Shown here: positions 1 to 64,000 of the stretch, in pieces
Numbering within the stretch: the first letter of the stretch is position 1
How the letters are laid out: each line of letters begins with the position of its first letter
Assembly (NCBI RefSeq): GCF_001317345.1
Contig: NZ_JXCG01000004.1
Coordinates: 124,001-188,000 of the forward strand
Length of the DNA: 64,000 nucleotides
Source of the DNA: Thermococcus sp. EP1
GTDB taxonomy: Archaea > Methanobacteriota_B > Thermococci > Thermococcales > Thermococcaceae
Direction of reading: 5' to 3'
The notes under the pieces: generated by a model
Database searches by the model: none
What the model saw: the letters and a program-made list of their open reading frames with translations, nothing else
What the model was told of the DNA's origin: nothing
Made by a program: the position numbers and the translations under genes

Positions 1-1205
1 TCAGTTAATACATCCGGTCTCACAGAGTTCCTCACAAACCTTTGGATATCCTGAAAAGTATATTTTTCTCCTTTTCTTTGGTAAGTCTTAGTTAGTTGAT
101 ATTGCATGTCCTTCACAAGTTGACCAAATGCAACTCTGAAGAGATCTCTTAAAAGGTCACCAGCGAGTTTAAGTCTTTTACTGGCATAGTGGTCTTTATC
201 GTCTTCGCCTCTTAGTCCAAGTGAAAGTTCAATAACTTTGAGTGCCATCATTCCTAGATAGTATGCCTTCTTTATCCTGTCTTCAGGGGTCACTCCCATG
301 TGTGGAAGGAGATTGTTGTCAATTATTGATTGGGCCCTTCTAAGCCGGTATTCTCTTGGTTGTCCAGGCATTGCTTTTTTCCCAATGTAATCCAAAGCCT
401 CTTCTTGAGTTTGTACATCACTTGCATCTTCCAAGTTATCAAAGAGAACTTGTTGAACTTCAGGGTTATTGCTCACGGCATCAACTATCTCTTTATCACT
501 TTCGAGTCCAAGGGCCCTCATAAGGTGCACAAACTTAATAACTCCTGGTACATTGGGGATTGAAACATACAACAACCCATCTTTTCTTCTTTCCACAGTT
601 ATTAATGCCCTATAACCATGCCTATATGAGAAACACTTTGCTATATACCTATTCTGCCTTTCATCAATTTCAACAAGAGTTCTGTTTGGAGCTAAATCCT
701 CGATAGATACAATAACCCTTTCAGAACCATTAATAATGAAATATCCTCCTGGATCTCTTGGATCCTCTCCATATGCTATAAGCTCTTCAGCACTTAGGTT
801 GTAAAGGCGACAGATTTTAGACTTAAGCATTACCGGAAGTTCTCCAATCCTAACTTCCACAGGTTCTTGTTCAATTCCCTTTACGACTGGTATCATCTCC
901 AAGAAAATTGGAGCGGAGTAAGTTAAATTTCTAATTCTAGCATCTATAGGGTATAAAGGTTTTCTTTGCCCGTGGGCTTCCTGGAATTCTGGCTCTCCAA
1001 GCCTTATCCTTCCAAATTTAACTTCAAAGTCTGGTATATCTGGCTTAACCCCACCAAATTCGTTAATTACCTCTTGCATTCCATGGTCAATAAAGGCATT
1101 ATAAGAATCAAGATGCTGTCTTACAAGCCCTTTTTCATTCCAGTAGCTTTTCATAACATGCCAAAGATCATCCGGAGTAACCTCAACAACAGTAGGACCT
1201 CTCAT
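1..1205 (-). CDS. rpoB: DNA-directed RNA polymerase subunit B (N-terminal part, gene runs off the window)
   Basis: Catalytic second-largest subunit of archaeal RNA polymerase. The minus frame is open for 401 codons from an ATG at 1205 to the window edge, so the C-terminal two thirds are missing. The translation starts MRGPTVVEVTPDDLWHVM and contains the Rpb2 signatures GYFIINGSERVIVSIEDLAP (about residues 150-170) and FSYRHGYRALITVERRKDGL. A ribosome binding site GAGGTGA sits just upstream of the ATG. It follows rpoH by 17 bases on the same strand, the usual archaeal rpoH-rpoB order. Identification is certain; only the extent is limited by the window. Confidence 0.97.
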   Translation of the reverse strand, partial: MRGPTVVEVTPDDLWHVMKSYWNEKGLVRQHLDSYNAFIDHGMQEVINEFGGVKPDIPDFEVKFGRIRLGEPEFQEAHGQRKPLYPIDARIRNLTYSAPIFLEMIPVVKGIEQEPVEVRIGELPVMLKSKICRLYNLSAEELIAYGEDPRDPGGYFIINGSERVIVSIEDLAPNRTLVEIDERQNRYIAKCFSYRHGYRALITVERRKDGLLYVSIPNVPGVIKFVHLMRALGLESDKEIVDAVSNNPEVQQVLFDNLEDASDVQTQEEALDYIGKKAMPGQPREYRLRRAQSIIDNNLLPHMGVTPEDRIKKAYYLGMMALKVIELSLGLRGEDDKDHYASKRLKLAGDLLRDLFRVAFGQLVKDMQYQLTKTYQRKGEKYTFQDIQRFVRNSVRPDVLT

Positions 1206-1222
1206 GTTCTCACCTCAAAACC

Positions 1223-1471
1223 TCAATCTTCAACAACAATCCTATAATAGTAATAAACCCCCGCAGTAGGGCTTTTTCTTTTTATTTCTATTACATCCCC
1301 AACCTTAGCCTCAAGTGCTTGAACTACCGGATCACTTGCCTTGATTTGTGGTAACTGAGAAGGCTTAATATTGTATTTTTTCAGTAATTCTTCCTTCTCT
1401 TCCTCATTGAGTACCCTATGCTCAGGAACTAACACATGATCAAATATTGTAAAGGTTTTTTTCGCCGTCAC
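1223..1471 (-). CDS. rpoH: DNA-directed RNA polymerase subunit H (Rpb5 C-terminal homologue)
   Basis: 82-residue assembly-type subunit of archaeal RNA polymerase, equivalent to the C-terminal domain of eukaryotic Rpb5. The sequence carries the family hallmarks: FDHVLVPEH near the N terminus, [20 protein letters not shown] in the middle and a final [17 protein letters not shown] strand. Length is normal for Thermococcales. It is the first gene of the rpoH-rpoB transcription unit, with a clear TATA box about 70 bases upstream. Confidence 0.97.
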
Positions 1472-1538
1472 AGAGAATTGCCCCCTTTAAAATTTTTTAG
1501 AAGGTACACCCTCTCACTACCTCCAGCTTTTAATTTGA

Positions 1539-1555
1539 GTATATAAGCTTTTCGA
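1539..1555 (-). promoter_or_regulatory. BRE/TATA promoter of rpoH-rpoB
   Basis: On the minus strand the sequence reads CGAAAAGCTTATATAC, a purine-rich BRE followed by a TATA box. Transcription would start about 25 bases downstream, near 1515, leaving a 5' leader of about 45 bases before the rpoH ATG. Confidence 0.7.
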
Positions 1556-1631
1556 GAGTTTAGTCTGAAGGAGGGTTTATATTGTTTGCGTAAAGTTTAA
1601 GAATTCCCTTGAAACGCATGAGAGGCTATTG

Positions 1632-1649
1632 ATGTGCGCTTATGCACAT
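1632..1649. repeat. Short inverted repeat between tRNA-Pro and rpoH
   Basis: ATGTGC, a six-base loop, then GCACAT form a six-base-pair hairpin in the 100-base gap between the 3' end of tRNA-Pro(TGG) and the rpoH promoter. It could be a processing or termination element for the tRNA transcript, or chance. Confidence 0.35.
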
Positions 1650-1654
1650 TTTGA

Positions 1655-1732
1655 TGGTGGGGCCGCCGAGATTTGAACTCGGGTCACGGGCTCCCAAAGC
1701 CCGCAGGATAGACCAAGCTACCCCACGGCCCC
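1655..1732 (-). tRNA. tRNA-Pro (anticodon TGG)
   Basis: Full cloverleaf on the minus strand. The acceptor stem GGGGCCG pairs with CGGCCCC, the anticodon stem CGGGC/GCCCG holds the loop TTTGGGA, and the T arm contains GTTCAAATC. The 3' CCA is encoded (1655-1657). It lies 11 bases downstream of tRNA-Thr and probably shares its transcript. Confidence 0.96.
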
Positions 1733-1743
1733 ATTGTAATGAC

Positions 1744-1820
1744 TGGAGCCCCGGGCGGGATTTGAACCCGCGGCCTGCGGATTACAAGTCCGCCGCCCCA
1801 CCAGGCTAGGCTACCGGGGC
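1744..1820 (-). tRNA. tRNA-Thr (anticodon TGT)
   Basis: Minus-strand cloverleaf: acceptor GCCCCGG/CCGGGGC, anticodon stem GCGGA/TCCGC with loop CTTGTAA, T arm GGTTCAAATCC, encoded CCA. First gene of a two-tRNA unit with tRNA-Pro(TGG), driven from the TATA box at about 1836-1845. Confidence 0.96.
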
Positions 1821-1833
1821 ACCGAAATGAAGA

Positions 1834-1853
1834 AGGCCCTAGTGAGTATATAA
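1834..1853 (-). promoter_or_regulatory. TATA promoter of the tRNA-Thr/tRNA-Pro unit
   Basis: The minus strand reads GCGAAAAGTTTATATACTC, a BRE plus TATA box. Its position puts the start site at or a few bases before the 5' end of tRNA-Thr at 1820. It is back to back with the tRNA-Asn promoter. Confidence 0.7.
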
Positions 1854-1873
1854 ACTTTTCGCTAAAACCATAC

Positions 1874-1890
1874 CGTAAGCTTTATAAATG
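1874..1890 (+). promoter_or_regulatory. TATA promoter of tRNA-Asn
   Basis: CGTAAGCTTTATAAATG contains a strong TATA box, TTTATAAA (1881-1888), about 34 bases upstream of the 5' end of tRNA-Asn. That is the correct spacing for archaeal initiation just before the tRNA. Confidence 0.7.
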
Positions 1891-1918
1891 CACTTATACT
1901 CCCTATCATTGGGTTCGT

Positions 1919-1994
1919 GCCGCCGTAGCTTAGTCGGTAGAGCGCCGGACTGTTAATCCGGTGGTCGCCCGTTCAAGTCGGGCCGGCGGCGCCA
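1919..1994 (+). tRNA. tRNA-Asn (anticodon GTT)
   Basis: Plus-strand cloverleaf with acceptor GCCGCCG/CGGCGGC, anticodon stem CCGGA/TCCGG and loop CTGTTAA, T-arm GTTCAAGTC and encoded CCA. The next tRNA follows after nine bases, so the two are probably co-transcribed. Confidence 0.96.
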
Positions 1995-2003
1995 ATCAAT
2001 TAT

Positions 2004-2081
2004 GGGCCCGTAGCTCAGCCTGGTCAGAGCGCGCGGCTCATAACCGCGTGGTCGGGGGTTCAAAGCCCCCCGGGCCCACCA
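2004..2081 (+). tRNA. tRNA with CAT anticodon (elongator Met or Ile2)
   Basis: Plus-strand cloverleaf with acceptor GGGCCCG/CGGGCCC, anticodon stem CGCGG/CCGCG, loop CTCATAA and encoded CCA. The anticodon stem lacks the three consecutive GC pairs that mark initiator tRNA, so it is not tRNA-iMet. Sequence alone does not decide between elongator tRNA-Met and the agmatidine-modified tRNA-Ile2. A minus-strand ORF ends inside its anticodon loop. Confidence 0.9.
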
Positions 2082-2367
2082 CTTCCTTTTCAAAAACAAG
2101 CCACTCTTCTTGAGACTCTAAATCCACTAAATATCCGTATAATAAACCTTCTTCAAATTCTAACTTTAATACGCACTTTCGTTTAGTTAAAAGTCTTTTA
2201 TGAACCCATTCAGGAAGTTTTTCTGGATCTATCCAGATGAGGAAATCCTCAACATAAATTCCAATTAAGTGATGATTTTTGAAGAGATATCCTCTAATGT
2301 GTAATAGTTCAAAATACCTAGTTTTACCAGATTCCATAATAGAAAAATATTTCACTTCTGATGCCAT
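2038..2367 (-). CDS. Hypothetical protein whose end is antisense to a tRNA
   Basis: 109-residue soluble protein starting MASEVKYFSIMESGKTRYF. I chose the ATG at 2367 because GGTGGG precedes it. The middle part (IRGYLFKNHHLIGIYVEDF, DPEKLPEWVHKRLL) is rich in charged and aromatic residues and looks like a real small globular protein. I recognise no family. The last 14 residues (VVGPGGFEPPTTRL) are encoded by the antisense of the CAT-anticodon tRNA 3' half, and the TGA stop falls in its anticodon loop. Either the natural gene is this long, or an original stop was lost and translation now runs into the tRNA antisense. Coding status is moderately supported by the ribosome binding site and composition. 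Confidence 0.55.
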   Translation of the reverse strand: MASEVKYFSIMESGKTRYFELLHIRGYLFKNHHLIGIYVEDFLIWIDPEKLPEWVHKRLLTKRKCVLKLEFEEGLLYGYLVDLESQEEWLVFEKEVVGPGGFEPPTTRL

Positions 2368-2513
2368 AGGATCCCACCACAATAAACTTAGAACTTAAAA
2401 GATTTTAGGAACTCGGTGAAACGAAAGTTCCACAGATCACAGTTTCTCATTAAAGAATTTAAGAGTTTAAAATAACTTGATTGTTCAAAAGAAACCATGA
2501 GAAACAGGTGTTT

Positions 2514-2589
<76 letters not shown>

Positions 2590-2635
2590 TCAAAAAAGTT
2601 ATAACAAGTGTATACATAAAAGTTGCGGTGATAAA
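2590..2635. promoter_or_regulatory. Compact divergent promoter of tRNA-Arg and the dcd-like gene
   Basis: This 46-base gap holds two oppositely oriented TATA-like elements. A minus-strand ACTTTTATGTATAC (about 2610-2623) is spaced to start at the tRNA-Arg 5' end. A plus-strand AAGTTATAACA (about 2595-2605) would start close to the GCGGTGAT ribosome binding site of the downstream gene. The elements nearly touch, so the two promoters may compete. Confidence 0.55.
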
Positions 2636-3106
2636 ATGATACTGCCAGATCATAAAATTAAGAAAGAAATATTAATCGAACCTTTCAATGAAAAGTCTCT
2701 TCAGCCAGCAGGCTATGATCTAAGGGTTGGAAAGGAAGCTATGGTAAATGGGAAGTTCATAAATGTCGAGGAGGAAGGAAAAGTCATTATCCCTCCCAAA
2801 GGCCATGCATTGATACTAACCTTAGAAAGAGTAAAACTCCCTGATGACGTCATGGGAGATATGAGACTAAGGAGTACCTTTGCAAGAGAAGGCCTTTTAG
2901 GGAGTTTTGCTTGGGTTGATCCAGGATGGGATGGAAATCTCACCTTGGCATTGTTCAATAGTTCTGAAGAAGAAGTAGTACTCCATTATGAAGAGCGGTT
3001 CGTACAAATAGCATTCCATCGCCTTGAGGAACCCTCAAGCAACCCTTATCGTGGTAGTTACCAAGGCAGTCAACACTTAAAGCTTTCAAAAAGAAAAATA
3101 AGATAA
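2636..3106 (+). CDS. dcd: dCTP deaminase / dUTPase family protein lacking the deaminase glutamate
   Basis: 156-residue trimeric dUTPase-fold protein for pyrimidine deoxynucleotide metabolism. Family motifs are LQPAGYDLRVG (about 22-32), LRSTFAREGLLGSFAWVDPG (78-97) and NPYRGSYQGSQHL near the C terminus. In bacterial dCTP deaminase the strand after DPGW carries the catalytic base Glu (LEFYN). Here the equivalent stretch is LALFN, with Ala105 in place of Glu, while the preceding Asp95 is kept. By family knowledge this argues against simple dCTP deamination and for dUTPase-like or altered chemistry, but that is inference. The ATG at 2636 is preceded by GGTGAT. Standard annotations would call it dcd. 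Confidence 0.85.
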   Translation: MILPDHKIKKEILIEPFNEKSLQPAGYDLRVGKEAMVNGKFINVEEEGKVIIPPKGHALILTLERVKLPDDVMGDMRLRSTFAREGLLGSFAWVDPGWDGNLTLALFNSSEEEVVLHYEERFVQIAFHRLEEPSSNPYRGSYQGSQHLKLSKRKIR

Positions 3107-3217
3107 GCTTTATTCTCTTCAATTTTCATAGTTAGATTAGTACTATTACCATGCTACAAGAACCTCAAAAATGGTTTTACATAGAAATATAAGTGAAAGG
3201 AGAAAATAGAAGGGAGT

Positions 3218-3532
3218 TCAGCCGAAGAGTGCACCAAGTCCAGCGAGAGCCTCTTCTTCCTTCTCCTCTTCCTCTTCTTCCTCTTCTGCTGGAGCTTCTT
3301 CTGCTGCAGCCTCAGCAGCTGGAGCTGCAGCTGGAGCAGCTGCAACTGCAACTGGCATTGCAGCTTTCTCAATGACTTCCTCAATGTTAACTCCCTCAAG
3401 GGCTGCAACTAGAGCCTTCACTCTTGCTTCATCAACTTCCACACCAGCAGCTTGAAGGAGGTTCTTTATGTTCTCCTCAGTTATCTCCTTACCAGCAGCG
3501 TGTAACAATAAAGCAGCGTATACATACTCCAT
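3218..3532 (-). CDS. rpl12: Ribosomal protein L12 (P1-type stalk protein)
   Basis: 104-residue archaeal stalk protein that dimerises on L10 and recruits translation factors. The N-terminal helical dimerisation domain starts [17 protein letters not shown]. An Ala-rich hinge follows (about 58-80), then a run of glutamates and the conserved factor-binding tail [10 protein letters not shown]. The ATG is preceded by GGAGGTG. It is the last gene of the L11-L1-L10-L12 cluster, and its tail is nearly identical to the end of L10 at both protein and DNA level. Confidence 0.97.
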
Positions 3533-3580
3533 CTCCTTACACCTCCAAGTTATCTTTATTTTCCCATTATTAGATGCGCA

Positions 3581-4597
3581 TCAGCCAAATAAGGCTCCCA
3601 AACCAGCGAGAGCCTCCTCTTCTTCCTTCTCCTCTTCCTCTTCTTCTTCAACTTTTTCCTCAGCCTCTTCAGCTGGCTGAGGCTGAGCCGCTATAACTTG
3701 TGCTTGTTGGTTTAAAAGCTCTTTGGTCTTCTCGTCAAGCAACTCCTCTGGTAACTCTTGAGCTATGAGCAATGCAATTCTGAAGGCCTTGCCAAGTATA
3801 TCTCCAGCAGTCTCTTTGGTAACATAGCCTGCTTCCACAGCGACATTCTTTGCACCAAGGAATGCCTTTTGTATAATTGCTTCAATTGTTTGCTTTGTTG
3901 GATATGCTACGTTAACTGACAAGTTAAACGCGTGCATATAAGCTTGTTGAAGCATGCTAATGTATTGTGCCTCATCAATTGCAAGTACCTCTGGAGTGTA
4001 AACAATACCATCCTCATAAGCTGCGAGTAGCTTGAGACCTACTTCAAGAGGCTCAATTCCAAGCTGGTTAAGTATATTAGCCAGTTGAGGAGTTATAATC
4101 TCGCCTGCTTTTAATACAACTGTATCTTTTTGTATTGATACCTTACCTTTCTCAATTCTTGCAGGAATTCCTAAAGCTTGCATCTCACCAACAAGGGGTC
4201 CGGGGGACAGTGGTGTCGGACCTGCTGGAACTACAATGTCTCTTGGTGCTGGAACTCCAGGTTTTGCTGGAGCTGGCTTTTTGCTTTCTTCAAGGAATTT
4301 ATAGAGCTTAAAGGGATTCATTTCAGTTACAAGTATTCCTGCTCCACCCTGAATGTGATCAACAAGCTTCTCAATCTCAGGATTTCCAAGTTCTTGTGCT
4401 GCCTTTCTGAGGGCAATTTCAATTAATGTATTTCTTGAAACCCTGAAAATTGCCTTACCCCTGAGGCTCTCTCTCATCTTTGATAATGGATAAGCTGGAA
4501 CATCTGCCACATCTACCAGTGCAATTACTGGATAACTTTTGATAAGCTCAGCAAGTTCTTCTACTTCTTTTTTCTTCCACTCAGCAACATGAGCCAT
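3581..4597 (-). CDS. rpl10: Ribosomal protein L10 (P0-type stalk base)
   Basis: 338-residue archaeal L10/P0 that anchors the L12 dimers to 23S rRNA. The N-terminal rRNA-binding domain starts [20 protein letters not shown] and includes [17 protein letters not shown] central L12-binding helical spine follows (about 190-300), then an acidic hinge and the same [10 protein letters not shown] tail as L12. GGGGTGATAT precedes the ATG. It follows L1 by five bases. Confidence 0.97.
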
Positions 4598-4602
4598 CTA
4601 TA

Positions 4603-5253
4603 TCACCCCTCTATTTTTACAGCTGGGCCCATTGTCGTTTTGACGTATGCTGACTTGACTTGGTTTTCTCCTCTCTCAAGTTTTCCTATTATTGCATTGA
4701 GCACTGTCTCAATGTTTTCAGCGAGTTTCTCGTCTTCCATAGCCTCAGTGCCAACTGGGGCATGAACTACTGGGTTGTTCTTAAGTTGTATTCTAACGGT
4801 CTTTTTAAGTTTCTCAACAAATGGGGTAAGGTCTGTCACCATTGGAGGAACTACTACAGGCATTTTGTTTCTTGGACCTAAATACCTACCCAGATACCTA
4901 CCAATCTTTGGCATCAATGGGGCAGCCGCAATGAAAAAGTCGTAGTTCTTTGCTATTTTCCTCGCAGCCCTTGGATTGCTCCCCAATTCTTCTAATTCCT
5001 CACCACTAATTACCCTAAGCCCGAGCTTTTTAGCCGCCTCGGCAACGGCACCATCAGCGATGACCGCGATTTTTGGTTCCTTCCCACGACCATGTGGCAG
5101 AATAACCTCAAGCTTAAACCTATTCTCAGGTTTTTTAAGGTCAATATCCTTGAGGTTTACTGCCACTTCGAGGGTCTGTGTGAAGTTACGCGGCTTAGCC
5201 CGGGCCTTTGCCTCCTTCACCGCTTCCACGATTTTTTGCCTATCAAAGGCCAT
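4603..5253 (-). CDS. rpl1: Ribosomal protein L1
   Basis: 216-residue L1-stalk protein binding 23S rRNA near the E site. Recognisable features are [20 protein letters not shown], the strongly conserved [15 protein letters not shown] and the C-terminal [13 protein letters not shown]. In methanogens L1 also represses its own mRNA; I see no obvious rRNA-like L1 site here. An 81-base gap upstream carries a TATA-like GAAAAGTTTAAAAAT (about 5315-5330), so L1-L10-L12 may have an internal promoter. Confidence 0.97.
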
Positions 5254-5334
5254 TTTTCTGACCTCCCTCTTTTTTATTTAAACTGGAAGGAAAAATCAAA
5301 AATTCGTAAAAGAGGAGATTTTTAAACTTTTCCC

Positions 5335-5826
5335 TCACTCTTCCTTTGCAAATACTTCATCATAAATTCCTTCATCAATCTCTTTCTGCACTTCTCTTGG
5401 ATCCTTGCCTTCAATAGTGACACCCATGCTTAAAGCCGTCCCGATAACCTCCTTAGCAGCTGCTTTTAAGTCAGCTGCTAACATTTGCTGTTTCTTTGCT
5501 CTTGCAATTTTAATTACTTGCTCCATTGTTAGATTACCCACAATGTTTCTTGTAGGCTCATCCGATCCTTTTTCTAGACCCAGTTCCTTCTTTATGAGTT
5601 GGCTTACTGGTGGGGTTCCTACTTCTATCTCAAATTGCCTTGTCACTGGGTCAACAATGATCTTAACTGGAACCTGCATTCCAGCGAAGTCTTTAGTTGC
5701 TTCATTTATCCTGTCAACAACTTGCTTAACATTTAATCCCAGTGGACCAATAGCTGGACCCAATGGAGGACCGGGAGTAGCTTTACCACCTTCAACTAAC
5801 ACCTCAACGATTTGTTTCTTTGCCAT
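5335..5826 (-). CDS. rpl11: Ribosomal protein L11
   Basis: 163-residue protein of the GTPase-associated centre. It starts [20 protein letters not shown] and contains [17 protein letters not shown] and the C-terminal rRNA-binding [20 protein letters not shown]. An in-frame GTG three codons upstream belongs to the ribosome binding site GGGGTGA, so the ATG at 5826 is the better start. It lies 13 bases after spt5. Confidence 0.97.
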
Positions 5827-5839
5827 TCTCTTCACCCCT

Positions 5840-6298
5840 CTACTCCTCTGAGCGTTTGCTTATAAGCCTAACGTATTCTCCCCTAACAGTTACGGGGATT
5901 GGTACTATTGCTCCAATTAGTTCAACAACAATCTCATCTTTTGATTCATCAACTCTGACAACTTTAGCTTTCTCACCCTTAAATGGACCAGCAATTAATT
6001 CAACGATATCTCCTGGCTCAAATCCACTAACAGCAGGTTTCTCTTCGAGAAAATGCTCTATTTCACTAAATGAGATTGGCCCTGGAAGTGTACCTTTCGC
6101 ATGCCTGATGCCTCTTATTGCCTCATCCACCGCAGCTTTTTCTATGGCCTCAACAAAAATATATCCCCTAACTTTTGAGGGGGATAATATAGCCATAATG
6201 GGCAAGCTGTAAGTTTTGGCCTTACTGTAAATAAGCTTGGCTGTATTCTCCTCTTGGCCTACTGTTACACGTACTGCAAATATTTTGTTCTCACTCAT
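5840..6298 (-). CDS. spt5: Transcription elongation factor Spt5 (NusG family)
   Basis: 152-residue archaeal Spt5: an N-terminal NGN domain (about 1-85) that bridges the RNA polymerase clamp, and a C-terminal KOW domain (about 92-145, [20 protein letters not shown]). It works with Spt4 as a processivity factor. The true start is the ATG at 6298; the upstream in-frame GTG is part of the GGTGATA ribosome binding site. It lies in the conserved secE-spt5-rpl11 order. Confidence 0.97.
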
Positions 6299-6317
6299 CT
6301 TTATCACCGATTAATCT

Positions 6318-6506
6318 TCAAGTTCCTTGAACTAAAGAGCCAATAACACGGATGAGCATCCCAATAATGCCAACCAAAATTATTCCAATGCCCGTTATTT
6401 TAGCAGCAAGTTTGTATTCTTTCCAACCCGGTTTTTTTGTGACTAGGAAAACCCTCTTGGACTCAGAGAGGAAACTTTTAAACTTTTCCATATAGCTCTC
6501 TGCCAT
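6318..6506 (-). CDS. secE: Protein translocase subunit SecE (Sec61 gamma)
   Basis: 62-residue single-pass clamp subunit of the SecYE translocon. An amphipathic helix (MEKFKSFLSESKRVFLVTKKP) is followed by one membrane span (TGIGIILVGIIGMLIRVIGS). The ATG at 6506 follows GGGGTGTGG. It heads the ribosomal/elongation cluster; SecY is encoded far away at 47498-48883. Confidence 0.95.
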   Translation of the reverse strand: MAESYMEKFKSFLSESKRVFLVTKKPGWKEYKLAAKITGIGIILVGIIGMLIRVIGSLVQGT

Positions 6507-6545
6507 TTTCCACACCCCTCACAACCTTCAGAGTTGACTATTCAT

Positions 6546-6562
6546 AGAGTATTTAAAAGTTA
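6546..6562 (-). promoter_or_regulatory. TATA promoter of the secE-spt5-L11 operon
   Basis: The minus strand reads GATAACTTTTAAATACTC, with a TATA box TTTTAAATAC about 45 bases upstream of the secE ATG. This fits a short 5' leader. Confidence 0.6.
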
Positions 6563-6632
6563 TCCTTATTACCCATTAGACCTACAACTTTAGGAAAAAT
6601 TCATGAAAAAGTAAAAGACAAAACAAAACCCT

Positions 6633-7754
6633 CTAAAGCTCAGTTAAATCAATTTTAACGACCTTTCTTTCCTCTTCAAAAGAATATGGTGCCTCTGCTT
6701 CTTCAACAACAGCATATGGGGAGCTTACTCCAGTAACGACAACCATCACTCTTATTGTCTTCTCAAGATCATGGTCTAACTGAATTCCCCAAATAACCTG
6801 GGCTTCTGGATCAAGTTTACTTGTAACCAGTTCTATTATTTGTTGGGCTTCCTCAAGTTTAACATCGCTTCCAGCAATACTTATCAATGCTCCCTTAGCA
6901 CCACTTATATCAACATCCAAGAGAGGACTGTTCAAAGCCTGGTTTGCAGCTTCTAATGCCCTCTTTTCACTGTCGCTCTCTCCAATACCGATCATAGCAA
7001 TGCCACCGTCTTTCATCACGGCCCTTACATCAGCAAAGTCCAAGTTGATTAGACCTGGTCTGGTTATGAGTTCTGTGATGCCTTTAACAGCTTGCACAAG
7101 AATCTCATCTGAAACCTTAAATGCCATTTGGATTGGCAAATTCGGAGCAACTTCCATAAGTTTATCATTGGGGATCACAATTACAGTATCACTGTTCTTT
7201 CTGAGTCTCTCAAGACCATACTCTGCATTTTTAATCCTTCTTATTCCCTCAACTGTGAATGGGAGTGTGACTACTGAAACTGTTAGAGCTCCCATTTTCT
7301 TTGCAAGCTCGGCAACTATTGGGGCCGCACCAGTACCAGTACCCCCACCAAGACCACAAGTGATGAATACCATATCGGCCCCTTCAAGAGCATCCCTAAT
7401 ATCCCTTTCACTTTCTTTCGCTGCTTCTTCACCAACTTTTGGATTGTTTCCTGCACCAAGTCCTCTTGTAAGGTCCTTTCCAATCAAGATCTTTTTATGT
7501 GCTCTTACCTTTAAAAGGTCTTGAGCATCAGTATTGACAGCAATTACTCTTGCTCCTTGAATCCCAACTTCCATCATCCTATTGATAGTATTACATCCAG
7601 CCCCACCAACACCAATAACATAGATTTTTGCTTGCACCTGTTCCAAAATTCTCTTAAGTTCTTCATCAATGTCAGAAGTTGGTGTTTGAACTTCAACTGG
7701 AGTACTTGCTCCTGCAGATGTTCTTTCTATTGCATTTTCAATCAATTTCAACAT
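6633..7754 (-). CDS. ftsZ: Cell division protein FtsZ
   Basis: 373-residue tubulin-family GTPase that forms the division ring. After a variable N-terminal tail (about 1-40) come the nucleotide-binding [12 protein letters not shown] (49-59), the tubulin signature GGGTGTG (136-142), and the T7 loop [11 protein letters not shown] that completes the catalytic site in the next subunit. The C-terminal domain ends with an acidic tail and [19 protein letters not shown] precedes the ATG. It is transcribed from its own promoter. Confidence 0.97.
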
Positions 7755-7803
7755 CTTTTCACCCTCCGGCCGATAACAGTTCTAAATGTTTTTTCACATT
7801 CTC

Positions 7804-7822
7804 TACATATATAAACCTTAGC
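7804..7822 (-). promoter_or_regulatory. TATA promoter of ftsZ
   Basis: The minus strand reads AAGGTTTATATATGTAG, a clear TATA box about 55 bases upstream of the ftsZ ATG. Confidence 0.65.
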
Positions 7823-7884
7823 TAAGTTAGTTCAACTGATATTTAAATGTGTACTTTTAAACCTTTAAACATTTCGCTTCTTTG

Positions 7885-8706
7885 TTAGTCCTTAATAAAC
7901 TCCAAATCAAATTCTTCTGCAATAGCCCTAGCCATCTGTTTCGTTTCCCCTTTACTACCTTTCCAATCTACGTAAATACCATTTACTACACCTGAAGTTC
8001 TGTTTATAGCTTTAAGAAGCATTTCCTTTGAAATAGGATGTGCATATTTTGCCACTATGTGAGAAAATGCAAGTTCCGAATTTAAAGCAGCCTTGGTTTG
8101 TTTTGGAGCATAATGGCCGCCACCAATCCCAATTACTGTTTTAAAGTTGTGATTTCTATCATAATTGTTAATCACGTACAAGATAGTCTCTGCAACAATC
8201 TCCCCTGCTTTATCGTTTTTCCACTCGTCCTCACTAGATCCAATTTCTATAAATAAAGATGGCACATTAAGTTCACTTGGTCCGTGGTGCGTGGCTTCAT
8301 AACATACTGTCCATCCCAAATCATTAAGTTCACTTAGCTTTAAAAGTGCCAGTTTCATCGCTACTGGTTGGGAAAGAGCCAAACTCTCGTCTTTTCCTCC
8401 ATACATAGCTTTTCCCCAGTTACCTGTAACATGCGTTGTTAAAGCGGGCAATCTTTGCTGACTTGAGTGCCTTGATGCAAATACTATAATCTCAGGAGTT
8501 ATTCCAAGCTGTCTTTTTATCTCCAAATCAAGGTTATCATAGTATATCATTTCCCTATTTGTAGTTAGTAAGATGATCTCTCTGTTCTGATAGACCACAC
8601 TATCATCAAATTCTTGGTCGGTTTCTTTAAATCCGAAATTTTCAGTTAATTTTTGTCTAATGTTCATAGAAGCCAAATCCACTTTTGTTGTCATTACAAC
8701 TTTCAT
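7885..8706 (-). CDS. dtdA: D-aminoacyl-tRNA deacylase (DTD2 type)
   Basis: 273-residue archaeal/plant-type deacylase that hydrolyses D-amino acids wrongly attached to tRNA. Family features are [40 protein letters not shown] and [16 protein letters not shown], which include the histidine/aspartate-rich metal-site segments. I placed the start at the ATG at 8706 ([15 protein letters not shown]), preceded by TAGGGATA, rather than seven codons upstream. Single gene with a TATA-like AAAAGTTTTTATGAT upstream. Confidence 0.93.
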
Positions 8707-8921
8707 TTTATATCCCCTACAAATCACTGAGAAAAATCATAAAAACTTTTGCCTACTTCTTAAGTGGGATGATAGTCTTTTCCTTAATCGTGGAGCCATC
8801 TCAAAAACAGAAAATGGAAAGAAAATGGAAAGAAAATGTACTCAGTAACCTATGAATCAATAATAAACACAGGAAAACTAGTACTGGTGTTATGTAATGT
8901 ACCTACTAGCAATCTCCTTAA
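8707..8921. other. Non-coding AT-rich gap with a small tandem repeat
   Basis: Together with the following fragment this is the longest stretch without a convincing gene in the window. It carries the dtdA promoter (about 8728-8745) and a two-copy tandem repeat of AATGGAAAGAA (about 8812-8838). No RNA structure or intact gene is evident. Its disordered look is consistent with decayed sequence. Confidence 0.5.
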
Positions 8922-9068
8922 CAGAATGTTCCAAAAAACCTAAGAAAAGAAATAAGATTGATTATTGATGCAATAGGATTGACAGGTGCAACACTTCATC
9001 TCGTCCCAGTAGCCCTAGGAGGTACCGTAATTATTGCTCTTAAGTTATTTAGAAAACTCAGAAGTTAA
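8922..9068 (+). pseudogene. Possible gene remnant with one membrane segment
   Basis: An open stretch of 48 codons on the plus strand, bounded by a TAA at 8919 and ending TAA at 9066-9068. It encodes KNLRKEIRLIIDAIGLTGAT followed by a hydrophobic segment LHLVPVALGGTVIIAL and a basic end KLFRKLRS. There is no ATG or GTG at a sensible place and no ribosome binding site. It looks like the tail of a lost membrane-protein gene, but could be chance. It converges on the pilin-like gene and overlaps its stop by four bases. Confidence 0.3.
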
Positions 9069-9244
9069 CCTCCTCCCCTTCTTGCTTTTTCTAATTCTTG
9101 AATAATTGTTTGAGTTAAGTTTTGAATGTTTTGAGCTGCATTTAATACTGTCTGCCTAACTATTCGAATTACCACAAAAACAATTATCAATATAATAGCT
9201 ACCATCATCAAATACTCTATGGCTGCTTGAGCATTTCTTTTCAT
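9065..9244 (-). CDS. Small class III signal peptide (pilin/archaellin-like) protein
   Basis: 59-residue protein starting MKRNAQAAIEYLMMVAIILI. The basic N terminus followed by the QAAIEYL core and a long hydrophobic helix is the class III signal peptide seen in archaeal type IV pilin-like proteins. These are cleaved by the prepilin peptidase EppA or FlaK just before the Gln. The mature part is a Gln/Asn-rich helix (QTVLNAAQNIQNLTQTIIQE) ending in a basic Gly-rich tail, far shorter than an adhesive pilin. It may be a minor pilin, a pilus-assembly primer or a membrane-anchored peptide. It lies two bases after a 47-residue membrane-protein gene and is surely co-transcribed with it. Confidence 0.75.
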   Translation of the reverse strand: MKRNAQAAIEYLMMVAIILIIVFVVIRIVRQTVLNAAQNIQNLTQTIIQELEKARRGGG

Positions 9245-9246
9245 GT

Positions 9247-9390
9247 TTATCCCCCAAATGCTTGAGCTATTTGCTTTGCCACGAAACCTGATGCAATAAT
9301 AAACCCAACTGCAACTGCACTAGTTATGATCACAAAGTCCACTAATTTGTCCAATACATACATTAATATCTTTTTCTCTTTTTCATCCAT
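9247..9390 (-). CDS. 47-residue single-span membrane protein
   Basis: Starts MDEKEKKILMYVLDKLVDFV at the ATG at 9390, preceded by GGTGGT, and has one membrane span (VIITSAVAVGFIIASGFVA) and a short C terminus QIAQAFGG. I do not recognise a family. The two-base spacing to the pilin-like gene suggests joint expression, perhaps as a partner or assembly peptide. A longer in-frame upstream extension exists but has no ribosome binding site, so I rejected it. Confidence 0.65.
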   Translation of the reverse strand: MDEKEKKILMYVLDKLVDFVIITSAVAVGFIIASGFVAKQIAQAFGG

Positions 9391-9425
9391 TCTAACCACC
9401 ATATAAAGAATAACTATCAAAGATC

Positions 9426-9442
9426 TTAATAAATGTTTAGTC
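9426..9442 (-). promoter_or_regulatory. Putative TATA promoter of the small membrane/pilin pair
   Basis: The minus strand reads GACTAAACATTTATTAAG, with a TATA-like TTTATTAA about 40 bases upstream of the 47-residue gene. Confidence 0.45.
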
Positions 9443-9457
9443 AAAAAGAAAAGATGG

Positions 9458-10654
9458 TTAATAAAGCATAACTTCAAAACCAAGTTCACTCAAAAGGTCC
9501 GCAAGTTCTTCACTATCCACATACACTAGCAGATGATGGTTCCCTAGAGTTCCATCAACGAAATCTTTTGCTTCTTCTATTTTAAGCTTTAATTGGGTTC
9601 TACATCTATATTCACTCCTCTCTTGACCCAAAACTTCAACTCCTGCTACCACTGCCTTTCTTCCTCTGATTTTTAGTAAAGAGGCCTTCCCTTTTGGAAG
9701 ATTTACTGCAACACCCACGCCTTTTCCACTTTCAAAGTGTGATCTTAAAATATAGTTGGCAATTAGTGGAGCAGTACAGTGAGCCAAGATTATATGATTC
9801 TCTCCATAATCTGCTATGTTACCCATAAAAGCTGGTTTATCAAAGAATCTTCTCACTATAAGCATCCCCAATAGAGAATTTAGCTCCCCTTCACATGCGG
9901 CGGGAATTCCCTCTGCATTCAACATTGCTAATGCCAAACAGGGAGTTGCATTAAGTTTGTTAAGCATTTCAAAGCATCCTATGGCAAATCCATCCAATTT
10001 GTAATCATTAATTATTTTCTTAAGAGCCACATATATTCTACCAGCTTTTACAAGATCTTCCCTTTGTGGCTCTTTAATCTCCTTGGCTTTTGCAATAATT
10101 TCCTCCACAGCCTTCCAGCCTTCAGCTTCAGTAGTTGCATCATAATACTCATAGAATTTTTTCAAACTTATATGAATATAAGGAAGTCCGAATTTCTCAT
10201 TTATCAGCCAAATCGAAGTCCTTCCTATAAGACCCAACCTAATGTTGAGGAATTTATCAAGCATGTTTTTTATATCCTCATACCCTAAAAGGGCTGCTTT
10301 TAGTTCACTAATACTCTTCACAAGTGCTGTCGGGATTAGGTTGTCCCTAAAATATTCCCTAAGCTCAATAGCCGCAGCAATGGAGTTATTGAAAGAGTCT
10401 CCAAAAAGAATTATCGGCTTTCTGTAATAAACAAATTCTTTCAAAGCATTTTCAGTCCCTCCTGTAAGAGGATAAATAACAATGATGTCTACATCCTTAA
10501 AGTCCACCTCTCTAGTGTCTGATTTTGAAGATATAAAAGTGCCTCCTTCTATTTCAAATTCATCCACAAGTTTCATTAAAAACTTGGAAGCTTTTTCTTC
10601 AAAGGCCTTAGGGTCTGCTATTTCACTAATTCCAAACGCTATTCCTACTTTCAT
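9458..10654 (-). CDS. L-fucose/L-arabinose isomerase-like protein
   Basis: 398-residue cytosolic protein of the FucI/AraA C-terminal fold. The N-terminal half is a Rossmann-like sugar-binding region. The C-terminal half has CFEMLNKLNATPCLALAMLN (about 235-255), the acidic pair PAACEGELNSLLGM and the HCTAP and LGNHHLL segments that match metal and substrate ligand regions of fucose isomerase. In FucI the second ligand is Asp in CEGD; here it is Glu. A sugar isomerase role is likely but the substrate is unknown. GGTGAG precedes the ATG. A second, larger FucI-like gene lies at 22432-23916. Confidence 0.8.
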   Translation of the reverse strand: MKVGIAFGISEIADPKAFEEKASKFLMKLVDEFEIEGGTFISSKSDTREVDFKDVDIIVIYPLTGGTENALKEFVYYRKPIILFGDSFNNSIAAAIELREYFRDNLIPTALVKSISELKAALLGYEDIKNMLDKFLNIRLGLIGRTSIWLINEKFGLPYIHISLKKFYEYYDATTEAEGWKAVEEIIAKAKEIKEPQREDLVKAGRIYVALKKIINDYKLDGFAIGCFEMLNKLNATPCLALAMLNAEGIPAACEGELNSLLGMLIVRRFFDKPAFMGNIADYGENHIILAHCTAPLIANYILRSHFESGKGVGVAVNLPKGKASLLKIRGRKAVVAGVEVLGQERSEYRCRTQLKLKIEEAKDFVDGTLGNHHLLVYVDSEELADLLSELGFEVMLY

Positions 10655-10741
10655 CTCACCAACCTCCAGAATGTTAAGGAGTAGAAAGAATTTAAGGTTA
10701 CCGTTTTAAGGTCTGAGATACAATAATAGAGTGTGATAAAA
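10655..10741. promoter_or_regulatory. Divergent promoter region of the FucI-like gene and HARP
   Basis: An 87-base intergenic region with TATA-like elements for both directions: minus-strand CCTTAAATTC (about 10689-10698) for the FucI-like gene and plus-strand CCGTTTTAAGG (about 10701-10711) for the HARP gene. Confidence 0.45.
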
Positions 10742-11326
10742 ATGATTCGCTTTATCCTTGATACAAGTATTTTTGTAAATCCCGATATTAGAAATAAGTT
10801 TGGAGAAAACCCTACCGAAGCTATGAAAAAATTCTTAGAATATGCTGAGCGTCTTTTTGGGAGAGTAGAGTTCTATATGCCACCTGGAATTTACAAAGAG
10901 GTCACCCATTTTGTTGAACTTGAAGAGGTTTCTCCAAATATAGAAATTTATATTGTAAAGAAACCACCCAATGTTCATGATATTAAAATCCCTGCTTTCG
11001 TTGTTTATGAACTTATTGAGGACATACGAAGAAGAATTGATAAAGGACTTAGAGTCGCAGAAAAGGCAGTTAGAGAGAGTGTAGTAGATAGTCAGAACGT
11101 AAATACAATAATACAAAAACTTCGGAGAAATTATAGAAAAGCTTTAAGAGAGGGAATAGTTGATAGCAAAGAAGATTTTGAGCTTATATTACTTGCCAAA
11201 GAACTGGACGCCACAATAGTCTCTGCAGATGTCGGTATTCTAACATGGGCCCAGAAAATGGGTATTAAATGGATCGATGCTGCCCGGTTCAAGGAAGTTC
11301 TAGATGAGTTAATAGAAAAGGTCTGA
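10742..11326 (+). CDS. RNA-free ribonuclease P (HARP; 'RNA ligase partner' PIN protein)
   Basis: 194-residue PIN-domain nuclease of the HARP family, homologues of the Aquifex protein-only RNase P that trims tRNA 5' leaders. The protein opens MIRFILDTSIFVNPDIRNKF. Its acidic residues Asp7, Asp141, Asp145 and Asp163 have the same spacing (4 then 18) as the Aquifex catalytic set as I recall it (7, 138, 142, 160). A helical insertion rich in Arg/Lys (about 92-140) corresponds to the oligomerisation/tRNA-binding region. The start is the ATG at 10742; the GTG upstream is part of the GTGATA ribosome binding site. The organism also encodes RNP-type RNase P (Rpp29 at 55607), so this is probably an auxiliary activity. 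Confidence 0.88.
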   Translation: MIRFILDTSIFVNPDIRNKFGENPTEAMKKFLEYAERLFGRVEFYMPPGIYKEVTHFVELEEVSPNIEIYIVKKPPNVHDIKIPAFVVYELIEDIRRRIDKGLRVAEKAVRESVVDSQNVNTIIQKLRRNYRKALREGIVDSKEDFELILLAKELDATIVSADVGILTWAQKMGIKWIDAARFKEVLDELIEKV

Positions 11327-11387
11327 ACTTTTTCCAAACTAACCTCTTGGAATTAAAAGACATGTTTATGAAAGAATTAGAGAAGAA

Positions 11388-11957
11388 TCAAATTTGTTCT
11401 AGAAGTTTCTTCCTCTTTTCTTCATACTCCTCCTGAGAGAGCACGCCCATATCGTAGAGTTCTTTGAGCTTTTTAAGCTTTTCAAGCGGATCTTCTTGTT
11501 TAATTGTGGTTTTCCTTGGCTCCATTCGTATCCCCCTACTCACGATTTCCCTTGGCTTATGAATTATCCACTCCTCACTCATTAAGTGTTTCTTTCTCTC
11601 AATTAAAACCGGTTCAACAGCAATTTCGTTTAGTGCATCTCTTATGGCCCCTATTGCTTTTTTTGCTTCCTCTTTATCCATTCTTGGTAGTACAATTTCA
11701 CTTCCATCTTCCCTTTTGATTAGAAATTCAGAATAGAGCTTTCCAACTTTGGTATAAACTAGTTCAAGTTTCTCATACGGTATCGCTGTTAGTTCATATC
11801 TCCCCAGAATTTTCTCATCTATGTACATAATCCTTCTATCAGTTACCACAAGCCACTTAGGCTTTGCTTCAAGACTAAATTTCTTTCTTATTGCATAGAG
11901 AACCTTTTCATCTGGGGCAAGGTTTTCCAAGACTCCTTTCGGAAGTTTTTCTTTCAT
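11388..11957 (-). CDS. PH-like domain protein with C-terminal SHOCT motif
   Basis: 189-residue cytosolic protein. The N-terminal 100 residues (LAPDEKVLYAIRKKF, WLVVTDRRIMYIDEKILG, LPRMDKEEAKKAIGAIRDAL) have the pattern of a bacterial PH-like domain. A basic linker (about 120-155) leads to a C-terminal SHOCT helix pair (DPLEKLKKLKELYDMGVLSQ followed by EEYEEKRKKLLEQI). SHOCT motifs are thought to mediate oligomerisation. The molecular role is unknown. GGTGAGAG lies ahead of the ATG. Monocistronic. Confidence 0.8.
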   Translation of the reverse strand: MKEKLPKGVLENLAPDEKVLYAIRKKFSLEAKPKWLVVTDRRIMYIDEKILGRYELTAIPYEKLELVYTKVGKLYSEFLIKREDGSEIVLPRMDKEEAKKAIGAIRDALNEIAVEPVLIERKKHLMSEEWIIHKPREIVSRGIRMEPRKTTIKQEDPLEKLKKLKELYDMGVLSQEEYEEKRKKLLEQI

Positions 11958-12219
11958 GCACTCTCACCATTTTACATTTCCCATTTAAGAATATATAACC
12001 TTGTCCGTTGCTTTCTTAAATTAATAAAAGAAAACAAATAGAAAATTCACTTTCTTCTCCCTGACCTCCTCCCCGCCGTAACATTCAGTATACCTCAATA
12101 TTTGTCAAAATTAACTGAAACAAAAGGCAAAATCGGGATTGGTAATTATATTACCCCCAAGATGCTCAATGAATAAAGTTTATTATGCCAAATAACTTAA
12201 CTTATGGTTAGGTGATTTC
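11958..12219. other. Intergenic region between divergent genes
   Basis: 262 bases holding the promoters of the PH-SHOCT gene (minus) and the BtpA-family gene (plus, TATA-like AAAGTTTATTATG at about 12175-12187). A pyrimidine-rich patch near 12055-12075 has no evident function. I see no gene here. Confidence 0.5.
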
Positions 12220-13002
12220 ATGAATTTTGAAAGAAAAGTTCTCATTGGGATGGTTCATCTCAAATCCCTGCCAGGCTCATATCTTTATGAAGAAAACTTT
12301 GATGTAGTGCTCGAACATGCCATCAGAGAAGCAGAAAAGCTTGAACAAGCAGGTTTTGATGCAATAATGATTGAAAACTTCAATGACATACCGTTTTCAA
12401 AAACTGTTGAACCAATAACGATTGCTGCTATGAGCGTTATTTCAAAGTCTATTAAAGACGTGATTTCACTACCACTTGGCATAAATGTACTGAGAAACGA
12501 TGCCATAGCAGCCTATTCAATAGCATATACAGTGAAAGCTGATTTCATTAGGGTGAACGTACTAACTGGAGTTGCTTATACAGATCAAGGAGTGATTGAG
12601 GGAGTAGCCAATGAACTTGCTAAGCTGAGAAAATTGCTTCCATCAAAAATAAAAATCTTTGCCGATGTCCACGTCAAGCATGGATATCATTTTGGGGATT
12701 TTGAAGAAGCTCTAAATGATACGATCGAAAGAGGTTTAGCAGATGCTGTAATAATAAGTGGACAACGAACGGGAAGTGAAGTAGATTTAAAAAAGCTAAA
12801 GATAGCTAAAAATATTTCAAATGTTCCAGTCTTAGTTGGTTCTGGCACCACTTATAATAACTTACCAAATCTCTGGCCATATGCAGATGGATTCATTATT
12901 GGAACATGGATCAAAAAAGATGGGAAAAGCCAAAATGATATTGATCCAGAACGAGCAAGAAAAATTGTTGAGCTAGCAACAAGACTTCGGAAAAATCTTT
13001 GA
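12220..13002 (+). CDS. BtpA/SgcQ family TIM-barrel protein
   Basis: 260-residue protein of the BtpA family (related to SgcQ). It begins with VLIGMVHLKSLPGSYLYEEN and has AGFDAIMIENFNDIPF, PLGINVLRNDAIAAYSIAY, KIFADVHVKHG and the phosphate-loop-like VLVGSGTTYNNLPNLWPYAD and GFIIGTW at the C terminus. In cyanobacteria BtpA is needed for photosystem I accumulation. In archaea the role is unknown, but the fold implies a phosphosugar or similar ligand. AGGTGATTTC precedes the ATG. Not in an obvious operon. Confidence 0.9.
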   Translation: MNFERKVLIGMVHLKSLPGSYLYEENFDVVLEHAIREAEKLEQAGFDAIMIENFNDIPFSKTVEPITIAAMSVISKSIKDVISLPLGINVLRNDAIAAYSIAYTVKADFIRVNVLTGVAYTDQGVIEGVANELAKLRKLLPSKIKIFADVHVKHGYHFGDFEEALNDTIERGLADAVIISGQRTGSEVDLKKLKIAKNISNVPVLVGSGTTYNNLPNLWPYADGFIIGTWIKKDGKSQNDIDPERARKIVELATRLRKNL

Positions 13003-13221
13003 GATATCTTTCCCCGATCTCACCTTTTTGATATATTATCTGGGCTAATGCTCAGTTTTCAATATACCAGTTCTAAATGAAAACACCCTGTCTTGAGGAG
13101 GACTTTCAGAAGGTAATGAGATATTACTTATAGAAGTCTCTCTTCTAAATCCAACTAATAACTCGATGAGAGGTCTTTTCAATCTTCCGGTTTTGGTGCA
13201 CAGACAAAGGAGGTATTGATA
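13003..13221. other. Intergenic region before the secreted caspase-like gene
   Basis: 219 bases. It carries a strong ribosome binding site AAAGGAGGT (13207-13214) for the next gene and a TATA-like TTACTTATAG (about 13125-13134). A short open tail around 13090-13132 (CLEEDFQKVMRYYL then stop) may be a remnant of a decayed gene, which would fit insertion of the following gene here. Confidence 0.4.
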
Positions 13222-15405
13222 ATGAAAAAAGGTTGGATATTATTGAGCTTAATGATCAGTCTAAGCTTGATATTATCTTCAGTTACTGCACACTTCGATC
13301 CTCCGGGTTCTCCTGCGATCCAAGTAGACGTTTATCTTCTCGGAGTTTCCCTTAGCGAAGATATGGACGATGGGTGGAACGGCTATGCTGATATCGTAGG
13401 AAACTATAAAATAGTTCATAAGGGTCACGAAAGTAAGAACGGGAACATTGAAATGATATACTATGACTGGGACACTCTAAAAGGAAAAATGGGCTACATC
13501 CGCAAGAGACTACTCTACAGCCATAAAGAGTGTTCTCCACTGAATGAGATAACTATTGACGTGGATTTGGAGGAATACAACGACATTTTATCTAATAGTG
13601 CAATAGGGTCTGGTTCTATAAAGATAAGCAAGCCGGGGAAATACACAATAGATTCCGGAAAAGGAAAGCTATTAATAGAAGTTAAAACTACTCCAGCAGT
13701 TCTTTATTCCGATGAGTGCTCATATTTCTATGATCAACCAAATGACTATGCAAGCAGCATTGTGACGAGCTCTGGGGGATATGTTTACGACTGGCAACTT
13801 GCAAACATGATGAAGATGTGGATAGCCAAGAGAACGGGCTATGCGAATATGGTCTTCATCTTCAACCAGTGCTTTGGCGGAGGAATGATTGATGACCTTA
13901 AAGAAAAGCTTAAAGGCACAGGCGATGCGGCCTTTTTGAGCGCATCTAAACATGATGAACCTGCGTGGGGCCTTGCTGATGGGTACACACCAGCCAGCTG
14001 GCCCGAAATGGGGAGAAGAGGATTCACTCGACCTGAGGGTTACTACCCAAAGGAAATTGGAGAGGAGTTAGAAAGGACAGGTGGAGATGCCCCAACAATG
14101 AAAGAAATGGCCAAAAGAGCCGAGCAACAAGATGCACGCGGCCCCTATGGGTTAGGGTTCAAGGAAACTCCTCAGTACACTTCGGTGGGAAATGGAGATA
14201 ATATTAAGATAGGAAAAAAAGCTGATGGTTCAGATGTTGCAAGCAAGCATGCTATCCTCTTTGCTGGAGACGCGGATAGCAAGAGGCACTGGAACAACCT
14301 CGATAGAGCATATAAAGCACTTAAAAAACAGGGTTTTACGGATGCCAATATAATAACTCTGGCTGGAAATGGGAAAACCATGCCAGACGGCACAAATGTC
14401 CCGAACTATGTGGATGGGCCAGGGACAAAAAAGGCCCTTTTTGAGGCTATTATAAACGTGAGCAAAAAAATGAACAAAAACGAGCAGCTCATATTTTGGG
14501 TCTCTGATCATGGAAATAGAGAAAGGACAGAAACAGCCCTTGATAAAGCGATAAAAGATCCCGTAAAGCAGACGGTGCCCCCACGGGAGACTGCTAAAAG
14601 ACCCGAACAAATTTCTTGGGATCTGGATGAGGAATTTTTAAAAGTGATAAAGCTCGATCCGAACAACCAACCCTACGTAAGCATACTCGTTGAAGCAACT
14701 CCTGTGGTTATTGAATATGGAGAGTATTTCCTTGAGAATATAAAACTCTATGTAAATGAGAACGAGTTAGAGTTAGAGCTAATCGAGCCCATCATTGCAT
14801 ATGATGAGGAACCAGATTTGGATGCCTATGAACTTGTGTATCTTGTGGATGAGAGGATTCTGAGAGAAGAAAACCTCATTGAGGTTGAATGGTCAGGAAA
14901 TGCAGAAATGTTCGTTGAGTACAATATAATGGGGCTCATGATAAGCACAGGAGGCATAAATGAGCTTGAACCCGAAGTCATTGAAGTTGTTGAGGAACAA
15001 ACTCTCTTTGAGCTTCTGAGAGAATATGTGCCCATATACAATGAAAATGCCGATAATCTGCCAGGATTTATCAAAAGAATAGCTGGAAATGAGAGGATAG
15101 ACCTCGAGATAACGCTTGAAAACAAAAGCATCCTCAACATGGGCGTCGTGACGGAAAATGGCCGCATAGTGGAATTTTCAAAAGGCAAAATTTCAAAGCC
15201 GACGATGAGGGCATGGACAAGTGAAGACGTTGCAAGAAGAATCATAAACTCAGAACATCCTGTAAGTACTGGAGTAAACGCTCTAAAAATGGGGGAGATA
15301 AGATACAGCGGTGTCGGGTTTAGGAGAACTCTAAGGATCCTTGCTGTGAAAATAGTGATAAAAGTGTACAGGATCGTGGAGGTCATAGGAGATCTTTTTG
15401 GTTAA
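13222..15405 (+). CDS. Secreted caspase/legumain-like (clan CD) protein with separated Cys and His modules
   Basis: 727-residue exported protein with a Sec-type signal peptide (MKKGWILLSLMISLSLILSS, about 1-23). Module A (about 158-250) has a caspase-fold helix DWQLANMMKMWIAKR and strand, then NMVFIFNQCFGGGM with putative catalytic Cys217, followed by SASKHDEPAWG. The place where a catalytic His would precede reads SSGG. Module B (about 342-440) begins HAILFAGDADSKRHWNNLDR like the C13 legumain N terminus and ends IFWVSDHGNRE with putative catalytic His430, but no Cys follows (strand YVSILVEATPVV). The C-terminal 240 residues look like beta-sandwich domains and an amphipathic end. The order Cys then His is reversed relative to known clan CD enzymes. 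AAAGGAGGT supports the ATG at 13222. Peptidase activity is inferred, not shown. Confidence 0.75.
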   Translation: MKKGWILLSLMISLSLILSSVTAHFDPPGSPAIQVDVYLLGVSLSEDMDDGWNGYADIVGNYKIVHKGHESKNGNIEMIYYDWDTLKGKMGYIRKRLLYSHKECSPLNEITIDVDLEEYNDILSNSAIGSGSIKISKPGKYTIDSGKGKLLIEVKTTPAVLYSDECSYFYDQPNDYASSIVTSSGGYVYDWQLANMMKMWIAKRTGYANMVFIFNQCFGGGMIDDLKEKLKGTGDAAFLSASKHDEPAWGLADGYTPASWPEMGRRGFTRPEGYYPKEIGEELERTGGDAPTMKEMAKRAEQQDARGPYGLGFKETPQYTSVGNGDNIKIGKKADGSDVASKHAILFAGDADSKRHWNNLDRAYKALKKQGFTDANIITLAGNGKTMPDGTNVPNYVDGPGTKKALFEAIINVSKKMNKNEQLIFWVSDHGNRERTETALDKAIKDPVKQTVPPRETAKRPEQISWDLDEEFLKVIKLDPNNQPYVSILVEATPVVIEYGEYFLENIKLYVNENELELELIEPIIAYDEEPDLDAYELVYLVDERILREENLIEVEWSGNAEMFVEYNIMGLMISTGGINELEPEVIEVVEEQTLFELLREYVPIYNENADNLPGFIKRIAGNERIDLEITLENKSILNMGVVTENGRIVEFSKGKISKPTMRAWTSEDVARRIINSEHPVSTGVNALKMGEIRYSGVGFRRTLRILAVKIVIKVYRIVEVIGDLFG

Positions 15406-15557
15406 TTTTTTTCCTTTTTGAGTTTTTCTATTATATATTCCGCATACCACTCAGGCCAGTTTTCGTCCCTCTTTCCAAGCTTCTTTTCATATTCAGCATG
15501 TGCCGTTTCGGCTTCTTTTAGAAGTTGAATAAGCTTTTCTTTTGTAATATTACACAT
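15402..15557 (-). CDS. Small conserved hypothetical protein
   Basis: 51-residue helical protein starting MCNITKEKLIQLLKEAETAH. It has the pattern AHAEYEKKLGKRDENWPEWY, a motif (HxxYExxLGxRDxxWPxWYAxYI) I associate with small soluble proteins in many bacteria and archaea, with no firm function. The ATG at 15557 follows GGTGACA. A longer upstream reading would run antisense through tRNA-Gly and is not credible. It converges with the caspase-like gene and overlaps its end by four bases. Confidence 0.7.
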   Translation of the reverse strand: MCNITKEKLIQLLKEAETAHAEYEKKLGKRDENWPEWYAEYIIEKLKKEKN

Positions 15558-15632
15558 CAATGTCACCAAGAAAGAAGTGAACTTACTAATATTTAAGAAT
15601 TTAGAGAACAGAAAACCTCCAAAAACAAATTG

Positions 15633-15710
15633 TGGTGCGGTGGCCGGGATTCGAACCCGGGTCACCGGCTTGGAAGGCCGGTGTCCTAGACCAGGCTAGA
15701 CTACCACCGC
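15633..15710 (-). tRNA. tRNA-Gly (anticodon TCC)
   Basis: Minus-strand cloverleaf with acceptor GCGGTGG/CCACCGC, anticodon stem CCGGC/GCCGG and loop CTTCCAA, T arm GGTTCGAATCC and encoded CCA. Confidence 0.96.
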
Positions 15711-15737
15711 ATGTAGCTGTTTTAACATGAGTGGATT

Positions 15738-15756
15738 TGGATTTATAAAGTTTGCG
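15738..15756 (-). promoter_or_regulatory. TATA promoter of tRNA-Gly
   Basis: The minus strand reads TCGCAAACTTTATAAATCC; the TATA box TTTATAAAT lies about 35 bases upstream of the tRNA-Gly 5' end. Confidence 0.65.
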
Positions 15757-15762
15757 ATGAGG

Positions 15763-15805
15763 AAGGTTTTTAAATCACTTCCAGAACAAGGTTATGTACA
15801 TGTAA
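15763..15805 (+). promoter_or_regulatory. Promoter and possible operator of the thiamine-type binding-protein gene
   Basis: GGTTTTTAAATCA (15766-15778) is a TATA-like element. About 15 bases downstream lies GTTATGTACATGTAAA, containing the overlapping palindromes ATGTACAT and ACATGT, in the expected transcription-start region. This placement suits a repressor site, but no regulator is known. Confidence 0.45.
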
Positions 15806-15827
15806 AAATCGGTTTTAGGTGAAGGAT

Positions 15828-16892
15828 ATGAAGAAGCTTGCAATTATTTTAAGTCTTGTACTTATGGCAACAGCACTGGGATGCATCAATCAACAAACAC
15901 AAACAACCCAGACAGAAGAGCAAAAACTCGTTGTTTACTCGTACGACAGCTTTGAATATCTTGCAAGCGAAGTAATTCCAAAGTTCGAGGAGAAGTATGG
16001 GGTCAAAGTTGAACTACAACTTATCGGGGATGCTGGAGAGGTACTAAACAGACTTATCCTAGAAAAAGACAGTCCAAGAGCAGACTTGGTTATAGGCATA
16101 GATAACAGTCTTTTGGCAAAAGCTATCGAAGCTGGAGTCCTAGAAACATATAAACCTGAGAACATAAAACTCATTCCCGAAAACCTAATATTTGATCCAA
16201 CATTCCATTTAACTCCTTATGACTATGGATACATAGCAATAAACTATAGAGAAGATATGATCCAGAACCCACCAAAGAGTCTTGAAGATCTTACAAAACC
16301 AGAATGGAAAGGCAAACTTGTTATTGAAGACCCAAGAACAAGTTCTCCTGGTGCAGCGTTTCTCCTATGGACAATAGCAGTTTATGGTGACGAAGGATAT
16401 CTCTACTACTGGCAAAAGCTTAAGGAGAATGATGTTCACATAGTTAAGGGATGGACAGAAGCTTGGACAGCATTTATGAACGGTGAATTCCCTCTCGTGC
16501 TTAGCTATGCAACTTCTCCTGCTGCAACAGTCTATTATGATAATATAACCTATGTAAAGGCCATAGCATTCGAAGAAGGCAACTACATGCAAATAGAAGG
16601 AGCGGGAATAATAAAAGGAGCAAAGAACAAGGAGTTAGCAAAGAAATTCATAGAATTTATGCTCACTGAAGAGTTCCAGAGTGCAATTCCCACTAACCAG
16701 TGGATGTACCCAGTGAATCCAAATGTCAAACTTCCAGAAGTCTTTGAATACGCAGTACAACCAAATGAGATAAAGCCAGTAACTCTCGAGCCAACTTACA
16801 TCAAAGAAAACTTTGAACGCTGGATCAAAGAGTGGACCGCACTTATGGTAGAAGGAAAAAGTCCAGAAGAGATAATAAATGCTCGTACGTGA
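15828..16892 (+). CDS. Thiamine-type ABC transporter substrate-binding lipoprotein
   Basis: 354-residue exported lipoprotein: signal peptide MKKLAIILSLVLMATALGC with the lipobox Cys, then a Thr/Gln-rich linker. The mature domain has the TbpA/ThiB pattern: LVVYSYDSFEYLASEVIPKF, FEEKYGVKVELQLIGDAGEV, RADLVIGIDNSLLAKAIEAG, TSSPGAAFLLWTIAVYG and LSYATSPAATVYYDN. It binds a small ligand outside the cell, probably thiamine or a phosphate ester, for delivery to the permease. The ATG at 15828 follows AGGTGA. The partner permease and ATPase genes are on the opposite strand and converge on it. Confidence 0.88.
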   Translation: MKKLAIILSLVLMATALGCINQQTQTTQTEEQKLVVYSYDSFEYLASEVIPKFEEKYGVKVELQLIGDAGEVLNRLILEKDSPRADLVIGIDNSLLAKAIEAGVLETYKPENIKLIPENLIFDPTFHLTPYDYGYIAINYREDMIQNPPKSLEDLTKPEWKGKLVIEDPRTSSPGAAFLLWTIAVYGDEGYLYYWQKLKENDVHIVKGWTEAWTAFMNGEFPLVLSYATSPAATVYYDNITYVKAIAFEEGNYMQIEGAGIIKGAKNKELAKKFIEFMLTEEFQSAIPTNQWMYPVNPNVKLPEVFEYAVQPNEIKPVTLEPTYIKENFERWIKEWTALMVEGKSPEEIINART

Positions 16893-16902
16893 TCTTTTTC
16901 TT

Positions 16903-17907
16903 TTATCCAATTATTGAAAACTGCTTTATTCTTACTCCCACTCTTTTTGGTAGATTTTTGATAGAGAATGGAATTTCACTTAGAAAGCGTTCTGCTATTA
17001 TTATTTTTCCCTCTACATCGATTTTAAATCTTATTCTACCAGGCGAAAGCTCGTAACTCACTATCTCACCGGTTTTTCCTTCTTCGATATACACACTTTC
17101 AGGTCTAAAAAATATCTTCACCTTTCCTTCTCTTCCAACATTGAAACAAAGTTCCCCAAGACACGCTTTTCCCTCTACAGCTTTAAGTTCTAAGATGTTT
17201 GATAGTCCAAGAAACTGAGCTACAAACTCAGTGTTTGGATTATAGTAGAGTTCTAATGGAGTCCCAATCTGTTCAACTTTTCCAATATTCATCACAGCAA
17301 TTCTATCACTTATTGCCATTGCTTCCTCTTGATCATGGGTAACATAAATTGTGGTTATCCCAAGTTCCCGCTGAATTCTCTTTATCTCACCTCTAAGTCT
17401 CTCACGAATCTTTGCATCAAGATTTGAGAGAGGTTCATCCAAAAGAAGAACTTGGGGTTCTATTACCAGAGCTCTGGCCAAGGCCACTCTTTGTTGTTGG
17501 CCTCCGCTAAGCTGTTCTGGATATCTCTTCTCAAAGCCTTTTAGCCCTACTAATTCAAGTGCCCAGATCACTTTTTTCTCTATTTCATTCCTAGAGATCT
17601 TCCTGACCTTTAACCCAAATGCTATATTATCAAAAACATTCATATGAGGAAACAAAGCATAATCTTGGAAAACTATACCAATATTCCTTTCGTATGGTGG
17701 AACGTTATTCATAAGCTTCTCACCAAAGTAGACTGCCCCTTTATCTGGCCTTTCAAAGCCAGCGATTATTCTTAGCGTTGTGGTTTTTCCACAACCACTC
17801 GGTCCAAGAAGAGTCAAGAATTCTCCTGCTTTTGCCTCTAGATGGGGAATCTCAAGCTGGAAATCTTCCCAAGACATCTTTATCCCTTCAAGCCTAACCC
17901 TCACCAT
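16903..17907 (-). CDS. ABC transporter ATP-binding protein (thiamine/iron-type)
   Basis: 334-residue ATPase with Walker A GPSGCGKTT (about 34-42), Q-loop FQDYALFPHM, signature LSGGQQQRVALARAL, Walker B VLLLDEPLSNLD and switch histidine THDQEEAM. A C-terminal TOBE-like regulatory domain (about 240-334) makes it longer than bacterial ThiQ and more like the FbpC/PotA group. Its start overlaps the permease end by seven bases, so translation is coupled. It powers uptake with the permease at 17901-19532. Confidence 0.92.
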   Translation of the reverse strand: MVRVRLEGIKMSWEDFQLEIPHLEAKAGEFLTLLGPSGCGKTTTLRIIAGFERPDKGAVYFGEKLMNNVPPYERNIGIVFQDYALFPHMNVFDNIAFGLKVRKISRNEIEKKVIWALELVGLKGFEKRYPEQLSGGQQQRVALARALVIEPQVLLLDEPLSNLDAKIRERLRGEIKRIQRELGITTIYVTHDQEEAMAISDRIAVMNIGKVEQIGTPLELYYNPNTEFVAQFLGLSNILELKAVEGKACLGELCFNVGREGKVKIFFRPESVYIEEGKTGEIVSYELSPGRIRFKIDVEGKIIIAERFLSEIPFSIKNLPKRVGVRIKQFSIIG

Positions 17908-19532
17908 ATCTCTTCACCCGTTCTCTCGATGACTATAAAAGCTATTGTGCTAACTAATATTAAGAGTACAGACATTGCCGAAGCCGGCCCCAATTGCCGA
18001 GAACCTAAGAATCGATAAATTGCTATTGTGATTGTGGTATATTCTGGCCTATAAATCATGTATGTGGCTCCAAGTTCAGCTATACTCATGGCAAAAGCAA
18101 AGATAGCTCCAACAATTATCCCACCAAATGCCAATGGAAGCTCAACTTTTAGAAATGCACCAAGTTCATTGACTCCCAGACTCATTGCAGCTTCCTTTAA
18201 GTTTGGATTTATTTTTTTCAGACTAGTTGAGACAGATCTTAGAACAAACGGATAGGCTATTATTGTATGAGCAAAGACTATCAAATACCATGTACCAAGA
18301 AACTCAAGTGGAGGCTTATGGAAAGCTCTTATGTATCCCAATCCAAGTGTAATTGCCGAAGAAGCTAGGGGGAGCATTACAATAGCATCGAAGAAATTTT
18401 TCCCTTTAAACCTCCACCTATACATGATGTATGCTATACTCAGGGCCAAGAACGTTGATAGAATCACTGCAGAAAAACCAAACAAAAGAGAATTCCTAAT
18501 TGCAGTTATACTGTTTGCACCAAATATAGGATTATATTCAGGAGAAAAAACTCTTCTGTACCATTCGAGTGTGAAACTACCCCCATATGTGAAAGAATGA
18601 TAAATAACGGCAAGGAGAGGGGATAATATAAATAGAAAAACCACAAGAGAATAAAAGATTATCAACAAACCTCTCACACTTATGAGTTTTTTAAATGTTA
18701 AATGAATAGGTTCTCTAAACACTTTTTGCTTCTCAGCTTTTGCATATAAGTCCAAACTTTTAAGGTAGAGATACATAAAAATAAGGCTTAAGAAAATTTG
18801 GATTATTGCCAGTGCAGCGCCAGTCTTAAAATCAAGGAGTGTCATTATGGAGGTAAAAATATCTACCTCTATAGTAGCATACTGGTACCCACCTAGAATA
18901 AGGGGGATAGAAAAACTCAGAAAACAGAAAACAAATGTTAACATAGAAGAAGCAAAAATAGCAGGCATGAGCATTGGTAGAGTTACTTTTCTAAAAAGTG
19001 TGAAACCCCTTGCCCCAAGGCTTATTGCAGCTTCCTCATAGTGAGGATTTATGCGTTGCCAAAGTGAAGATACCATTCGAACAACAACAGGAAAATTGTA
19101 AAACGCATGAGCAAGAATTATGGCCTTCCAAGAGTAAAGGATCCCCAAATCCCTTCCTAAAATCTGAGTTATGATCCCTACACGGCCAAAAAGGAGAATA
19201 AATCCTAAAGCAACCATAATACTTGGCATCACAAAAGGAACAGTTAGAATGGCTTTTAGAATACCTTTTCCTGGAAATTCATATTTTGCAAATATGTAAG
19301 CTCCTGGAAAACCAAGAAAGAGTGTCAAAAGTGTGGAGGCCAATGCTTGCCAAAATGTGAAAAATATAACTCTCCTATGGTAGCTGTTTGAAAGAACTTG
19401 GAGAATATACCTTAATGTGAACCCATTCTCCCACAAGCCTTCCTTTAATATACTAGTTAAAGGGAAATAGAAAAAGAGTACCAGGAAAGCTAAAGGAAAT
19501 ACTAAGATTGCACTCCTCCACCTCATTTTCAT
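17901..19532 (-). CDS. ABC transporter permease, fused two-domain (ThiP-like)
   Basis: 543-residue inner membrane protein made of two fused permease domains, each with about six spans and an EAA loop (HYEEAAISLGARGFTLFRKV near 165; NLKEAAMSLGVNELGAFLKV near 450). This fused arrangement is typical of thiamine and ferric-iron importers. No ribosome binding site precedes the ATG; instead a TATA box about 25 bases upstream predicts a leaderless mRNA. It is transcribed with the ATPase gene. Substrate is inferred from the neighbouring binding protein. Confidence 0.9.
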   Translation of the reverse strand: MKMRWRSAILVFPLAFLVLFFYFPLTSILKEGLWENGFTLRYILQVLSNSYHRRVIFFTFWQALASTLLTLFLGFPGAYIFAKYEFPGKGILKAILTVPFVMPSIMVALGFILLFGRVGIITQILGRDLGILYSWKAIILAHAFYNFPVVVRMVSSLWQRINPHYEEAAISLGARGFTLFRKVTLPMLMPAIFASSMLTFVFCFLSFSIPLILGGYQYATIEVDIFTSIMTLLDFKTGAALAIIQIFLSLIFMYLYLKSLDLYAKAEKQKVFREPIHLTFKKLISVRGLLIIFYSLVVFLFILSPLLAVIYHSFTYGGSFTLEWYRRVFSPEYNPIFGANSITAIRNSLLFGFSAVILSTFLALSIAYIMYRWRFKGKNFFDAIVMLPLASSAITLGLGYIRAFHKPPLEFLGTWYLIVFAHTIIAYPFVLRSVSTSLKKINPNLKEAAMSLGVNELGAFLKVELPLAFGGIIVGAIFAFAMSIAELGATYMIYRPEYTTITIAIYRFLGSRQLGPASAMSVLLILVSTIAFIVIERTGEEIW

Positions 19533-19550
19533 CGTGTTTTAGTGAGTTAT

Positions 19551-19564
19551 AGTATTTTATAAGT
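19551..19564 (-). promoter_or_regulatory. TATA promoter giving a leaderless permease transcript
   Basis: The minus strand reads ACTTATAAAATAC, centred about 25 bases upstream of the permease ATG, so transcription should start at or next to the start codon. The element overlaps the end of the GH130 gene. Confidence 0.5.
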
Positions 19565-20573
19565 CTGTTGTCCAATATGCCAAACCAATGTATCTATCAG
19601 CTCCCCCATAGTAGAGGAGAATTTTTCCACCATGTTCAACCATGCCTTCTAGGAAAACCACATTGTTAACATAACCCCATATCTCCCATTCATACTCTGG
19701 AAACATTATAGGATTCTCAGTTCGTGCAATGAGCTCTCTTGGATCATCCTTACTAAAGATCGCTGCTCCAACTCTGTACTTTAGTGTTCCTTCCTCTTTG
19801 CCAGCACTATTGTATATCAGGAGTATTTTTTCATCCATAGAAACTAAGGGCGGGCCTGGTTCTACTAAAACATTATCAAAATTTTCTTTCCTAGGAGAAA
19901 GAACTGGCTCCTCTATATATTCCCAGTTTATTAAGTCTTTTGAAACTCCCATCCAAATGTGAGAATCTCCAAAATACATGATATACTTACCTCTAAAATC
20001 TCCATCTCTAAGCTTCTCAGGAAGGATTGATCCACTTTTTGTCCACCCTTCAATATTGTTTTTCTCATATTTGAAATCCTCAAATATTGGCCCATGTTTC
20101 TTCCACGTTAAGAGATTCTTTGATGTAGCCAAGCATAATCGAGCAGTTTTTCCATCATAACCTGTGTAGGTCATGTAATATGTTTTTCCAACTTTTACAA
20201 CTCGAGGATCTTCTACCCCTGCACTCTCCCATTTGTATTCGGGCTCTATGACGGGTTCGGGATGTTGTAAGAAATTAATTCCATCTTCGCTTATTGCAAG
20301 TCCAATTCTGCCTGTAATCTTGTCATCTTTGGATTCAGCCCTGTATAGCATCACAATCCTATTTCTCTCCTTAATAACAGCTGGGTTGTATGTATTTCTT
20401 GAATCAAAACCTTCCTCTGAAGGCGAGATAATTGGTTGTGGAAGTTTTTCAGGTGGTTCCACTAGAATGTTCCTTCCCTCAATCCTAAACAGTTTCTCAA
20501 AAGATTCTCCCTTCAAGTCTAACAACCTCCTTACCCTTAGCTTTAATCCAGTGTGACTTCCCTCTAAATACAA
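19557..20573 (-). CDS. GH130 family glycoside phosphorylase (mannoside phosphorylase-like)
   Basis: 338-residue five-bladed beta-propeller enzyme of family GH130, whose members phosphorolyse beta-mannosides. Typical elements are YNPAVIKERNRIVMLYRAES (about 62-81), the hallmark SAGVEDPRVVKVGKTYYMTY (about 112-131), YIMYFGDSHIWMGVSKDLIN and GGADRYIGLAYWTTDL at the end. The gene overlaps the preceding GDE-like gene by 77 bases from the ATG at 20573. A TTG at 20516 preceded by GGAGG is an alternative start that removes most of the overlap. It is the last gene of the three-gene unit below malK. Substrate is unknown. Confidence 0.88.
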   Translation of the reverse strand: MYLEGSHTGLKLRVRRLLDLKGESFEKLFRIEGRNILVEPPEKLPQPIISPSEEGFDSRNTYNPAVIKERNRIVMLYRAESKDDKITGRIGLAISEDGINFLQHPEPVIEPEYKWESAGVEDPRVVKVGKTYYMTYTGYDGKTARLCLATSKNLLTWKKHGPIFEDFKYEKNNIEGWTKSGSILPEKLRDGDFRGKYIMYFGDSHIWMGVSKDLINWEYIEEPVLSPRKENFDNVLVEPGPPLVSMDEKILLIYNSAGKEEGTLKYRVGAAIFSKDDPRELIARTENPIMFPEYEWEIWGYVNNVVFLEGMVEHGGKILLYYGGADRYIGLAYWTTDL

Positions 20574-22410
20574 CCCGAGTAGTGATTCTAATACCCTCTG
20601 GCAAAGAGGGATCTACAATAAGCTTTTCATCCACTCTTAGACCTAATAACGCTGTAAGAAATGCAAAAACACTTGCTGCACTCCAAGCTTGAGGAGCATT
20701 TGCCCGCGGACAAAGGAGAGGATACTCACTCTCAAGCCCGCTATAAAGCTCAGGGAGTTGAGCATTGGGAAGAAGCTTTGCAGCTTTAAGCACTGCCTCA
20801 GAAAGTATTCTCACTTTTTCTTTTTCTCTTCTCAAGGAAAGTCCAAGAGCTATTATTGCATTGTCGTGAGGCCATATACTCCCATTATGATAACTGAATG
20901 GATTATAGGCTTCTTCTTTTGAACTTAAAGTTCTAATGCCCCATCCAGAAAACATATCCTCTTCGAATAGTCTTTCAGATATCTCCTTTTCATACTTAGC
21001 TATGCCAGTGAATAATAGATGGCCTACGTTTGAAGATACGACTTTAGATGGGTTATTTTCACCATCTAAAGCCAAAGCATAAAAGTTCCCAGTCCAAAAG
21101 TCTTTATTAAAGCGTTTCTTTAATTTTTTAGCTTCCCTTTCGAGCATCTTTGAATCAAGGAAAGTAAGTTCAAGTAAAGCAGCATCCCTTAGAGCTTTGT
21201 AGGCATACCCCTGAACTTCAACCAAGGCAATAGGATGCTTTGTTGGAAGGCCCTTTTCAGTGGGGATCCCCTCCTTTGAGTCCTTCCATCCTTGATTTGC
21301 TAACATCCCCGCCTTATATCTTATATACCCCCCTCCCTCCTCTAGTTTTCTCAGAATCCACTCAACAGCAGCTGTTAAATTAGGTTTAAGCTTTTCTATG
21401 AGGTCCTTATCTCCGCTCCACTGTAGATATTCTGAAGCAAGAATGATGTAAAGTGGGGTGGCATCTACAGTTCCATAGTAAGGGGCAAAGGGAATTCTCT
21501 TTGCATGAGAAAGCTCTCCAAAACGAAATTCATGAGGGATTTTACCAGGTTCTTCTTCATTAAGTGGATCAAACTTCTTTCCTTGGATCTTTGCAAAGAA
21601 CCTTAATGTGCCTTGGGCATATTGGGGATAATATGGAAGTAAGAACCAAGAAGTTATGATACTGTCTCTTCCAAATGGACAAGCATAGTAGGGGATCCCT
21701 GCAAATGGAACCATGCCATGGTTGGTGTATGCTGTTAAAGCAACCAAGTCCTCTACTGCTCTCTCAAAGATCCTATCTAACCAAGTCATGTTTGTAGAGA
21801 CTACATTGGGCAAATTAAGACTTTTTTCAGTAAGAAAAACATCTAACCGATCTCTTGAGATTCGAGGAGAAAACTCAACATAGAAAATCTCCTTCTGAAG
21901 AGGTTCTAAGGTCACTTCAGCAAATAACATGTTCTTTTCTCTTTGAAGATTCGTTTTTAGTTTTAAATTTCTCTCAATTTTATCCTTTCCCAAATAGAGA
22001 TACTCGCTTTCCTCTTTGAAAGATCGTTTGACTCGTCGTTTTATTTTCTCTCCCCCAAATTTTCTAACCTCAAAGACATCCTCAATAGGGACCTTAAATG
22101 TATACTCTATCCTAAGCTCTATGACCTCTCTCGATGTATTATATAGCTGAAATTCCTCCCTATAAGTCCAATCATCTCTTATCTCCCTTTTTCTCAGCAA
22201 AACTGCTCTGTCCCCTATTGAAAAATGAGAATACGCTTTTCTTGAACCTTCCTGAGCAGCCCCGATAAGCACGCTATGATGATTTAACTTAAGTCTAACC
22301 CCCCTCAAAAAGCGTGTGTCAAAGATGTAAAAGCCATCGTAGGTTCCTTTCATATCCCCATTTTCTCTGGTAACCACAAAAGCTCCATTGTAAGATAAGA
22401 TAACTGACAT
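20497..22410 (-). CDS. Glycogen-debranching-like alpha-glycosidase (GDE N-terminal domain plus (alpha/alpha)6 barrel)
   Basis: 637-residue cytosolic protein. Residues about 1-200 form the GDE_N_bis-type beta domain (GTYDGFYIFDTRFLRGVRLK). Residues about 215-600 form an (alpha/alpha)6 barrel with MVPFAGIPYYACPFGRDSII, PYYGTVDATPLYIILASEYL, NQGWKDSKEG and YHNGSIWPHDNAIIALGL. These match amylo-1,6-glucosidase and GH63-like mannosylglycerate or trehalose hydrolases. It probably hydrolyses an alpha-linked oligosaccharide brought in by the neighbouring importer. GAGGTGATAAG precedes the ATG. It sits 21 bases after the FucI-like gene. Confidence 0.85.
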   Translation of the reverse strand: MSVILSYNGAFVVTRENGDMKGTYDGFYIFDTRFLRGVRLKLNHHSVLIGAAQEGSRKAYSHFSIGDRAVLLRKREIRDDWTYREEFQLYNTSREVIELRIEYTFKVPIEDVFEVRKFGGEKIKRRVKRSFKEESEYLYLGKDKIERNLKLKTNLQREKNMLFAEVTLEPLQKEIFYVEFSPRISRDRLDVFLTEKSLNLPNVVSTNMTWLDRIFERAVEDLVALTAYTNHGMVPFAGIPYYACPFGRDSIITSWFLLPYYPQYAQGTLRFFAKIQGKKFDPLNEEEPGKIPHEFRFGELSHAKRIPFAPYYGTVDATPLYIILASEYLQWSGDKDLIEKLKPNLTAAVEWILRKLEEGGGYIRYKAGMLANQGWKDSKEGIPTEKGLPTKHPIALVEVQGYAYKALRDAALLELTFLDSKMLEREAKKLKKRFNKDFWTGNFYALALDGENNPSKVVSSNVGHLLFTGIAKYEKEISERLFEEDMFSGWGIRTLSSKEEAYNPFSYHNGSIWPHDNAIIALGLSLRREKEKVRILSEAVLKAAKLLPNAQLPELYSGLESEYPLLCPRANAPQAWSAASVFAFLTALLGLRVDEKLIVDPSLPEGIRITTRVVFRGKSHWIKAKGKEVVRLEGRIF

Positions 22411-22431
22411 CTTATCACCTCAAAATTAAAA

Positions 22432-23916
22432 TCAGAGAGAGTGCAAAAACAACTCTACATCTCTTTCATTCCCTAGATCTATAGCCTTAACCCCCCAAAG
22501 TTTTGCCACAAATTCTATTTCACTCCTAAAATCTCCTGGAACTGCAGAGAGATGGTTTGCACCCATAACATTCAGGAACTTCTCTTTATCGAGAGGATTC
22601 TTTATGGCCGTATGCGGCCATTGTTTTCCCCATCGTAGCTTTGACTCTATTTCATCAGTTATTTCAAGGCTTTCTCCAATGAAGTAGAGAAGATAGTATT
22701 CCCCTGCTTTTCTTATGAGTCTTGCAAAAGTTAATAGTGTTGATGGAGTTCTATACGTTAAGGCTCCTCCACTTGCACCTTGGCATTGAGGCTGAATAGT
22801 AGTAGCCCTCAAGTTTTTCTCAGGCTCTTCACTAAGATCTGCATAGTATAGAGAAGAGGCTCCACAATTAGCTATTAGTACAACGTCATCATCAACATAT
22901 TTTATGTCACCAAAGAGAGGTGGCTTCCCACTTAAGTAGAAAAGCAAAGCTGAGCTTATTGTTCCTTTTATGTCCCCCTCGCACGTGGCTGGAATAACCG
23001 GTTTTTCACCCTTTGCATCCCTATTGAATGGGAAGAGTGCTGGAATTAGACAAGCTGTAACACCATAAACTTCGCTTAGTTCTGGCTGGCATTTTATAGA
23101 GACTGCAGCAGTTTCTCCTTTATATTCTTCCCATATATCCTTGGCTGCCAGATATATCGCTATTTGTCTCCTTAAGACTTCTGGTGTTAACATCGTGTCA
23201 TCATATTTAATATTCATGTTTTTGTGGATCCAATCAAAAAACTCCTCAACACGAATCCTTTCTTTCTCATCACTAAGCATTGAATCCGCTTTCTTAATTA
23301 TAAGATACTGATCAAAAAGAAGAAAGTCCCCAATGAACCGTTTCAACCTTGGGAGATCATCCATAAGATGCTCCATTCCGAGGGTATATGGAGCTCCCCA
23401 CAAAAGTAAAGACTTTCTAGAAAGCTTCGAAACTGCCTCAACTGCCCTTGCCCAGGCTTTTACTTTTTCAACATCGCCCTTAAGCCTTGTATGGTGCAAA
23501 GCATAGTAATTTACAGAACTTTCCCAAAGGGAGGCGCCAACAGATGTTATGCAAGTAGTTCCAGCCCATGCTGGATCATCATCGGCATATAAAAGAAGTG
23601 GTTTATTTGTCTCTTTTGCTAAGAGAGTTATAAGATTGCTCTCAGTCCAATGCCATAGACCAAGAATAATGCCACTGATGTCCTGTGATCCTATGAGCTT
23701 AGAGGCTCTAATTACTTCATCCTTATCCTCTATTCCGAAGTTTTTACCATTTTTCAAGGATTCATATTTTCCAAGAGCTCTGTTAACATCAAAAACCCTA
23801 AATCCAGAATCTTCCAAGTCTTTTACAAGTTTTTTGTGTTTCTCAAGAAGAGCATTTTCTCTTTCTATGGAAAGAGATGTCTTTCGTGGGTCTGTAAAGG
23901 TTACAACGGCGAGCAT
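22432..23916 (-). CDS. L-fucose isomerase family protein
   Basis: 494-residue ketol-isomerase-fold protein. The N-terminal domains bind sugar (ADDDPAWAGTTCITSVGASL). The C-terminal domain carries the metal-ligand motifs KCQPELSEVYGVTACLIPAL, ATCEGDIKGTISSALL and NVMGANHLSAVPGD, so the Glu, Asp and His set of FucI appears complete. It likely interconverts an aldose and ketose released by the GDE-like and GH130 enzymes. AAGGTGATG precedes the ATG. First gene of a unit with its own TATA box, downstream of malK. Confidence 0.87.
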   Translation of the reverse strand: MLAVVTFTDPRKTSLSIERENALLEKHKKLVKDLEDSGFRVFDVNRALGKYESLKNGKNFGIEDKDEVIRASKLIGSQDISGIILGLWHWTESNLITLLAKETNKPLLLYADDDPAWAGTTCITSVGASLWESSVNYYALHHTRLKGDVEKVKAWARAVEAVSKLSRKSLLLWGAPYTLGMEHLMDDLPRLKRFIGDFLLFDQYLIIKKADSMLSDEKERIRVEEFFDWIHKNMNIKYDDTMLTPEVLRRQIAIYLAAKDIWEEYKGETAAVSIKCQPELSEVYGVTACLIPALFPFNRDAKGEKPVIPATCEGDIKGTISSALLFYLSGKPPLFGDIKYVDDDVVLIANCGASSLYYADLSEEPEKNLRATTIQPQCQGASGGALTYRTPSTLLTFARLIRKAGEYYLLYFIGESLEITDEIESKLRWGKQWPHTAIKNPLDKEKFLNVMGANHLSAVPGDFRSEIEFVAKLWGVKAIDLGNERDVELFLHSL

Positions 23917-23950
23917 ATCACATCACCTTATGCCCAGATAAGCATGAACT

Positions 23951-23967
23951 GTTTTTAAAATTTAAGG
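23951..23967 (-). promoter_or_regulatory. Putative promoter of the FucI-GDE-GH130 unit
   Basis: The minus strand reads CCTTAAATTTTAAAAAC, a BRE/TATA-like element about 40 bases upstream of the FucI-like ATG. This suggests that the three catabolic genes can be transcribed separately from the mal-type operon. Confidence 0.5.
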
Positions 23968-23979
23968 AAAGAAAAAATC

Positions 23980-25098
23980 TTAAAGTACTACCTTTTGTGT
24001 TGTTTTATCAAATATGTGAATCTTCTTCATGTCAAAAACAATATCGATCTCTTGTCCCTCTTTGACTAAAGATTCAGGTGGGAATTTAGCAATAAAAATC
24101 AGATCATCAGCTTTTAAGTAAACAATCTTTTCTCCTCCTAAATTTTCTATAATGTCTACAAAAACCTTGGCCATGTTCTCTCCTGGAACCTTCACTTGTG
24201 CAAACAGCGCATCATAGATATCCTCGGGCCTTATGCCAAATATAACGCTTTTACCGACATAGCCTTCCTCTTGAAGCAACTCAAACATATCGTCTAACAG
24301 TTTGAGTCTAAATGCTCCAAAATCTACAAATCCATCCTCACTTACGGTAGCCTCTAAAAAGTTCATTGGTGGAGACCCTATAAATCCAGCAACAAACATA
24401 TTTGCAGGTTTATTATAAATATCAGTTGGAGTGCCCACTTGATGCAGAGCACCATTGTTCATAACAGCAATTTTATCTCCCATTGTCATGGCCTCAACTT
24501 GATCATGAGTCACGTAAATAGTGGTGACACCAAGTTGACGTTGCAATTTCTTTAACTCTGCCCTCATCCTGACCCTAAGCTTTGCATCAAGATTTGAAAG
24601 AGGCTCGTCCATAAGAAAAACCTGAGGTCTTCTTACAATAGCCCTTCCTAGCGCCACTCTCTGTCTCTGACCACCAGAGAGTTCTCTTGGTTTTCTTTTG
24701 AGCAACTCTGTTAATCCCAACATTTCAGCAACTTCTCTTACACGTTCATCAATTTCCTGCTTAGGAACCTTTCTCAGCTTTAATGGGAAGGCAATGTTAT
24801 CGTAAACAGTCATATGAGGATACAGAGCATAACTCTGAAAAACCATAGCAATATCCCTATCTTTAGGTGGAATGAAAACACCTTTCTCTGGATCGACCAC
24901 GAGTTTTTCACCAATGTATATCTTTCCCTTAGTAGGTTCTTCAAGACCTGAGATCATTCTAAGCGTTGTTGTCTTACCACAACCACTTGGACCTAGGAGT
25001 ATTACAAACTCCCCGTCTTTAACTTCTAGATTTATATCCCTAACAGCTACGACGTCTTCAAACTTCTTCCATACACCAATGAGTTTTACCTCTGCCAT
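23980..25098 (-). CDS. malK: Sugar ABC transporter ATP-binding protein (MalK type)
   Basis: 372-residue ATPase, the same length as Thermococcus litoralis MalK as I recall. It has Walker A GPSGCGKTTTLRMI (about 34-47), Q-loop VFQSYALYPHMTVYDNIAFP, signature LSGGQRQRVALGRAIV, Walker B VFLMDEPLSNLDAK and THDQVEAMTM. A C-terminal TOBE/OB regulatory part follows (about 240-372). It energises the MalFG permease and lies five bases after the TrmB gene. Confidence 0.93.
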   Translation of the reverse strand: MAEVKLIGVWKKFEDVVAVRDINLEVKDGEFVILLGPSGCGKTTTLRMISGLEEPTKGKIYIGEKLVVDPEKGVFIPPKDRDIAMVFQSYALYPHMTVYDNIAFPLKLRKVPKQEIDERVREVAEMLGLTELLKRKPRELSGGQRQRVALGRAIVRRPQVFLMDEPLSNLDAKLRVRMRAELKKLQRQLGVTTIYVTHDQVEAMTMGDKIAVMNNGALHQVGTPTDIYNKPANMFVAGFIGSPPMNFLEATVSEDGFVDFGAFRLKLLDDMFELLQEEGYVGKSVIFGIRPEDIYDALFAQVKVPGENMAKVFVDIIENLGGEKIVYLKADDLIFIAKFPPESLVKEGQEIDIVFDMKKIHIFDKTTQKVVL

Positions 25099-25103
25099 TC
25101 AAC

Positions 25104-26120
25104 TCACCCTATCATAAATTTTATGTCCGTGCTTTCATAATCTTCAATGACAGCAAAGATGCCTCCTACTTTTACTATACCCTTTTCCGTCTCTAAATGA
25201 ATATTACTAACAGCTTTTCTAAAAGAGAGGGTATACCCTACAACATTTCCATAGATGTTCTCTATTTCACCAGTTTTTACGTTTCTGCCGATAATCTCTG
25301 CTATTATAGGGGTAGACTCTATATGTCTCTTAACGAAGTCTGAAGCATGAAACATTGCAAAGAATCTGATATCCTGTGGATTAGCTATGTATTCCCTCTC
25401 TAATGAAGATTCCTTGAAAATTTCAATTATGAGGCTATACTGGGAGAATATTACCTCTGGATAGGTAGCTTTAAAGCTTGGCGGAAAACTCGGTCTAAAA
25501 CTCACATTTTGAATATTAACCACCTCTTTGCCATCAGCCATGCCAATCAAATGGTTTAATTTATAAAACTGTCGAACAAAGAGGTTTCCCGCTCCTTCAA
25601 ATTCCAGGAGATTAGGTATTCTATCAATATAAAGGGAAACTGTTACTCCTTTTTCAAGGGTTTTTAATAGCTCCTCTTGTATATCTTCAAAAAACTCACT
25701 AGGAGTCACTACTATAACTTCATTTTTTGCTGATTTGAGGGTTTCTCTGAACATCTCAAGGGCTTCTTCAAAGCTCTGACTCCTCCATATTGCTGGTCTC
25801 TGTTCCTCACGTTTGAACTTTTTAAGCTCACTTTCCAGTTTCTCCATTATACTCTCAAGCTCTTTTTTGAACCTAAAAAAGGCTATTCTTGGGGAATATG
25901 CCGCATAAACTTTAGGAGTTCCTTCGATTTCAGTTACGAAGCCTCTAATTTTAAGAGATGAAATAGTGTCATAAACTCTATTGTAAGGAATTCCACTTTT
26001 GGAAGATATCTCCTTCGCAGTACTTGGGCCATGAACAAGGAGTGTCCAATAAGTTAGGATTTCATATTTCGTAAATCCAATTTCACTCAGCGCGTGTAAG
26101 ATTTCAGGATGTATCTCCAT
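25104..26120 (-). CDS. trmB: TrmB-family sugar-responsive transcriptional regulator
   Basis: 338-residue regulator, the same length as characterised TrmB. It has an N-terminal winged helix ([40 protein letters not shown], about 6-75), a coiled-coil dimerisation segment (about 85-112) and a C-terminal sugar-binding domain. TrmB represses the maltose/trehalose importer operon and releases DNA on binding sugar. The ATG at 26120 is chosen because the GTG upstream is part of GGTGACA. It lies inside the operon it presumably controls. Its likely operator is the palindrome at 30420-30438. Confidence 0.92.
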
Positions 26121-26150
26121 TTTTGTCACCTAAAAATATTAAGAGTCAAG

Positions 26151-27389
26151 TTAAAAAGAGTTTAGGATATCAAGGTACCTCTCAAGATGTTTTGTTATAA
26201 TGAAGTGTTCTTTAACCCTCTTCTTTGCCTTTTCTCCCATAGTCTTTGCTACTTCTGGATGCCTAAGAAGATAAATCGATTTTTCAACGGCCTCATTGAT
26301 ATCTTTTACAAGGAACCCTGTTTCACCATCGACTATTTGAAGTCTTATTCCTCCAACTGCTCTTCCAATCACTGGCTTTTCCTTCCACATAGCTTCTGTA
26401 ATTGTTAACCCAAATCCCTCCCTTATGGACATCTGCAAGATTATATCACTTGCCCGTTGAAAAACATTAACTTCCCTTGCATGAACTCCAGTGAGATTCG
26501 TGAGTACCTTGACATCATAGTCCTCTCCTATTTTTCTTAGAGTCTTTTCAAAGTATATCCATCCTTCTGGGTCATCATGAGCCATCACTCCAACCAGTAA
26601 AAGTTGCACATCAGGTATTTTCTCTTTGACTTTTCTATAGACATCAATGACATCAAAAACGCCTTTCCAGGGGTCAAAACGAGCCACTTGAGTCAATATT
26701 GGCCTATCTGGATCCACATCAAATTTTTCGAGAGTTTTCAGTATCTCATTTTCGGTTAACTCTTTGTTCTTTTCACTAAGTGGATCAATTGAGGGTGGCA
26801 TTATGACTACTTTTTCCTTTTCTAGATCTTCCTGAACATATTCTCCCATGTGGAATATATAACGATCGTATTTTTCCACAAACCCTCTTAAAAACTTCCA
26901 GAATTGCATATTGGGATCGCTTAGGTCAATATGACATCTCCATATCCACGGCTGTTTTTTCTCGTAGAACCCTATTAATGGTGCTGGTTGAGGGTCGTGT
27001 ATTAGGACATAATCAAAAGCACTAGGATCAAACTCTTGAGCATTCCTTTTGTTGATTTCTATGTACAAAGATTTCATTTCTTCAGTTAGCTTGAGGTCTT
27101 TGTTTCCTTGAAGAGCATTATGAAAGCTCTTTGTAACATTAAAAAACTCATTCGTTCCCTCAATAACAAACCATTTTGTATCAAGCCCAACGTTCCTCAT
27201 TAACGGAACCAGGTTATGTAAAATTTCCGCAACGCCTCCACCAAAAGAAGTGGAGTTAACATGAACAAAGCTTTTGTCTTTGAGATTTTCTGCCTTCTCT
27301 TTAAGTTCATATAAAGCTTTTTCCCCTATTATTTCTACATAGTCTTCAAGCCTCTTTCCTTCTCCTCCAAATTTTGTCACTTCAAACAT
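26151..27389 (-). CDS. treT: Trehalose glycosyltransferring synthase-like GT4 glycosyltransferase
   Basis: 412-residue GT-B glycosyltransferase, identical in length to Thermococcus TreT as I recall. TreT makes or cleaves trehalose from NDP-glucose and glucose reversibly. Key segments are FVHVNSTSFGGGVAEILHNL (about 42-61), WRCHIDLSDPN, QVARFDPWKGVFDVIDVYRK and the catalytic-loop region IREGFGLTITEAMWKEKPVI (E-x7-E). The ATG at 27389 lies seven bases after GGAGG; the longer reading would run into malG. It sits in the order malE-F-G-treT-trmB-malK. Because the binding protein differs from the trehalose/maltose one, the true acceptor could be another sugar. Confidence 0.88.
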   Translation of the reverse strand: MFEVTKFGGEGKRLEDYVEIIGEKALYELKEKAENLKDKSFVHVNSTSFGGGVAEILHNLVPLMRNVGLDTKWFVIEGTNEFFNVTKSFHNALQGNKDLKLTEEMKSLYIEINKRNAQEFDPSAFDYVLIHDPQPAPLIGFYEKKQPWIWRCHIDLSDPNMQFWKFLRGFVEKYDRYIFHMGEYVQEDLEKEKVVIMPPSIDPLSEKNKELTENEILKTLEKFDVDPDRPILTQVARFDPWKGVFDVIDVYRKVKEKIPDVQLLLVGVMAHDDPEGWIYFEKTLRKIGEDYDVKVLTNLTGVHAREVNVFQRASDIILQMSIREGFGLTITEAMWKEKPVIGRAVGGIRLQIVDGETGFLVKDINEAVEKSIYLLRHPEVAKTMGEKAKKRVKEHFIITKHLERYLDILNSF

Positions 27390-27403
27390 TTTCATTCCTC
27401 CTT

Positions 27404-28249
27404 TCATTTTTCTGTTGACCATCCTATCATACCACTTATGTAATACCTTTGGAAAAGTGTATACACAAGCAATGGGACGAGTAAGACCAAGATTGATGCG
27501 GCTGTTAACACTCCCCAATCAACAAAATACTGTCCCCTAAGTAACGGAAGTCTTTGTGTAGCCACGTATTTTTCCGAATCCTGTAAGAAGACTAAAGCAA
27601 GGAAGAAGTCACTCCAAACCCATGTGAATTGGAGTATTGCTGCCGAAATTAGTCCTGGTAGTGCCATTGGAAGAACTATTTTATAAAATATCTTAAAATC
27701 CGATGCCCCATCTATCTTCGCGGCTTCTTCAACATCTGTTGGAAGCATTGCAAAGTAATTTCTCATGAAAAATATTATCCATGCCAAGCCCCAAGCTGAG
27801 TGAACAAGTATTAAACCCTGAAATTTGTTTAACAAATGGAGATTTCTAAGAAGGAAGTACAATGGTACTATAGTCATTTGCTGAGGTAAGGCCATTAAGA
27901 AAACTATAAAAGCAAAAAGATAGTGTTTTATAGGAAAGCTGTATCTTGCAAAAGCGTATGCAGCTAACGCAGCTACTAAAAGAGGTATAATTGTCGATGG
28001 AATTGCTATTATCAGAGAATTTTTTAGACCCTCACTTATCGGAAACATTGGATGATTAAAAGCATTAACAAAATTCTTTAGCGTTATAGTAAATGGGCTG
28101 AAATGCCACCATCCACTCACAATTTCCTTATAAGGTCTTATTGAAGCCATTAACACTCCTATGAATGGTATTAACCAAATCAACCCTAAAAACCATGCAA
28201 TACTGGTTGAAACTATGTATTTTCTGAGCTTGTATTTTGGCATATCCAT
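27404..28249 (-). CDS. malG: Sugar ABC transporter permease (MalG type)
   Basis: 281-residue membrane protein with six predicted spans and the EAA loop EEAAKIDGASDFKIFYKIVL (about 190-209), which docks onto MalK. It has the typical RPYKEIVSGWWHFSP and GQYFVDWGVLTAASI segments of MalG-like permeases. It follows malF by two bases. Confidence 0.92.
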   Translation of the reverse strand: MDMPKYKLRKYIVSTSIAWFLGLIWLIPFIGVLMASIRPYKEIVSGWWHFSPFTITLKNFVNAFNHPMFPISEGLKNSLIIAIPSTIIPLLVAALAAYAFARYSFPIKHYLFAFIVFLMALPQQMTIVPLYFLLRNLHLLNKFQGLILVHSAWGLAWIIFFMRNYFAMLPTDVEEAAKIDGASDFKIFYKIVLPMALPGLISAAILQFTWVWSDFFLALVFLQDSEKYVATQRLPLLRGQYFVDWGVLTAASILVLLVPLLVYTLFQRYYISGMIGWSTEK

Positions 28250-28251
28250 CT

Positions 28252-29133
28252 TTACCCCCTCCTCCTAATTAGCCATAGGGCAGGTATGATAGTTAGCATG
28301 GTCAATAACACTGCCACTACTGCTGCATAGTTGTAGTTGAGAGCTCTTGCAAAGTAATCCCACATTTGGAGTGCAAGAACCATTGAAGCTCCACCTGGTC
28401 CTCCTCCCGTGGCCACATAAACGATATCAAATATCTTGAGATCCCACAAGAGGGTCATTGCTACTACTACTATTGTTATTGGCTTTAACAAAGGCCATGT
28501 CACATTTTTAAAGATCTGAAACCTACTAGCACCATCTATTAAGGCCGCTTCGTAATAATCCCTAGGTATTGAAGCTAATCCTGCTGAGTACATTAGCATG
28601 CTAAAACCTGTCCATATCCAGATTGACCCCAAAATAGCTGCAAACAATGCAGTCTCTGGATACGCTGTCCAAGTGATCGCCAATCTTTCAATTCCCAATG
28701 CATTAAATATGGCTGGTACAACTCCTGCCCCTTCTTCAAAAAGAAAGCGGATGATCAAACCTCCAACAATCATAGGAATTACCATTCCCAAAAAAATTAT
28801 TGATTTGATTACGGAACTCCCTTTAACCTCCTTCTTTCTTAATAAGAGAGCAATTCCTAATCCCAAAAATACAGTGACTGGAAGATGAATCGCTATCCAC
28901 ACCACATTATGCACAAGAGCTCCCCAAGGGGGAGACTTTGTAGGAAATCTTTCAAGATTTACAATATCAGAACTTAAAAGCACGTTTTTATAATTTTCTA
29001 ACCCTACGAATTCATCACCAAAAAAGAAGCTAAGGTATATAGTCTTAAATACGGGATATATCACGAATGGAACCATTAAAATCAAAGCTGGTAAAAGAAA
29101 AAAGAGAGAAGCTAAAGACCTAGGCCTTTTCAT
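28252..29133 (-). CDS. malF: Sugar ABC transporter permease (MalF type)
   Basis: 293-residue permease with about six spans and the EAA loop YYEAALIDGASRFQIFKNVT (about 194-213). I chose the ATG at 29133 (MKRPRSLASLFFLLPALILM), preceded by AAAGGGGGAT; a start 13 codons upstream would overlap malE. It pairs with MalG to form the channel. Confidence 0.92.
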   Translation of the reverse strand: MKRPRSLASLFFLLPALILMVPFVIYPVFKTIYLSFFFGDEFVGLENYKNVLLSSDIVNLERFPTKSPPWGALVHNVVWIAIHLPVTVFLGLGIALLLRKKEVKGSSVIKSIIFLGMVIPMIVGGLIIRFLFEEGAGVVPAIFNALGIERLAITWTAYPETALFAAILGSIWIWTGFSMLMYSAGLASIPRDYYEAALIDGASRFQIFKNVTWPLLKPITIVVVAMTLLWDLKIFDIVYVATGGGPGGASMVLALQMWDYFARALNYNYAAVVAVLLTMLTIIPALWLIRRRG

Positions 29134-29146
29134 TAGGATCCCCCTT

Positions 29147-30400
29147 TCATTCTTTTGGGAACTTTTCATCAAGTGTCTTTAGAACATCATTCAATCTATC
29201 TGGTTGTACCCATAGAAGTTTTAGTTGGTCCCAGAATGTTTTTTGCCATTCTCCTCCAACGCTATCATCCAAATCCGGTGCTGACTCAACGTTGGCAACA
29301 ACTTTAGCAACGTCTTTCATTGGTTCCCAGTAATCATCCATTGTAACTTCTTTCCATGTTGCAAGCTTTCCAGAGCTGGTTCCAACGTGGATCCTTTGTC
29401 CTTCTGTGGCTAGGAACTTAGCAAGTTCTAATGCCTCAGTCGGATGGGTTGTGTACTTTGGTACCATGAAGTAATCCGGTGCAAGCACCATAGCCTTAAC
29501 ACCAGGTAACGATATAAGACCCAAGTCTGTTGGATCTTCTACCATTCCAGTTAGCCAAGTTCCCATAAAGTAGAGTGCATAATCTCCCTTCCACCAGAGA
29601 TCTACAGCGGATGTCCACTCTATTGGGTCGCTGAAATAACCAGCATTCAACAGTGGAACGAGTCTCTCCTCAAATATGCTTCTTACTTGTGGGTCTTGCC
29701 ACTTAACTTCACCATTTATGAGCTTTTGTTGAAGTTCTGCCCCTCCAAAAGTCAGGATAAAGTGTTCAGTTACATCAGAAATGGGCCACCCAACACTGTC
29801 TCCACTAACTATTGGTGCCTTTATCCCAGGTATCTGTTTTATTTGTTCAAGCAATGCCACAAATTCATCCCATGTCTCGGGCGGTTTTAATCCATGTTTT
29901 TCAAAGAAGGATTTTCTATACCAGAAACCGGGCTTGGCTGCTGCTGTGAATGGTGCCCCATAAATCTTTCCATCAACTGTGGTTGTGTCTAAAATCCCAG
30001 GAACATATTCGTTTGGATTAATGACTTCATTAAGTTCCATTACATGGCCTTTTTTAGCCATGTCTGCAATGAACCATCCCCACATGAAGATTATGTCCGC
30101 AGGAGTGTCTCCTGACTCAAATTGCAAGGGTAGAATTGTTGAAAGGTCTTCAGCTCTATAAGTCTTATACTCAATTTTTATGTTTGGATGCTCAGCTTCA
30201 AAGGCCTTAATAACTTCTTTGAACGCATCAAACTCGGCCCCAGACCAAGGCCCTATCACTTTCAGGGTAATTTGCTCTTGGATTTGGGTTGTAGTTGTTG
30301 TAGTAGTTGTGGTCTCTCCACCAATACATCCACTTGCTACAACTGCCACTGCCAAGAGTCCTATCAACAAAAAACTAAACCATATTTTCTTAACACTCAT
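29147..30400 (-). CDS. malE: Sugar ABC transporter substrate-binding lipoprotein (MalE-like, divergent)
   Basis: 417-residue exported lipoprotein: signal peptide with lipobox VVASGC (about 20-25), then a Thr-run linker and a family 1 solute-binding domain (LKVIGPWSGAEFDAFKEVIK, DIIFMWGWFIADMAKKGHVM, KPGFWYRKSFFEKHGLKPPE, YALYFMGTWLTGMVEDPTDL). By recollection it is clearly unlike the T. litoralis trehalose/maltose-binding protein outside the signal peptide, although its neighbours match that operon. It therefore probably delivers a different oligosaccharide. GAGGTGTTCCT precedes the ATG. First gene of the operon. Confidence 0.9.
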   Translation of the reverse strand: MSVKKIWFSFLLIGLLAVAVVASGCIGGETTTTTTTTTQIQEQITLKVIGPWSGAEFDAFKEVIKAFEAEHPNIKIEYKTYRAEDLSTILPLQFESGDTPADIIFMWGWFIADMAKKGHVMELNEVINPNEYVPGILDTTTVDGKIYGAPFTAAAKPGFWYRKSFFEKHGLKPPETWDEFVALLEQIKQIPGIKAPIVSGDSVGWPISDVTEHFILTFGGAELQQKLINGEVKWQDPQVRSIFEERLVPLLNAGYFSDPIEWTSAVDLWWKGDYALYFMGTWLTGMVEDPTDLGLISLPGVKAMVLAPDYFMVPKYTTHPTEALELAKFLATEGQRIHVGTSSGKLATWKEVTMDDYWEPMKDVAKVVANVESAPDLDDSVGGEWQKTFWDQLKLLWVQPDRLNDVLKTLDEKFPKE

Positions 30401-30419
30401 AGGAACACCTCAGTATGGG

Positions 30420-30438
30420 TATATACTAAAAGTATATA
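30420..30438. promoter_or_regulatory. Perfect palindrome over the malE promoter, likely TrmB operator
   Basis: TATATACTAAAAGTATATA is an eight-base inverted repeat around three bases. It contains TACTNNNAGTA, the core I recall for TrmB binding at the T. litoralis malE promoter. It overlaps the TATA region of the malE promoter (minus-strand AGATATATATACTTTT, about 30429-30443), so binding would block TBP/TFB. Confidence 0.65.
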
Positions 30439-30628
30439 TATCTTATTGCTCAAAGTTGTACATACATTTTAGGGGATATATGGATTAACCACCTACAAAA
30501 AAGCATTAAAACCATCATTTTACCTGGAACTCAAATAATTCAAACAAGTAACCAAAAACTATTCACTTTAAGTATAATAAACAAAGACATTTAAACCTTT
30601 ATGACTACCTAATAAAGGGGGCAATAAC
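30439..30628. other. Intergenic region between malE and the PfkB kinase gene
   Basis: 190 AT-rich bases between divergent genes. A plus-strand TATA-like ACATTTAAACC (about 30588-30598) serves the kinase gene, which has AAAGGGGGC as ribosome binding site. I found no second copy of the TACTNNNAGTA motif. Confidence 0.45.
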
Positions 30629-31564
30629 ATGATAATCTCGATAGGAGAAGTTTTAATAGACTTCATTGCAAAGGAAGAGGGAAAGCTAAAGAACATAAAA
30701 GAATTCGAAAGACATCCAGGAGGAGCACCAGCCAATGTTAGTGTTGGATTGAGCAGGTTGGGAGTAGAAAGTGCATTGGTAAGTAAAGTAGGAGATGACC
30801 CCTTTGGAGAATTTCTCATCGAATCTCTCAACAAGGAAGGAGTAGAAACCAAATATATAGTAAAAGATCCAGAAAAACATACTGGAGTAGTTTTCGTTCA
30901 ACTCATAGGGGCAAAACCGGAATTTATACTTTACGATGGAGTGGCTTATTTTAACATGAAACCTCGAGATATAAAAGTGGATATCGAAAAAGCAGAGCTC
31001 ATTCATTTTGGGAGTGTACTCTTTGCAAGAGAACCAAGTAGATCCACTATATTTAGAGTGCTCAAGAAATCTAAAGGAAAAGTTCCTATCAGTTACGATG
31101 TTAATATAAGACTTGACCTTTGGAGGGAAAGAGAAGAAGAAATGGTCAAAGATATCGAAAGAGGTCTTAAACTTGCTAATATAGTCAAAATAGGAGACGC
31201 CGAATTAGAATATCTCCAAAAAAATGGAATCGAGATAAATGATTTCAACTTTGCTCTCGTGGCAATAACAAAAGGTGCCAGAGGTTGCACCATTTTACAC
31301 AGCGATCTTAAAGTTGATATCCCCTCCTATGAAATTCAACCTCTCGATACTACCGGTGCGGGGGATGCCTTTATGGCAGCTCTTTTGGCCAGTTTAAAAT
31401 ATATGAACAAGCTATATACTTTAGAGTTCTCAAGAGAAGAGCTGAGAGAAGCTGGACGTTTTGCTAATTTTGTGGCAGCACTTTCCACGACAACAATGGG
31501 GGCATGGAGTGTACCCACATTAGAGAAAATCAAGCGTTATGAGAAGTTTCATTTTCTTCCATGA
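30629..31564 (+). CDS. PfkB-family sugar kinase (fructokinase-like)
   Basis: 311-residue ribokinase-fold enzyme that transfers phosphate to a sugar. It has the N-terminal GGAPANVSVGLSRLGVESAL motif (about 31-50) and the C-terminal signature DTTGAGDAFMAALLASL (about 240-256), whose GAGD Asp is the catalytic base. FGSVLFAREPS and SYDVNIRLDLWR resemble fructokinases. Divergent from the malE operon, it would phosphorylate the ketose produced by the FucI-like isomerase; that link is inference. Confidence 0.9.
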   Translation: MIISIGEVLIDFIAKEEGKLKNIKEFERHPGGAPANVSVGLSRLGVESALVSKVGDDPFGEFLIESLNKEGVETKYIVKDPEKHTGVVFVQLIGAKPEFILYDGVAYFNMKPRDIKVDIEKAELIHFGSVLFAREPSRSTIFRVLKKSKGKVPISYDVNIRLDLWREREEEMVKDIERGLKLANIVKIGDAELEYLQKNGIEINDFNFALVAITKGARGCTILHSDLKVDIPSYEIQPLDTTGAGDAFMAALLASLKYMNKLYTLEFSREELREAGRFANFVAALSTTTMGAWSVPTLEKIKRYEKFHFLP

Positions 31565-31868
31565 CTTCCTCTTCCTTCTTGCCAAAAAGACCAATTAAGT
31601 CATGAAGTATTGCCAAATCAATGCCAGCATTAAGAGCCTGGGAAAGCGAACCTGCCATCAACATTAAAAGGGCAAAAAAGAAGTCTATCCCTTTGTATAC
31701 TATGGTAACCTTCACAGCTCGGTTTTTTCCTTTAATTATGCCCCACGCGAGGAGAAAATTTAGCAACCCAAAGCCCAAAAGCATGGACTTCTCAATTCCA
31801 CTAGCTTCAGCAGAATAATACAAAAGAAAAAGCGATTGAAGAAAAAGTAAATATACTGCAAGTTTCAT
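31530..31868 (-). CDS. Small membrane protein of unknown function
   Basis: 112 residues with three to four predicted spans (LAVYLLFLQSLFLLYYSA, LLGFGLLNFLLAWGII, VTIVYKGIDFFFALLMLMAG) and an acidic cytosolic tail. GGGGGGTT precedes the ATG, which shares a base with the stop of the cysteine-synthase-like gene (TAATG), so translation is coupled. Its 3' end overlaps the convergent kinase gene by 35 bases. No family recognised. Confidence 0.7.
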   Translation of the reverse strand: MKLAVYLLFLQSLFLLYYSAEASGIEKSMLLGFGLLNFLLAWGIIKGKNRAVKVTIVYKGIDFFFALLMLMAGSLSQALNAGIDLAILHDLIGLFGKKEEEVMEENETSHNA

Positions 31869-32774
31869 TAACCCCCCCTCAAGTACCTCTCAAATGCCTC
31901 AACATATTTAAACCCATCGTCGGGAAAAATCAAGACTGCTGTTCCACTGTACTCATTGCGGAGTTTTTCGAGAGCTTTGACCACTGCACCAGAGCTCAGT
32001 CCTATTAACAACCCATCTCTCCTTGCAATCTTTATTGAACCTTCCATGGCCTCCTTTTGGGTAACTTCAACCACTTGATCTATATCCACTTGGAAAAACC
32101 ATTTAGGCCTCGTTTCAAGTCTTTTTATTCCTGGTATCTTCTCCCCCTTGGCTGGGACCACCCCAACGACTTTTGTATTATAGTGTTCCTTAAAGTATTT
32201 AGCAATTCCTGCTATATGGCCCGACGTTCCCACTCCAGCCACAATGACATCAGCTTGCTTTCCTATACTTTTAAGTTGCTCTTCAATTTCTCTAGCTGTA
32301 TATTTATAGTGCGCCTCAAAGTTGTCATCGTTTTCAAATTGGTTTAAATTCACCGCTCCAGCCTCCTCTGCTTCCTTTTTAACAAATTCTATCATCGCTG
32401 GATCAATTGTCTCGAATTCAGTCTTTATGAGTTCTGCTCCGAGGACATTTAGAAGGATTTGCGTGCTCTTTGGTGTAGGTTTAGGAAGATATGCCCTGAA
32501 TTCAATTCCTAAGATGTTTGCCATTGCTGCCATAGATATTCCAACGTTGCCTGAAGTTGCCTCAAAAAGAATCCTTGTTCCGTTGATGTCTTTACGGTCA
32601 AGAGCCTTCATGAGAAGATTGAAAACTGCTCTGTCTTTTATGCTTCTGCTGAAAGGATTAAAGAACTCTAGCTTGGCAAAATACATCCCCCCTCTCATCT
32701 GAAAGGGAAAGCCTAACTAGGGGGGTCGGCTTGAACTTTTCAAACAACTCAAGAGTATTTTGAAAAACGTTCAT
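31868..32774 (-). pseudogene. Cysteine-synthase-like PLP enzyme interrupted by a one-base frameshift
   Basis: Fold type II PLP enzyme (CysK/CysM group, beta-replacement to make cysteine). The N-terminal frame starts at the ATG at 32774 after GGTGATC and reads MNVFQNTLELFEKFKPTPLV then RLSLSDERG. The rest, in another frame, continues GMYFAKLEFFNPFSRSIKDR with the PLP Lys, FEATSGNVGISMAAMA, GVGTSGHIAG and IGLSSGAVV to the end. The switch lies at a run of six G (32687-32692); with five G the reading frame is continuous at about 301 residues. The downstream ATG at 32698 alone would give a 276-residue protein without the conserved N-terminal strand. Sequencing error, slippage-rescued gene or recent mutation are all possible. 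Confidence 0.85.
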
Positions 32775-32886
32775 TTTTGATCACCGTTCGAGATTCCATA
32801 TTGTGTTTATAAACATTGCTTTTGCGGCAATAACCCTAAGAAAAAACCTGAATTTAATCCTCAGATACAAATACTAAGATATCATA

Positions 32887-33420
32887 TTATTTCTCAATAT
32901 TTAAAGCCAAGAATATTATCCATGCATTTATAAAAAATGCTCCCAGAAGTTCTGGAATTGCAAGCCCTTTGAATACTTCGGTAAGATACAACATAACAAA
33001 GAATACTGTTACACTCCCAAGAACCCATAGAAATCCAGATTTCATACCTCTCTTAATCATTTTTAGACCACCATAAAGAATATCCGCAAAAATAAACAAG
33101 TAAAATGCGACTGCAAAAAGAGAGTGTGGGCTATACTCTTCGGGGAAAACCCCCACAAATATTAAACATAACATTCCAATCAGAAACAGAGGAGTAGTTA
33201 ACTTTCTCCTAGCAGTTTCAATTCCAAATAAAAGTCCAAGAGAACCAACGAGAATCATTAAAGAGTTAAATACATAAGATATTGGATTATAAATAGAGCC
33301 CATATCGCTTAGAGCATTCTCAGTAACAGAAAACCAAGGATTTAGATAGATCACTATTCCAAGACCACCAAACGTAAAAATTGGAAGTAGAAGACCCAAG
33401 ATTTTCAGCCACTTGGTCAT
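32887..33420 (-). CDS. DUF998 family membrane protein
   Basis: 177-residue integral membrane protein with six predicted spans. The N terminus and first loop (NPWFSVTENALSDMGSIYNP) contain the conserved LSDMG motif of the DUF998 family, and FPEEYSPHSLFAVAFYLFIF follows. Function is unknown. No clear operon partner. Confidence 0.8.
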   Translation of the reverse strand: MTKWLKILGLLLPIFTFGGLGIVIYLNPWFSVTENALSDMGSIYNPISYVFNSLMILVGSLGLLFGIETARRKLTTPLFLIGMLCLIFVGVFPEEYSPHSLFAVAFYLFIFADILYGGLKMIKRGMKSGFLWVLGSVTVFFVMLYLTEVFKGLAIPELLGAFFINAWIIFLALNIEK

Positions 33421-33466
33421 TGTCGTTCCCTTTCTTTAAATCTTCGTTAAAATCAACCCCCTATAA

Positions 33467-34075
33467 CTAGACAACTCTCATGATAGTGTCAAGGGATTTT
33501 CTTCTTGCCCTTGGGATAATCTTCTCAGTAGGATAACCAACAGGGATTACCCCAACAAGATACCAGTTATCTTCTAAGCCTGCCATCTCCCTAAGTTCCT
33601 TTTGATACTTATCAAGACTTGTTACTCCAATGTAACATGTTCCAAGGCCCAGCTCAACAGCTTTGAGCATAAGATTCTCTATTGCTCCCGCAGCACTCTC
33701 TATAGCCCACATAAATTCCAACTGAGTATATTTACTATCTTTCAAAACCCCTATTCCCTTCTCAATGAAAACACCAATATACACAGGGGCCCTATACATC
33801 CCGTTTTCAAGTATCTTTGACTTTAGCTTCTCAAGTTTTTCCTCTGGTAATCCTCGCGCTTGATAATATTCAATGTGAGATTCAAACATTATCTCATGAA
33901 TTCTTTTTCTTGCTTGCTCACTTTTATAAATCACAAAGAGCCAGTTTTCCAAACCACTTGCCGTTGGAGCTCTTATTGCTGCCTCTATAAGGGCTTTTAT
34001 CTTTTCCTCTTCAACCTCTCTATTATCATAATACCTTATAGACACTCTTTTGGATATCGCCTCTTTTAGTTCCAT
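33467..34075 (-). CDS. Nitroreductase-family FMN oxidoreductase
   Basis: 202-residue FMN-binding flavoprotein. It starts MELKEAISKRVSIRYYDNRE, with the FMN-phosphate motif RVSIRYY, then IRAPTASGLENWLFVIY and the C-terminal LGTCYIGV and VIPVGYPTEK segments typical of the family. It reduces nitro or quinone-like substrates with NAD(P)H; the natural substrate is unknown. The start at 34075 follows GGTGA. Confidence 0.88.
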   Translation of the reverse strand: MELKEAISKRVSIRYYDNREVEEEKIKALIEAAIRAPTASGLENWLFVIYKSEQARKRIHEIMFESHIEYYQARGLPEEKLEKLKSKILENGMYRAPVYIGVFIEKGIGVLKDSKYTQLEFMWAIESAAGAIENLMLKAVELGLGTCYIGVTSLDKYQKELREMAGLEDNWYLVGVIPVGYPTEKIIPRARRKSLDTIMRVV

Positions 34076-34164
34076 AAGCTTCACCAAAAAGAATAGAACT
34101 TCTCAAGTTAAGATATTTTCGATAGAACAAGAAGTGGTGAAGAAATTAAAATGTTGAAAGGCGT

Positions 34165-34770
34165 TTAACCGCCACCAATTCTCATTTCAAACTCTTCTAC
34201 TGGAACTTTGAAGTCTTCTCTGCTTGTTATGTCGCCTCTGTTAAAGAGAACTTCTCTAGCCAACACCCAGTAAATAAGAGCTAATGCTTTTCTTCCTTTA
34301 TTGTTTGTTGGTATTGCTAGGTCAACATAACTTAACAAGTTCTCAGTGTCTACAAGAGCGACTATTGGGATTCCAACGTCAATTGCCTCTTTCATAGCTT
34401 GGTGATCTGCCCTTGGATCTGTAACTACAAGAACATCTGGCTCAAAGAAATTCTTGACTAATGGGTTTGTCATCGTTCCTGGGAGGAACCTTCCAGGTAT
34501 TGATCTTGCTCCTGTAATTTCTCCAAACTTTTTAACTGGCTTCTGACCATACAGCCTAACACTTACTGCCAATATTCTATCAGGATCAAACTTTGCAAGG
34601 AACTTACCTGCTGCCCTAAGTCTTTCATCTGTTTTTCTGACATCAAGCACATAAAGACCATCTTGTCTGACTCTGTATATAAAGCGCTTCATATCTTTTG
34701 TCTTCTGCTGTGTTCCAATGTGAACACCTGCAGCTAGATATTGATCAAGTGGAACTAAATATTCCTCCAT
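34165..34770 (-). CDS. rps2: Ribosomal protein S2
   Basis: 201-residue archaeal S2 (SA-type). Signatures are [40 protein letters not shown] and [20 protein letters not shown]. The gene lies six bases downstream of the enolase-like gene at the end of the rpoN-rpoK-enolase-like-rps2 string. Confidence 0.97.
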
Positions 34771-34776
34771 CTTTCT

Positions 34777-35802
34777 TCACCCCTCAAATGTTATTATCCT
34801 TCCTCTTTCACCCAAATCCTCCGCTATCCTAATAAGCTCGTTTATTTTAATAAGAGAGCTCTCTTGGAGTATTATGGCGGGACACTTAAAGCCCACTGCC
34901 AAGTGGGACAACGCTTCATCAGCAGATTCATATTTTGCTTCAGCCAATATTGGCGCTATCCTTTCAGACTTGACATCATTAATCAAATTGTAAAGATCTG
35001 TAAGAGTTCCTAAGTTAATTGGTTTAATTGAAAGAGCGTTGTAATATCTTCTATCAAGTATATCCTTTGTTTTGAAGAGATATTCCCCATCAATAAATAC
35101 TCCATGAGTCCCAGCTATAAGTTCAAGGAAGAGTTCTTCCTCCCCTAACGGCTTAATGTAAGCAATATTATAATCCTCAACCGCCTGGAGTACATCCTCA
35201 ATTTTCATCTCTCTCTTTTGTATCAATCCTAGTGCAACTTCAAGTCCTAGTTCATCACCTGCCACTTCTGAAGCCTTTGAAAGTTCTTCTAAACTGATTC
35301 CTTTACTGTTCTCTTTAATTTTCACCATAGCATCAATTACATCTGAGATCTCCATTAAATCCCTGACAAGCACAATGTACTCAAAATTATCATCTTCAGC
35401 AAATTTGAGCATTGGAACTGGGAGCTCAGTGGTAAAAGTCCCTCCAATGTAACTGTACAGAGGCACTTTTTTCACGTTCGCAGCGGCCTTTGCAACAGCT
35501 ACTGAAACTGCTAAAGCTGTGTTGGCACCAATATGGCTCAAATCCTCAGTCCCATCTATCTCCCAAAGATAAGAGTCTATAAGCTCTTGTTCTTGAGAAT
35601 CAAAGCCAATTAACTCTGGACCAATTATTTCATCAACTTCACTCACAGCCCTGTGTGCCTCCACGATATATAAGGAGGGATTTTCGTCAATAGGGGCTGC
35701 AAATCTCCCAAAGCCGGAAGTAGTAATAACGTCAATCTCAACAGAGTATTTGCCACCTTTAAGGACTGAGATTCTGCCAACTACATTTTCAATTACTGTC
35801 AT
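34777..35802 (-). CDS. Enolase-like protein with lost catalytic motifs
   Basis: 341-residue enolase homologue, shorter than the usual 420-430. Preserved stretches are GANTALAVSVAVAKAAANVK, LPVPMLKF, AGDELG (enolase: VGDEGGFAP) and ALSIKPINLGTLTDLYNLIN, which keeps the barrel Lys. Missing or altered are the NGGxHAxN active-site loop (now AEDDNFEYIVL), the SHRSGE histidine loop (now EAKYESADEALSHLAVG) and probably the metal acids. Glycolytic activity is therefore unlikely. It occupies the position of eno in the archaeal rpoK-eno-rps2 cluster, so it is probably the relic or repurposed original enolase, with a functional copy elsewhere. Confidence 0.85.
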   Translation of the reverse strand: MTVIENVVGRISVLKGGKYSVEIDVITTSGFGRFAAPIDENPSLYIVEAHRAVSEVDEIIGPELIGFDSQEQELIDSYLWEIDGTEDLSHIGANTALAVSVAVAKAAANVKKVPLYSYIGGTFTTELPVPMLKFAEDDNFEYIVLVRDLMEISDVIDAMVKIKENSKGISLEELSKASEVAGDELGLEVALGLIQKREMKIEDVLQAVEDYNIAYIKPLGEEELFLELIAGTHGVFIDGEYLFKTKDILDRRYYNALSIKPINLGTLTDLYNLINDVKSERIAPILAEAKYESADEALSHLAVGFKCPAIILQESSLIKINELIRIAEDLGERGRIITFEG

Positions 35803-35810
35803 CAGATCAC

Positions 35811-35984
35811 CTAACTAGGCCTTATAACGGTTATTGGGATTATCCCCTTTTCAAACTCTACTATTGCAGCATCCAACGGGCTCGCTCCTTCTGGAATATT
35901 AATTAACACCGGTGCGCCCATAGCTATCTGCAACGCCCTTGCACCTATAATCCTCGCCTTTTCAAATCTTGTATATCTAAACAT
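35811..35984 (-). CDS. rpoK: DNA-directed RNA polymerase subunit K (Rpb6 homologue)
   Basis: 57-residue subunit that holds the largest RNA polymerase subunit together. The sequence is [20 protein letters not shown] followed by [20 protein letters not shown] and ending [11 protein letters not shown], which matches Rpb6 throughout. A GGGTGATATG ribosome binding site precedes the ATG at 35984. Eight bases separate it from the enolase-like start. tRNA-Pro(GGG) lies directly upstream. Confidence 0.96.
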
Positions 35985-36006
35985 CACATATCACCCATGC
36001 AAATTT

Positions 36007-36084
36007 TGGTGGGGCCGCCGGGATTTGAACCCGGGTCTCCGGCACCCCAAGCCGGGAGGATGGACCAAGCTACCCCACGGCCCC
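36007..36084 (-). tRNA. tRNA-Pro (anticodon GGG)
   Basis: Minus-strand cloverleaf with acceptor GGGGCCG/CGGCCCC, anticodon stem CCGGC/GCCGG and loop TTGGGGT, T arm GGTTCAAATCC and encoded CCA. It sits between rpoN (20 bases upstream) and rpoK (22 bases downstream) on the same strand, inside an RNA polymerase/ribosomal operon. Confidence 0.96.
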
Positions 36085-36104
36085 TCCAAAGAAATGTGGT
36101 TGTT

Positions 36105-36302
36105 TTAGTACACCCTATAATGCATGATCTCATCTATGAGTTCAACATGACTTAGGAGCATTCTTCTACAGCAATATCTTTCAAGTCCAAGGTCATCAAG
36201 GACTTTCTCTGGATCTTCTCCTTTTTCAACACGCTCTTTGAATATGTAATACTTATCTCCAATCACCTTTCCACAGGTGAAACATCTCACGGGAACTATC
36301 AA
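36105..36302 (-). CDS. rpoN: DNA-directed RNA polymerase subunit N (Rpb10 homologue)
   Basis: 65-residue zinc-binding subunit with the Rpb10 motif [16 protein letters not shown] and the distal [16 protein letters not shown]. The start is a TTG at 36302 preceded by AAAAGGTGG; the longer ATG reading (17 codons more) has no ribosome binding site and would not match Rpb10. It follows rps9 by 47 bases. Confidence 0.93.
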
Positions 36303-36349
36303 ACGAACCACCTTTTTAGTTTTTAGATTTAAGGAAATTTTAAAGGGAA

Positions 36350-36757
36350 TCAACGGTAACTCTTTTGCCTTTTTGCTCTTGGACCTTTTGTAGAGCGGTT
36401 TGGTTTGTGCGGCTCTGTTCTTCTTGAGTCACCAACAAGCATAGTTCTATCGTACTTCATAAACTTTTCTTTGAGGTTCATGTCCCCAGTCCACTCTACT
36501 AATGCTCTCGCTATTGCAATTCTGGCTGCTTCAGCTTGTCCCATAAAACCTCCGCCTTCAACCTTAACATCAATATCTACTTTACTTAGTATTTCTTCTC
36601 CAGCAAGAACTAATGGCTCCATTATTGTGAATCTGGCTATTTCTGGCTCAAGTATCTCAACAGGCTTGTAGTTAACTCTCACTCTGCCCTTCCCTTCCCT
36701 TATAGTAGCTCTCGCAACTGCACTTTTTCTTTTTCCTGCGGTTTGAATTATCCTCAT
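36350..36757 (-). CDS. rps9: Ribosomal protein S9
   Basis: 135-residue S9 with [20 protein letters not shown] at the start, [20 protein letters not shown] in the middle and the basic tail [17 protein letters not shown] that reaches the decoding site. The ATG at 36757 follows GAGGTGATGATA. Eleven bases after rpl13. Confidence 0.97.
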
Positions 36758-36767
36758 TATCATCACC

Positions 36768-37196
36768 TCAGAATTTTCCACCAAGGAACTTAGCAACCTC
36801 TCCAACTGTCACATATTTAGGAGTTTTAATTCTTGACATGTGGGCTTCAATTATTGTTTCAAACTCCTTACCCTCAAACTCTTTTGGAACTCCTGCATAT
36901 ACTTTAAGCCTCTTAAATGCTTTTCGTCCTCTCTCTGTCTTCCATGGGAGCATTCCTCTGATGGTTCTCCTAACTAGTTCGTCACTTCTTTTTGGATAGA
37001 ATGGTCCTTTTCTCGGATTTGTTCTTGTCCTGAGTTCTGTCCTTTGCTTATACTTTTCAAAGATAAACTCCCTGTTCCCAGTGATTATTGCCTTCTCCGC
37101 ATTGACAATAATGATCTCCTCTCCTTCAAGGAGCATTTTTGCAACTTTTGATGCAAGTCTCCCAAGGATTAACCCTTCAGCATTAATAATTCTCAT
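36768..37196 (-). CDS. rpl13: Ribosomal protein L13
   Basis: 142-residue L13: [40 protein letters not shown] and [20 protein letters not shown] are diagnostic. It lies six bases after rpl18e in the archaeal L18e-L13-S9 order. Confidence 0.97.
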
Positions 37197-37202
37197 GGCT
37201 CA

Positions 37203-37565
37203 TCACTCCATTATGATTACTCCACTACCTTTTGGGTTTCTCTCGACGAGATCTTCAATTGCTATCGCTTCTCCACCAGCTTGGAGGATCTTTTCTTTTG
37301 CTTTTTCACTGAACTTCCATGCTGCCACAATGACCTTATGATCTAATGTCCCAGCTCCAAGAACACTTCCAGGCACTATTACAATGTCTCCTTCCTTTGT
37401 ATGCCTATTTATTCTGCTAAGGTTTACTTCAGCTCTTTGTCTTCTTGGCCTCTCTAAGCGCCAAGCTACATCCTTCCATATCTTAACATCCTCTTCATTT
37501 GACTTCTTTCTTAGATAGCGAATGAGTCTTCTCAAATTAATATCAGTTGGACCAGTCCTCTTCAT
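37203..37565 (-). CDS. rpl18e: Ribosomal protein L18e
   Basis: 120-residue archaeal/eukaryotic L18e (L15-like fold). It starts [20 protein letters not shown] and ends with [13 protein letters not shown]. The ATG at 37565 is seven bases after GGAGG; upstream in-frame starts fall inside or before the ribosome binding site. Confidence 0.96.
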
Positions 37566-37615
37566 GAGCATTCCTCCTTTCCTACTTCTCGCACCAAGGG
37601 ACGGGGTGATCATCA

Positions 37616-37703
37616 TGGTGCGGGGGCGGGGATTTGAACCCCGGAACCCCTACGGGACGGGACCCTAAATCCCGCGCCTTTGGCCAGGCTCGGCAACCCC
37701 CGC
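37616..37703 (-). tRNA. tRNA-Leu (anticodon TAG)
   Basis: Minus-strand class II tRNA with acceptor GCGGGGG/CCCCCGC, anticodon loop TTTAGGG between GCGGGA and TCCCGT, a long variable arm (CGTAGGGGTTC region), T arm GGTTCAAATCC and encoded CCA. Its 5' end is one base after the rpoD stop codon, and rpl18e follows. Confidence 0.96.
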
Positions 37704-37704
37704 G

Positions 37705-38481
37705 CTATTCGGCTAATTTATGAAGCTCGTTTATAAATTTATCGCTCTTTCTCATTAGAATTTTAAGTGCTAAGCTTACAATTTCCTCAACAGGGAGTTC
37801 TCCGTTACTTTCCACTGTAAAGACAAATGTATTGGGGATTACCTCTTCTTTTATTTTGTTCCCAATGTACTGCTCAAATTCCCTTGGAATGTAAAAGCTT
37901 GTTATTGTAGTTAGTATCAATTCATCCTCAGTCTCTTCAATGGGGAGCTTTTTCCTTTTTGCAATTTCCTTAATCTTTTCCCAATTTGGGATTTCTTTAC
38001 TTACATGAACTTTTGTTAAGTATTTGTAGTAAGCAAATCCCGGTTGCCATTTGACATGATCCTTTCCTTTTCCTAATTTTGCATATGCATTAAAAACTAA
38101 GCGTTGTCCCTCTGCGAGTTTTACTATAGGGATATTTGGAGTCACTGGCCTTACATCAGGATCATCACTCTTCAAATCACCTGAGTACACTATAGCCGGA
38201 CCCTCAGCTTCTAAACTTAGAGTAACAGTGTAATCCTCTAACTCCATGCTATCTAGTTCAAATCTATCAAAGGGGGTTGTTAGAGGGATCAATGCTAGTC
38301 TATGAGCTATTATCTCATCAAAAAGGGCTGAATCATTTTCATAGAACTCCACTTCATCGATCGCAAAAGTTGGGACTTCTCCCAAGATAGTTCTCCTAAG
38401 TGCATTTGCAAACGCAACATCTACTCCTTCCAAAATAAAACGGATTGCATCATCTCTTTTTTCAAGAATCTTTATTTGCAT
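37705..38481 (-). CDS. rpoD: DNA-directed RNA polymerase subunit D (Rpb3/alpha-like)
   Basis: 258-residue assembly-platform subunit. Features are [20 protein letters not shown], the alpha-motif [20 protein letters not shown] and a long insertion leading to [20 protein letters not shown]. It lacks the four-cysteine FeS motif found in some archaeal RpoD. The ATG at 38481 follows GGTGAG; the longer reading would overlap rps11. It ends next to tRNA-Leu. Confidence 0.97.
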
Positions 38482-38515
38482 TTTTCTCACCAAAAAAGAG
38501 GTTTTAAGGAAAAAA

Positions 38516-38935
38516 TCAAACTCTTCTTCCCCTTCTACCGCCTTTTGGCCTTGTGCCATCGTGCGGTATAGGTGTAGCATCCTCTACTCTCCCTATTCTA
38601 AGACCTGCTCTTGCAAGTGCTCTAATTGCTGCTTGAGCACCGGGGCCTGGGTTTTTGCTTCTGCTTCCTCCAGGAGCTCTAACTTTTATATGAACTCCAG
38701 TGATGCCCTTTTCAATGGCCTCTTCTGCTGCCCTCCTAGCAGCAATCATTGCTGCATAGGGTGATGATTCATCTCTGTCTGCCTTAACTACCATCCCACC
38801 GCTCCATTTTGAAATAGTCTCAGCTCCAGTTAGATCTGTTATATGAATAATCGTGTTATTGTAAGAGGCATAGATGTGGGCCACGCCCCATTTTTCTTTT
38901 TTCTTTATATTAACAACTTGTTGTTCCTCACTCAT
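38516..38935 (-). CDS. rps11: Ribosomal protein S11
   Basis: 139-residue S11 with [40 protein letters not shown] and the C-terminal [19 protein letters not shown]. It overlaps the rps4 end by four bases. Confidence 0.97.
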
Positions 38936-39474
38936 TGTGCCTCACCCTTCTGAGCCTCTTCAATCATCATTCTTTCAGGATGTTGAGAATTCGCAAATGG
39001 TGATGCTCTTGAATATGTTATCCCGCTTTCTTCCTCTTTGAGTACTAGGTAACTTGGTGATCTGACTACTTGGCCATTTACCTCAATATGTCCGTGAACA
39101 ATTAGCTGTCTTGCTTGTTTGATTGTCCTTGCTAGACCTTTTTTGAATACCAATGTTTGAAGCCTCCTCTCAAGAATATCATCTATTGTAAGTGAAAGAA
39201 CATCATCAAGGTGTGCCCCTTCTGGGAGCATACCAAGTCTCACAAGTCTTTGAAGAAGCTGAGCCCTCTCAATCTCTGCCTGTTTTCCTCTCGCAGCTAG
39301 TAAACGCCTGGCTCTTCTTCTAAAGTTCTTGAGTTGAGTTTCGTGCTTCCATAGCTCCTTTTTATTTTTAAGAGCGTATTTTTGAACCAATACCCTCTCT
39401 CTATCAAGTCTTTCTTTAATCCATGGATGAGAGGGAGTTTCATACCTTTTCCTTTGTCTTTTTGGATCTCCCAT
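38932..39474 (-). CDS. rps4: Ribosomal protein S4
   Basis: 180-residue archaeal S4, an early rRNA-binding assembly protein. It has [20 protein letters not shown] and the S4 RNA-binding motif [20 protein letters not shown]. It lacks the zinc site of some bacterial homologues. In the order S13-S4-S11-RpoD. Confidence 0.97.
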
Positions 39475-39484
39475 TTATACCACC

Positions 39485-39931
39485 TCACTTCTTCCTTCTG
39501 CTAACACCAAGTGTAGAACCTCTTCTAAAGTTCGACTTAGTCCTTTGTCCTCTTAGTGGCAGACCAAGCTCATGCCTGATACCCCTGTAAGCCCTGATTC
39601 TCCTGAGCCTATTAACATCTTCACGCCATGCCATGACGAGTTTTGCCCCAGTAAGATGTAGGTCTCTTCCACTTTCATAATCTTTAGGTCTGTTAAGTAT
39701 CCATCCAGGAATACCATACTTTCCAGGATCTTCAAGAACTGCTTCAATAGCCTTTACTTGCTCTTCTGTAAGATAACCCGCTTTCATCTTTGGATCTAAA
39801 CCTGCAACCTTGCATATTATTGTTGCAAAGTTTACACCTATTCCTTTGATCCCAGTAAGGGCCAATCTAAGTTGTTTGTGGCCATCTATATCAACATTTG
39901 CTACACGCACGATATGTCTAAAGTCAGCCAT
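39485..39931 (-). CDS. rps13: Ribosomal protein S13
   Basis: 148-residue S13: [40 protein letters not shown] and the C-terminal [20 protein letters not shown] are typical. The ATG at 39931 follows GAGGTGTGAT. tRNA-Ser(TGA) is 41 bases upstream on the same strand. Confidence 0.97.
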
Positions 39932-39972
39932 TATAATCACACCTCCATATCTCAATCCTTTAAAGAGGATTT

Positions 39973-40059
39973 TGGCGCCGGGACGGGGATTTGAACCCCG
40001 GCGGGCAAACGCCCACGGGCTCTCAAGGCCCGCGCCATCCCAGGCTAGGCTATCCCGGC
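39973..40059 (-). tRNA. tRNA-Ser (anticodon TGA)
   Basis: Minus-strand class II tRNA with acceptor GCCGGGA/TCCCGGC, anticodon stem CGGGC/GCCCG with loop CTTGAGA, long variable arm GGGCGTTTGCCC, T arm GGTTCAAATCC and encoded CCA. Its first 15 bases are the last codons of the upstream methyltransferase gene on the same strand. Confidence 0.96.
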
Positions 40060-40632
40060 ATACACTCTAAAGCCCGAGCCCTTCGCAAGTTCAACCACTT
40101 CTTTAAAGCTCTCCTCCATTAAAGTCTTAATATATTTTGCGCCTTGATTAGTGCGAATTACAATTTGAAGTAATCCTCCATCGTAGAGATGAAGGGGTGC
40201 ATTTATAACTATTTCCCTCAACACATCCTTACCCGCATGTACTGGAGGGTTTGTAATTATGCTATGAAACTTTTCACCTGTGACGGGTTCATAAAGATAA
40301 CCCCATCTTACCTCGGCATTCTTAATGTTATTGATTTTTAAGTTTTTCTTCGCTATGTTCACAGCCCTCCTATTAACATCCGTCATTACAACCCGCTTCA
40401 CAAATTTAGAGGCAACTATACCAATAACACCATATCCGCAACCAAGATCAAGCACTTCCCAGTCTTTATCTAACACTGCACTCTCTATTAGGAGTTGGGT
40501 CCCTCTATCAAGCTTTCCAAAGGAAAAAACACCGCTAGCAGTGATGAATTTAAAATACTCCCCTCTAATAAATACTTCAATCATTTTAGTTTTCAGTGGT
40601 ACTTGTGGTTCTTTAGAGTAATAATGGCTCAT
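40045..40632 (-). CDS. Class I SAM-dependent methyltransferase (RsmC/MTS-like)
   Basis: 195-residue cytosolic methyltransferase with motif [17 protein letters not shown] (about 60-75), motif [11 protein letters not shown] and the catalytic motif [14 protein letters not shown] (about 125-138). NPP-type motifs occur in enzymes that methylate nitrogen on RNA or protein, such as RsmC. The target is unknown, though the neighbours are translation genes. The last four codons and TAG stop are the first 15 bases of tRNA-Ser (GCC GGG ATA GCC TAG), so tRNA 5' processing removes the stop codon from the mRNA. Confidence 0.85.
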
Positions 40633-40650
40633 GATCGAAGGTTAGCAAAG

Positions 40651-40664
40651 GAGTTTATAAATCT
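40651..40664 (-). promoter_or_regulatory. TATA promoter of the methyltransferase/tRNA-Ser unit
   Basis: The minus strand reads TTAGATTTATAAACTC, a TATA box about 25 bases upstream of the methyltransferase ATG. It lies in the gap after the cbf5 end and gives a very short leader. Confidence 0.55.
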
Positions 40665-40686
40665 AAGTGGGAGAAAAGAAAACACT

Positions 40687-41697
40687 CTACCACATTTTCG
40701 GATACCAATCTCGTGGCATAAATACCTTTTCAACATCTACTGCAATCCCTTTTGCCTTCGTTAACATCTCTTGAGTGCTCATTTTTGCTTTACCTAATGC
40801 CACAAGCTCGTCTTTGAGAGTCATTATTGCAATTAAATCACCCGGCTTAATACCTTTATGAAGCCTCACTATGCCTGGAACCGCTAAATCAGCACCATGG
40901 GTAACCGCTGCCACTGCTGAATCCCTAATCCAAACTTTAGGTAAATGTTCTACTGCCTTTTCCATTGGCTGAATTGAATTTCTAAAGTAACTCTCAATCC
41001 CATCATCTTTCCAGAAATGATAAGCATCTATTAAATCATGAAGGCTTACAAGTGTCTCATCTTCTCGGAAAGGTCCACTTCTGCTTCTTCTAAGTTCAGC
41101 CATATGTGCCCCAACACCCAAAGCAAGGCCCATGTGATGAATGAGAGAACGTATGTAAGTACCTGCTTCAACACCGACCCTAAAAAGAACGTCTTTACCA
41201 TCAATTTCTAAAACTTCAATATAGTAAACTTTTCTAGTCCTTAATCTCCTTTTAACAGCACTCCTCAATGGCGGTCTTTGAATGATCTCTCCTTCAAATT
41301 CCCTCATGACAGCTCTTATCTTATCCTCTGAAACACTTCCATGAAGATGCATTAAAGCAATATACTCTTTTCCGGCAGGCAAAAGAGCCTGCACAACTCT
41401 AGTAGCCCTCTCAAGAGCTACTGGTAAAACTCCCGTAACCTTCGGGTCGAGAGTCCCCCCATGACCAGCTTTTTGAAGATTAAGCAGCTTCTTAATCCAT
41501 GCCACAACCTCGTGGCTAGTTGGACCAGGAGGCTTGTCAAGATTTATCACACCAAACTGGAGATGAAGTTCAATAGGCCTCCTCTCTGGAGGATATCCCC
41601 ATTTTGGATTGGTCTCAGCATTCTCATCCTTTATAACAACCTCTCTCTTGAGATCAGCAGGAAGTACGAGCTCTCGCTTTTTCCTTTTCTTAGCCAT
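40687..41697 (-). CDS. cbf5: tRNA/rRNA pseudouridine synthase Cbf5 (TruB family, H/ACA RNP)
   Basis: 336-residue catalytic subunit of archaeal H/ACA ribonucleoproteins. It has an N-terminal extension, INLDKPPGPTSHEVVAWIKK, the catalytic loop GHGGTLDPKVTGVLPVALER with the conserved Asp, YIRSLIHHMGLALGVGAHMA, and a C-terminal PUA domain (about 255-330, WIRDSAVAAVTHGADLAVPG). The ATG at 41697 follows AGGTGAGGAG. Own promoter upstream. Confidence 0.96.
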   Translation of the reverse strand: MAKKRKKRELVLPADLKREVVIKDENAETNPKWGYPPERRPIELHLQFGVINLDKPPGPTSHEVVAWIKKLLNLQKAGHGGTLDPKVTGVLPVALERATRVVQALLPAGKEYIALMHLHGSVSEDKIRAVMREFEGEIIQRPPLRSAVKRRLRTRKVYYIEVLEIDGKDVLFRVGVEAGTYIRSLIHHMGLALGVGAHMAELRRSRSGPFREDETLVSLHDLIDAYHFWKDDGIESYFRNSIQPMEKAVEHLPKVWIRDSAVAAVTHGADLAVPGIVRLHKGIKPGDLIAIMTLKDELVALGKAKMSTQEMLTKAKGIAVDVEKVFMPRDWYPKMW

Positions 41698-41727
41698 TCT
41701 CCTCACCTACAAAAAATTGAAAGAGAT

Positions 41728-41742
41728 GGTTATAAATCTTTA
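41728..41742 (-). promoter_or_regulatory. TATA promoter of cbf5
   Basis: The minus strand reads AAAGATTTATAACCATC, a TATA box about 37 bases upstream of the cbf5 ATG. Confidence 0.55.
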
Positions 41743-41860
41743 GAATACTCCCATCATGATTCCTACCCCACTCTATGAGAGACTATCAAAAAGTAACCTA
41801 AAACACTTCTTCTAGGAATGAGAAAGACTAAAAAAGCCTTCTTAAGCCGGTTTTCCTTTT

Positions 41861-43186
41861 TTAGAGCATGTACAAGATATCGTATGAATGACTTGGATAT
41901 GTATAATAAGCATGTTTTAGATCCTTAGCTGTTAGGCCCAGTTTAATTGCAAGAGCAAAGATGTTCACAATTTCCTCTGCATTTTGACCAAGCAAATGTG
42001 CTCCAAGAATCCTATTTCCTTCTCCGATTAGAATCTTATAACATGAATACTTTTGATTTATTCTAATGGAGTTGTACCATTTTGAAGTATCGCCTTTTTT
42101 TATGATGAATTTGAGGCCCTTTTTCCTAGCCTCCTCTTCCTTTAAGCCAACAGAGGCCATTGGAGGGATTGTAAAGACTACTGTAGGTATTGCAGTATAA
42201 TCAATTTTCACATGGTTTCCTTTGATAATATTGTTTGCAGCTATACTTCCCTCTACTGCTGCAACTGGTGTCAATGGTAAACCACCTTTGGCGCAATCTC
42301 CAGCAGCATAAATATTCTCATTCGTTGTTTGCATATATTCATTGACCTTTATCCCTTTCTCGTCATATTCAACGCCAGCCACTTCCAGCCCGAGGTCATC
42401 CACATTGGGTATCCTCCCCGCTCCGTGAACTACGAGATTAACCTCAAAATTTCCTTGCGGAGTTTTCACAACAAATGAGTCTGCCCTTTTCTCCACTTCC
42501 TTCACGGGAGCGTTTGTCACAACCTTTATGCCCCTCTCCTCAGTGGCTTTGATGAGACTATCAACTATATAAGGCTCAAAATTCTTCAAGGGCCTTTCAC
42601 TTCTGTGAAGTATTGTCACAGAACTCCCAGCGCGTGCTGCTAAATGTGCAAATTCAAATGATATATACCCCCCACCGATGAAAACTATCCTCTCCGGCAA
42701 CTCATCAAGTTCAAGAAACTCATCGCTGGTTATAACATGCTCCTCTCCCGGAATGTTAAGTTTTCTCGGCTTTGCACCTGTTGCTACCAAAAACTTGTCA
42801 GAGAGTATGACCTCACCGTTTACCTCTATTCTATCCTTGTCTATAAACCGAGCGCTCCCATGGATCGTCTCCACCCCTGCTTTTTTGAAAGCCCTCTCAA
42901 TCCTCTCTGGAAAACCTTTAGTCCATTCTCCCTTAAAAGCCATGAGCTTTTTCCAATTTATATACACTTTTCCTTCAATGCCTTTGTCTTTCATCCTTTC
43001 GGCCCAATCTACAAGCTCAGCTCCACCAATGAGAATTTTCTTCGGGTCACAACCTCTTAGAGCACATGTTCCCCCAAATGACCTCTCATCAACAATAGCA
43101 ACACTCAGCCCAGCCCTTGCAAACTTATAAACAGCAGAAGAACCAGCTACACCAGTTCCAATAACAACCACATCAAACTTTCTCAT
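41861..43186 (-). CDS. Pyridine nucleotide-disulfide oxidoreductase (mercuric/glutathione reductase-like)
   Basis: 441-residue FAD flavoprotein with FAD motif VVVIGTGVAGSSAVYKFA, redox-active disulfide GGTCALRGCDPKK (about 38-50), NAD(P) motif IVFIGGGYISFEFAHLAARA, and FAD motif NENIYAAGDCAKGGLPLTPV. The C-terminal interface domain ends YYTYPSHSYDILYML. The usual HPTxxE catalytic His-Glu pair is replaced, so the disulfide relay may work differently. Start at the ATG at 43186 or 43195, both overlapping the DUF427 gene; the pair is translationally coupled. Substrate unknown. Confidence 0.88.
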   Translation of the reverse strand: MRKFDVVVIGTGVAGSSAVYKFARAGLSVAIVDERSFGGTCALRGCDPKKILIGGAELVDWAERMKDKGIEGKVYINWKKLMAFKGEWTKGFPERIERAFKKAGVETIHGSARFIDKDRIEVNGEVILSDKFLVATGAKPRKLNIPGEEHVITSDEFLELDELPERIVFIGGGYISFEFAHLAARAGSSVTILHRSERPLKNFEPYIVDSLIKATEERGIKVVTNAPVKEVEKRADSFVVKTPQGNFEVNLVVHGAGRIPNVDDLGLEVAGVEYDEKGIKVNEYMQTTNENIYAAGDCAKGGLPLTPVAAVEGSIAANNIIKGNHVKIDYTAIPTVVFTIPPMASVGLKEEEARKKGLKFIIKKGDTSKWYNSIRINQKYSCYKILIGEGNRILGAHLLGQNAEEIVNIFALAIKLGLTAKDLKHAYYTYPSHSYDILYML

Positions 43187-43484
43187 CTTCTTCATCCCAC
43201 ATTATCTCAACACCCTTCCAAAAGGCAATATAATCTTTAATTGTGTTTGCCGCTTCTTTAGGATTCGGGTAATACCATGCAGCATCTTCATTTACCTTAT
43301 CTCCCACAACAACATGATAGTAACTTGCTTCTCCTTTCCATGAACATGTTGTATGGGTGGAGCTTTTTCGGAGGAATTCCTTTCTCACAGTGTCGGGTGG
43401 AAAATAGACATTGCCTTCCAAAAGAATAACTTTGTCTCTTTTAGCCTCAGCAATAATTTCTCCATTCCAAATAGCTTTAATCAT
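43173..43484 (-). CDS. DUF427 family protein
   Basis: 103-residue protein with the DUF427 pattern: MIKAIWNGEIIAEAKRDKVI, LLEGNVYFPPDTVRKEFLRK, THTTCSWKGEASYYHVVVGD and AAWYYPNPKEAANTIKDYIA, a compact beta fold. Function is unknown. The ATG at 43484 follows TTGGAGATGA. It overlaps the downstream oxidoreductase gene by 14 bases, suggesting a shared redox-related role. Confidence 0.88.
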   Translation of the reverse strand: MIKAIWNGEIIAEAKRDKVILLEGNVYFPPDTVRKEFLRKSSTHTTCSWKGEASYYHVVVGDKVNEDAAWYYPNPKEAANTIKDYIAFWKGVEIMWDEEDEKV

Positions 43485-43603
43485 TTTATTCATCTCCAAT
43501 GTAAACTTTGCATGAATTGTTAAGTAAGTTTTTATTCCCAAATGAGAAATTTAAGAAGAGACAGTTTACAACGTGAAAAAGATAATGGGCGAATCGCCCG
43601 AAA

Positions 43604-43855
43604 TCACTCAAGACTTATTCCAGCCTGTTCAAGAGCAGCCTTAACAGCTTCGTCCTCAGCACCGCGTTCGATGGCAATCTTTTCTGGAAGAGGCTCAAGG
43701 TGCTTTATGTTCATCCTTCTTCTCTTAACCTTGTTAAAGCCAGCACCAGTCACAAGGACGAAGTTTTTGTCAATTATATCCACAACAACTACTTTTTGTC
43801 CAGCTCTTCTTCCAGCAATAACAACGGCTAATCTTCCAATGTCAATTGCAGGCAT
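43604..43855 (-). CDS. rpl14e: Ribosomal protein L14e
   Basis: 83-residue KOW-fold protein [20 protein letters not shown] continuing [20 protein letters not shown] and [17 protein letters not shown], matching archaeal L14e. It follows cmk by 20 bases. Confidence 0.95.
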
Positions 43856-43875
43856 TCATCCCACCTCCACTATTT

Positions 43876-44433
43876 TTATTTCCCCGTGTCACCATCGGGG
43901 TACAGGTGGTCGATGGCGGCCTTCACAATTTTGAAGACCCCATCGGGACCCCATTTAGCGGTATTAATTGTTAAGTCATAAATCGAGAGGTCGTTAATGT
44001 CGACCCCATATAGGTTTAAATACCTTTTCCTATTCTGCATTTCCCTTTCAGCAATTTGCATGAAAGCTTCTTCAACACTTACACCTTCCCTTCTCGCTAC
44101 GCGTTGGGCCCTCACTTGAATTGGTGCATCGAGCCATATTTTTAAGTCAGCTGTCTTTACCATCCACCCTGCTAGACGGCCTTCTATGACAACATTGCAC
44201 TCTTTTGCTGCCTCTACTTGCCTCTTGTCAACTTCTCTATCTATTTCGGGGTGCATTTCTGCATATTCTTGGAATTCTTGCAGACTCATACCTCTCTCTT
44301 TTGCCATTTGGCGAAAGATCAAGCCTGCGTAAATATGCTTAAATCCATAATATCTAGCTAAGTTCTTGCATAGAGTGGTTGTACCGCTTCCCGCCAAGCC
44401 ACTTACTGTTATTACTAGACATCCCTTTGGCAT
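43876..44433 (-). CDS. cmk: Cytidylate kinase (archaeal type)
   Basis: 185-residue P-loop kinase phosphorylating CMP/dCMP. It has P-loop VSGLAGSGTTTLCKNLARYY (about 10-29), VVIEGRLAGWMVK and the lid-type segment RVARREGVSVEEAFMQIAER. It lies in the conserved archaeal order L34e-Cmk-L14e-Cbf5. Confidence 0.95.
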   Translation of the reverse strand: MPKGCLVITVSGLAGSGTTTLCKNLARYYGFKHIYAGLIFRQMAKERGMSLQEFQEYAEMHPEIDREVDKRQVEAAKECNVVIEGRLAGWMVKTADLKIWLDAPIQVRAQRVARREGVSVEEAFMQIAEREMQNRKRYLNLYGVDINDLSIYDLTINTAKWGPDGVFKIVKAAIDHLYPDGDTGK

Positions 44434-44460
44434 ATTTCATCACTTATTCGACCTATAATT

Positions 44461-44727
44461 TTAAAGAGCAGCTCTTACCTGGGCTTTTATAACCCTACGC
44501 ATACAGGTTGGACAAAGATTTGGCATTGGTCTCTCTGGTCTCTTCTTTGTTTTGGGCAATTTTCTGAGTTCACTAGGTCTTCCCCTAGGAACCCCATTGA
44601 GGGGCTTTCCACAAATTGCACAGTGTGCTACTTTTGGTTTCTTCCTCTCGAAGTGTATTACAGTCCTCCCTCCAGGAGTCCTAACATATTTCCTTCTCCA
44701 TGATCTTGATCTGTACATTGGCTTCAT
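44461..44727 (-). CDS. rpl34e: Ribosomal protein L34e
   Basis: 88-residue zinc-ribbon protein: [20 protein letters not shown], then [20 protein letters not shown] and [19 protein letters not shown], giving two CxxC pairs. GAGGTGGAGAG precedes the ATG. Confidence 0.96.
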
Positions 44728-44760
44728 ATCTCTCCACCTCGCTTAGCTTTTTTGCAGAGT

Positions 44761-44778
44761 ATTTTTAAATTTAACTAT
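44761..44778 (-). promoter_or_regulatory. TATA promoter of the rpl34e-cmk-rpl14e unit
   Basis: The minus strand reads AAATTTAAAAATACTCTG, a TATA-like element about 40 bases upstream of the rpl34e ATG. Confidence 0.5.
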
Positions 44779-44855
44779 TTTTTGTTTATCCTCTAAGTAC
44801 GATGCTAAACTTCTTTGAAAAGGTATCGAAGAGATGAAAAAGAAAGTTGAAAACT

Positions 44856-45293
44856 TTAATCATACTTCTTACGAGTCTTCTCATCACATATTATATGTTC
44901 TAAATATTCCTCCCACTCTTGAGAATCCCACGTGCCCAAAGCTTTATGAATCGTATAATACTTCTGGGGAACTGGATGGGTACCAAAAACGACTTTTAAT
45001 CCATACTTTTCCTCAATAAAGTTCTTAAAATAATCTATCCATGGACATGGTGGGTAACCAACTAAGAATCCTGTTGCAAAGTGAACAACTTCTACTCCGT
45101 TGTTCTTCATTTCTGCTGGAGCGTATTCGATATTCCCTCCCGGGCAACCTCCACATGTAGTATACCCAACGACTTCAACATCTTCATCTTTGTAGAGGCT
45201 GAATGCCCCTTCCCTCTCTCTTATGGCTTTGAAGCATTTTCCTCCTGCACACGTTCTATAACGGTCACAAATTATAATTCCAATTTTCACCAT
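44856..45293 (-). CDS. CGGC domain protein
   Basis: 145-residue cysteine-rich protein. It has IGIIICDRYRTCAGGKCFKA, the name-giving VGYTTCGGCPGGNIEYAPAE and GYPPCPWIDYFKNFIEEKYG. The cysteines probably bind a metal or FeS centre. The family is common in anaerobes and its function is unresolved. Single gene with AAATGGTG before the ATG. Confidence 0.88.
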   Translation of the reverse strand: MVKIGIIICDRYRTCAGGKCFKAIREREGAFSLYKDEDVEVVGYTTCGGCPGGNIEYAPAEMKNNGVEVVHFATGFLVGYPPCPWIDYFKNFIEEKYGLKVVFGTHPVPQKYYTIHKALGTWDSQEWEEYLEHIICDEKTRKKYD

Positions 45294-45374
45294 TTCATTA
45301 TCCCCTATATAATGTTCAACATTATTTACAATGTTTACCTAACCTTAAATTTTTTGGCAATCGTATAATAAGAC

Positions 45375-46250
45375 TCAGAACCTTAAGACTTTCCCAGAGT
45401 GAAGCTTCTCAAAATTCTTCCCAAATTCCTTTAGAAACATTGCTTCAGCTTTGAGCCCTGTACAGTGCCCAGTATAAATTTTCTTAACCCCTAAATCCCT
45501 AAGTGCTTTTATCGTGTTTTGAATCCTCTCATCATTAGCACTTATTAAATGAAATCCACCTATAACAGCGTATACATCAGTGGTTCCTGTTATTTCAATA
45601 GCTTTCTGCACCATGCTGACTATTCCCGGATGAGAGCATCCCCCAATAACCACTAATCCTTTTTCAGTTACTATTCCCAGTCCTATCTCATCTTCAACTT
45701 CATCCTGAACTACTCTGCCATTTTCAAGCTTTTGAAGGTCTATTGTAACCTCTCTCTCAAAATCAACCTTATTTTCTTTTTCAATTTCTCCAAGCGTGAA
45801 AATTCCCGACATTATTCTTATTGGGTCTCTGCTTAAAATCCATATTCCTCCAAGTTTTTCGATTTCTTTTTTTCTTATGGGTGGAATCCCTGCATATATG
45901 AATTCTGGTTCTGTAGCAAAGCTCACTTTAAAGATATTTGGATGAGCGAATATTGGTGCCTCCTTTCTTATTTTTTTCATAATGCCTAAAAGTCCCCCAG
46001 TATGGTCAAAATGACTGTGAGAAAGCACTATTAGGTCGATAGTTTTTGGATTAATTCCCATAAGCCTCATATTGAAAAGAATAGGTTCTGCATAGGATGC
46101 TGCATCAAATAATATTCTACGAACGATACCATCAGATTTTGCTTCGATCAGGAATGAAATACCATGTTGAGCCCAGAATTGACTGTTGTATCCGGCATAA
46201 TCCTCTGCTAATATATAAATCTCTAATTCCTCAATCTCTCCAATCTCCAT
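45375..46250 (-). CDS. Metallo-beta-lactamase-fold hydrolase (MJ0301-like)
   Basis: 291-residue MBL-fold enzyme of the group annotated as 7,8-dihydropterin-6-methyl-4-(beta-D-ribofuranosyl)aminobenzene-5'-phosphate synthase. The metal motif is VLSHSHFDHTGGLLGIMKKI (about 75-94), followed by VVIGGCSHPGIVSMVQKAIE and YAVIGGFHLISANDERIQNT and the C-terminal YTGHCTGLKAEAMF. I chose the ATG at 46250; the longer reading would overlap the EMC3-like gene. The biochemical role in this lineage is uncertain. Confidence 0.87.
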   Translation of the reverse strand: MEIGEIEELEIYILAEDYAGYNSQFWAQHGISFLIEAKSDGIVRRILFDAASYAEPILFNMRLMGINPKTIDLIVLSHSHFDHTGGLLGIMKKIRKEAPIFAHPNIFKVSFATEPEFIYAGIPPIRKKEIEKLGGIWILSRDPIRIMSGIFTLGEIEKENKVDFEREVTIDLQKLENGRVVQDEVEDEIGLGIVTEKGLVVIGGCSHPGIVSMVQKAIEITGTTDVYAVIGGFHLISANDERIQNTIKALRDLGVKKIYTGHCTGLKAEAMFLKEFGKNFEKLHSGKVLRF

Positions 46251-46294
46251 ATAGCATCGCCTTCTTTTAGGAAAAAGAAAATTATAAAACAAGA

Positions 46295-46822
46295 CTAAAC
46301 CGAATCGAGGAGTTTTCTCAATACCTGACCAACAGCCATTGAAGTTAGGATATACCATCCAATGTAGCCAAGCTCATTGGCCTGAAGAGACGAGTGATAG
46401 AACCCATGGAACAAATCAAAGAGGAAAAAGTTGAAGGGTGACTTTACAATTGCAGTCTCAACGTACCATCTCCTCATCCAACCAAAGAAGATAAAGAATA
46501 TCGGCATTGTGAAGAGCATTGGCTTAAACATCGAGTCTTTCATAACTTCGTTTTGGAGCTTTAGTAGTTCCATTTGTTTTTGCTGTAACTTTCTTAGTTT
46601 CTTTTCATCTTTTGCTTTTTGAGCTTCTTTCCACTCTTTTTGGAACTCCTTGCTCATCTTTTGAAGTCTCTTCATTTTCTCTTGGTCAATTAAAAAGTGA
46701 TTTACTAAAGTGAAAAATCCTCCAAGTATGGCACCTGAAATTGTTACTACCCACATTGGATGAGCATTCATTACCAACGGCCCGAACAACTTATCCAGAG
46801 CCAAATAAATTCCCTCAAGCAT
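46295..46822 (-). CDS. EMC3/TMCO1-type membrane insertase (archaeal YidC-like, DUF106)
   Basis: 175-residue membrane protein of the Oxa1 superfamily. A first span ([20 protein letters not shown]) leads to a charged cytosolic coiled coil ([20 protein letters not shown], through about residue 90). Two C-terminal spans follow ([20 protein letters not shown] and [16 protein letters not shown]). It helps insert small membrane proteins. Its position between adk and upstream of secY-linked genes fits the archaeal order. It overlaps adk by eight bases. Confidence 0.9.
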
Positions 46823-47405
46823 CTTCTTCCACCGCCAGATCCAGTATTTTTACCAACTCATTAACAGCTTCTTCCAATCCTTTGTCTTCATGATTCTCAA
46901 TTATCTTTATAAGTGCATTGGAATGCATTGCATAGCTGATTGCAGCAGCCCTATTTAAATCTTGGTGTCTTTGAATTTGCTCTTCAGTTTCAACATCCCT
47001 GTCTCTTTTTAGATCTCTCAAACGTCTGCCAAGTATCTCACTTGGATTAGCCTCTATTATGACCATAAACTTTGGATTTATGACCTCAATAACTTCCTTT
47101 GGAAATCCTAACATGTAACCTAAGGGAGTCTTAATTGTAGCATGTGTATCAAGTAGTACTGGTTCTTTTCGAGATATTTCCAAGATTCTTTGAGCCGCTT
47201 TTAATTGAAGTTCTCTCTGAGTTTTTAAACTTAATCTCCTCATTTCATCTCTATGGGAAACTAAATTAGCCCTAACTGCCTCCTCAAACATTATGTCTCC
47301 AAAGTTAATAACCCTAAACCTTGCTCGAGTCCTCTGCAAAGCCAGTCGTGTGATTGTACTTTTTCCTACTCCCGGAATCCCTGTAATAACCACCACAAAC
47401 GGCAT
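46815..47405 (-). CDS. adkA: Adenylate kinase (archaeal AdkA type)
   Basis: 196-residue trimeric archaeal adenylate kinase, 2 ADP = ATP + AMP. The P-loop is [20 protein letters not shown] (about 4-23), followed by [20 protein letters not shown] and [20 protein letters not shown] and [20 protein letters not shown]. It follows secY in the usual archaeal arrangement. Confidence 0.95.
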
Positions 47406-47455
47406 TTTATATCACCTTGATGAAAACTCGCGCTCCAAACACTACAAAGAGAAAT

Positions 47456-47471
47456 TGGTTTATAAGGTTTT
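47456..47471 (-). promoter_or_regulatory. TATA promoter of the adkA-EMC3-like unit
   Basis: The minus strand reads AAAAACCTTATAAACCA, a TATA box about 55 bases upstream of the adkA ATG within the 92-base gap after secY. Confidence 0.5.
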
Positions 47472-47497
47472 TTGGGAATAAGATGGAAAAAAGAAAA

Positions 47498-48883
47498 TCA
47501 TCCAAAGAATCTACGCAATGCTGGGAACATCTCAGTTGCCTGTTCTCTTGCTATTTCTTCGTAGAATCTATAGAGAATACCAACGGTAAGCAATATACCA
47601 GTTCCAGTTCCCAGGGCACCAAGGAAATCTGCCAATACTGCCACGACCCCTAATGTAAAAGCTCCCCAGAACGTGACATAAGGAATATATCTTTGGAGAA
47701 CCCTTTCAAGTATTCTTGGATCCCTTCTGAATCCAGGGATCTGGAGTCCAGCCCTTTGAAGCTGTCTTGCAATGCTTCTTGCGTCTAACCCTGTGAGCTC
47801 AACCCATAGAAATCCAAAGAACAATGAAAACGTTATTGTCAACAAGGCATAAACCAGAGCCCTTATTGGGTCTGCCATTACGCTGAATATATCTCTAGGT
47901 GGTAAGACATATCTAACAACTCCTGAAATTACAGCTCCACTTTCATCAAATGTTCCAAGTATTGGATAGCCTATTCTCTGAAGAAGCCTGGCCCAGAGTT
48001 GTATATTTGCATAGAGAGCAAAAGTAAGGATAATTGGGATATTACTAACATACATGAATCTAATTGGATATCTTCCCCTTACAGTTACTCTTCCATAGCT
48101 AAGAGGTATCTCCACGCGCATGCTCTCGAGATAAACAACTATTAGAAATATCACTACGGTAGCTAGAACGCTAAGCATGTCTGGCATTCCCCTTCTATAA
48201 AGAGCTCCCATGAGATCTCCTTGAATTATATGTTGAATAAAAGCAGGTATAGCTCCAATTATTGCAGGTTCACCTGTAAGGGGATCAATTGCAGCACTAG
48301 TTGTGAGAGGATTAAGAGATTGAGTCACAATTGTCTGAGAAACTCCAGCAGCAATGAAAAGACTTATACCACTCCCAATTCCCCATTTGCTTACAAGTTC
48401 ATCCATGATCATGACCATTATTCCACCAAATGCAAGCTGAAGCATTAAGAGTAGCTTAATTGTAAGTGTTGGGTTTCCAAAAGCTCCTGCAAATACATAC
48501 ACTCCAGCTTCAAAGAAACACATGAAAACTGCAAAAACCTTCTGGAGTGCCTGATAGAACCTTCTATCGTCTGGGTTTGAGAGGTCAAGTTTTATGATCT
48601 CTGAACCAACTAGGAGTTGCATGATAATTCCAGCTGTGACTATAGGTCCAATACCCAATGTCAAAAGGCTACCATTTCTACCTGCAAGAACAACTCTTAA
48701 TGTTTGGAAGTAATCCTGAACTGTTTCTGGTATTCCAAAAAGAGGAATCTCCGCCATAGCAAAATACAACAGTAATGCAACTACAGTCCAAGCAAATTTC
48801 TCTTTCAACGGAACATGTCTTTTTGGTCGATCAATTTCTGGAAACGCATGTTCTATTTTATAGATTATATCCCTTGCTCCCAT
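47498..48883 (-). CDS. secY: Protein translocase channel SecY (Sec61 alpha)
   Basis: 461-residue ten-span channel of the Sec translocon. It starts with the cytosolic [20 protein letters not shown], has the plug-containing region GLNGSLL-like [20 protein letters not shown] (about 69-88), [20 protein letters not shown], and the long C5 loop near [32 protein letters not shown] precedes the ATG. Closes the S10-spc-type superoperon after rpl15. Confidence 0.97.
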
Positions 48884-48916
48884 GGATTACACCCCAAAAA
48901 TATTAATAATAAAAAA

Positions 48917-49360
48917 TCAGGCAAGGAGGGCCTCTCCACCAGCTTGAACAATCTTTTCTTCAGCTTTGGGGGAGAATGCCCTGGCCTTGATAACGAGAGG
49001 TTTAGTTAACTTTCCGCTTCCAAGGACTTTGTCTGCAAACTGGGTTGTGTCAACAACTATTTTTCCTTCTTCCTCATAAGCAATGCCAAGCTGCATAAGT
49101 TCATCCAAGTGTTCTTCTATAAATCTAAGATTAACTGCCATTATCTCCCTCTGTGCCTCAACAGGTCTTTTAAACCCTCTCTTACCTAGGTGATCTGGCA
49201 TATACTTGATGACCCATGTCCACTTCGTCTTCTTTCTCTTTCCTGTTCCTGCCATACCTCTACCGCCTTTGTGTCCTCCACCACGGTGCTTCTTTTTACA
49301 ACCCCATCCGTGAGTGTGGGAACCGCGAAGCTTTCTCACTTTTTTCTTTCTTCTAATCAT
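48917..49360 (-). CDS. rpl15: Ribosomal protein L15
   Basis: 147-residue L15: [40 protein letters not shown] and the C-terminal [20 protein letters not shown]. The ATG at 49360 follows GAGGTGTG. Confidence 0.97.
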
Positions 49361-49370
49361 CTCGCACACC

Positions 49371-49835
49371 TCATAGCATTCTCTCTATAAGCTCGTTAAT
49401 AGCCTCTCCTCTATAACCTAAAGCGCCACCCTCTTTGAAGGTCCTCTTCTTGCTCTTGAATCCTCCTCTTGGTGGGTGCATCCTGAAGACTGGCTTAAGA
49501 CCTGGTAAATCACTAAGCTTCATTTCCCCTGCTATAACTTTTTCTGCAAATTCCTTGATGCTCATTCCAAGTTTTTCTTGAACATATTCTTCTGTTACAC
49601 GTCTGTTTCCAGATAATCTTCCTCTTTTCTCAATAAGCTTTGCTAAAGTTTCTGCAGTTATCTCTCCCCAAGTTATGTAGTCCTTGACTTTCTGGATCAT
49701 CCCAGTATACGCGGGAGTTTCATCTATTATCACTAAGTGGTTTATCTTATGGAGTCTAAGCATGCCTAATGTATCCTTTACAGGTCTCTTTACATTTACT
49801 CTGCCTCTTACCCTAATCAATGCAAGTTTTGCCAT
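49371..49835 (-). CDS. rpl30: Ribosomal protein L30
   Basis: 154-residue archaeal L30 (L7-like): [40 protein letters not shown] and [20 protein letters not shown]. Longer than bacterial L30 as expected. Confidence 0.97.
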
Positions 49836-49845
49836 TTAGCTCACC

Positions 49846-50553
49846 TCACAGTTCAAAGTTCTGTGGCATCTCTCTACCTATAACTATACCATAGCGCTCA
49901 ATCATTTCAGGTTTTACAGCGACACTATTAGTGTTGTATAATGCCTCAAAAACTGCTTTTGCAAAGTTGACTGTTGTTCTTGTCTCACCAAGAGTCTGTG
50001 ACCAAACATCTTTAACTCCTGCCAAGGCAAGTATCTTTTTACCTACATCACCAATAACAAGTCCAAGTCCTCTTGGTCCAGGCATGAGTCTGACTTTTAC
50101 GCTACTGCTTTTACCTTCAACTGCAAATGGAATTGAGTGTGGTCTTCTGCACCTGCATTCCCATGAACCGCAACCTCTTTTTATTTCAATGATGTTCATC
50201 TTAGCATAGTTTATTGCCTTCCTAATTGCAATACCTACTTCCTTTCCATGACCGATTCCAAGTCCTACATAACCATCTTTGTTACCTACTGCCGCTAATA
50301 CTCTAAATCTAACTCTCCTACCACTGTCAGTCATTCTCACTGTTAGAGCTATATCAAGCACTTCCTGGTTCTCCCTTGTGTTAACCTCTGGGAGGAGCAC
50401 ATCAACTATTTCTGGTTCTTTTATCTGGTAACCTCTCCTAAAGACTTCATGAATGTCAGTAATTTGGCCTTCCTTAACGAGCATACCTAGTTTTGTCCTT
50501 GGTTGCCATTCTTCTAAAACCCTTTGAGCGTACTCTTTCCACTCCTGGCTCAT
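49846..50553 (-). CDS. rps5: Ribosomal protein S5
   Basis: 235-residue S5 with [40 protein letters not shown] and [20 protein letters not shown]. Its start overlaps the rpl18 stop by four bases. Confidence 0.97.
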
Positions 50554-51155
50554 GCTCTCACCTTCTCAAATTTCTCAACGATTCTCGCTTTAACCTCTTC
50601 AAAGTGTTCAGGAAGCTTTTCAGGTTCAAGCCCTTTAACAAGGTATCCTCCAAATTGCTTTCTGTACTTTTCTTCATCCTCTTCTTTGAGCATCTTTGCA
50701 TATCTAGCTATGTGTTCACCATTTACTCTATCTTCTCCAGGATAAATTTCTTCGCTATGAGGAACGTTAAGACCAGCATCAACTGCTCCTTTAAGCACGG
50801 CGAAGATGCTTGAACCTTTTGTAGGTGGGTGGAGCCCTATATCAAGTATTGCCTCTTCAATGCCCTTTTCTAATGCTTTATATCCAATCAATAGTCCAAG
50901 GAGATAGGCACTTGGAGTGTTCCCCCCATGACCTTTCCATCCAAAGTCTCTCATGAGTTCTCTTGTGTGAGCTGAAACAACCGTTTTGTCACCTTCTGGA
51001 CCATAAAGGACTATCTGAGCGATATGATGATTAAGTGTTTTTCTCACGACTAATCTAGGCTTGCCCGATTTTAAGAGTGCAAGCCTCTTGTGATAGTTAG
51101 TCTTACCTTCCCTTCTTCTCCTAAATGGAACTCTATATCTTGGTCCGTGAGCCAT
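50550..51155 (-). CDS. rpl18: Ribosomal protein L18
   Basis: 201-residue 5S-rRNA-binding L18: [40 protein letters not shown] and [20 protein letters not shown]. Translationally coupled to rps5. Confidence 0.97.
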
Positions 51156-51160
51156 TTATA

Positions 51161-51607
51161 TCACCTCTTTAATATACCTCTCTCTTCCATGAACAGGTAA
51201 AGCTGGTGTTTGTTCTTAAACTGGCCACCTTTAGCCCTTATGTAAAGATTGCGGTATGTATGTTCATCAATTTTTTTCTCAGCTTTGAGCTTCCTGAGCT
51301 CTTTTCTAAGTGCTCTTATAGTCATTATCCACTTCTCCTTCTTACCCATTCTTGCTGTCTTTTTACCTTTTCTATTTCCATGTCCCCTGTGTCTACCTTT
51401 CTTCTTTGCCTCTTGCCTAACTTTTGCTCTGTATCTGCTTTGTCCCTTAAGGGGTTTTTTCTTGACAACCCCTTCATTTATCAATCTCCTAATGTCCTCC
51501 CTAGTGATTGCGGATTTAACGTCCTCAATCCTCTCAGGATCAATCCAAATTCTATTCTCGCCACACTTCAACAGTTCAGCTGCAATTCTTCTCTGCATCT
51601 TAAGCAT
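51161..51607 (-). CDS. rpl19e: Ribosomal protein L19e
   Basis: 148-residue archaeal/eukaryotic L19e: [40 protein letters not shown] and the very basic [20 protein letters not shown]. The ATG at 51607 follows GAGGTGAATGTC. Confidence 0.97.
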
Positions 51608-51612
51608 GACAT

Positions 51613-51996
51613 TCACCTCGCATTGAGCACCTTAATCCCCAATTCCTTAGCCCTCTCAATTATCATGATTCTCTTCTTCTTCCCAACGGTACTTGCGATC
51701 CTAGCTGCTTGTCTTGTTGGATCAACAGATTCAAGTTCTTTAACATTGTGGACAAGCACTTCTTCATATCCACTTGGATGAAGTCCTCTAACAGCCTTTG
51801 GTGAGCTCCATCCAATACTTGGAGATCTTGCTTTACCTTTCAGTTTAACTCTCATCTTGCTGTCAGTTCCTTTTGGCCTTCTCCATTTAGGATCATTTTT
51901 GAACTTTGGAAACCTCCACCACTCCTGTCTAAGGAATTTGGGTTTCTTTCTCTTGAGTTTAGCCCTTATTCTCAACAGTCTCGCTTTTTCGTTCAT
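51613..51996 (-). CDS. rpl32e: Ribosomal protein L32e
   Basis: 127-residue L32e: [40 protein letters not shown] and [20 protein letters not shown]. Archaeal/eukaryotic-specific protein in its usual place between L6 and L19e. Confidence 0.97.
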
Positions 51997-52006
51997 CTCT
52001 CACACC

Positions 52007-52561
52007 TCAGAACTTTATAGGTTTACCAGCTTTTTCCACAATGTAGATACCATCTTGGAATACTCTTCTATCTCTACCAACCACCTTAGTTGCTTGCTCG
52101 ATGTTTGCTGCGGTTTGTCCTACCTTCTCTTTGTCGATTCCTTCTACAAGAATTTCTCCGCCTCTAACCTTCACAGTGACTCCCGGAAGTATCTTGGCGA
52201 CCCTAGGAGCCTTTTCACCAAGGAAATTCTCAATGTAAACTTTGTCACCTTGCACTTTTACTGTTATTGGAAAGTGACTGTAAACCACCTTAAGCTTGTA
52301 AGTAAGGCCCTCCGTGACTCCCTTAACCATGTTTGTTATGTGTGCCTTGAAGGTTCTTGCGATTGCAATATCTTTTCTCCTTGGAAAGTCCTTGTAGATG
52401 ACAACCTTATTGTCCTCTGCAAAGAGCTTAAAGCCAGGATAACTGAGTTCTCGTTCAACTTCTCCTTTTGGTCCTTTCACTTTTACAAGGTTACCATTTA
52501 TTTCAACTGTAACTCCTTCTGGAATTTCAACTTCTTCCCTCACCCATGCATCAACTGGCAT
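52007..52561 (-). CDS. rpl6: Ribosomal protein L6
   Basis: 184-residue L6, two repeated domains: [40 protein letters not shown] and [19 protein letters not shown]. The ATG at 52561 follows GAGGTGAGAGA. Confidence 0.97.
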
Positions 52562-52571
52562 TTCTCTCACC

Positions 52572-52964
52572 TCAGTAGATGTAAGCTATTAATCTTCCAC
52601 CAATGCCCTTCTCCAGGGCCTCTTTGTGAGTCATAACTCCTTGAGAGGTTGATACTACCAGTATACCAAATTCGAATGCAGGAAGGAACCTCTTTTCCCA
52701 TTTCTCGTATTCTTTAGCCTTTACTGAGAATCTTGGCTTTATTGCGCCTGCTCTGTTTACTTTTCCTAAGAGTTGAACTCTGTAAATTCCCGCTCTACCA
52801 TCATCAATAAACTCAAACTCTCCAATATAGCCGTTCTCTTGCATAACTCTTAGTACTTCTCCAATAAGCTTTGAAGCTGGTTTTATGTATACCTCTTTCT
52901 TACCAACTCTCTCGCTATTTGTGATATGTGACAATGCATTTGCCAAAGGGTCTAACAAAGTCAT
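52572..52964 (-). CDS. rps8: Ribosomal protein S8
   Basis: 130-residue S8: [40 protein letters not shown] and the C-terminal [20 protein letters not shown]. It binds the central domain of 16S rRNA. Confidence 0.97.
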
Positions 52965-52975
52965 CTCATCTCACC

Positions 52976-53146
52976 TCAGTCGTATTTCTTAAATCCTAAT
53001 TTTGGAGCTACCTCTCTAAAGCAGTGTCTGCAAAGCATCAGTCCATGAATTCTAACTATTGGTCCAAATTGCCCGCATCTAACGCATCTTCTCGCGCCTT
53101 TACCAAACTTCCTTGATTTTCTTTTATTGTAATCAGCCTTTGCCAT
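52976..53146 (-). CDS. rps14: Ribosomal protein S14 (zinc-binding type)
   Basis: 56-residue protein [20 protein letters not shown] continuing [20 protein letters not shown] and [16 protein letters not shown]. The CxxC...CxxC zinc ribbon is complete. The ATG at 53146 follows GAGGGATGAT and the gene starts two bases after rpl5 ends. Usual length for archaeal S14. Confidence 0.96.
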
Positions 53147-53148
53147 AA

Positions 53149-53700
53149 TCATCCCTCCACAATCTGGACTCCAAACTCTTCCTGCATAAAAACCATCCCT
53201 TCTTCTTTAGTAAGCTTGTGCTTTGTTGGAATGTGGTGTCTCCTTCTCTTCCTTATTGCTATTCTATATCCTGGCCTCTCTAGTGTTACACAAACGTCCA
53301 TACCGAAGATACCTATCTCTGGGTCATACTCAACTCCGGGTATGTTTATGTGCTCGTCAATTCCAAAGCATACATTTCCATGTTCATCGAAACTTGAGGC
53401 TTTGAGTCTGTTATCAACGGCAGCGAGCAATCTCTTTAAGAGGTCGTAGGCTTTTTGTCCTCTGAGAGTTACTTTGACTGCAATTGGTTCTCCTCTTCTT
53501 ATTCCGAAGTCCCTATTTGTTTTCTTGGCCTTCCTTCTTATTGGCTTCTGGCCTACCAGAGCTTCTAACATTGTCTCTGCCTTTGTCAATCTCTCACCAC
53601 TCTCTCCCACACCAATGTTTATTGTTATTTTTCCAATTCTCGGTCTCCTCATGGGATGAGCTTCCCAATCAGCCAAGATTGCCTCTCTGTTAGTTATCAT
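53149..53700 (-). CDS. rpl5: Ribosomal protein L5
   Basis: 183-residue 5S-rRNA-associated L5: [40 protein letters not shown] and [20 protein letters not shown] are diagnostic. Confidence 0.97.
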
Positions 53701-53711
53701 TCTCTTTCACC

Positions 53712-54458
53712 TCACGGTAATGAAATCTTTGGCTCTTCCTTACCCAAAACGAATGCATAATCTTTCAATGTATCGAATAGTTCTCCTTCTTTGTCTTCAA
53801 TTGTGACCACATCGGGCCATCCGCCTGGGAATTGTCTCACTTCAACTATTTTCCCCATTCTTGCAACGTTTTTACCTTGTACAACAAAGACAAAAGCCCC
53901 TACATCAAATGGCAGGACTTCAACTATTTCTCTCTCTGGGACTTTTACTAGAACTGTATCTGCAGTTCTAAAGGCATCCTTGGTCTCATCTGTGAGTGAG
54001 CTGAGCTTAACTAAGTGGTTTGTACCATCATGGAAGTTAAGTTGCAGATTACCTCCTTTCACCATCCTCTTATTGCTTATCCTGAGAGGTTTTATCTTAG
54101 CCTCTTCTTCAGTTATTGGATGGAGAATTAATTTTCCAATTCTATTTGGAAGCACTCTGTAGTATTCTCCAGTTTCTGGAATTGAAACGACATCCATTAT
54201 ACCTACTGGGAATTTGTAGTCCTTTCTTACTTTTCCATCAACAAGTACTTTGCCTTCATTGAGGACTTTCCTAGCCTCTCTTCCTGTTCTAGCGTAGCCC
54301 AAGTAATCCCTAATTATGTAAATGAGAGGTATTGAAGTCCTCATAGTGTGAGGCCCTGGTGACGGTCTAACTGCCCATTTGAAAACTTTTCTTTCGATAT
54401 ACCATTGAGTTGGGGCAGCAAGTCTTTTAAGGTGTCTCTTAGCACCCTTCCTCGCCAT
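53712..54458 (-). CDS. rps4e: Ribosomal protein S4e
   Basis: 248-residue archaeal/eukaryotic S4e: [20 protein letters not shown], the S4-like RNA-binding segment [20 protein letters not shown] and a C-terminal KOW region [20 protein letters not shown]. The ATG at 54458 follows GAGGGCTTG. Confidence 0.97.
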
Positions 54459-54460
54459 GT

Positions 54461-54823
54461 TCAAGCCCTCCTCTCAATTATTTTCTTTCTTCTCTCATCT
54501 TCAAGGTTAAGATCAACAATCATAACATTTGATGGATGGATCGGATAGAATACTTCAGTTCCACTTACTTTCTTTACAGTAACTCCCTCGATATGAAGTC
54601 TATACCTCTTAAGATCTACTTCAATCACTTTTCCTTCATGACCCTTGAAGTCTCCTCTAAGTATCTTTACCTTGTCTCCACTCCTTATTGGCAAACTTCT
54701 AATACCGTACTTTTGTCTGAGTTCCCTTGAGAGTGTGGCACTAACGATTTTGTGCCTCAAATGAAGAGGAGCATTGTACAAAAACTTTCTTTGTTTTCTC
54801 GGTTGTTTACTTTTCAATCTCAT
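54461..54823 (-). CDS. rpl24: Ribosomal protein L24
   Basis: 120-residue KOW protein: [40 protein letters not shown] and the ENG-type [20 protein letters not shown]. Assembly initiator of the large subunit. Confidence 0.97.
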
Positions 54824-54833
54824 TTATCTCACC

Positions 54834-55259
54834 TCACAATACTATGCTCGCAATACTTCCAACTCTAACCCACTTTTCAGCAGCCTCTCTTGCCACAGGA
54901 CCTCTAATTTCAGTCCCTCTTGGAACACCTTCTGGTGTTGTTATAATTGCTGCATTGTCTTCAAACTTAACTCTCATTCCATCAAGCCTTTTGTATTCCT
55001 TTCTTTGTCTGACTATAACTGCCCTAACTACTTGATGTCTTATGTCAGGTCTTCCTTTCTTCACTGTTGCGATGACCATGTCTCCAACGCCTGCTGAAGC
55101 TAGTCTTCTTCTAACTCCCTTGTATCCAACTACTCCAATAATTTGGATAACTTTTGCTCCAGAGTTGTCTGCTACAGTGAGGTAAGCCCCAATAGGAAGA
55201 GCCCTTGTTGGTCTTACAGGAGATATACCTCTTGTAGCACCAGCACCCTTCTTTGCCAT
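54834..55259 (-). CDS. rpl14: Ribosomal protein L14
   Basis: 141-residue L14: [40 protein letters not shown] and [20 protein letters not shown]. Located at the factor-binding face of the large subunit. Confidence 0.97.
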
Positions 55260-55265
55260 GTCTTA

Positions 55266-55601
55266 TCACCTCTCCTCTGCCTTTTGCGTGACTGCAACTA
55301 CTACAAAACTCTTTGTCTTACTAAGTGGCCTGGTTTCAGCTATAATTACTTTGTCCCCAGCCTTTGCATTAATGCATGGTGGATTGTGAGCATGAACTTT
55401 GCTTCTTCTAAGTTCATAACGCTCGTATTTTTTTAGATAGTGATAGTACTGTCTCTCAACAGTAACTGTATGTCTTGGCTTATCGCTAACCACTATTCCT
55501 TCGAATACTCTACCGTGCACTTTTATATGGCCATGCCAAGGGCATTTTGGGTCATCACACTTTTCCGCAGGAGGCTGTATTCTCAATCCAATGTCTCTCA
55601 T
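55266..55601 (-). CDS. rps17: Ribosomal protein S17
   Basis: 111-residue S17: [40 protein letters not shown] and [20 protein letters not shown]. The ATG at 55601 follows GAGGTGAAAG. Confidence 0.97.
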
Positions 55602-55606
55602 GTCTT

Positions 55607-55864
55607 TCACCTCTTTTTCAATCTCATCTCGGGCCTTCCAACCAGTTCTTCTCCCTTTATTCGAATTTTTTTATCATCAACCTCAAATTCAAACTCCGCA
55701 ACGATTTTGGGAATTTTCCATACTTTCCTTCCAAGGATTGTGAGGGTATTTTTAGTCTCGTCAATCACATATCCTTCAATTCCTATCAACCCTGGATGAG
55801 AGCTCTTCACCACTTTAACTTTCAGTCCTATGAGTTCATGGAGGAGTAGTGTTTTCCTTGTCAT
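55607..55864 (-). CDS. rnp1: Ribonuclease P protein component 1 (Rpp29/Pop4)
   Basis: 85-residue Sm-like subunit of the RNA-based RNase [41 protein letters not shown] and [12 protein letters not shown]. The start ATG overlaps the aIF1 stop as ATGA; the longer reading would extend into the aIF1 gene. Together with the HARP gene at 10742, this shows that two RNase P-type systems coexist. Confidence 0.95.
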
Positions 55865-56157
55865 TCTACTTCTATTAAGTCCTCTGAAAATCCAAGTTCT
55901 GCCAATAAGCGCTTCACCTTTTCTCTGTGATCTCCTTGAAGCTCTATTCTTCCGTTTTTCGCTGTCCCACCGCATGCCAACTTCGCCTTGAGTTTTTTTG
56001 CTATTTCATCAAGGTTAAACTCTTTCTCATCAATACCCTCAATTATAGTCTTGAGTTTTCCATATCGGGCTTTTTCAATATAGACCCTTATTCTTTGTTG
56101 CTCCTTTAACACTTCTTTAAACAACATCTCATCCAGGGGATTCACAATCCTAGGCAC
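55861..56157 (-). CDS. Translation initiation factor aIF1 (SUI1)
   Basis: 98-residue SUI1-fold factor that monitors start-codon selection. It has RIRVYIEKARYGKLKTIIEG, AKLACGGTAKNGRIELQGDH and REKVKRLLAELGF. Located between L29 and Rpp29, the conserved archaeal position. Confidence 0.95.
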   Translation of the reverse strand: MPRIVNPLDEMLFKEVLKEQQRIRVYIEKARYGKLKTIIEGIDEKEFNLDEIAKKLKAKLACGGTAKNGRIELQGDHREKVKRLLAELGFSEDLIEVE

Positions 56158-56163
56158 TAACCA

Positions 56164-56364
56164 TCACCTTTTACTCCTCAACTTTTCCTTCTTTATTGTT
56201 AGTAGGCGGGCAATATCCCTCCTAAGGTTCCTAATAACCATAGGGTTCTCCAAGGAGGTGCCCATAGTAAGCATTCCTCTCTCCTTCGCGAGTTCAAGTC
56301 TAAGTTCCCTAATTTTTGCTTCGATCTCTTCTACGCTCATCTCTCTAATCTCACTTGGTTTCAT
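56164..56364 (-). CDS. rpl29: Ribosomal protein L29
   Basis: 66-residue helical hairpin protein at the polypeptide exit: [56 protein letters not shown]. It overlaps the rps3 end by four bases. Confidence 0.97.
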
Positions 56365-56984
56365 TGCTCGCTCACCTCTTCTTCAATTGGCTTCTCCACG
56401 ATCTCAATTTCATCGGGAAGTCTTGCGTCCGGAGGCATGATTGATACTTTCACGCCAAGCACGCCAAGCTTTAGTAGTGCTTGTGCATATCCTCTTGAAA
56501 CTAATGTCTCAGCTGGATTTCCAACCTTTGCAATGTATCCCTGATAAAATCTAACACTCTTAGCTCTTTCTCCTGTTAATTTACCACTAATTCTGATCTC
56601 TACTCCTCTTGCTCCGTTGTTCATTATGGCTCTTATTGCAGCATATGCTGCCCTTCTGAAGTGAACTCCTCTCTCTAATGCTTGAGCAAGTCTGGTTGCC
56701 TGAACTTTAGCATTAAAGTACGGATTTTTGATTTCTTCAACTTCTATTTGTGGATTTTCTAGATTAAATCGTCTCTCAAGAATTCTCGTGAGTTCTCTAA
56801 TCTTTCTACCTCCCCTTCCAATAACAAAACCCGGCCTTTCAACAAATATGACGACCTTAGTTCCAAGGGGAGTCTTTTTAATGTCGAGTCCACCGTATCC
56901 TGCTCTTCTCAACTCCTTCTCAAGATATTCATCGATGAGCATCTCTTTTATGCCTTCCCTTATGAAGTATCTCTCGATCGCCAT
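56361..56984 (-). CDS. rps3: Ribosomal protein S3
   Basis: 207-residue S3 with a KH domain ([20 protein letters not shown]), [20 protein letters not shown] and [20 protein letters not shown]. The ATG at 56984 follows GGAGGTGAGCC; a longer reading overlaps rpl22. Confidence 0.97.
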
Positions 56985-56988
56985 AGGC

Positions 56989-57453
56989 TCACCTCCTAAT
57001 TTCCTCCACAACTATCTCAATGTGTGTTGTCTGTTCGTTGAACTGGGTGGCTCTTCCGAATGCCCTTGGAATATAACCTCTCAATACTGGGCCCCTGTGA
57101 GCTGCTACATGGATTATTCTTAATCTATCTGGATCTAAGCCTTTCTGTTCTGCATTATTTCTTACATTTAAGAGCAACTTCTTGACTTCTTTAGCAACTT
57201 TAACTGGATATCTTCCAGGACCAAAGCCTTCGCCTCTCTTGTGTCCCTGTGAGTCGTTGAACCTCCTTAAGTGGATAGGTCTTTTCTTAGCAATTACATC
57301 ATCAAGTAGTTTTATAGCATCATTAAGCATCATTCCTTTGATTTCTCTGCAAACTTCTATTGAAAGCTTTGGTGAGATCCTCAAATCTCTCCCACTTGCT
57401 TTTGCCATTCTCTCAGGGTCAAAATTTTGGAAAGAGTAGGAAAACTTTGCCAT
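56989..57453 (-). CDS. rpl22: Ribosomal protein L22
   Basis: 154-residue L22: [40 protein letters not shown] and [12 protein letters not shown]-like [20 protein letters not shown]. Its hairpin lines the exit tunnel. Confidence 0.97.
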
Positions 57454-57464
57454 TCCTAATCACC

Positions 57465-57866
57465 TCACTTGATTGCCACGAACATTGATGATCTTGTAGC
57501 ACCAACACCAGGTGATCCGTGTTGGACCCTTCTTCTTGTTAGAGCAAATTCTCCAAGGTAATGGCCAATCATTTCTTCCCTAATCTCTATTGGGACGAAT
57601 TCTTTACCGTTGTGGACATGAATTGTCATTCCAACCATTTCTGGGAGGATGACCATGTCTCTGCTGTGGGTTCTTATTGGCTTTTTATACTTACCCTTCT
57701 TTGCAAGCCTAATTTTCCTAAGGAGTTTCTTCTGCTCTGGTGTTAAACCGCGTTTAAGACTTCTCCTCTGCCTTGAAGGAAAGAGCTTGGCTAAATCCTC
57801 AAGAGACATGTTCGCAAGTTCCTCAAATGTGTAACCGCGATATTTAAATTCCTTTTTTCTTGCCAT
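57465..57866 (-). CDS. rps19: Ribosomal protein S19
   Basis: 133-residue S19: [40 protein letters not shown] and [20 protein letters not shown]. Archaeal length with the N-terminal extension. Confidence 0.97.
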
Positions 57867-57876
57867 TCAAACCACC

Positions 57877-58596
57877 TCACTTCCTTCTCCCAGTTCTTCT
57901 CGCTCCTATGTGACCAACTTTTCTTCCAGGTGGAGCTCTCTTTGAAACAGTGCTTGGTTTACCAATGTGATGTTCCTTACCACCGTGTGGGTGGTTAACG
58001 GCGTTCATCTTGACACCTCTTGGCTTTGGCCAGAACCTGTTTCTAGCCTTCATGATGTAGTAAGCCTTACCAGCTTTAACTATTGGTTTCTCAAGCCTTC
58101 CTCCACCAGCAACTACACCTATTGTTGCCCTGCATCTGGGGTTAAATCCTTTAAGCTCACCACTTGGAAGTTGGACAATAACTCTATTCTTCTCCCTTGA
58201 GACTACTAAAGCATAGCTCCCTCCAGCTCTCACGTACTTTCCACCATCGCCAGGCGCTCCTTCAAGGTTGTAAACATAGGTTCCTTCTGGGATCTTTGCA
58301 AGGGGGAGTGTGTTTCCGATTGCAATTGGTGCTTCTGGACCAATATAGATCTCCTGGTCAACTAAAAGGCCTTCTGGAGCAAGGATAAGTTTCTCCAATC
58401 CATTATCAAACTTAACCCTAGCAACAGGGGCTGTTCTTCCTGGGTCATGCAGTATTTCAACAACCTTCCCAGCAAGAGTTTTCTCTTTAGTAAAGCTTAG
58501 TGGAACGTACTTAACAGCACCCCTATACCTATGAGATGGAGCTCTAAATGTTGTTGTTCCTTTTCCTCTCCTTTGTTGAATTAAACTTTTACCCAT
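57877..58596 (-). CDS. rpl2: Ribosomal protein L2
   Basis: 239-residue L2, near the peptidyl-transferase centre: [40 protein letters not shown] and the conserved [20 protein letters not shown] with its functional His. The ATG at 58596 follows GAGGTGAGTGAG. Confidence 0.97.
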
Positions 58597-58607
58597 TCTC
58601 ACTCACC

Positions 58608-58868
58608 TCAGAATAATCCTATTCTAGCAGCAACCTCACTTGCACTGTATTCAGGCTTCAATTTTACGTAAGCTTTCTTTTCTCCCTTCATAGTTATAAT
58701 GATATTCACTTTTTCTACTTTTACATCATAAATTGTTTCAACTGCTTTCTTTATTTCCGGCTTTGTTGCTCTCTTGTCCACTATGAAAGTGAGTTTATTC
58801 TCCCTCTCTACCATTGAAATTGCTTTTTCTGTGACTACCGGCCTTACAATAACTTTATAGGGATCCAT
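58608..58868 (-). CDS. rpl23: Ribosomal protein L23
   Basis: 86-residue L23: [40 protein letters not shown] and [14 protein letters not shown]. Docking site for SRP at the exit tunnel. Confidence 0.97.
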
Positions 58869-58874
58869 GTCTCA

Positions 58875-59642
58875 TCACCCATAAATCTCCCTTAATCTCT
58901 CTATGGCTCCTTTTGTCCAGATAGTAAGTCTTCCAGGATGGGCACCTGGTGCTAATAGCTCTACACCTAAGTTATCAACTACAACTACATCGACACCTGG
59001 ATGATTCCTTGCACCTTGAATTATTCCCTCATTCTTTGCAACTACAATAAGTGGACCCTTTGCCTTTTTGTATCTTCTGCCTCTCATCTTACCCTTTCCT
59101 GCTCTCACTTTGGTGTTTTTCTTTGCCCTTTCAATGTCGTTCCATACACCAAGCTTTTTGAAGATCTCTCTTGTCTGTGCTGTTTTGTATATCTTCTCAA
59201 GTTCATCCTCAACCACAAGAGGAACTTGAGGCAGGTTATCAACCATGTGCCCTCTAGCTTTTACAAGGTCATAGTTAGCAGTGGCAGCAATTGCACTCAT
59301 CAAAGCAAGTCTCTTCTCCTTTTTGTTTATCCCTTCCCAGATTATTTTCTCAACTTTTGGTGGGTGTGCTCTTCTTCCACCTCTTGCAAAGGGGACAAAT
59401 GCAGCAAACCTAGGGGAAGTCTTTATTCTCTCTACCCTTGCCATACCATGACCTTTTCCTATGTTCTCCGTAACTCTCCTCTTACCTGCCAAGGGATCTC
59501 TACCCTGTGGCTGGATTCTGTGTGTCCATGAAGCAATGACCGCTCTTTTAATAAGATCTGGTCTAAAGGGAGTGCGAAATACTCTTGGAAGTTCTATTTC
59601 CTCAATTGGCTCGCCATTGAGTGAAAATACCTTAACTTTCAT
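58875..59642 (-). CDS. rpl4: Ribosomal protein L4
   Basis: 255-residue archaeal/eukaryotic-type L4: [40 protein letters not shown] and [20 protein letters not shown]. The central loop reaches the exit tunnel. Confidence 0.97.
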
Positions 59643-59653
59643 AAATCCTCACC

Positions 59654-60733
59654 TCATTGCTTTGATTCTCTACTAATGTATGTGATTTGTGGAGCTTCAA
59701 CAGGTGGTCTTTTTGCAGGTGGCCTTATTGCGGGCCTTACTCTAACGATCCTCTTTATTGCCCCTGGGATAGTACCAGCTACCATGAGGAAGTCATTTCT
59801 GACTATTCCATAGTGTGGGAATCCACCTTTTGGTGTGATCTCAATTTCCTCTCCATTGATAGAAAGCTTGCCGTTCTCTCCTATTCTCAAGAGTCTCTTG
59901 TTAAACTCTGTCCTGTGGTGGAAACCCATTTGACCAGCTCTTGGTACTGTCCACATGACTCTTGCTGGATGCCAAGGACCTATTGTTGCCACCTTTCTCC
60001 TACCTTTGCTGTCCTTGTGAGAAGTCAACTTAACTCCCCATCTCTTAACTGGGCCTTGTGTTCCTTTTCCTTTGGTCACGGCCACTATATCAAGAAGCTC
60101 TCCTTCTTTGAGAATCTCTCTGACTCTAAGTTCTTTCCCAAGTTTGTCTTTAATGAAACCAAACTTTTCTTCAATGTTAGTTCCACCAACAGCGTATTCC
60201 ATAACTTCCGGTTTCTTCTTTATGCGGGCGAGCCATGGTTGGGTTGCTACTAATGCCCTGACCTCAACTATTTCGCCAGACTTCACTAGGTCCTCAAGCT
60301 CTCCAAGTTTTTGCTGGAAGACCTCTTCAGTGTAGTTCTTTGGAAGAGTCTTAATTCTTCTTCCAAGGAGACTGTAGAATGTAACATTTTTTGCCTTCTT
60401 TGATGGGTAGTTTTCAAGCTTAAAGTCTGGAACGATGACTTCAGTTGCAGTTTCTAGTCCGAAGTAACCCTTTCTATATGCTCTGACGCCGTATACTATG
60501 AGTGGCGGAGCTTCAACTATGGTAACTGGCATGAAAACTTCTTTTCCATTTGTGAGTCCAGGAGTGTCGTCAATCATGAGTACATGGGTCATTCCAACTT
60601 TGTATCCTGCAAATCCAAGCATTCTAACTTCTTGCTCTTGAGGCCAAGTTCTAATCTTTGGTACTATACTCTTTGCTCTTTTCCTTGGGGAATATGCCAA
60701 TGAACCTCTTCTTGGTCTGCTAATTTTTCCCAT
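59654..60733 (-). CDS. rpl3: Ribosomal protein L3
   Basis: 359-residue archaeal L3: [40 protein letters not shown] and [20 protein letters not shown]. It begins one base after the upstream methyltransferase gene ends. Confidence 0.97.
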
Positions 60734-60734
60734 T

Positions 60735-61511
60735 TCAATCCCTCCTTATGAAATTAAATATCGCCAATGTCGCCAACACAGCTTCCTCCGTTCTAACGGT
60801 CTTTGTCTTTTGATTTGGAATAGTATTGAGGATTAGATCAAAGGAATAATCCTCATTGAAGTCTCTCAGGATTTCCATTATCCCTTTCCGGGGAGATCCA
60901 AATACAAATCCCACTTCCCCCTCCAACGGAGGAAGGTTCACTTTTCTCACATCCTCACCCATTCGTGAGGTCGCGATTGCAAGGTTAAGCTTTGCCTTTT
61001 TAAGTGTTTTTGCCAGAGACCCCCTTGTTAGATGGACCCGATACCCCCAATACTCTTTGGGTTTTGTCGGCATCACTTTGAGAGGCATTGTAGAGATAAT
61101 TTCAAACGTCATACGACCTTCTCCAGTTCCTTCGACTAGAGCAAGGTCATCAAGGCCGATATCTGCATACAATCTTTTACCCCTTTTGACTATAACGCCC
61201 TCTCGAATTTCTCCGATCTTTGGTCTTCCTTTTAGTTTGTGATGGGGTGTTCTTAATGGAGGTAAAACACCAGCGTATTTGAGCTCCTTGGTGAGGGGGA
61301 TTAAGGCCTTTCGTAGATATTGAGGGGTCTCCATATATTCCAAGATGAGTTTGATGAACTTACCGTCTTTCCCGCCTGCTTTGTAAATCCAGATGTGTTC
61401 TACACCAAAGATTGCCGCTGCCCTGCCAATCTGGCCAACTTTGTATGTCCTTATTTTTGGATCCGATGTCTCCTCAAGGAGTGAATCTGGAATAAAGATA
61501 TGCCACGCCAT
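60735..61511 (-). CDS. SPOUT-family RNA methyltransferase (C9orf114/DUF171-like)
   Basis: 258-residue SPOUT-fold putative RNA methyltransferase. It has [40 protein letters not shown], an inserted OB-like domain (about 85-150) and the C-terminal knot motifs [20 protein letters not shown] and [20 protein letters not shown]. The gene leads the ribosomal superoperon immediately before rpl3, a conserved archaeal position suggesting a 23S rRNA target. The ATG at 61511 sits after AAAGGATGACT. Confidence 0.92.
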
Positions 61512-61562
61512 TTTAGTCATCCTTTACATTCCTATACTTTAAAGCTGTAGGGGGGTAAAAAG

Positions 61563-61585
61563 AATGTATTTAAAAGGCTTTCGAA
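61563..61585 (-). promoter_or_regulatory. TATA promoter of the ribosomal superoperon
   Basis: The minus strand reads CGAAAGCCTTTTAAATACAT, a BRE plus TATA box about 55 bases upstream of the SPOUT gene ATG. From here about 20 kb of ribosomal genes are read without a strong break. Confidence 0.65.
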
Positions 61586-61632
61586 CTCTTCCACCCTTCT
61601 AGGCTTCCAAAAGTATACAAAATTTTTGCAAA

Positions 61633-62079
61633 CTATTTCACAATTGACTCTACTATATTAATAATATTAGGAATACTAGTTTTCACCTCTTCACTAAGCT
61701 CCATGCCAAGATCAATCTCCTTAGCAACAACCCCAATAAAGTGGATTTCTGCCCTAGCAAGTCGCTTATCAATAGCCATTAAAAGCTTAAGTCCATCAAC
61801 AGCCCCCATAAAGTGAGCACTCCTTATCTCAGCTTTTAATTTCTCAAAGACTTCATCTCCTTTTAGGTAAATCACTTTACCTGGCCCATACTCATTACTC
61901 AAAACAGCATCTATTATAACAATTATGTCTTCTCCATTATAGTACCGCTGTAACTTGAATATATCAGTTCCAACCTCAATTACATTATAACCTCTTTCAG
62001 CCAATATTCTACCAGCTTTTAATCCTACACCATCATCTTTCATAAGTTCATTCCCAAGGGCAAGGATCAACACTTTCAT
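61633..62079 (-). CDS. Hydrogenase maturation endopeptidase (HycI/HyaD family)
   Basis: 148-residue peptidase of family A31 that removes the C-terminal tail of a [NiFe] hydrogenase large subunit after nickel insertion. Motifs are ILALGNELMKDDGVGLKAGR (nickel-sensing Asp near residue 16), VIIDAVLSNEYGPGKVIYLK and SAHFMGAVDGLKLLMAI, in which the usual metal-ligand His is present. The hydrogenase large-subunit gene ending at 63181 is the obvious substrate. Confidence 0.9.
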   Translation of the reverse strand: MKVLILALGNELMKDDGVGLKAGRILAERGYNVIEVGTDIFKLQRYYNGEDIIVIIDAVLSNEYGPGKVIYLKGDEVFEKLKAEIRSAHFMGAVDGLKLLMAIDKRLARAEIHFIGVVAKEIDLGMELSEEVKTSIPNIINIVESIVK

Positions 62080-62249
62080 GGTTCTTTATCATCATAAAAG
62101 AATGTAAAAACTTTTTGCTAGAGATAGAGATCAATTTTGTAAATCTTTATGTTCAATTTCTTGAAAAAAAACAATGCAAATATTGATTAATATAAAATAA
62201 AAAAGTATAAATATTTGAATAAATTCTAAAAATATTGGGTGTTTGTGAA
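62080..62249. other. AT-rich divergent intergenic region
   Basis: 170 strongly AT-rich bases between the maturation protease and the secreted protein gene. Several TATA-like stretches occur (for example AAAGTATAAATATTTG at about 62201-62216, plus strand), one of which should serve the secreted protein gene. No ORF or structured RNA is evident. Confidence 0.45.
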
Positions 62250-63110
62250 ATGAGAAAAGTAATTGGTTTTATAGCAGTGGTTTTATTCTTTGGGGGGTTA
62301 ACTTTTCCTAACTTTGTATGTGCAAAAAATGAAGACCCCTTCGAGGAATGGGCAAATGAGCATTCTGTGAGAGTTTTAGTTATAGAGAGATTCAGTTATC
62401 ACAATGGTCATTTATTACATGAAGTAGTATATACAGGAAATGAACTAAGGACAAAATTTAATGTTGATAAACTCTCAAAAGAGAAAAAGATAGCAATGAG
62501 CATATACACTCTAAAGCTTCTTTTTCCAAATGAAGTTTATACTCTAGCCAAGGGGAGGAGTATAGAAAAAAGCCACTATAAGACAACAATCTTGACAACA
62601 AGTTATGAGCCATACCCATGGTGGGAAAATGAACCATATCTGCCAAGATGGACATGGGAATACATAGGAAAGGGAATATACGAGAAAGCTGATCCAGTAG
62701 ATCTAGTATGGGAGAATACAAGAAAATATCGTGTTAAAAGAGTTCTCCGCAATGTTGGATGGCTAGACTACGTATTGTCAACTCCACAATATATTTATGA
62801 CCCTCCAGAATATGGAGGGAGAGGGTGGGAAAAAGGCGATGATATAGCAACAAGCTTTATTGGAATACCTAGTAGGTACCATATGAGACTCTGGGTAATT
62901 TATAACAAAAAAATTGTTGGTGCTGCCCATTATGAAGAGTGGAATTGGCTTGTTTTCACTCATGTAATAGACTCCTATGAAATTGCAGAAGACAAAGTTG
63001 CAAGTTATTACACTAATTCTTGGAACGTGAATTTCGATTTTTATGAACTTGACAACTATATCCAAATCCCATTTAATGATGGGAGTGCCACAAAGATCAG
63101 CAAGGGCTGA
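62250..63110 (+). CDS. Secreted protein of unknown function
   Basis: 286 residues with a Sec signal peptide (MRKVIGFIAVVLFFGGLTFP, cleavage probably after NFVCA near residue 26). The mature part is rich in Trp and Tyr (EPYPWWENEPYLPRWTWEYI, YIYDPPEYGGRGWEKGDDIA, AAHYEEWNWLVFTHVIDSYE), suggesting a beta-rich extracellular domain that might bind carbohydrate. I do not recognise a family. The ATG at 62250 is preceded by GTTTGTGA. It lies between hydrogenase genes but on the opposite strand. Confidence 0.7.
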   Translation: MRKVIGFIAVVLFFGGLTFPNFVCAKNEDPFEEWANEHSVRVLVIERFSYHNGHLLHEVVYTGNELRTKFNVDKLSKEKKIAMSIYTLKLLFPNEVYTLAKGRSIEKSHYKTTILTTSYEPYPWWENEPYLPRWTWEYIGKGIYEKADPVDLVWENTRKYRVKRVLRNVGWLDYVLSTPQYIYDPPEYGGRGWEKGDDIATSFIGIPSRYHMRLWVIYNKKIVGAAHYEEWNWLVFTHVIDSYEIAEDKVASYYTNSWNVNFDFYELDNYIQIPFNDGSATKISKG

Positions 63111-63180
63111 AAGACATTTTTATTATTTTTGGATTTACCTTAAAAAGAGCACTTAATTGACGAAAAATATAAAGAAAAAG

Positions 63181-64000
63181 CTACAATCTCACAACGTGAA
63201 CTGAACAGGAGATACACGGATCGTATGCTCTAACAGTCATCTCTGCAAGTAATTTAAGCTTTTCAGGATCATCTTGCCAGTGTTTCTCTGCCATCATTCT
63301 CACGTGGCGCTCCATAATTGCAAGGTTCATTGCGGTTGGGGTTATGATATCTGCATAGTTGACTTTTCCATCTTTGACTTCAAGGGCATAAACCAGTAAT
63401 CCTCTTGGAGCCTCAGTGATACTTACTCCAAAACCATCCTTTAACTCGACTTCGTCTCTTTCTTTTATAGGCCATTTTGCGAGAATGTCATCAATTAGGT
63501 CTATTGCTCTCTCTACAAAGTATACAAGCTCTAATGCTTGAGCAAAGTTGTTAGCAAAGCAGTTGTCGTATCTTAGGAGATCTTTATATTGGTTGTAGAG
63601 TTCCTTTGCTTTTCCATAGAGAAGGTCAGCATTATTGACTATTCTTGAGATCGCACCAACCATGAAGGGTTTGTCCTTGTAGAAGGAATGCTTTGCAAAG
63701 CTGTGTTCAACTACCTTTTCCACTATATACTCCTTATAATCCTCCACAGGGAACTCAAACCCATCACTAACTTTAATGTAATCTCCGTATATCCCATAAA
63801 CATCGTTTCTTGGTTTCACAGCCATGTGGACCATTTCCTCATCTTTAACTTCCTTATATTGCTCAAGTTTTGCAAATAGTTCTACTGTGTACTCTGCCAT
63901 TGGGAGAACTTCTTTTAATTCTCTCTTAAGCTCTTCGAATTGGCGTTTTGTTGGAAGTTTTCCAAAACCGCCTAAGATAGCATTTTCTTGGTGTATTGCC
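63181..64000 (-). CDS. hydA: Cytosolic [NiFe] hydrogenase large (alpha) subunit, C-terminal part
   Basis: The frame is open from the window edge to the stop at 63181 (273 codons); the N-terminal part and first CxxC pair lie outside. The translation includes AIHQENAILGGFGKLPTKRQ at the upstream side, GAISRIVNNADLLYGKAKEL, TEAPRGLLVYALEVKDGKVN and the C-terminal nickel-ligand motif DPCISCSVHVVRL. The VVRL tail after the His is the peptide removed by the maturation protease. It resembles the soluble sulfhydrogenases of Pyrococcus and Thermococcus. The internal ATG at 63900 is not the true start. Confidence 0.93.
   Translation of the reverse strand, partial: AIHQENAILGGFGKLPTKRQFEELKRELKEVLPMAEYTVELFAKLEQYKEVKDEEMVHMAVKPRNDVYGIYGDYIKVSDGFEFPVEDYKEYIVEKVVEHSFAKHSFYKDKPFMVGAISRIVNNADLLYGKAKELYNQYKDLLRYDNCFANNFAQALELVYFVERAIDLIDDILAKWPIKERDEVELKDGFGVSITEAPRGLLVYALEVKDGKVNYADIITPTAMNLAIMERHVRMMAEKHWQDDPEKLKLLAEMTVRAYDPCISCSVHVVRL

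Follow-up and report, generated by a model that had tools for sequence, protein, structure and literature searches.

Within a 64,000-nucleotide stretch of the Thermococcus sp. EP1 genome (the window), one gene encodes a protein that carries the two catalytic motifs of a caspase-type peptidase in reversed order along the chain. A His before the Cys is part of the description of clan CD, and the order found here—Cys before His—is to our knowledge the reverse of that in every known member. The locus raises the question of whether a single caspase domain has been circularly permuted or whether two caspase-like domains, each having lost one catalytic residue, stand side by side. Our analyses favor the former: the protein is probably a secreted cysteine peptidase of the caspase–hemoglobinase fold, in clan CD and nearest to family C13/legumain, with a circularly permuted catalytic domain.

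Gene and Domain Layout

The gene (13222–15405, + strand) is one unbroken open reading frame. Its ATG at 13222 gives a 727-residue product, and an in-frame TTG upstream, at 13216, would give 729 residues. An AxxDxP start, directly after the hydrophobic N terminus, is conserved in all members of the family. The predicted layout is collected in Table 1.

Table 1. Predicted features of the protein, with coordinates given as positions in the window
Feature	Residues	Coordinates	Strand	Basis
Putative signal peptide	1–23	13222..13290	+	Hydrophobic N terminus MKKGWILLSLMISLSLILSSVTA, judged by eye; mature protein probably from ~H24
N-terminal all-beta C2-like domain	24–163	13291..13710	+	Eight strands in whole-protein model; Foldseek
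C-terminal half of catalytic domain, placed first		13747..14007	+	C13 profile positions 128–190 at residues 184–251
Helix 5 (TMKEMAKRAEQQ) and short strand near PQYTSVGNGD	263–331	14008..14214	+	Core model H134–143, E160–163
Connecting peptide KADGSDVAS and flanks		14215..14241	+	Sequence and alignment
N-terminal half of catalytic domain, placed second		14242..14526	+	C13 profile from position 2 at residue ~342; legumain alignment; core model
Beta-rich domain	~480–585	14659..14976	+	Whole-protein model; without family match
C-terminal SCP2-like domain	599–727	15016..15402	+	Foldseek to AF1534 SCP2-like structures

The catalytic core is flanked by two further predicted domains. Foldseek matched the N-terminal domain to C2 domains (probability 1.00, E ~1e-5), and the whole-protein model contains beta strands essentially exclusively between residues 30 and 160. 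Its acidic motifs DDGxNGxxD and YDxD, invariant across the aligned members together with Cys104, look like calcium-binding C2 loops. Sequence-profile searches with the C-terminal domain gave nothing in Pfam or the PDB; Foldseek matched its model to the AF1534 SCP2-like structures 3bn8/3cnu at a TM score of ~0.6. Profile matches occur in 131/394 genomes of the Archaeoglobus phylum, the majority of them falling in this SCP2-like module and lying mostly in stand-alone proteins of ~160–200 aa that are often secreted-looking (L052–L066); the one that was scanned has no Pfam family.

Order and Conservation of the Catalytic Motifs

Both motifs lie where the original prediction had placed them. Cys217 (codon 13870–13872) sits in NQCFGGG and is followed at residue 240 by SASKHDE; HAILFAG begins at residue 343, His430 (codon 14509–14511) follows in SDHGN, and no Cys lies downstream of His430. 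The first-placed half runs through helix 3, strand 4 with Cys217 at its end, helix 4, and strand 5 to SASKHDE, and the second through strand 1 (HAILFAG), R355–H356, helix 1, strand 2, helix 2, and strand 3 to D429–His430–G431. Each half keeps its part of the clan CD dyad pattern, in which a His-Gly closes one strand and a Cys closes the next: D-H-G follows strand 3, QCFGG follows strand 4, and both are essentially invariant.

We assessed conservation in an alignment of 21 rows, 18 of them distinct (three named MAG loci appear twice). Cys217 precedes His430 in every full-length member aligned, down to ~42% identity, so that homologues with the same order, proposed beforehand as a check, were indeed found. 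The invariant Cys and His residues across full-length members are Cys104, Cys166, Cys217, His244, His343, and His430, and the glycines around Cys217 and the DHG motif are likewise invariant across the family. A conserved His upstream of Cys217, which the original prediction had named as counting against its reading, is absent: none of the His residues that precede Cys217 is invariant among the full-length members aligned. R355–H356 is found in all members except the deep Archaeoglobales branch, R355 being the equivalent of legumain Arg44, and the residue two before Cys217 is Asn or Gln. Because of this residue and the loss of R355–H356 in the deep branch, Asn specificity should not be assumed.

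Profile Matches to Rejoined and Rotated Sequences

The native protein matches Pfam Peptidase_C13 at 31.2 bits, above the curated cut-off of 22.8, with the matching stretches inverted: residues 184–251 correspond to profile positions 128–190, and the chain from residue ~342 onward corresponds to positions 2–42. No match colinear along the profile was found in the native chain, and the two halves individually score modestly (21.6 and 16.2 bits). When residues 335–440 were fused to residues 184–262, restoring canonical order, the rejoined sequence scored 46.8 bits (E 3.7e-12). All ten members tested matched C13 after the same rejoining (best E 1.5e-13).

The profile of rejoined sequences also matches plant legumain-type enzymes. 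VdiPAL1, a peptide ligase/legumain of solved structure, aligned in two stretches, of which the second (query 86–167) spans the artificial junction from HG to beyond the Cys; the alignment sets DHG on TNHG and QCFGGG on EACNAG. With the profile in native order, the match of the N-terminal half to legumain is stronger, whereas that of the C-terminal half is weak and separate, and the order is inverted. A PDB sequence search with the single window protein gave no match, nor did searches of NCBIfam, PHROGs, and PADLOC. BURRH repeats and designed Pizza proteins, the best-scoring PDB profile matches, were rejected as repeat artifacts.

The rejoined profile further recovers secreted proteins of C14 type, with the motifs in canonical order, from other genomes of the window's phylum. 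Using a profile of nine canonical Thermococcales C14 proteins as a yardstick, we rotated the core in 5-residue steps. The native order gave two separate matches (best 10.4 bits), an inverted pair common to all members, whereas rotations cut at ~230–400 gave one continuous match of ~29 bits that covers both His and Cys (profile 56–146). In the controls, 1000 whole-core shuffles reached at most 5.7 bits and half-shuffled joins up to 21.5 bits; a join trimmed of its natural connecting residues (A+B) scored 20.6, no gain over the unjoined parts summed at 20.4. Given these last two results, the rotation gain depends on natural spacing.

Modeled Order of the Catalytic Core

The whole-protein structure model was weak (pLDDT 66, pTM 0.43), and for that reason the core was remodeled alone; from the whole-protein model only the assignments of the N-terminal and C-terminal domains were used. 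The AlphaFold model of residues 160–462, built from an 18-row alignment, is one domain (pTM 0.78, mean pLDDT 72.6). It shows helix–strand(Cys)–helix–strand–helix–strand, then strand–helix–strand–helix–strand(His). This modeled order corresponds to the caspase series of elements, opened between strand 3 and helix 3. In core numbering, the Cys half comprises H31–43, E50–55, H61–71, and E76–81, and the His half E183–189, H195–210, E218–222, H244–257, and E263–268, the latter at pLDDT ~90. Between them, residues 263–331 resemble by eye the helix–SHVMQYGD end of legumains; the short strand modeled near PQYTSVGNGD is likely strand 6, and the KADGSDVAS peptide would bridge the two original halves, C-terminal to N-terminal.

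A Foldseek search with the core model gave no significant PDB match (best E 0.045, probability 0.12). Because Foldseek follows sequence order in its alignments, this outcome would be anticipated were the permuted order missing from all solved structures; it agrees with that view but neither supports it positively nor proves the fold.

Alternative Readings of the Reversed Order

The reversed order could also arise from two half-dead caspase-like domains, one keeping its Cys and having lost its His (SSGG), the other keeping its His and having lost its Cys (VEATP), with a composite active site or none. SSIVTSSGG and PYVSILVEATP are superficially like a strand-3/DHG segment and a Cys strand, respectively, and in one distant member the Pfam C13 match extends upstream of the Cys half; that upstream stretch, however, has no C13 match when scanned alone, and the Cys half alone starts at profile position 128, past the His. 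Neither degenerate motif proposed in the original prediction held up. SSGG (residues 183–186), taken there for the expected DHG position, falls downstream of the His site in the profile alignments (position 128 onward), in the loop that precedes helix 3, from which the chain passes to the Cys strand, and VEATP was not detectable as a degenerate Cys strand against shuffled controls. Residues 24–183 and 441–530 scored at or below shuffles against profiles of the missing halves, and their profile–profile comparison with those halves gave probabilities near zero. Residues 24–160, moreover, are predicted to form a C2-like beta-sandwich, which leaves no room for strands 1–2 and helices 1–2. These results make two half-dead domains very unlikely; the strand predicted just ahead of helix 3 (YASSIV) might conceivably be a remnant of an ancestral duplicate. 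Together, the inverted C13 order, the gains on rejoining and rotation, the lack of a second copy of either half, and the beta structure of the N-terminal region support a single circularly permuted domain, the other reading that the original prediction had offered, and the modeled element order and family-wide motif order agree with it.

A permuted caspase-fold domain might still be catalytically dead and serve a binding or scaffold role, a reading encouraged by R–H of the likely S1 region not being universal and by decay of the gene in some genomes. We consider it unlikely, with Cys217, the DHG motif, and the surrounding glycines invariant in the family and with Cys217 alone among the invariant cysteines in lacking a likely disulfide partner. 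As for an assembly or gene-fusion artifact of this one genome, the assembly is a draft of 43 contigs, but the same order recurs in the other full-length members, whose genomes are independent and in several cases consist of a single contig; we give this explanation practically no weight. Of the readings considered, the most likely is a secreted cysteine peptidase that is active and represents a permuted form of the C13/clan CD fold.

Distribution and History of the Family

Members, intact or decayed, were found in 16/115 genomes of the window's phylum, spanning four genera, and full-length members in 5/57 genomes of the order to which the Archaeoglobus loci belong; named relatives belong to Thermococcus, Thermococcaceae, and Archaeoglobales MAGs. 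No relatives were found in viral contigs, phages, or plasmids. Three Archaeoglobales members are 42–46% identical to the others and retain both the order and the dyad. Across the deepest branches the core is ~50% conserved, compared with ~30% for the N-terminal domain.

Gene composition and alleles point to exchange. The peptidase gene has 42.7% GC and a GC3 of 0.40–0.45 compared with 0.25–0.35 for its neighbors, so the earlier impression of a less AT-rich gene was correct. An allele from another genus (L009) is a mosaic relative to the window protein (13312–15402), 96% identical in the core and 66% in the N-terminal domain, and its N-terminal domain is 88–91% identical to those of L011/L013/L015; this pattern points to recombination that swapped the N-terminal domain. 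On the grounds of the elevated GC3 and this mosaic, we suggest transfer and recombination between lineages, with no direction implied. With the patchy presence of the family added, the earlier suggestion that the gene was acquired is plausible.

In genomes of the window's genus, a BtpA gene and tRNA-Gly flank the peptidase gene. One relative (L125, G101:C1:267917-268361) retains only short gene fragments between these two neighbors, and in genome G093 the copy is broken by frame breaks (L020/L022). The locus is conserved within groups and differs between groups, and no functional partner common to all family neighborhoods was found. In three Archaeoglobales genomes (L121:5145-6440 (-), L122, and L123), a transglutaminase-like, lipoprotein-like protein with a weak EF-hand match directly follows the permuted peptidase. 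At two Archaeoglobales MAG loci (L004:2922-3731 (-) and L005:8291-9133 (-)), a related protein of 270–280 aa is encoded convergently just downstream; a Pfam scan of one of the two gave no match.

Proposed Mechanism

In the proposed scheme, the old ends of the domain, before strand 1 and after strand 6, would be joined by the short linker, and the new ends would fall between the His-bearing strand 3 and helix 3, so that the cut separates the catalytic residues. From end to end, the order would be helix 3–strand 4(Cys217)–helix 4–strand 5–helix 5–strand 6–linker–strand 1–helix 1–strand 2–helix 2–strand 3(His430). The halves would pack as one ordinary alpha/beta sandwich that brings Cys217 and His430 close together, and His430 would activate Cys217, as in legumain or clostripain. 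In clan CD, a His acts as general base and a Gly supports the oxyanion; here these roles would fall to His430 and Gly431, making Cys217/His430 the putative catalytic pair.

The window protein has three cysteines (104, 166, and 217). C104–C166 is a likely disulfide, which would leave Cys217 as the sole free thiol. The C2-like and SCP2-like flanks may bind calcium or lipid. Taken together, it seems reasonably probable that a naturally permuted clan CD peptidase, active with this Cys-before-His order, has become established and spread across two orders of hyperthermophilic archaea, that it constitutes a new family, and that lipid- or calcium-binding flanks could control assembly of the dyad.

Comparison with Known Clan CD Systems

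The caspase fold is among the most studied protease folds, and a natural permutation cutting between its catalytic residues would show that it tolerates new termini inside the active half. Automated annotation would give such a protein just a weak, broken C13 match. The enzyme would also offer a hyperthermostable system for studying dyad assembly and an example from nature to set beside rearranged caspases made by engineering. Our literature search on circular permutation in clan CD, legumain, caspase, and archaeal C13, incomplete in coverage, returned nothing describing a permutation that splits His and Cys.

The closest known enzymes are those of family C13 (legumain/asparaginyl endopeptidase and GPI8), which share the strand 1 AGxxxxxRH, the DHG motif, and a Cys strand that leads into G-G-M and SAS. 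The window protein differs in its swapped halves and its extra C2-like and SCP2-like domains, and the equivalents of Arg44–His45 are missing in the deep branch. Two residues before the Cys, legumain has a Glu (EAC), presumably E187, where the permuted family has Asn or Gln.

The same archaeal family also has canonical secreted caspase-like (C14) proteins (L101–L109), which occur in ~10/94 genomes of the window's family; in this sample, one of these genomes (G111) also has the permuted protein. They share fold motifs, secretion, and profile kinship across the His–Cys segment with the permuted protein, but have the canonical His-before-Cys order and lack the extra domains.

Type III metacaspases keep His and Cys within p20 in the usual order. 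In these algal proteins p10 precedes p20, a natural rearrangement within the caspase superfamily (PMC5756287). The permuted protein, in contrast, is cut inside the p20 equivalent, with His and Cys split over two swapped halves, and does not show the type III arrangement of a p10 ahead of an undivided p20 containing both residues. Globupain, a secreted C11 clostripain-like protease from Archaeoglobales with a His/Cys dyad and calcium-dependent activation (PMC10315481), resembles the window protein as a secreted dyad peptidase from a hyperthermophilic archaeon but belongs to family C11 and has the canonical order, H132 then C185.

Follow-up and report, generated by a model that had tools for sequence, protein, structure and literature searches.

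We analyzed a 64,000-nucleotide stretch of DNA from Thermococcus sp. EP1 (referred to here as the window), in which a protein-coding gene ends inside a tRNA gene. The tRNA, identified with ARAGORN, is tRNA-Ser(UGA) (anticodon TGA, positions 39973-40059, minus strand). No other of the 43 tRNA genes detected in the window's genome (assembly 95.88% complete) has this anticodon. The protein-coding gene, found in the ORF list and by profile searches, is a 588-nt ORF (40045-40632, minus strand) that encodes a 195-residue MJ0882/RsmC-like SAM methyltransferase. The two genes have 15 nt in common (40045-40059, minus strand), with the codons GCC GGG ATA GCC TAG of the ORF forming positions 1-15 of the tRNA. 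The original prediction placed the methyltransferase stop within a same-strand tRNA-Ser(TGA) and read these codons as the first 15 tRNA bases (40059-40045), and both statements were confirmed by ARAGORN and the ORF coordinates. The methyltransferase uses T13-A14-G15 of tRNA-Ser(UGA) (TAG, 40045-40047, minus strand) as its stop codon. Within the list of 43 tRNAs, tRNA-Ser(AGA) was called with introns allowed (L124) and tRNA-Trp was absent; this call may represent a misread intron-containing tRNA.

All neighboring genes considered here are on the minus strand. The first protein gene 3' of the tRNA is rps13 (uS13, 39485-39931), identified by a profile search. It is followed by rps4 (38932-39474) and rps11 (38516-38935), both assigned by visual inspection of their sequence and place in the cluster, and by rpoD, which encodes RNA polymerase subunit D (37705-38481, start codon inferred). 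The upstream neighbor of the methyltransferase is cbf5 (40687-41697, start codon uncertain).

The ORF is a real methyltransferase. It matched the MTS domain (PF05175) over residues 28-191 (E-value 9.8e-43) and its closest PDB match was MJ0882 (1dus, E-value 1.8e-50, residues 5-191). With the MTS domain covering most of the protein, it belongs to the MJ0882/RsmC-like methyltransferases. Assignment as an RsmC equivalog (16S rRNA m2G1207) was not supported, as the NF007023 score was 84.7 bits against an NCBIfam cut-off of 295.

Occurrence of the overlap in Thermococcaceae and related families

We searched 94 Thermococcaceae genomes with the methyltransferase protein. Some match was found in 93 and an orthologous locus in 89, all of which were read; the five genomes lacking an orthologous locus (G036, G062, G067, G081 and G085) are represented by assemblies that are 61-88% complete. 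The exact 15-nt overlap was called by ARAGORN in 83 of the 89 loci. In one more (L011), the overlap letters are identical and the contig ends inside the tRNA, giving 84 of 89 in all. Overlapping loci were present in each of the six Thermococcaceae genera, and chance is no explanation for an arrangement kept over this range. An ORF, or ORF end, that arose by chance or as an annotation artefact was also rejected, the frame being open into the tRNA in the 84 overlapping loci. In the remaining five loci (hereafter detached), the methyltransferase gene and the tRNA are separated by a gap of 81 nt (four loci) or 158 nt (one locus). All five lie within one genus of nine genomes (g3), which we take to be Pyrococcus-like. 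The original prediction held that relatives whose gene ends before the tRNA would speak against it. Such relatives do occur (5/89), but they keep a remnant of the overlapping arrangement in the gap, and the detached state therefore looks derived. A separate contig scan yielded 24 loci (five from Thermococci and 19 from other organisms), none of which entered these counts.

We further checked how easily a tRNA gene can offer a stop codon. Among the 43 tRNA genes of the window's genome, the first stop in frame with base 1 falls at positions 13-15 in 28, and the first stop in the next frame falls at positions 8-10 in 21. A stop at 13-15 is thus common in tRNAs and needs no special cause. The idea that T13 was created to supply the stop was not supported: tRNA-Ser genes with anticodons CGA, GCT and GGA have GCCTAG at this place without an overlap. 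Among same-strand ORFs of at least 60 aa, the methyltransferase was the only one found to end inside any of the 43 tRNAs, apart from a doubtful 62-aa ORF over tRNA-Val. ORFs of this kind are rare (1 of 43 tRNAs, or 2 with the doubtful ORF).

Outside Thermococcaceae, 19 loci from four other families were read among the 21 genomes of the phylum search; the two remaining genomes (G106 and G111) gave weak matches only. In one of these, a sister family (f3, L133-L141), the methyltransferase TAG shares its G with base 1 of a different tRNA, tRNA-Ser(GGA), a 1-nt overlap present in all nine loci read. Five of the nine were inspected further: an upstream stop (of cbf5, judged by eye) overlaps the methyltransferase start, and an rps13-like ORF (also by eye) begins ~15-20 nt past the tRNA. 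In the other three families (f2, f4 and f5; 10 loci), no tRNA was present in the stretch fetched. Several outgroup proteins have a C-terminal tail whose length is close to that of the Thermococcaceae methyltransferase.

No report of the methyltransferase/tRNA-Ser overlap was found in the literature searched, supplements aside, and no paper was found under the putative locus tags TK1507/TK1508. The portion of the T. onnurineus start-site paper considered here (PMC5316973) does not mention the overlap.

Conserved promoter-like boxes within the methyltransferase ORF

A BRE/TATA-like 14-mer, GAAATAGTTATAAA, occupies codons 140-144 of the methyltransferase (40202-40215, minus strand) and is a candidate promoter of a tRNA-Ser/rps13 transcript. 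It was identical in all 82 full-length overlapping genes and in two truncated ones (L087 and L089). Located at nt 417, it is the longest invariant DNA run of the ORF in the 82 genes, in which the runs shared with the tRNA are 8 and 6 nt. Neighboring genes served as controls: in cbf5 (27 loci found, five dropped for low coverage) the longest invariant run was 5 nt in 22 loci, compared with 14 nt for the methyltransferase in the same 22, and in rps13 it was 4 nt in 80 of 81 loci. Codons 140-143 were the same in 82/82 genes and codon 139 in 81/82, despite a GC3 range of 0.31-0.76. Among columns with a residue at least 85% conserved, an excess codon identity of at least 0.97 was reached only at nine (98, 139-143, 192, 193 and 195). 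Thus, an A-rich BRE and a TATA-like box within the ORF are conserved beyond the protein code. The 14-mer occurred once per genome in seven of eight genomes searched and was absent from the eighth (G009), and its backward control was found in none of the eight. In G024, it lies at C1:1329181-1329194 (minus strand), which would place a start near 1329155-1329166; a second start would fall near 1329080-1329092 from the box 82 nt before the tRNA. With one mismatch allowed, three extra sites were detected in G024 and four in G018, against three and one for the backward controls.

In the portion of a T. kodakarensis transcription start study considered here (PMC4247193), the median distance from TATA box to start is 23 bp, and for 90 internal starts a downstream gene is given as the most likely target. 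With this spacing, the start predicted from the 14-mer would fall at ~40178-40186, close to an invariant ACGA (40181-40184, minus strand). A second TATA-like box, CGCAAAATATATTAAG (40126-40141, minus strand), is located 82 nt before the tRNA. A third TATA-like stretch, AGAAAAACTTAAAAAT (40334-40349, minus strand), lies 290 nt before the tRNA at codons 96-101, where synonymous conservation is unusual, though not universal. It scored 13-17 in most genomes, higher than the 14-mer, and was weak or outside the top four in L072, L083, L084 and L086. These codons (AAA AAC TTA AAA ATC AAC) may belong to a third promoter or to some other element. Before the start of the methyltransferase gene, TTTATAAAC (40653-40661, minus strand) is probably the promoter of the gene itself, and its spacing suggests a leaderless mRNA. 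This outer box varies between loci whose 14-mer is fixed.

Box scores were obtained with a matrix built from 35 of the 43 tRNA upstream regions of the window's genome. One of two tRNA-Met genes (merged by name), tRNA-Asp (short upstream region) and six tRNAs set aside were left out. The six, comprising the test case and five others, were chosen before the matrix was made and after their upstream DNA had been viewed. A box scoring at least 13 was present within 75 nt upstream in 30 of the 35 other tRNA genes, compared with a best score of only 2.9 for tRNA-Ser(UGA). Also among the 35, tRNA-Ser(CGA), tRNA-Ser(GGA) and tRNA-Pro(GGG) (L121, L128 and L123) had upstream scores of 0.5 or less. The five other set-aside tRNAs scored -2.6 or less, and most of them lie behind another tRNA or in an rRNA operon. 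No box was detected between the tRNA and rps13 either (best score 1.3, median -4.2, 88 loci). Accordingly, box scores revealed no promoter directly before the tRNA or directly before rps13. The 14-mer scored 10.4 in nearly all loci, which is below the 30 strong tRNA boxes, on which the matrix was itself trained.

Two further observations on promoters and gene ends were made in the same genome. tRNA-Ser(GGA) and tRNA-Pro(GGG), which have no strong near box, are each close behind an ORF. In addition, the rpoD stop and tRNA-Leu(UAG) are 1 base apart (window positions 37616-37745), and the final rpoD codons contain a strong box, CGATAAATTTATAAAC (score 17.4). This tRNA may be a second one in the cluster with its promoter in the gene before it.

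The detached loci act as a natural experiment on the overlap and the 14-mer. Their gaps aligned to methyltransferase nt 482-550 with scores of 42-73 in 30 comparisons with six hand-picked reference loci, whereas gaps shuffled to preserve base composition only reached a maximum of 34; each gap carries a degraded second copy of the 3' end of the methyltransferase gene. None of the five detached ORF bodies contains the 14-mer. In four, it instead straddles the new stop codon, with its TAG being the stop, and is embedded in an 18-nt exact match to L073, a length never reached by gaps shuffled in the same composition-preserving way. Matches to the other three references spanned 14 nt; shuffled gaps gave matches of up to 10-14 nt, in one case as long as the real one. 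In the fifth locus (L085), the 14-mer was found in neither the ORF nor the gap. The second box is changed in all five detached ORFs, and a copy of it, GGTAAAGTTTATTAAA, is present in all five gaps. The protein changed as well: LREIVINAP of overlapping genes is LERIIREAP or LERIIRGAP in detached ones, which by eye is nearer to MJ0882 and families f2 and f3 than to families f4 and f5. In the tRNA, C13-G22 was observed in all five detached loci and T13 in all 83 overlapping ones, where it is accompanied by T22 (67), A22 (12) or G22 (4). This difference is weak evidence, because T13 is common in other tRNAs too.

We also built a quick tree of 90 rows, excluding the box and C-terminal columns, for which the careful search was incomplete. 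The four full-length detached rows fell among overlapping members of their own genus, which argues against an outside origin of the detached gene. The detached loci did not form one clade in this tree (two changes, with 49 of 85 forks open). A single event probably underlies all five, so that the comparison amounts to one replicate. The proposed duplication junction is not clean and contains extra letters.

Proposed explanation, alternatives and known systems

We consider it quite likely that three elements together account for the locus: the methyltransferase ends with a stop codon provided by the tRNA, a promoter embedded in its ORF drives tRNA-Ser-rps13-rps4-rps11-rpoD, and the overlap was undone once by duplication. 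Based on sequence conservation and the fate of the boxes in the lineage that escaped the overlap, we infer that tRNA-Ser and rps13-rps4-rps11-rpoD are transcribed from this embedded promoter. Transcripts from the outer promoter (near 40655) would be translatable into the enzyme, while those starting ~120 nt (and perhaps others starting ~50 nt) before the tRNA could not encode it. As expected from general tRNA biology, RNase P and RNase Z would cleave the latter to give the tRNA and leave an rps13 mRNA. With a separate tRNA/rps13 transcript that begins within the gene, most of the conflict between mRNA and tRNA would probably be avoided. We propose that the overlap persists because the same letters serve protein, promoter and a tRNA for which one gene was detected. 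In the Pyrococcus-like lineage, it may have been undone by a tandem duplication of part of the locus, with the GGGA at the start of the tRNA and that of the box as its possible end points. Such an event would have provided the enzyme with a new stop (the box TAG in 4/5 loci), and the tRNA would now follow a decaying copy in which the second box is kept (5/5).

Two alternatives dispense with the embedded promoter. In one, the 14-mer would be a regulator site, an RNA element or a set of slow codons needed by the protein. In its favor, 14 letters identical in 82/82 genes are stricter than the varying outer box of the methyltransferase, and the 14-mer has a single occurrence in each genome that has it, of the eight searched. 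However, the 14-mer resembles a BRE followed by TATA, with the invariant ACGA near the expected start distance, and in 4/5 detached loci it has moved to the ORF end, upstream of the tRNA. The moved 14-mer encodes different residues, which argues against a protein or codon role, and we regard a non-promoter function as rather improbable. A simpler view is that of a frozen accident, in which loss of the methyltransferase stop was made good by one that chance provided in the tRNA, with nothing more to explain. The many tRNAs with a stop at 13-15 in frame 0 (28/43) and the nearly unchanged tail length of several outgroup proteins are consistent with it. It accounts for the overlap, but not for the invariant 14-mer or its displacement in the detached lineage, and as a full explanation it appears very unlikely.

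The third alternative concerns RNA processing. The original prediction proposed that a given transcript yields either mRNA or tRNA. This exclusivity holds for any single RNA, because cleavage at the tRNA 5' end takes the stop codon and the four sense codons before it off the mRNA. The prediction presupposes, however, that mRNA and tRNA both derive mainly from the outer-promoter transcript (near 40655), and as the main story it probably fails: the invariant 14-mer, the second box and their fate in the detached lineage suggest a separate transcript with its start within the ORF. In its full form, a processing switch would mean that one outer-promoter transcript is either translated or cut by RNase P into tRNA-Ser and rps13 mRNA, and the enzyme level would follow the balance between translation and tRNA processing. 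Stop-less mRNAs left by the cut would be cleared by the archaeal Pelota/ABCE1 system. A switch is compatible with an embedded promoter, and the overlap, which has persisted in six genera, does mean that one molecule can yield only one of the two products; the tighter, end-to-end packing in family f3 suggests one transcript there. On the other hand, the promoter-like boxes kept at the DNA level offer the tRNA its own transcript, and in one lineage both genes have been retained after loss of the overlap, which leaves the switch fairly unlikely for the present locus. No sign of control of the enzyme by tRNA processing was seen in the sequences. A regulatory switch is possible, more so in family f3, with its genes packed end to end and cleavage predicted to leave a terminal UA. 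An extended version, an archaeal tRNA punctuation, is one we consider quite unlikely: only transcripts spared by RNase P for long enough to be translated would yield the enzyme, the UA of family f3 might be completed by exosome A-tailing, and the 14-mer would set tRNA-Ser and ribosomal-protein mRNA levels independently of the enzyme.

If the embedded promoter is as we suggest, an enzyme and the promoter of a ribosomal-protein/RNA-polymerase operon appear to share one 588-nt gene, which ends inside the tRNA served by this promoter, with two genes and a promoter on the same letters constraining one another. The detached lineage provides a natural before/after comparison, in which duplication would have freed the enzyme from the box and its residues changed, by eye towards some outgroups. 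The family would then be a case of a promoter dictating protein sequence throughout, and a well-defined setting in which to study translation of an mRNA whose stop codon lies in a tRNA.

Several known systems are related to this arrangement. In mitochondria, stop codons can be completed by polyadenylation. The layout resembles the tRNA punctuation of animal mitochondria (cf. PMC5474008 and PMC8437803) in that a tRNA lies directly 3' of an mRNA, 5' cleavage would cut or remove the stop and, in family f3, a terminal UA would be left. In contrast to mitochondrial punctuation, the complete stop codon is set 12 nt into the tRNA, which seems to be supplied by an internal promoter. A second parallel comes from T. 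kodakarensis, where the sections of PMC4247193 considered describe internal starts for the next gene, including rpoL and rpoN, and a tRNA-Lys within the 5'-UTR of an mRNA. As in those cases, a BRE/TATA within an ORF would drive a downstream gene; here, in contrast, the box is frozen at the DNA level across the family and the ORF also overlaps the tRNA, a case that these sections do not mention. Finally, a predicted tRNA-Sec is nested in selB in Alphaproteobacteria, according to the part of PMC8124441 considered. As in our locus, a tRNA gene has letters in common with a gene for a protein of the translation machinery; unlike the nested tRNA-Sec, tRNA-Ser(UGA) shares only 15 nt at the 3' end of the protein gene, and the stop codon is among them.
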